A stretch of DNA of 13,543 nucleotides from Citromicrobium sp. (GTDB lineage Bacteria; Pseudomonadota; Alphaproteobacteria; Sphingomonadales; Sphingomonadaceae): assembly GCA_002712945.1 (NCBI GenBank), contig PAVA01000001.1, positions 1 through 13,543 on the forward strand, written 5' to 3'. Numbering within the stretch: the stretch's first letter is position 1; each line of letters starts with the position of its first letter. This document shows positions 1 to 13,543 of this stretch, piece by piece. The notes under the pieces were generated by a model. That model searched no databases. It saw nothing but the letters and a program-made list of their open reading frames with translations, and had not been told where the DNA came from. The translations under genes were made by a program, and so were the position numbers.

Positions 1-29
1 TTTGTAACGCAAAGTGAAAGGAGAAGAAG

Positions 30-530
30 ATGAATGTACGTGACTTGATTCCATGGTCTCGCAACGAAGAGCGTCTTCCGGTCGCTCGGCGAGACGAACG
101 CAGCGATCCGGTATCGACGCTGCGAAGCGATATCGACCGGCTGTTCGATCAGGCGTTCGGCTCGTTCGGGCTACCCAGCTTCGCATCGACGCCAAGCTGG
201 CCCAATATAGAAGTGCGCCGCAAGGACGGCGAACTGCTCGTCACAGCGGAAGTCCCGGGCATGTCCGAAGACGATATCGAGCTCTCGCTCGATGACGGCA
301 TGCTAGTCATCCGCGGAGAGCGGCGCTCCGAAGACGGCGAAGAAGGAAGCGGGTATTCCGAACGCTTCTACGGCCAATTCGAGCGCCGGATGAGCCTTCC
401 GCAGGGCATCCAAGAGGACAAGGTGAACGCGGAGTTCCGCGACGGTGTCCTCAGGATCCATCTGCCGCATGATGAGCAGATGTCGCTGTCAGGGCGACGT
501 ATTCCGATTAATCAGGAGACGCGCCACTAA
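30..530 (+). CDS. Small heat-shock protein, Hsp20/alpha-crystallin family
   Basis: This is a cytoplasmic ATP-independent holdase chaperone that keeps unfolding proteins soluble during heat or oxidative stress. The 166-residue length is typical. The N-terminal arm covers residues 1-55. The alpha-crystallin domain runs from about W57 to P146 and holds the family signature with G139-V140-L141 near its end. A C-terminal I-P-I motif (158-160) is the I-x-I anchor used for oligomer assembly. The start is well supported: an AAAGGAGAAG ribosome binding site lies just upstream of the ATG. A strong terminator follows the stop, so this gene probably ends its own transcript. The promoter would lie mostly outside the window. 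Paralogues such as ibpA or hspA cannot be told apart from sequence alone, so no symbol is given. Confidence 0.95.
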   Translation: MNVRDLIPWSRNEERLPVARRDERSDPVSTLRSDIDRLFDQAFGSFGLPSFASTPSWPNIEVRRKDGELLVTAEVPGMSEDDIELSLDDGMLVIRGERRSEDGEEGSGYSERFYGQFERRMSLPQGIQEDKVNAEFRDGVLRIHLPHDEQMSLSGRRIPINQETRH

Positions 531-541
531 CAGGCCTGAAG

Positions 542-574
542 AGGAGCGACCGGAAGATCCGGTCGCTCCTTTCT
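542..574 (+). terminator. Intrinsic terminator after hsp20
   Basis: A perfect 12-bp inverted repeat (AGGAGCGACCGG at 542-553 and its complement at 559-570) encloses a 5-base loop and runs into TTTCT. It starts 11 bases after the hsp20 stop codon. The stem is symmetrical and could also stop the convergent minus-strand transcript of the NDUFS4-like gene. Confidence 0.88.
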
Positions 575-605
575 CACCTTCACAAGTTCGAACTGCCGCT
601 TGGGT

Positions 606-920
606 CTAGCGCACTCTATAATCCCAATCCTGTCTTTTAGCGAAGGCAAGGGCGCTTTCGCGGTCCGGGAAAGTCAGGCGAACATGCCGGAACGGATCGT
701 CATTGCGCGTCCAACCAGTTAGCGGATCGGCACTCAAGGGGCAGGAAGCAGGAAATTCGAGCACCCATGGCCGTTTGCGCAAGCCGCCTTGCATCACGGA
801 TTTGGGCTCTCGATAAATCCGCGCCGTCGGGGCCTCGCTGGCTGTAAGGTTGGTGCCCGGTTGTTTCGGGTGACGGGGCGGAAGATTGTGCCCCAAACCT
901 GTCCTATCGGTGTTCGTCAT
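606..920 (-). CDS. NDUFS4-like complex I accessory protein (ETC complex I conserved region)
   Basis: The 104-residue protein matches the NDUFS4/ETC_C1 family, an accessory subunit of respiratory complex I in alphaproteobacteria and mitochondria. The N-terminal 30 residues look disordered. The conserved core begins at ARIYREPKSVMQ (33-44), continues through a KRPWVLEF strand (49-56) and the D-P-L-T-G-W segment (65-70), and ends with RLTFPDRESALAFA (81-94). It stops soon after the last strand, so the C-terminal tail of canonical NDUFS4 (the P-K-S-Y-x-D-N-F type end) is absent. The only in-frame ATG is used here. The frame stays open to a TTG at 998, which would add 26 residues. A purine-rich GACGAAAGG abuts the ATG, which is closer than an ideal ribosome binding site, so the start is uncertain. 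It is divergent from the permease gene across about 106 bp. A separate housekeeping copy in the genome is likely but cannot be seen here. Confidence 0.85.
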   Translation of the reverse strand: MTNTDRTGLGHNLPPRHPKQPGTNLTASEAPTARIYREPKSVMQGGLRKRPWVLEFPASCPLSADPLTGWTRNDDPFRHVRLTFPDRESALAFAKRQDWDYRVR

Positions 921-1026
921 CCTTTCGTCTCGGAAGCGTTTCGGGTTTGATATTTCGACGCGCCAAGGACGGAAATTGTTCCCGCGAGCGGCGCGCAATC
1001 GAAACTAGAGAAGAGCAAAGAAACCA

Positions 1027-2789
1027 ATGACGGCAGTGAGCGCCTTTGTGGAGAGCAATTCAGCCTGGATCGGGCTGTTTATATTGGGGCTCGTCCTTGC
1101 TGCATTCCTATCCGAGCGACTGGCGCCGGTCACGATCGCCCTGCTCGGAGCAAGCGTGATGCTGGCTCTCGGTTACCTGCCGCGCGGCGAGCTTCAGGCG
1201 GTGTTCGGCAACCCCGCACCGCTCACGATCGGCGCGATGTTCGTCCTCTCCGCCGCACTCGTCCGCACCGGAGTTATCGAGGCGCTCGCAAGTATCGCGA
1301 CGCGGCGCGCCGAGCGAACACCAAAACGTTCGATAACCGAGCTTCTCGGAGGCACTTTCTTTGCGTCGGCGCTCGTCAACAACACCCCTGTTGTCATCGT
1401 TCTTGCGCCCATTATCCGTCGGATAGCCGCCGTGGCAGGTTCAAGCGCACAGCAATTGCTGATCCCGCTCTCCTACCTCTCGATCATGGGCGGCTCGCTG
1501 ACCCTGCTCGGAAGCTCGACCAATCTTATCGTCGATGGCGTTGCGCAGCGCGCGGGAGTTGAGCCATTCGGAATATTCGAACTAACCGGCGTCGGTCTCA
1601 TCGCGGCTGGGGCCGGGATCGGCACCTTGCTGATTCTTGGCCGGTGGCTTTTACCCACAAGCGATGGACCAATGGATCGGTCCGGCGGTCGGCCATTTGA
1701 AGAGCGGTATCTGACTCGCATCCGGATAAGCGCGGCTTGCTTCTGGGTTGGACGGAGCCTCGAAGATATCGGCGCGTTGCAGCGCTCGGGTGTTCGGCTG
1801 CTTGCCGTCAGGAGAAGTGGCCACCTCACTCGCAATCCCGATCTGACGCTAGAACTGGGCGCGGGCGATGAGTTAGTCGTCGCCGCGGACCAGGCTGAAT
1901 TACTGGGTCTGAGCGAGGAACTCGGAGCCGACCTTGGTCTTGCAAAGCGCGACATCGCCAATTCGCCCGACGATCGGATCGTCGAAGCCTCCATCGGGCC
2001 ATCGCATCCGGCAATCGGCCAGCGCCTGACCGACATCCCGTTTCTAAACCGTAGCAACGGACGGGTTCTTGGTGTATCGCGTTCGCGGCATCTTCCCGGC
2101 CCCACACTTGAGACGGTGCGCGTCCGGCCTGCGGATCAACTCCTGATCCGCTGTCCGCCCGAAGCAGCCGCAGATATTCGCGACAACGTCAATCTCATCG
2201 CCGCTATAAGGCACCAATCGCCATTGCGACGATGTTCGCAATTATCGCTCTCGCCGCGCTACAGGTTGCGCCCATTGACCTTCTCGCCATACTCGGCGTC
2301 ACACTCGTTCTCGTAACGCGCTGCATCGATCCGGAAGAGGCCTGGCACGCTATCGAAGGCAATGTGATTGTCCTCATCTTCGGGATGCTGGCGATCGGGC
2401 TCGGGCTGCAAGGCGCTGGCACCGTCGATTTGATTGTCGACGCCGTCCAACCTGCGCTCACCGTTCTCCCGCTCTTTCTTGTGCTAATCCTCGTTTATGC
2501 GCTCACCTCGTTTCTGACGGAGGTGGTTACCAACAACGCTGTGGCCGTCATCATGACGCCCATCGTTATCGACCTTGCAAGCAGCATCGGGGTGGATACC
2601 CGCGCGCTTCTGCTAGTGGTCATGTTCGCCGCCTCGGCGAGCTTCGCCACTCCGATCGGGTACCAGACCAACACCATCGTCTATGGGACGGGCGGATACC
2701 GCTTCGTCGATTTCCTAAGGATCGGTCTGCCGATGAATGTGGTTGTGGGCCTCGTCACATGCGTCGCTATCTGGTGGATTTACGTGTGA
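1027..2789 (+). pseudogene. SLC13/DASS-family permease with two RCK_C domains, broken by a frameshift
   Basis: Two overlapping frames together make one SLC13-type (ArsB/CitT superfamily) transporter of about 590 residues. The first frame (1027-2316) has membrane helices up to about residue 210, including the N-N-T-P hairpin motif (118-121) and G-S-S-T-N-L-I (162-168). Two RCK_C (TrkA-C) regulatory domains follow at about 230-300 and 317-388. The homologous reading then moves to the other frame at about 2196-2210, where KAPIAIATMFAII begins the next helix. That frame runs to 2789 with the mirrored T-E-V-V-T-N-N-A-V motif and a terminal A-S-F-A-T-P-I-G-Y-Q-T-N segment. The first frame instead ends in about 35 unrelated residues. 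The change corresponds to one lost base or two gained. The ATG at 2232 has no visible ribosome binding site. The gene could be truly broken or the shift could be a sequencing error. Substrate (dicarboxylate, sulfate or other anion) cannot be read from the sequence. Confidence 0.85.
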
Positions 2790-2799
2790 GAGCCTGCCG

Positions 2800-4065
2800 A
2801 TGACCGATCTGCTCACCATCGTCACTATGCTTCTTGCCGCAAGTCTAGCCGTTACGCTGGTGTTGCAGCGTATCGGCGCGCCGACGCTTATCGGCTACAT
2901 CTTCGTCGGGCTGCTGATCGGCCCAACGGGAATCGGTCTGCTCGAAGCGAGCCCACAGCTCGAACTGCTTGCCGAGATCGGCATCGTCTTCCTCATGTTT
3001 TATGTAGGGCTGGAATTTTCGCTGCCCGTTCTGCTCGCATCGCGCCGCGCGGTGTTGGGACTCGGCGGTCTGCAGGTGCTTTGTACCAGCGCGATCGTTG
3101 CCGGGTTGGCGCTAGCGGCAGGGGTTTCGTTTCTGGCGGCGGTGCTCCTGGGAGGGGCGATCGCGATGTCGTCGACAGCGATCACGATCCGGCAGCTAAC
3201 CGACCAAGGCGAACTCGACACACCTCATGGGCGAGCATCGGTAGGCACTCTTCTGTTTCAGGACCTGGCGACCCTTCCATTTCTCGTACTCGTCGCGGCG
3301 CTTGGCGTCGCCGGAAGCGGTCACGGCGCAGCGACCGACACCGCAACCTATGGGCTGTCGACACCCGCGCAATCGATAGCAGCCATCGATGCTGGGGTCT
3401 GGAGCGAACTGGGCGCAAGGCTCGGCTTCGCGGTCCTCGCGTTCGGAGCTGCGCTTGTAGTTGGACGACGCCTACTCTTGGGGCTTGTCTCGCTTGTCCA
3501 TCGCACCGGTTCTCGCGAGCTGTTCATGCTTGCCATGCTAACGATCGTCATCGGAGCCGCCTGGGCTGTGCATGAGATTGGTTTATCACCCCCGCTTGGC
3601 GCCTTTCTCGCAGGAATGATTCTTGGCGAGACCCGTTTCAAAGACGATGCCGAAAGCGATATCGCGCCGTTTCGAGCAGTGTTGCTCGGCCTCTTCTTCG
3701 TTTCAGTGGGTCTGCGCGTCGATCTTTCGGCAATTGTTTCCAATGTCGATCTAGTTGTTGGCTTCCTCGCCGCGCTTGTCGTCGGTAAAGGTCTACTCGT
3801 CTTCACACTCGCACGCCTGCTGGGAGAACCTACCAAGGTGGCCGCGCGAACCAGCGTGATATTGGCGCATGGTGGCGAGTTTGGTTTGCTGATCCTGACA
3901 TTAGCGCTTTCGCAGAACGTCATCCCGGATGCGATCGGTCAGCCCCTGCTCGGTGCAATCGTCACTTCAATGATTATCGCGGCTTTTCTTATCAAGGTGA
4001 ATAAGCTCTTTGCTAAAGTGTCCGATCGTGGAAAACGGTTGTCGAACGACCGCTCTCGGGAATGA
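2800..4065 (+). CDS. Kef-type cation:proton antiporter (CPA2), lacking the TrkA-N domain
   Basis: This 421-residue inner-membrane protein belongs to the CPA2 monovalent cation:proton antiporter family, whose members exchange K+ or Na+ for protons. Visible landmarks are I-G-Y-I-F-V-G-L-L-I-G-P (31-42), FLMFYVGLEF (64-73), the QDLATLP ion-pathway segment (154-160) and H-G-G-E-F-G (357-362). About twelve hydrophobic segments fill residues 4-402. The ATG at 2800 is chosen because it aligns with the normal start of the family. An upstream in-frame start at 2737 would overlap the permease gene and add an unlikely N-terminus. It follows the permease stop by 10 bases, so the two probably share a transcript. 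The protein ends about 20 residues after the last helix, where Kef proteins normally continue into a cytosolic NAD-binding TrkA-N domain. No other frame downstream encodes that domain. It could be a naturally short antiporter or a gene truncated at a recombination junction. Confidence 0.88.
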   Translation: MTDLLTIVTMLLAASLAVTLVLQRIGAPTLIGYIFVGLLIGPTGIGLLEASPQLELLAEIGIVFLMFYVGLEFSLPVLLASRRAVLGLGGLQVLCTSAIVAGLALAAGVSFLAAVLLGGAIAMSSTAITIRQLTDQGELDTPHGRASVGTLLFQDLATLPFLVLVAALGVAGSGHGAATDTATYGLSTPAQSIAAIDAGVWSELGARLGFAVLAFGAALVVGRRLLLGLVSLVHRTGSRELFMLAMLTIVIGAAWAVHEIGLSPPLGAFLAGMILGETRFKDDAESDIAPFRAVLLGLFFVSVGLRVDLSAIVSNVDLVVGFLAALVVGKGLLVFTLARLLGEPTKVAARTSVILAHGGEFGLLILTLALSQNVIPDAIGQPLLGAIVTSMIIAAFLIKVNKLFAKVSDRGKRLSNDRSRE

Positions 4066-4162
4066 GCTTTGGCCCCTCCGAAAGTCTGCAAGTGGGGTCG
4101 GAAGCCGAATGGCAGCTCTCGGTGTGCAAAAGCCCAATAGCGGACGGTCTGCAATCGGCCCA

Positions 4163-5038
4163 TTATCCGCCAGTCGACATCCACCTTCCAGGCAGGCTAG
4201 CCGCAAGCTTGTCACGCTGATTGCTCGATGCCCCGAAAAGGACAAGCATTACGGAGTGTGGTGTCACCTGCGATTTGCCGCGAGGGTCCGAAAAGCGCAA
4301 ACGTCCTTGCAAGAAGAACACGTCGCCATCCCTCGCCAGAACTTCATGAAACCATGCCGAGTCCGTTCGCGTCGGAACTAGGCAAACGACTGTCAGCACA
4401 TTCCCTTTCTCCCATTGCTCGTGCGCACGACGCAGCCATTTCTGTTGCTCGGAGAACGGCGGGTTTACGAATACCATGCGGCCAGACCATGGATCGCGAA
4501 GTCCATCGTCACCTTCTTCAAGCACGAAGCGCCGCCGCGCTTTAACTGGGCTCAACTTATGCCCACACGGATCGAGATCCGGCTTGCCGAACACCGTATA
4601 GATCGTTTCTAGAAATTCTGGCGGAGTGAAGCGGCTGTCGCGGTCGGCCTTGTCTCCTGCTCCCCAGTAGGCCCGTTCTGGTGCCCGGCGCCGCACTTTC
4701 GGCGCCAACTTCGCCATCAGCTTCATCAAGCTAGAAATGGAGCCGCCTCCGGCTTCCAGTTGAAGCACTGTGGTGGGGGAGAGTCCGCACTTCTTCCCAG
4801 TCGTTTCGCGCGACCAGCCCATTTTCTCTCGACGCCTGCGAAGTTGGTCGGCAAGCGTCAGCCCGGGACCAATGCCAGTGAGCTGAAAGTCCAGCGCATT
4901 CACAACGGCCACCAAAGTTTCGACCGAACCTACGCCGTTCTCTAGCCGCTTGATTGACTGCGCGGATCGCCCGACACGCTCGGCGAGAAATCGCTGCGAC
5001 CATCCGCAATTCCTCCGCGCGGCCTTGATTTCGTCCAA
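4163..5038 (-). CDS. Phage-type DNA N6-adenine methyltransferase with two N-terminal HTH (XRE) domains
   Basis: The C-terminal half matches the phage Dam-like adenine methyltransferase family: F-T-P-P-E (137-141), D-L-D-P-C (154-158), the catalytic N-P-P-F (192-195, a variant of D/N-P-P-Y), then P-T-R-T-D-S-A-W-F-H-E (222-232) and Q-G-R-L-R-F (244-249). The N-terminal part contains two helix-turn-helix modules of XRE type, one at about 3-48 (W-S-Q-R-F-L-A-E-R-V-G) and one at about 65-110 (W-S-R-E-T-T-G-K-K-C-G-L-S). Two such domains in front of this enzyme are unusual and suggest self-regulation or targeting to a specific site. The start codon is not ATG: TTG at 5036-5038 is given, but CTG at 5039-5041 has better spacing (8 bases) from a perfect AAGGAGG at 5050-5056. 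It lies 125 bp downstream of the type III res gene on the same strand and converges on the antiporter gene. Confidence 0.82.
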   Translation of the reverse strand: MDEIKAARRNCGWSQRFLAERVGRSAQSIKRLENGVGSVETLVAVVNALDFQLTGIGPGLTLADQLRRRREKMGWSRETTGKKCGLSPTTVLQLEAGGGSISSLMKLMAKLAPKVRRRAPERAYWGAGDKADRDSRFTPPEFLETIYTVFGKPDLDPCGHKLSPVKARRRFVLEEGDDGLRDPWSGRMVFVNPPFSEQQKWLRRAHEQWEKGNVLTVVCLVPTRTDSAWFHEVLARDGDVFFLQGRLRFSDPRGKSQVTPHSVMLVLFGASSNQRDKLAASLPGRWMSTGG

Positions 5039-5163
5039 CAGAATGTGAGCCTCCTTGGTTTCAGATTCTGTTGAATAGTCTAACGCACAGCGACGGGTTG
5101 ATCACCACCTGCTGGATGCAGTCTTCGGCGAATGTAGATGCAAAAAAGGGGCTGCGCGAGATA

Positions 5164-7776
5164 CTAGTCTGTGGCCGCTAGCTTGGCGTCCAGCCAAGCA
5201 GGAAAATCCGGATCCTTCGCCCGCACGGCCATCCAGAACACGATGTTGCCGCCACTGATCTCTTCCAGACGAGCGCCGATGTTCGCCTTCTCGGCGGTGT
5301 CTTCGGTGTTGGCCAAGTGCGCCCCCTTATATTCGAGGACGAGCATGCGGCCGTCGGTCAGTTCCGCGACAAAATCCGGATAAAACCGGTCCGTGGATGT
5401 GGGGAGCCAGTATGAATGCGATCCCCGCACGATATTCCGGACCCAATGCTTGATCCCCGGATGATCATCGAGTGCGACGGCACAGCGAAATTCCTCGCCG
5501 CCATCGCGCAGGTCGTCCGGGCGAGGATAGAAGTGCTTCTTCCAGGTGTGACTGCCTGAATAAGGCCGCGGGGGTTGGTACCGGCCTTCTTCGAACCGGA
5601 ATGCATTTTCGCCAAGCCCAAGCGACGGCGCGATGTCGCCGAGCAGCATCTGCATGCCGGTTTGCCCGGCTTCGGCACGGAGCTGCTTCACGCGGTCCGC
5701 GATGGCGCGCCGTAGCACATCCTTCGCCCGCACCAGGGCAGCAAGGGATACGCCCTCGTTATCGACCAGATTGACTACCACCCTCCGGCAGTATTCGAGG
5801 AATACCGGCTGCGAGATGTCGATCTGCGATGTCGTCCGATCCAGCCAGCGCGAGAGGTCGGCCGCAGTCCATGCGGTTTCGTCTTCAAGCTGGAGAATTT
5901 GCTGCGAGGCTTCGCGGCTGATGCGAACCTGTCCATCAGCGACATCGACGGTCACGACATCCGGCGCCTCGGACAGCGCGAAACCAGGCAGCGACGGATC
6001 GACACCGTCCAATGTCCATCCGGCGAGATCGAGCAGGGTCGTGGGCTCGACCAGGTCGAGTTCGCCATACTGCTCGAGCACCATGCCCGGAATGGTGAAG
6101 CTTTCGCCACGTTGGGAGGGCGTCGCAGCGGCTTGGCGTCGCTCCTTGTGCGCGGCGATCGATGCGCTGGGATCGTTGTCACCGGCCAAAGGGGCGAGGA
6201 TCGCGCCGATCTGGTCGAGGACTTCATCGCTCGCTTCCGGGTCGATAACCACGGAAACGCCCTCACCCTCACCGACAATGGTCAGGGCATCGCGCACTTC
6301 TAGTGGCATCGCGGCGACATCCGGCGCTGCGGGAAGCGACACCGGGGCAAGCGGCGAGCGCCCGGGCATGGGCAACACCGCAGCTGCTGCATCGGCGGCT
6401 CGCTGGGCGATAATCTCATCGCGGGCCGTGCGCTCGTCGAAGCCCATCGCGACCAGCGTGTCCTTCAATTTATTGGCGGCGGCGTGGAAGCCGATACCCG
6501 TCACATGGGCGTAGGCGCGATTGAGCTCCTCGACTGGTCGGCGTTTTGCGAAGGGCATGCGCAGCACACGCCCCAGCAATTGTTCCACCGCCGTAGCTGA
6601 TTGGATATTGGCGACCGAGCAGAACACATACGCGAAGGAGCAGTCCCAGCCTTCGCGCAGCGCTTCGACTGTGATGACATGCTCGATCTTGCAGTCCGGG
6701 GCGAACAGATCGATCCCGTCGAGTTCGCGCTGGTCGCCCGTGGCGACCGCTATGGCGTCCTCGGCTATGCCATGCTCGATCAGCTTGGCTTTGACGACAT
6801 CCACAGTGGCTTCAGCCCCTTCGGTACGCGCCTGTGCCTGGTAGAGCGCGATGGGACGGATCGGCTCGTTCGCTTCGGTTGCGATACGGTCGAGCCCAGC
6901 GCGTTGCTGCAGCGCGTGGATGATCGCCGACTCCCATCCGGTGTGCTGGGTCAGATGAATCGGCAGTTTGATCATCTGCTCCGCTTTCAGCTCGTCGGCC
7001 GTGGCGGACACGATGACGTTCGACTGCAGCGGCGTCGCGGTGAACTCAATGATGGCCGAGGGATCGAGGCGCGCGCCCGTCTCTTCGGACAGGCCGGTGA
7101 CGAAGTTGTGGGCCTCGTCCACGATCATCACGGGCCGCACGAGGCGCATGACATTCGCGAAGGACCAGCTGATTTCGCCTGGGCGCTTCTCCGCCGTGGC
7201 GGGATTGCGCATCAGCCCATCCGGAAGCGCCCTGCCCTTGAAGAACGCCTCGAAATTCTCGTCGTCTTTGTAGACGTTGCGCTGCTCCGCCTGCGCGATG
7301 CGGAAGGACTGGACCGTTGCCACGATCACGTGCGCCATGGTGGCGACATCCTGCGGCGTGATCTGGCGCCGCTCATCGATGCCGAGGACGCGGACAGCGC
7401 CGCCGAAGGGCTTCTCCAGCGCGGCACGATATGGATGGCCGGGTGTTTTGAGCGCACCCAGCGTCTGTTCGGCAATCTTCGCTGACGGCACCAGCCACAG
7501 GGCCACCGGGTATTGCGGCGCGTCCATGCGATGTTTGTGCGCGATCCCGACAGAGTGGGCGCCGAGCAGCGTCTTGCCCCCACCAGTTGGCAGGCGAAGG
7601 CAGCAATAGGGCACGCGAGGCAGGCTCTGCAACGGCTCGTAAGCGGAGGCGTAGAAACCCGGTTCGCCGACCTGGCAGGCAATGTTGTAGGCTACCGTAT
7701 GCGGCTTGGTGACCGCTTCGGACAGGAAGACGTCGAGGGCGTCGAGGGCGCGCTCCTGATATTTCTTGAGCTGCAT
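5164..7776 (-). CDS. res: Type III restriction enzyme Res subunit (DEAD/DEAH helicase-nuclease)
   Basis: The 870-residue protein is the ATP-driven helicase and nuclease subunit of a type III restriction-modification system. It cuts unmodified foreign DNA when bound to its Mod partner. The helicase core shows Walker A P-T-G-G-G-K-T (63-69), D-E-A-H (220-223), T-A-T-P (246-249) and the arginine-finger motif L-G-R-V-L-R (401-406). The C-terminus has a PD-(D/E)xK nuclease signature: P-D at 800-801, then E815-Y-K817. All key residues are present and no stop interrupts it. The ATG at 7774-7776 overlaps the mod stop codon as ATGA, so translation is coupled to mod. Because type III Res depends on Mod for site recognition and stability, the broken mod upstream suggests this subunit is now inactive or unexpressed. 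The alternative, an orphan DEAH helicase-nuclease, is less likely given the overlap with mod. Confidence 0.92.
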   Translation of the reverse strand: MQLKKYQERALDALDVFLSEAVTKPHTVAYNIACQVGEPGFYASAYEPLQSLPRVPYCCLRLPTGGGKTLLGAHSVGIAHKHRMDAPQYPVALWLVPSAKIAEQTLGALKTPGHPYRAALEKPFGGAVRVLGIDERRQITPQDVATMAHVIVATVQSFRIAQAEQRNVYKDDENFEAFFKGRALPDGLMRNPATAEKRPGEISWSFANVMRLVRPVMIVDEAHNFVTGLSEETGARLDPSAIIEFTATPLQSNVIVSATADELKAEQMIKLPIHLTQHTGWESAIIHALQQRAGLDRIATEANEPIRPIALYQAQARTEGAEATVDVVKAKLIEHGIAEDAIAVATGDQRELDGIDLFAPDCKIEHVITVEALREGWDCSFAYVFCSVANIQSATAVEQLLGRVLRMPFAKRRPVEELNRAYAHVTGIGFHAAANKLKDTLVAMGFDERTARDEIIAQRAADAAAAVLPMPGRSPLAPVSLPAAPDVAAMPLEVRDALTIVGEGEGVSVVIDPEASDEVLDQIGAILAPLAGDNDPSASIAAHKERRQAAATPSQRGESFTIPGMVLEQYGELDLVEPTTLLDLAGWTLDGVDPSLPGFALSEAPDVVTVDVADGQVRISREASQQILQLEDETAWTAADLSRWLDRTTSQIDISQPVFLEYCRRVVVNLVDNEGVSLAALVRAKDVLRRAIADRVKQLRAEAGQTGMQMLLGDIAPSLGLGENAFRFEEGRYQPPRPYSGSHTWKKHFYPRPDDLRDGGEEFRCAVALDDHPGIKHWVRNIVRGSHSYWLPTSTDRFYPDFVAELTDGRMLVLEYKGAHLANTEDTAEKANIGARLEEISGGNIVFWMAVRAKDPDFPAWLDAKLAATD

Positions 7777-8997
7777 CAGCGCGCCTTCACATCGTACGGG
7801 GTTTGCTTGAAGGTGACATTCGCCGCCTTCAATCTTGCCGACGGCACCTTGCAGGCTTCGCCATAGATAACCCAGGGGCCATCATGATCAGGAAGCTGCG
7901 CCTTCAGGTCCGCGAGAATGGGCGGGGTAAGGACGTTGCCGCCTTCCGGACGCCGATCGCCGAGGATACCGTTATAGAGCAACGCATACGCGACGCCATC
8001 GTGCACCCCCAGAACCGGCGATGTCGCAGCCTCGCCGCGGGCGGCAGGCTGGCCGGTTTCGGCGAACCAGATGTGCGCGGCGAGTGCGTCGAAACCGATG
8101 TCCGGCTCGATCCGGCCGGTTGCGTCGAAAGCTGGCGGGCCGAGACGATAGTAGCGATATCCGCTACCACCTTGCCATTCGACAGCCTCCGAAATGCCGC
8201 CCTGTTCGCCTTCGATAACTTTGTCGAGGCGCGGCTTACAGTGGGTTTCGGCATGATTGCCCATCTCGATGCCGATCCAGTGCCTGCCCATTTTATGCGC
8301 CACTGCCGCTGTTGTGCCAGAGCCGAGGAAGGAGTCGAGGACGAGGTCGTCAGGATTGGTGGCTATTTGTAGAATGCGTTGCATCAAGCGCTCTGGTTTT
8401 GGCGTTCCAAAGCTTACGCCAGCCCCGAACAGCGCGTTTGCCTCCTTTTTGCTCTCGTCCGTATGTCCAACTTCCTCGTGAGGCCACCACGTCCAAGGCA
8501 CCAGACCCTCAACTTCGGATAGGTATCGAACCACACTAGGTTGGGCATTCCCATCTTTGCCCCAATAGATTCGGTCAGCTTTTCGTAATTTTAGAAATTC
8601 ACTTTCGACCATCGACCAGCAACGACCTTCCGGAGGCGTATGCACCTTGCCGTTATCGGCGACGATTTCATACATCTGATTGGGTCGATAGCCCTGCGCC
8701 GTCATCGGCAATCCGCGCCAGCGCTTTGTAGGATCCGTTTCCTTTGGGTTTTTCGGATTCTTGTAAATCTTCGCCTGCTTTTCATCGAGAGGAAGGCGAT
8801 TTCTCCGTGTTTTGAATTCATCCGGGTTCTTAGCATACACGGCGATGTATTCGTGGACGTCGCCTATAGCACCTCTATTTTCGCGCGAGTATCGCTTTTG
8901 CCAGACTGGACTGGCAATGAAGTTCCGCCGACCGAAAACCTCGTCCATTACAACTTTGAGATAGTGTCCTTCGTTGTCGTCAATCGAAACCCAGATA

Positions 8998-9005
8998 CTA
9001 CCATC
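8998..9005. repeat. Target-site duplication, left copy
   Basis: CTACCATC here is repeated exactly at 11318-11325, directly outside the two inverted repeats of the IS. Eight bases is the expected duplication length for the IS1595 family. Deleting one copy together with the element restores the mod reading frame. Confidence 0.95.
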
Positions 9006-9028
9006 GGGGTGTATCCCCTTCGCATACG
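9006..9028. repeat. IS1595 terminal inverted repeat, left
   Basis: The first 23 bases match the inverted right end (11295-11317) at 21 positions: 15 identical bases, a two-base mismatch (CG against GC), then CATACG. The first 13 bases, GGGGTGTATCCCC, are themselves a small palindrome with GGGG and CCCC arms. Confidence 0.93.
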
Positions 9029-9088
9029 GAGTTTCGCGTAGCCCATTGATTCCCTGACTGACGCGGCATAGCTTCCGCACTCCTAATC

Positions 9089-9096
9089 GGGGGGGG
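9089..9096 (+). promoter_or_regulatory. Eight-G tract at the ribosome binding site of the cargo gene
   Basis: A homopolymer of eight G ends three bases before the ATG at 9100 and occupies the place of a Shine-Dalgarno sequence. Slippage in such tracts can change the spacing to the start codon and so the level of translation. No experimental support is visible here. Confidence 0.45.
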
Positions 9097-9099
9097 TGT

Positions 9100-9984
9100 A
9101 TGGATCAGGCTCGAGCTAGCTTGTATTTCGATATTGCGCAGGGCCAGCTTGCTGATCTTGAAGTGGTCGCGAGAACCTCGATTGCTTGGGCAGCGCTAGT
9201 AAAGGAAGTCGCATTCGTTTTGGACCCATCGGCAGAGGTCCAAGTTCAATTCGTTACGAGCACGCCTGGCAGCGCTTTCGTCAACAACCTGACAACAGCA
9301 GTAGCCAAAGCCGCGAAGGAAAATCCGCTCATTGCGGGGCCGCTTATTGCGATAGCGACGACATTCGCGCTCGCTATCCCTGTGCACCTCGCAGACGACG
9401 CTGCGAAGGATGTTCTGGCGAAAGTTGGTCATGTGCATACCGATGAAATCAGCGATGAGAGTGCCCGCAAAATCGCTGAAGAAGTCGTAAAGCTTGAACG
9501 CAACGGCATCGCTCGAGAGCAGCGCAGGGAGCTATACAGGCAGCCGGAGCGAGATGAGAAAATAGTCGGATTTGGGATCGGGCGGACCTTCGATGTGCGG
9601 CCGGAAATTGTTGTCCCGCGATCCGATTTTCGAGACAGGTTCGGGGCCGGAGAGGTGGTCCAGACCAGCTCCGAAATCCGGTATGATATCCAAGAGCGCT
9701 ACCCAGTGGAAATTCTGCGATCGTCCAGCCAAGCGAAAGAAGCGATGTGGAAGTTCGATTCAGACAGTGGCGAGTTCAGCGCCAAAATGAAGGATAGGGC
9801 ATTTCTCGACGCTCTCCGATCCGGCCACACCGGCTTAGAGATCGGCGAAGGTGTCGAGATAAAGATTGACCTCAAAACGAAGCTAGAGCGCCGCGATGGG
9901 GTTTGGACAATCGTGGAACGGACTGTTGAGCGGGTTCACACGCCGAAGTCTCGACAATCGGAGCTACAGTTCGCGCACGACTAA
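9100..9984 (+). CDS. Unknown 294-residue protein, IS cargo, one probable membrane segment
   Basis: I do not recognise this family. Residues 18-60 look like a folded N-terminal domain with alternating strands (for example E46-V-Q-V-Q-F-V). A hydrophobic segment at about 76-96 could cross the membrane once. It is followed by a charged helical stretch (about 99-150, E-E-V-V-K-L-E-R) and a C-terminal region rich in charged strands (about 153-280). There is no signal peptide and no catalytic motif I can name. The ATG follows a run of eight G (9089-9096), which may serve as the ribosome binding site. The gene begins 94 bp inside the left end of the IS, so it travels with the element. It overlaps the convergent 68-residue gene by 21 bases. 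The lack of stops over 885 bases and the sensible protein composition argue that it is real. Confidence 0.75.
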   Translation: MDQARASLYFDIAQGQLADLEVVARTSIAWAALVKEVAFVLDPSAEVQVQFVTSTPGSAFVNNLTTAVAKAAKENPLIAGPLIAIATTFALAIPVHLADDAAKDVLAKVGHVHTDEISDESARKIAEEVVKLERNGIAREQRRELYRQPERDEKIVGFGIGRTFDVRPEIVVPRSDFRDRFGAGEVVQTSSEIRYDIQERYPVEILRSSSQAKEAMWKFDSDSGEFSAKMKDRAFLDALRSGHTGLEIGEGVEIKIDLKTKLERRDGVWTIVERTVERVHTPKSRQSELQFAHD

Positions 9985-10170
9985 AAACACGAAGCGACCC
10001 AACAGCGCAACGAAGGCTGCGGCCCCGACTAGTATGCCAAGGTGTGCATCGATGGCGAGCAAACCAGTTAGCAGGATGAGCGTGCAGAGTCCGGCCAAAA
10101 AGACCTTTCCCCATCCACCTTTCTGATTCGCGCTCATCACGCTGCGAGTTGGCATAAAGCTGCTCATCAT
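9964..10170 (-). CDS. Small two-helix membrane protein, IS cargo
   Basis: The 68-residue frame encodes a hydrophilic N-terminus with a basic G-G-W-G-K stretch, followed by two hydrophobic segments at about residues 22-40 and 44-66, separated by an aspartate and histidine turn (I-D-A-H). This is the layout of a small helical-hairpin inner-membrane protein. Three in-frame ATG codons are possible: 10168-10170, 10165-10167 and 10135-10137. The last would give M-S-A-N-Q-K and 57 residues. Only a weak GGATAG precedes the first. It is convergent with, and overlaps, the 294-residue cargo gene at their 3' ends. I do not recognise a family, and a short hydrophobic frame can arise by chance, so confidence is moderate. 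Confidence 0.5.
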   Translation of the reverse strand: MMSSFMPTRSVMSANQKGGWGKVFLAGLCTLILLTGLLAIDAHLGILVGAAAFVALLGRFVFLVVREL

Positions 10171-10202
10171 GCTATTCTATCCAGCATAAACATATAGCAT
10201 GA
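10167..10202. promoter_or_regulatory. Inverted repeat between divergent small cargo genes (possible operator)
   Basis: TCATGCTAT (10167-10175) is repeated in inverted orientation as ATAGCATGA (10194-10202), nine of nine bases, with 18 bases between. It sits at the start of the 68-residue minus-strand gene and 60 bases upstream of the 57-residue plus-strand gene. An extra GCAT within the spacer adds partial symmetry. It may be an operator or promoter element of the divergent pair. No binding protein is known. Confidence 0.35.
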
Positions 10203-10262
10203 ACGACAGCTTTCACCAAACGCGAGTCATTTCAAGAACTTGATTCAAAAGGAAGAATCTGG

Positions 10263-10436
10263 ATGGCGAGGCTAACACTGGCACAGGCACAGGCCGAAGG
10301 TCGCCTTGACGAATTCATCGCCGAACACAAAGGCGAAACCGGCGACCAATTGGAGCTTGAGCGGGTTATCCGTTCAATGGCCGGAACGTCGAAAGAAGTT
10401 CCGGAAGCATCGTCTCCGGACGATTGCGACGATTGA
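10263..10436 (+). CDS. Small acidic 57-residue protein next to the transposase
   Basis: An ATG preceded by AAAAGGAAGAATCTGG opens a 57-codon frame. The protein starts M-A-R-L-T-L-A-Q-A-Q-A-E, continues as a predicted charged helix through R-L-D-E-F-I-A-E-H-K, and ends in an acidic S-P-D-D-C-D-D tail. The good ribosome binding site and biased composition suggest a real gene. Its last 71 bases overlap the 3' end of the transposase gene on the opposite strand, so each transcript is antisense to the other at the end. I recognise no functional family. It may be a component often found beside IS1595 transposases or simply cargo. Confidence is limited by the short length. Confidence 0.5.
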   Translation: MARLTLAQAQAEGRLDEFIAEHKGETGDQLELERVIRSMAGTSKEVPEASSPDDCDD

Positions 10437-11268
10437 AGCGATATTCGAATTCCTTGACGTAGCTGTTCAGGTGCTTCGCGCTCACGCTGGTGTGAGTGCC
10501 ATTGATCGAGCATTTCAGGTGCCGCCAGAAATTCTCGATCCCGTTGACCGTGACCGTCTCGGCAAGGCGGTAATCGTAATAGGCGTATTCCTCGGCACCG
10601 TGGTTCACGCGAGCATGGCGGTAGCCGATATTCGACAGGCTGGCGTAGCTACGAAGCTCGTCAGTATGGACGTTGCCGCCGATCCGGACGTTGGCGGTCA
10701 CAAACGGCTCTAACGTGGCGCGGCGCTGGTTCGGGACCACTTGGGCCACCAGATCGCCACCGCGTTCCAGAGCGCCAACCACGACCGTCTTGGCGGCGCT
10801 GCCGCGATTGTGAGTGCCGCGCTTCACGCCGCCCATGAGAGTTTCGTCGATTTCAACGTTCGTGCCTTCGCCGCCAATCGGCTTGTCACCGTCAACGTCC
10901 GCCATGTGTTCGCGGATCAGCTTCGCCATGCGCCAAGCAGTCTTGTAGGTGACGCCAAGCTGGCGCTCCAATTCCTTGCCGCTCACGCCGTGCCGGGTGA
11001 CGGTGAAAAGGTGGATGGCATAGAACCAGAGTTGCAGCGGGGTCCGCGTCTTTTCGAAGGGAGTGCCCACGGTAGGGTGCAGGTGGTGACCGCACCACTG
11101 GCAGGAATAGGCGCGCTCGGCCTTGATCCGGAACCACTTACTTTCGCGCTCGCACTTGGGGCACTCGAAGCCCTGACCGAAGCGAACTTTAAACAGGTGA
11201 TTGAGGCAGGTTTCGTCGTCAGGAAAGAGACGGAAGAAGGCGGCGGTCGTGAGGGGCTTCGTTTTCAT
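10366..11268 (-). CDS. IS1595-family transposase
   Basis: The 300-residue DDE-type transposase moves the 9006-11317 element. An N-terminal zinc ribbon has C36-P-K-C39 and C56-Q-W-C59. A helix-turn-helix-like segment lies at about 97-120. The catalytic region (the ISXO2-like/DDE_Tnp_IS1595 fold) shows V-E-I-D-E-T (138-143), H-T-D-E-L-R-S-Y (201-208) and the V-N-G-I-E-N-F-W-R-H-L-K block (241-252), followed by H-L-N-S-Y-V-K-E-F-E-Y-R-F-N-R-R (266-281). Length and motifs are normal for the family, with no frameshift. The ATG at 11266-11268 lies 49 bases inside the right end, and GGGG just precedes it. A TATACAAT sequence close upstream could serve as a -10 element. Confidence 0.95.
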   Translation of the reverse strand: MKTKPLTTAAFFRLFPDDETCLNHLFKVRFGQGFECPKCERESKWFRIKAERAYSCQWCGHHLHPTVGTPFEKTRTPLQLWFYAIHLFTVTRHGVSGKELERQLGVTYKTAWRMAKLIREHMADVDGDKPIGGEGTNVEIDETLMGGVKRGTHNRGSAAKTVVVGALERGGDLVAQVVPNQRRATLEPFVTANVRIGGNVHTDELRSYASLSNIGYRHARVNHGAEEYAYYDYRLAETVTVNGIENFWRHLKCSINGTHTSVSAKHLNSYVKEFEYRFNRRNRPETMLPELLSTFRPLNG

Positions 11269-11294
11269 ACCCCATTGTATAGCTCAATCCGTTA

Positions 11295-11317
11295 CGTATG
11301 GCAAGGGGATACACCCC
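11295..11317. repeat. IS1595 terminal inverted repeat, right
   Basis: Read on the minus strand this end is GGGGTGTATCCCCTT followed by GC and CATACG, matching the left end at 21 of 23 bases. It adjoins the right copy of the target duplication. Confidence 0.93.
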
Positions 11318-11325
11318 CTACCATC
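11318..11325. repeat. Target-site duplication, right copy
   Basis: CTACCATC is identical to the copy at 8998-9005. In the mod frame it encodes part of the D-G-S junction, which reads E-D-G-S-I-W-V once the element is removed. Confidence 0.95.
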
Positions 11326-11737
11326 TTCGGCGAGCAGCTCGCGCAGCAACACCAGCCTAGGATAGATCATCGCCAACCATTTTGCGTGTTCGAGATTATC
11401 ATCGTATTCTTCGAACGCACTTTGGGTGTTGTAGGGCGGGTCGATGTAGATGCATTTTACTCGCCCCGCATAGAACGGAAGCAATGCCTTCAAGGCGTCG
11501 AGATTGTCGCCCTGTATGAGCATATTGGCGGGGTCACCATTGCCCCCGTCAAGCTCCGGCACCGCTTCCAGCATTCGGTAAGGCACCTTTGCCGCGGCGA
11601 CGATGTCTTCGCTGCGGCTCATCCAGTCGAGTATCGGCAAAATCCACCCCTTGTCTTGAGGGCGGTCAATAGCGCGTGGGACCGCCATTCGCCAGTAATG
11701 CCTCGTTATTTTCAACGTACACGCGACAGGTTGCCCG

Positions 11738-11764
11738 CCGGTCAGACCGAGAGAGTCCGACCGG
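11738..11764 (-). other. Hairpin in the gap upstream of mod
   Basis: On the minus strand a 10-bp stem with one G-U pair (CCGGTC-G-GAC and its partner) encloses a 7-base loop. It lies between the exonuclease stop and the mod start. There is no following T tract, so it is not a standard intrinsic terminator; it could act as an attenuator, protect mRNA ends or be incidental. Confidence 0.35.
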
Positions 11765-11780
11765 CAGCCAGTCTTCGCGC

Positions 11781-12590
11781 CTAAGCGGCGAGATCGAATT
11801 CCGCCGCCATCTCCTCGGCCATCCGCATGCGCAACTCAGCGAGCGGTTCGGCAATGCGGGTTTCATCGCCGGTTCGGCGCAGGAACCAGTCGGCGAGGTT
11901 ATAGATCGCGGCAGGCATATCATAGATCGCGGCAGGCATATCGATGCTGATCCGGCCTTGAACACGCAGCCAAGCCAATGTCACCATGGCCGTGAGCACG
12001 ACATCGCAGCTGACGTGACGGCGCACGTCGATCCATTCTTCCGCGGTCCGCGGCAGTTCGACCTCCGTTTTGCCCACGAACAGTTCGCGCGGCATTCCCA
12101 TCCGCAATCCGATTTCGGATAGATGCGCCCAGTCCCGCCCCTGGCCTTTCAGCTCAAGGGCAAGGTCCATGTGCGGCCTCATTTCTCCGTAACGCACGCG
12201 CTGGTTTGAGCGAAGCTGGTCCGGCATGAGCAGACCATGCTCCATGGCGCATAGTGTCAGCAGCGGCAGTTCCGCGGCGAGACCACCGTAAGTCACAACC
12301 CGGTGATCCGGGCGATATCGGATGTGGTCGAGCAGACCTTCGACGACAGCCTGCTCATCGCCGTATTCCCTTTCCGTCCACGCGGTCAGGCCTTCGATAC
12401 CCATCGTGCGATCATCGTTGACGACGAGGTCAAGCGCCGCAGCAGCGAAGATCCGTTTGCATGCTTGGTTGTGGCGCTTGCGACCTTGCCGCTCCAGCTT
12501 CGCCACCCCCGCCGCATCGATGGCGCGGTAATCTTCGTGCAGATACTCGTCCCACGCGGACTCGGTATCGATGAACGTCAATTTCAGCAT
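11781..12590 (-). CDS. PolB-like 3'-5' exonuclease (DEDD, RNase H fold)
   Basis: The 269-residue protein resembles the predicted PolB-like 3'-5' exonuclease family. Exo motif I is F-I-D-T-E (6-10), with D8 and E10 as metal ligands. The second strand-loop is V-V-T-Y-G-G (98-103), which aligns with the usual T-Y-N-G segment but lacks an obvious aspartate in the normal position. A H-M-D-L-A-L-E-L block (140-147) matches the family's H-x-D-L motif. Motif III is H192-V-S-C-D196, an H-x3-D arrangement. The start is well supported by AAGAAGGA eight bases before the ATG at 12588-12590; an upstream start at 12623 has no such support. A perfect 21-bp duplication adds a second D-M-P-A-A-I-Y (217-230). 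It precedes mod on the same strand. With the partly altered second motif, enzymatic activity is uncertain. Confidence 0.7.
   Translation of the reverse strand: MLKLTFIDTESAWDEYLHEDYRAIDAAGVAKLERQGRKRHNQACKRIFAAAALDLVVNDDRTMGIEGLTAWTEREYGDEQAVVEGLLDHIRYRPDHRVVTYGGLAAELPLLTLCAMEHGLLMPDQLRSNQRVRYGEMRPHMDLALELKGQGRDWAHLSEIGLRMGMPRELFVGKTEVELPRTAEEWIDVRRHVSCDVVLTAMVTLAWLRVQGRISIDMPAAIYDMPAAIYNLADWFLRRTGDETRIAEPLAELRMRMAEEMAAEFDLAA
11901..11942. repeat. Perfect 21-bp tandem duplication in the exonuclease gene
   Basis: The 21-base unit at 11901-11921 is repeated exactly at 11922-11942. It is a multiple of three, so the frame is kept and the peptide D-M-P-A-A-I-Y appears twice. Identity of the copies suggests a recent slippage event or a length-variable site. 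Confidence 0.95.
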
Positions 12591-12608
12591 CGTAATTTTC
12601 CTTCTTCT

Positions 12609-12625
12609 GGTTGGACCCGCCAACC
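12609..12625 (-). other. Short hairpin before the exonuclease ribosome binding site
   Basis: GGTTGG and CCAACC form a perfect 6-bp stem with a 5-base loop in the 51-bp gap between the 194-residue gene and the exonuclease gene. It lies a few bases upstream of the exonuclease ribosome binding site. It has no T tract; it may be incidental. Confidence 0.3.
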
Positions 12626-12641
12626 GCCCTCCTTCCAGTGC

Positions 12642-13226
12642 TTAAAACCCGACGGGCCGCGCCCGTTCGATCGCTCTCCACGCTTGCCAAGCCGCGCTGA
12701 GCGAGTTCCGCTCATGCCGGGAAGAGTGCGCCCACATGAAGGCCGCCCACAGGCATTGCGCTTCATCCGGCGCCTTGCGCGACCGCGACAGAATGTTCGA
12801 ACCGGGACCTGCGCGCTCAATCTGATAAGCCGCAGCGATCTCTTCCAGCACGCCGTTCGCGCACTCCAGCGGCATGATGTCGAGATCCGCGCGTTCCCGT
12901 TGCAGTAGTTGCAGGTCGGCCGGCGGAAGCGGCCCGCCGCTGGCGAACGCATGGCGCAGGTAATGCTGCGGCGTGCGCGAAGCGCGTGCGATCAGCGTTG
13001 CGCCGTCCGGAATGCGTTTGGTGATACCGGCAAGGATTTCCGCGCGCGTCGCCAATCTGTCGAAGGCGCGATGGTCGATGGAGAACCGCGCTACCGATTC
13101 CGAGCAGCGGGTGACGGTGAAGATGGCGGTCGATCGGATCGCCGATCGTGTCGCGAATTCATTGCGGTCGCGGATGATCGCGAGCGAGCATACGGTTTGC
13201 GGATGTCGCCTCGAAATATCTGCCAT
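12642..13226 (-). CDS. Unknown 194-residue protein
   Basis: I do not recognise this family. The chosen ATG (13224-13226) is preceded by AAGGGA at seven bases, and gives M-A-D-I-S-R-R-H. The frame is open further upstream but that stretch crosses a terminator hairpin and looks non-coding. The N-terminal half contains alternating strands (C-S-L-A-I-I and A-I-F-T-V-T). The middle is helical and arginine-rich. A tryptophan-rich C-terminal segment (C-L-W-A-A-F-M-W-A-H) is followed by A-A-W-Q-A-W-R-A. There is no signal peptide or membrane segment. It lies 51 bp upstream of the exonuclease gene on the same strand, so the two may be co-transcribed. Base composition and lack of stops support a real gene. 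Confidence 0.65.
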   Translation of the reverse strand: MADISRRHPQTVCSLAIIRDRNEFATRSAIRSTAIFTVTRCSESVARFSIDHRAFDRLATRAEILAGITKRIPDGATLIARASRTPQHYLRHAFASGGPLPPADLQLLQRERADLDIMPLECANGVLEEIAAAYQIERAGPGSNILSRSRKAPDEAQCLWAAFMWAHSSRHERNSLSAAWQAWRAIERARPVGF

Positions 13227-13252
13227 GGGAGAGTCCCTTGCTGTAGGACGAG

Positions 13253-13288
13253 AAAGGGCGGCGCTCCCTGCTGGAAGCGCCGCCCTTT
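13253..13288 (-). terminator. Intrinsic terminator between the edge gene and the 194-residue gene
   Basis: A perfect 13-bp inverted repeat (AAAGGGCGGCGCT at 13253-13265 and its complement at 13276-13288) encloses a 10-base loop. On the minus strand the stem runs into TTTCTC. It follows the stop of the edge gene by about 20 bases and lies upstream of the 194-residue gene, so that gene probably needs its own promoter or readthrough. Confidence 0.8.
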
Positions 13289-13309
13289 GTGTCTGGTGGG
13301 TGAAAGCGG

Positions 13310-13543
13310 TCAGGCCGCGGCTTTTTCGACCTCGACTGCGGTGCCGTCTGCATGGAATGCGAAGGTGGTCGCCTCCCATACGCCGCTTTCTAGCACTTCA
13401 TCCAGATTGTCGGCAGTGACCTTGATCCGGATGGCGGCTTTGGAATGCGCCATCTGCTTTGTAGCCTTCTTCTGCACCGGCATTTCGCGTAGCACCCCGC
13501 GCTCGTCAGCCGCGAATTGGCGGGTGCCGTCGTCAGTCACCAG
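13310..13543 (-). CDS. Unknown protein, C-terminal part (runs off the window edge)
   Basis: The minus-strand frame is open to the last base, so the true start probably lies outside the window. About 78 codons are visible. The end of the protein has alternating strand and charged segments (A-A-I-R-I-K-V-T-A-D-N-L, then T-T-F-A-F-H-A-D-G-T-A-V-E-V) and finishes E-K-A-A-A. An internal ATG at M-A-H-S-K-A-A could instead start a 47-residue protein. No family recognised. A strong terminator follows the stop. Confidence 0.55.
   Translation of the reverse strand: MVTDDGTRQFAADERGVLREMPVQKKATKQMAHSKAAIRIKVTADNLDEVLESGVWEATTFAFHADGTAVEVEKAAA

Follow-up and report, generated by a model that had tools for sequence, protein, structure and literature searches.

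A cargo-bearing IS1595-family insertion in the mod gene of a type III restriction-modification locus of Citromicrobium sp.

When an insertion sequence that carries a gene of its own splits a restriction-modification gene, what becomes of the interrupted system, and what does the carried gene bring? The question is raised by a 13,543-nucleotide stretch of Citromicrobium sp. DNA (contig PAVA01000001.1; hereafter the window), where a type III mod gene lies in two pieces around such an element. We hold with good confidence that one transposition of a cargo-bearing IS1595 element, at about codon 122 of mod, inactivated mod-res, and that the element belongs to a group with a fixed backbone and an exchangeable slot, occupied here by a LAPAL/PDC-S42 gene.

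The split mod gene and its res partner

The 3' piece of mod (7776-9005, minus strand; 409 codons, one copy of the target duplication included) matches the PADLOC MTase_III profile PDLC03644 at 7e-133, and the 5' piece (11318-11688, minus strand) matches it at 2.8e-46, with the 5' piece covering profile positions 1-129 and the 3' piece 125-542. A previous reading of the sequence alone had placed DPPY on the right piece and FLGSGTT on the left, and the translations bear this out: the 5' piece holds DPPY, and the 3' piece spans the region between the motifs together with the SAM motif FLGSGTT. With DPPY ahead of the SAM motif and the MTase_III profile matched, Mod has the layout of a type III subunit, interrupted by 2312 bp at codon ~122. 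The 508 residues that the sequence-only reading gave for Mod correspond to one possible start (ATG at 11622), but the two nearest homologues have 530 aa, a length matched by the ATG at 11688, where we place the start of the 5' piece.

To compare the gene with uninterrupted relatives, the two pieces were searched separately, not joined, against the 120 homologues listed. Both were matched by 119/120, and the two matches overlapped by exactly two residues in 113/120 (the others listed included four with an overlap of one residue and two with a 12-residue gap), so that, placed on intact homologues, the pieces adjoin one another, as the earlier reading requires. The two-residue overlap arises because the codons inside the duplication are common to both pieces. 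The three nearest proteins (P0001-P0003) share 93-98% identity over the right piece and about 96% over the left; six further Mod relatives, at 46-64%, lie in viral contigs (L051-L056). Neither piece has decayed, so the insertion is probably recent, in line with the earlier proposal. Mod function has very likely been lost, because the insertion splits the gene and the pieces abut on its homologues.

The adjoining res gene (5164-7776, minus strand) is a full-length, uninterrupted frame of 870 aa, as the sequence-only reading had it, and matches PADLOC REase_III PDLC03650 (3e-172 over residues 2-852) as well as Pfam ResIII. It has the helicase and nuclease regions of a type III restriction subunit next to mod; by eye we read GGGKT, DEAH, TATP, GRVLRMP and a nuclease-like PD..EYK in the translation, which we take to be the corresponding motifs. 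The locus thus resembles known type III Mod/Res pairs in the order of DPPY and FLGSGTT, in the helicase and nuclease-like motifs of Res and in a TGATG common to the two genes, and differs from them in its interrupted mod. The mod-res junction had been described as an ATGA overlap; it is in fact TGATG, with a single base (7776) in common. An open frame of 434 aa starts at a GTG within the element, continues across what is left of mod and reaches this junction. Nothing obvious therefore stops translation from passing into res, and the earlier inference that Res is silent is not borne out. In type III enzymes recognition sits in Mod, and a Res without its recognition subunit is more safely called disarmed than silent.

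The element and its cargo gene

The interrupting element (9006-11317, 2312 bp, given no strand) is assigned to the IS1595 family by its transposase profile, its ends, its target duplication and the existence of sister elements with like ends. Its terminal inverted repeats (cargo side, 9006-9028, plus strand; transposase side, 11295-11317, minus strand) match at 21/23 bases. It is flanked by an exact 8-bp duplication (8/8), CTACCATC, at 8998-9005 and 11318-11325 (neither stranded), and no further copy of this octamer was found elsewhere in the window on either strand. Both the position of the element inside mod and the specificity of the duplication to this copy therefore agree with what had been claimed. 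The IS1595 family typically duplicates 8 bp of its target, and duplication and repeats here are as in that family. The IS1595 ends in question are of the GGGGTKTATCCCMTTNNCATACG type.

The transposase (10366-11268, minus strand, 300 aa) has the zinc ribbon and ISXO2-like DDE domain of the family, with matches over cut-off to NF033547 (186.9 bits, cut-off 75), PF12762 (1.8e-36) and PF12760 (1.1e-10). A small conserved ORF of 57 aa (10263-10436, plus strand) overlaps its 3' end on the opposite strand; such an ORF of ~55 aa was matched by tblastn (E about <=0.001, any of three queries) in 10/11 other loci of the group. Promoter-like boxes, TTGATT-17-TAGCTT (9046-9074, plus strand), follow the cargo-side repeat and precede the cargo gene. 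TTGAC occurs at nt 24-48 in 6/9 cargo-side ends (2000 shuffles: mean 0.19, maximum 3), and the window is one of the 3/9 without it, having the variant TTGATT; a stricter scan did not pick up this site. We infer that the cargo may be expressed from the element's own end.

That the element bears cargo, as the sequence-only reading held, is confirmed by its 294-aa extra gene (9100-9984, plus strand). The product scores 63.2 bits against NF053583, just over the curated cut-off of 60, and E 4e-8 against PADLOC PDC-S42 (no cut-off shown for PADLOC); these matches assign it to LAPAL/PDC-S42, a candidate anti-phage family that NCBIfam names putative phage structural protein. It is unlike most members in being carried inside an insertion sequence and in its distance from them (11-17% identity to 61/68 aligned relatives). 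A protein search returned 5 relatives and a profile search 184; no relative was confirmed by two scans of genome contigs, two viral scans or tblastn in plasmids and phages with the cargo as query, and the transposase and element ends gave more as scan queries. In the 10 records behind the loci the LAPAL profile matched 2/10, namely the cargo genes of L007 and L008, and in 14 control genomes it matched once (Bacteroides ihuae). PDC-S42/DUF4747 relatives also occur in plasmids, in stretches whose retrieved flanks contained no IS1595 transposase (2/4 matching records inspected). Among the papers searched, none mentioned PDC-S42 and none joined LAPAL with phage; a search joining IS1595, defense, phage and cargo returned nothing on the subject, judged by titles and abstracts.

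Exchange of cargo among sister elements

Sister elements of 1.7-2.8 kb share ends, transposase and the ~55-aa ORF, and their cargo differs in one slot; like ends with exact 8-bp duplications were found at L001, L006, L011, L047 and L005/L008. Close backbones carry unrelated cargo: the transposases of the window and L001 are 91% identical, and their DNA shows 83% identity across 1007 bp (element positions 1309-2312), a match that ends at the cargo, where blastn (E<=1e-5) found none and BLASTP found none between the main cargo proteins. Passenger-bearing IS1595 elements, or transporter IS, are already known (Siguier, Gagnevin and Chandler 2009, as cited in a passage of PMC3129680); the present group resembles them in its IS1595 transposase, inverted-repeat ends, 8-bp duplication and extra gene unrelated to transposition, and seems to depart from them in the unrelated cargo on 91%-identical transposases, the conserved small ORF, the promoter-like cargo end and the presence of some cargo in candidate defence families.

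Nine slots made up the cargo sample. LAPAL/PDC-S42 cargo occupies 3/9 (window, L008 and L007), the cargo of L001 and L047 gave weak PADLOC matches (0.0067 and 0.0041), and that of L006, L011 and L049 matched no PADLOC family at E<=0.1. Likenesses of L006 cargo to distant PDC-S42 (by eye) and of L049 (288 + 143 aa) to RexAB (by size) gained no support, from profile comparison and from families respectively. Two other candidates were dropped, L033 for an end pair with no matching duplication and a transposase that looks different, and L009 for a 33% transposase without such ends; of 30 loci from a first end-pattern scan, 25 lacked a full end and were set aside. A plasmid search with the transposase matched 78 records (60 listed), and retrieval was confined to the two exceeding 50% identity. 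One of these, L050, has no recognised ends and is not among the nine slots; the opposite-strand ORF adjoining its transposase matches PADLOC Cas2 (8.5e-10).

The cargo of L003, a DUF4747 protein and a membrane-like protein with several hydrophobic segments, resembles the RexAB and CarolAnn gp43-44 exclusion systems. Lambda RexAB, CarolAnn, Sbash and Butters are described with such a pairing in passages of PMC7542560 and PMC6426606, where the former calls the DUF4747-RexA link weak (HHpred E 140, Butters gp30). The L003 cargo has a weak RexB match (E 0.0013); a scan of lambda RexA matched Pfam RexA and not DUF4747, and single-sequence comparison of RexA/RexB with the L003 and L049 cargo found no link. 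The likeness belongs to L003, not to the window, and does not extend to a direct link in sequence with lambda RexA.

As a control, 45 flanking ORFs of at least 140 aa from 10 loci were scanned against PADLOC. At E<=0.01 they yielded 21 families, each in one member (14 methyltransferase, 2 PD-Lambda-5_B, 2 DndC, SspD, mad1 and mad8). Since PADLOC families occur among these control proteins too, defence enrichment in the cargo slots (n=9) is not demonstrated. Portal, lysozyme, integrase and antirepressor genes are among the Pfam families listed for the 45 ORFs (25 of 31), and on that account several of the contigs resemble phage or prophage.

Fate of the locus and role of the cargo

In the reading we prefer, the insertion separates the catalytic motif DPPY of mod from the remainder with the SAM motif, and loss of Mod would disarm restriction and modification together, because recognition in type III systems sits in Mod; the host would tolerate the loss because, by established type III biology, both activities go together. 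Restriction-modification activity is thus predicted to be lost. It is scarcely credible that Res, paired with the 434-aa fragment, still acts as an unmodified restriction enzyme: the fragment is open from inside the element to TGATG and keeps the inter-motif region and the SAM motif, but about 120 N-terminal Mod residues are absent, and unmethylated host sites should make an active enzyme lethal. Nor does it seem at all probable that, as the sequence-only reading suggested, the element could act as a switch, with precise excision frequent enough to move the system between its two states within the population. Because the duplication is exact and neither mod piece has decayed, precise loss of the element should restore an open frame; however, an exact duplication accompanies any IS insertion at the outset, and DDE elements do not usually excise precisely at more than a low rate. 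Neither an empty site at this locus nor an excision product was seen, and the ~96%-identical Mod homologues come from other strains, not siblings.

The role of the cargo divides the readings more evenly. The fixed backbone consists of the ends, the transposase, the small convergent ORF and the promoter-like cargo end around an exchangeable slot, and chances are about even that the window cargo is an anti-phage gene, with one defence lost and another gained. That the element is an ordinary passenger IS, which inactivated mod at a site hit by chance and whose cargo rides along and plays no part in defence, is a serious contender at slightly below even chances; it is compatible with the core of our reading and denies the defence part only. 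Insertion sequence copies with passenger genes are already on record, in a passage tied to the IS1595 paper (PMC3129680), the cargo of L006, L011 and L049 lacks any defence match, and the six duplications show no common target by eye. Against it, three of the nine slots hold one candidate defence family and a fourth, L003, the DUF4747 and membrane-like pair. We regard as tentative, and rather unlikely, the stronger proposal that anti-phage systems of one or two genes travel by this IS1595 subgroup, a minimal shuttle in which defence genes would be exchanged in the slot of a backbone made of transposase, small regulator-like ORF and built-in promoter end, and a single transposition would here have traded defence for defence.

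Disruption of a mod gene by an insertion sequence is ordinary, and the cargo holds more interest. Because close backbones carry unrelated cargo, the shuttle idea can be tested directly through the IS1595 ends. If anti-phage genes do fill the slot, single defence genes would have a means of moving on elements of 1.7-2.8 kb that annotation normally treats as plain insertion sequences, and their cargo slots would be a simple place to seek untested ones.

An IS1595-family insertion between the two pieces of mod

The element lying in mod spans 9006 to 11317 (2312 bp) and is delimited by terminal inverted repeats (21 of 23 bases matching) and a flanking 8-bp duplication. The octamer CTACCATC abuts the element exactly on either side and has no other copy in the window on either strand, bearing out the sequence-only reading that the duplication is specific to this copy. 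Chance alone would put the same eight bases at both predicted borders about once in 65,000 cases, and the inverted repeats are a separate line of evidence. The transposase (10366-11268, minus strand) scores well above the NCBIfam cut-off for the IS1595 family and has a zinc ribbon and a DDE domain.

The 5' piece of mod (right piece, 11318-11688, minus strand) and its 3' piece (left piece, 7776-9005, minus strand) were kept separate and compared with the 120 homologues listed by a search that scored 8000 candidates, all of which passed. Both pieces were matched by 119 of these 120; the pieces overlapped by exactly the two duplication-encoded residues in 113, by one residue in 4, and were separated by a 12-residue gap in 2. 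The nearest homologues among the matches listed (P0001 to P0003) are uninterrupted (530 to 554 aa) and share 93-98% identity with the right piece and about 96% with the left; one PADLOC type III methyltransferase profile covers both pieces (positions 1-129 and 125-542). The sequence-only reading that the insertion separates DPPY (right piece) from FLGSGTT (left piece) stood, and the fragments passed the check it had named, aligning end to end on intact homologues. No internal stop was found in the frame of either piece, so the insertion would fit a recent event. The closest DNA in the plasmid collection is a Sphingomonas naphthae plasmid (L010, 6234-8979; 75% identity over 674 bp), whose related R-M locus is annotated with a methyltransferase split in two and, in the place of the window's 870-residue Res, with a helicase-like protein of 498 aa; the window is therefore not alone in having such a broken locus.

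The res gene (5164-7776, minus strand) is an 870-aa frame, matching the type III restriction profile across residues 2-852. It shares one base with mod, within TGATG, and not the ATGA overlap previously described. From a GTG within the element, a frame of 434 aa stays open across the rest of mod as far as this junction, and a simple promoter scan of 8900-11450 returned 2 sites vs 1.1 expected. Because recognition in type III enzymes resides in Mod, Res without Mod should be harmless, and 'disarmed' would be a safer term than 'silent'. The same reading proposed that the IS could act as an on/off switch of the type III system. An exact duplication is present in every fresh IS insertion and thus makes no argument for switching, which we regard as very improbable.

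Other features were seen around the R-M region. One ORF adjoining res (4163-5038) combines two helix-turn-helix matches with a phage-type Dam adenine methyltransferase. A perfect 21-bp tandem duplication (11901-11942), in frame and repeating DMPAAIY, falls in a predicted 3'-5' exonuclease-like protein (11781-12623). At 30-4065, an Hsp20-like ORF (assigned by eye) stands in a row with a transporter and an antiporter that is KefB-like but scores below the curated cut-off, an arrangement reminiscent of stress-tolerance islands. At 1027-2789, two overlapping frames of 429 and 185 aa give the visual impression of a single transporter frameshifted near 2230-2316, either genuinely or through sequence error.

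A nearly constant backbone with an exchangeable slot

Scans with the transposase and the element ends, plus plasmid searches, grouped 11 other loci with the window element (L001, L002, L003, L004, L005/L008, L006, L007, L011, L047, L049 and L050), L005/L008 being two ends of one contig counted as one locus. Both ends together with an exact 8-bp duplication are present in six elements: the window, L001, L005/L008, L006 (transposase frame broken), L011 and L047. The ends of L047 diverge most from the pattern (4 and 5 mismatches), and the duplication helped to pair them. L003 has both ends, one at a contig end, and the remainder (L002, L004, L007, L049, L050) are cut, nested, decayed or without a recognised end. 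In every one of the seven two-ended elements (L003 plus the six above), an ORF of at least 196 aa lies on the opposite strand between the transposase 3' end and the far end. The contig ends of L005/L008 have 185 nt in common (not quite identical) and the same duplication, so this may be a circular contig whose ends meet within the element. At L004 4952-8355, a second transposase-like ORF (IS1595-like by eye) within the element is an apparent nested insertion. In L050, on a Geminicoccaceae plasmid, an ORF at 5015-5536 on the other strand from the adjoining IS1595 transposase is a PADLOC Cas2 match (8.5e-10); the element ends there were not recognised.

The window and L001 transposases are 91% identical, and the two elements share 83% DNA identity across positions 1309-2312, beyond which similarity ends; matches to L002 and L007 end at 1303 and 1300. 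BLASTP (E<=0.01) between the principal cargo proteins from nine slots (window, L001, L003, L006, L007, L008, L011, L047, L049) linked just one pair, window and L008 (35% over 291 residues), L007 joining them by profile match. Similarity ending at the cargo, together with mostly unlinked cargo proteins, indicates that cargo differs among elements while the backbone stays nearly constant.

A small ORF that overlaps the end of the transposase gene in antisense (10263-10436; 57 aa in the window, about 55 aa with an acidic tail across sister elements) recurs in the group and is possibly a transposition regulator. Of the 11 other loci, 10 matched at least one of three queries with E-values of about 0.001 or less, L006 through the L011 query, L004 over 24 residues through the L007 query, and L047 and L050 weakly, the E-values referring to this small set; L049 matched none of the three.

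In 6/9 elements, TTGAC occurs at nt 24-48, in the stretch that separates the cargo from the repeat on its side (2000 shuffles gave a mean of 0.19 and a maximum of 3), and the best sigma-70-like scores sum to 71 vs a shuffle mean of 60.6, a value reached by 0/1000 shuffles. The window is outside these six and carries TTGATT-17-TAGCTT at 9046-9074. Common ancestry of the ends accounts for part of this; the cargo end is promoter-like rather than a proven promoter.

Candidate defence genes in the slot

The window cargo (9100-9984, plus strand; 294 aa) scores 63.2 against a curated cut-off of 60 for NF053583, titled 'LAPAL motif-containing putative phage structural protein', and also matches phrog_3243 (function unknown) and PADLOC PDC-S42 (4e-8), with no match in Pfam. 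PDC denotes a phage defence candidate in the pertinent passage of PMC11514479. PDC-S42 is also found in the cargo of L008 (8e-11; NF053583 65.5 bits) and L007 (1.4e-38; 143 bits). A hydrophobic stretch at residues 75-99 hints at a membrane-linked protein; a structure model gave no safe fold for the window cargo.

In L003 the cargo begins with a DUF4747 protein (8e-24, above cut-off), and the protein after it has several hydrophobic segments and matches RexB weakly (0.0013). DUF4747 is placed by passages of PMC7542560 and PMC6426606 in the cytoplasmic members, lambda RexA included, of two-gene exclusion systems whose other member crosses the membrane four times, on HHpred matches that they term weak, and a passage of PMC13373217 names DUF4747/CarolAnn among immune operons. 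Our scan of lambda RexA matched Pfam RexA and not DUF4747, which counts against the RexA link.

PADLOC matches were weak for the L001 (0.0067) and L047 (0.0041) cargo, and L006, L011 and L049 cargo matched no PADLOC family at E<=0.1, so that PDC-S42 occupies 3/9 slots and the DUF4747 pair 1/9. PADLOC families, mostly methyltransferases, were also present among 45 flanking control proteins, and we therefore claim no enrichment. Relatives of PDC-S42 and DUF4747 lay in plasmid regions with no IS1595 transposase in the fetched flanks in 2 of 4 matching records examined.

Most likely, a single transposition placed the element in mod, and the type III system would have lost recognition, modification and hence restriction at once, so that the cell would have survived. 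Expressed from the element end, the cargo gene may then confer a different, single-gene protection, a proposal we hold to be about evenly balanced. Passenger genes in IS elements are already known, as stated in passages of PMC3129680 that cite the IS1595 paper as the source. Altogether, the insertion in mod is an ordinary event, and its interest is an exchangeable slot holding candidate defence genes.
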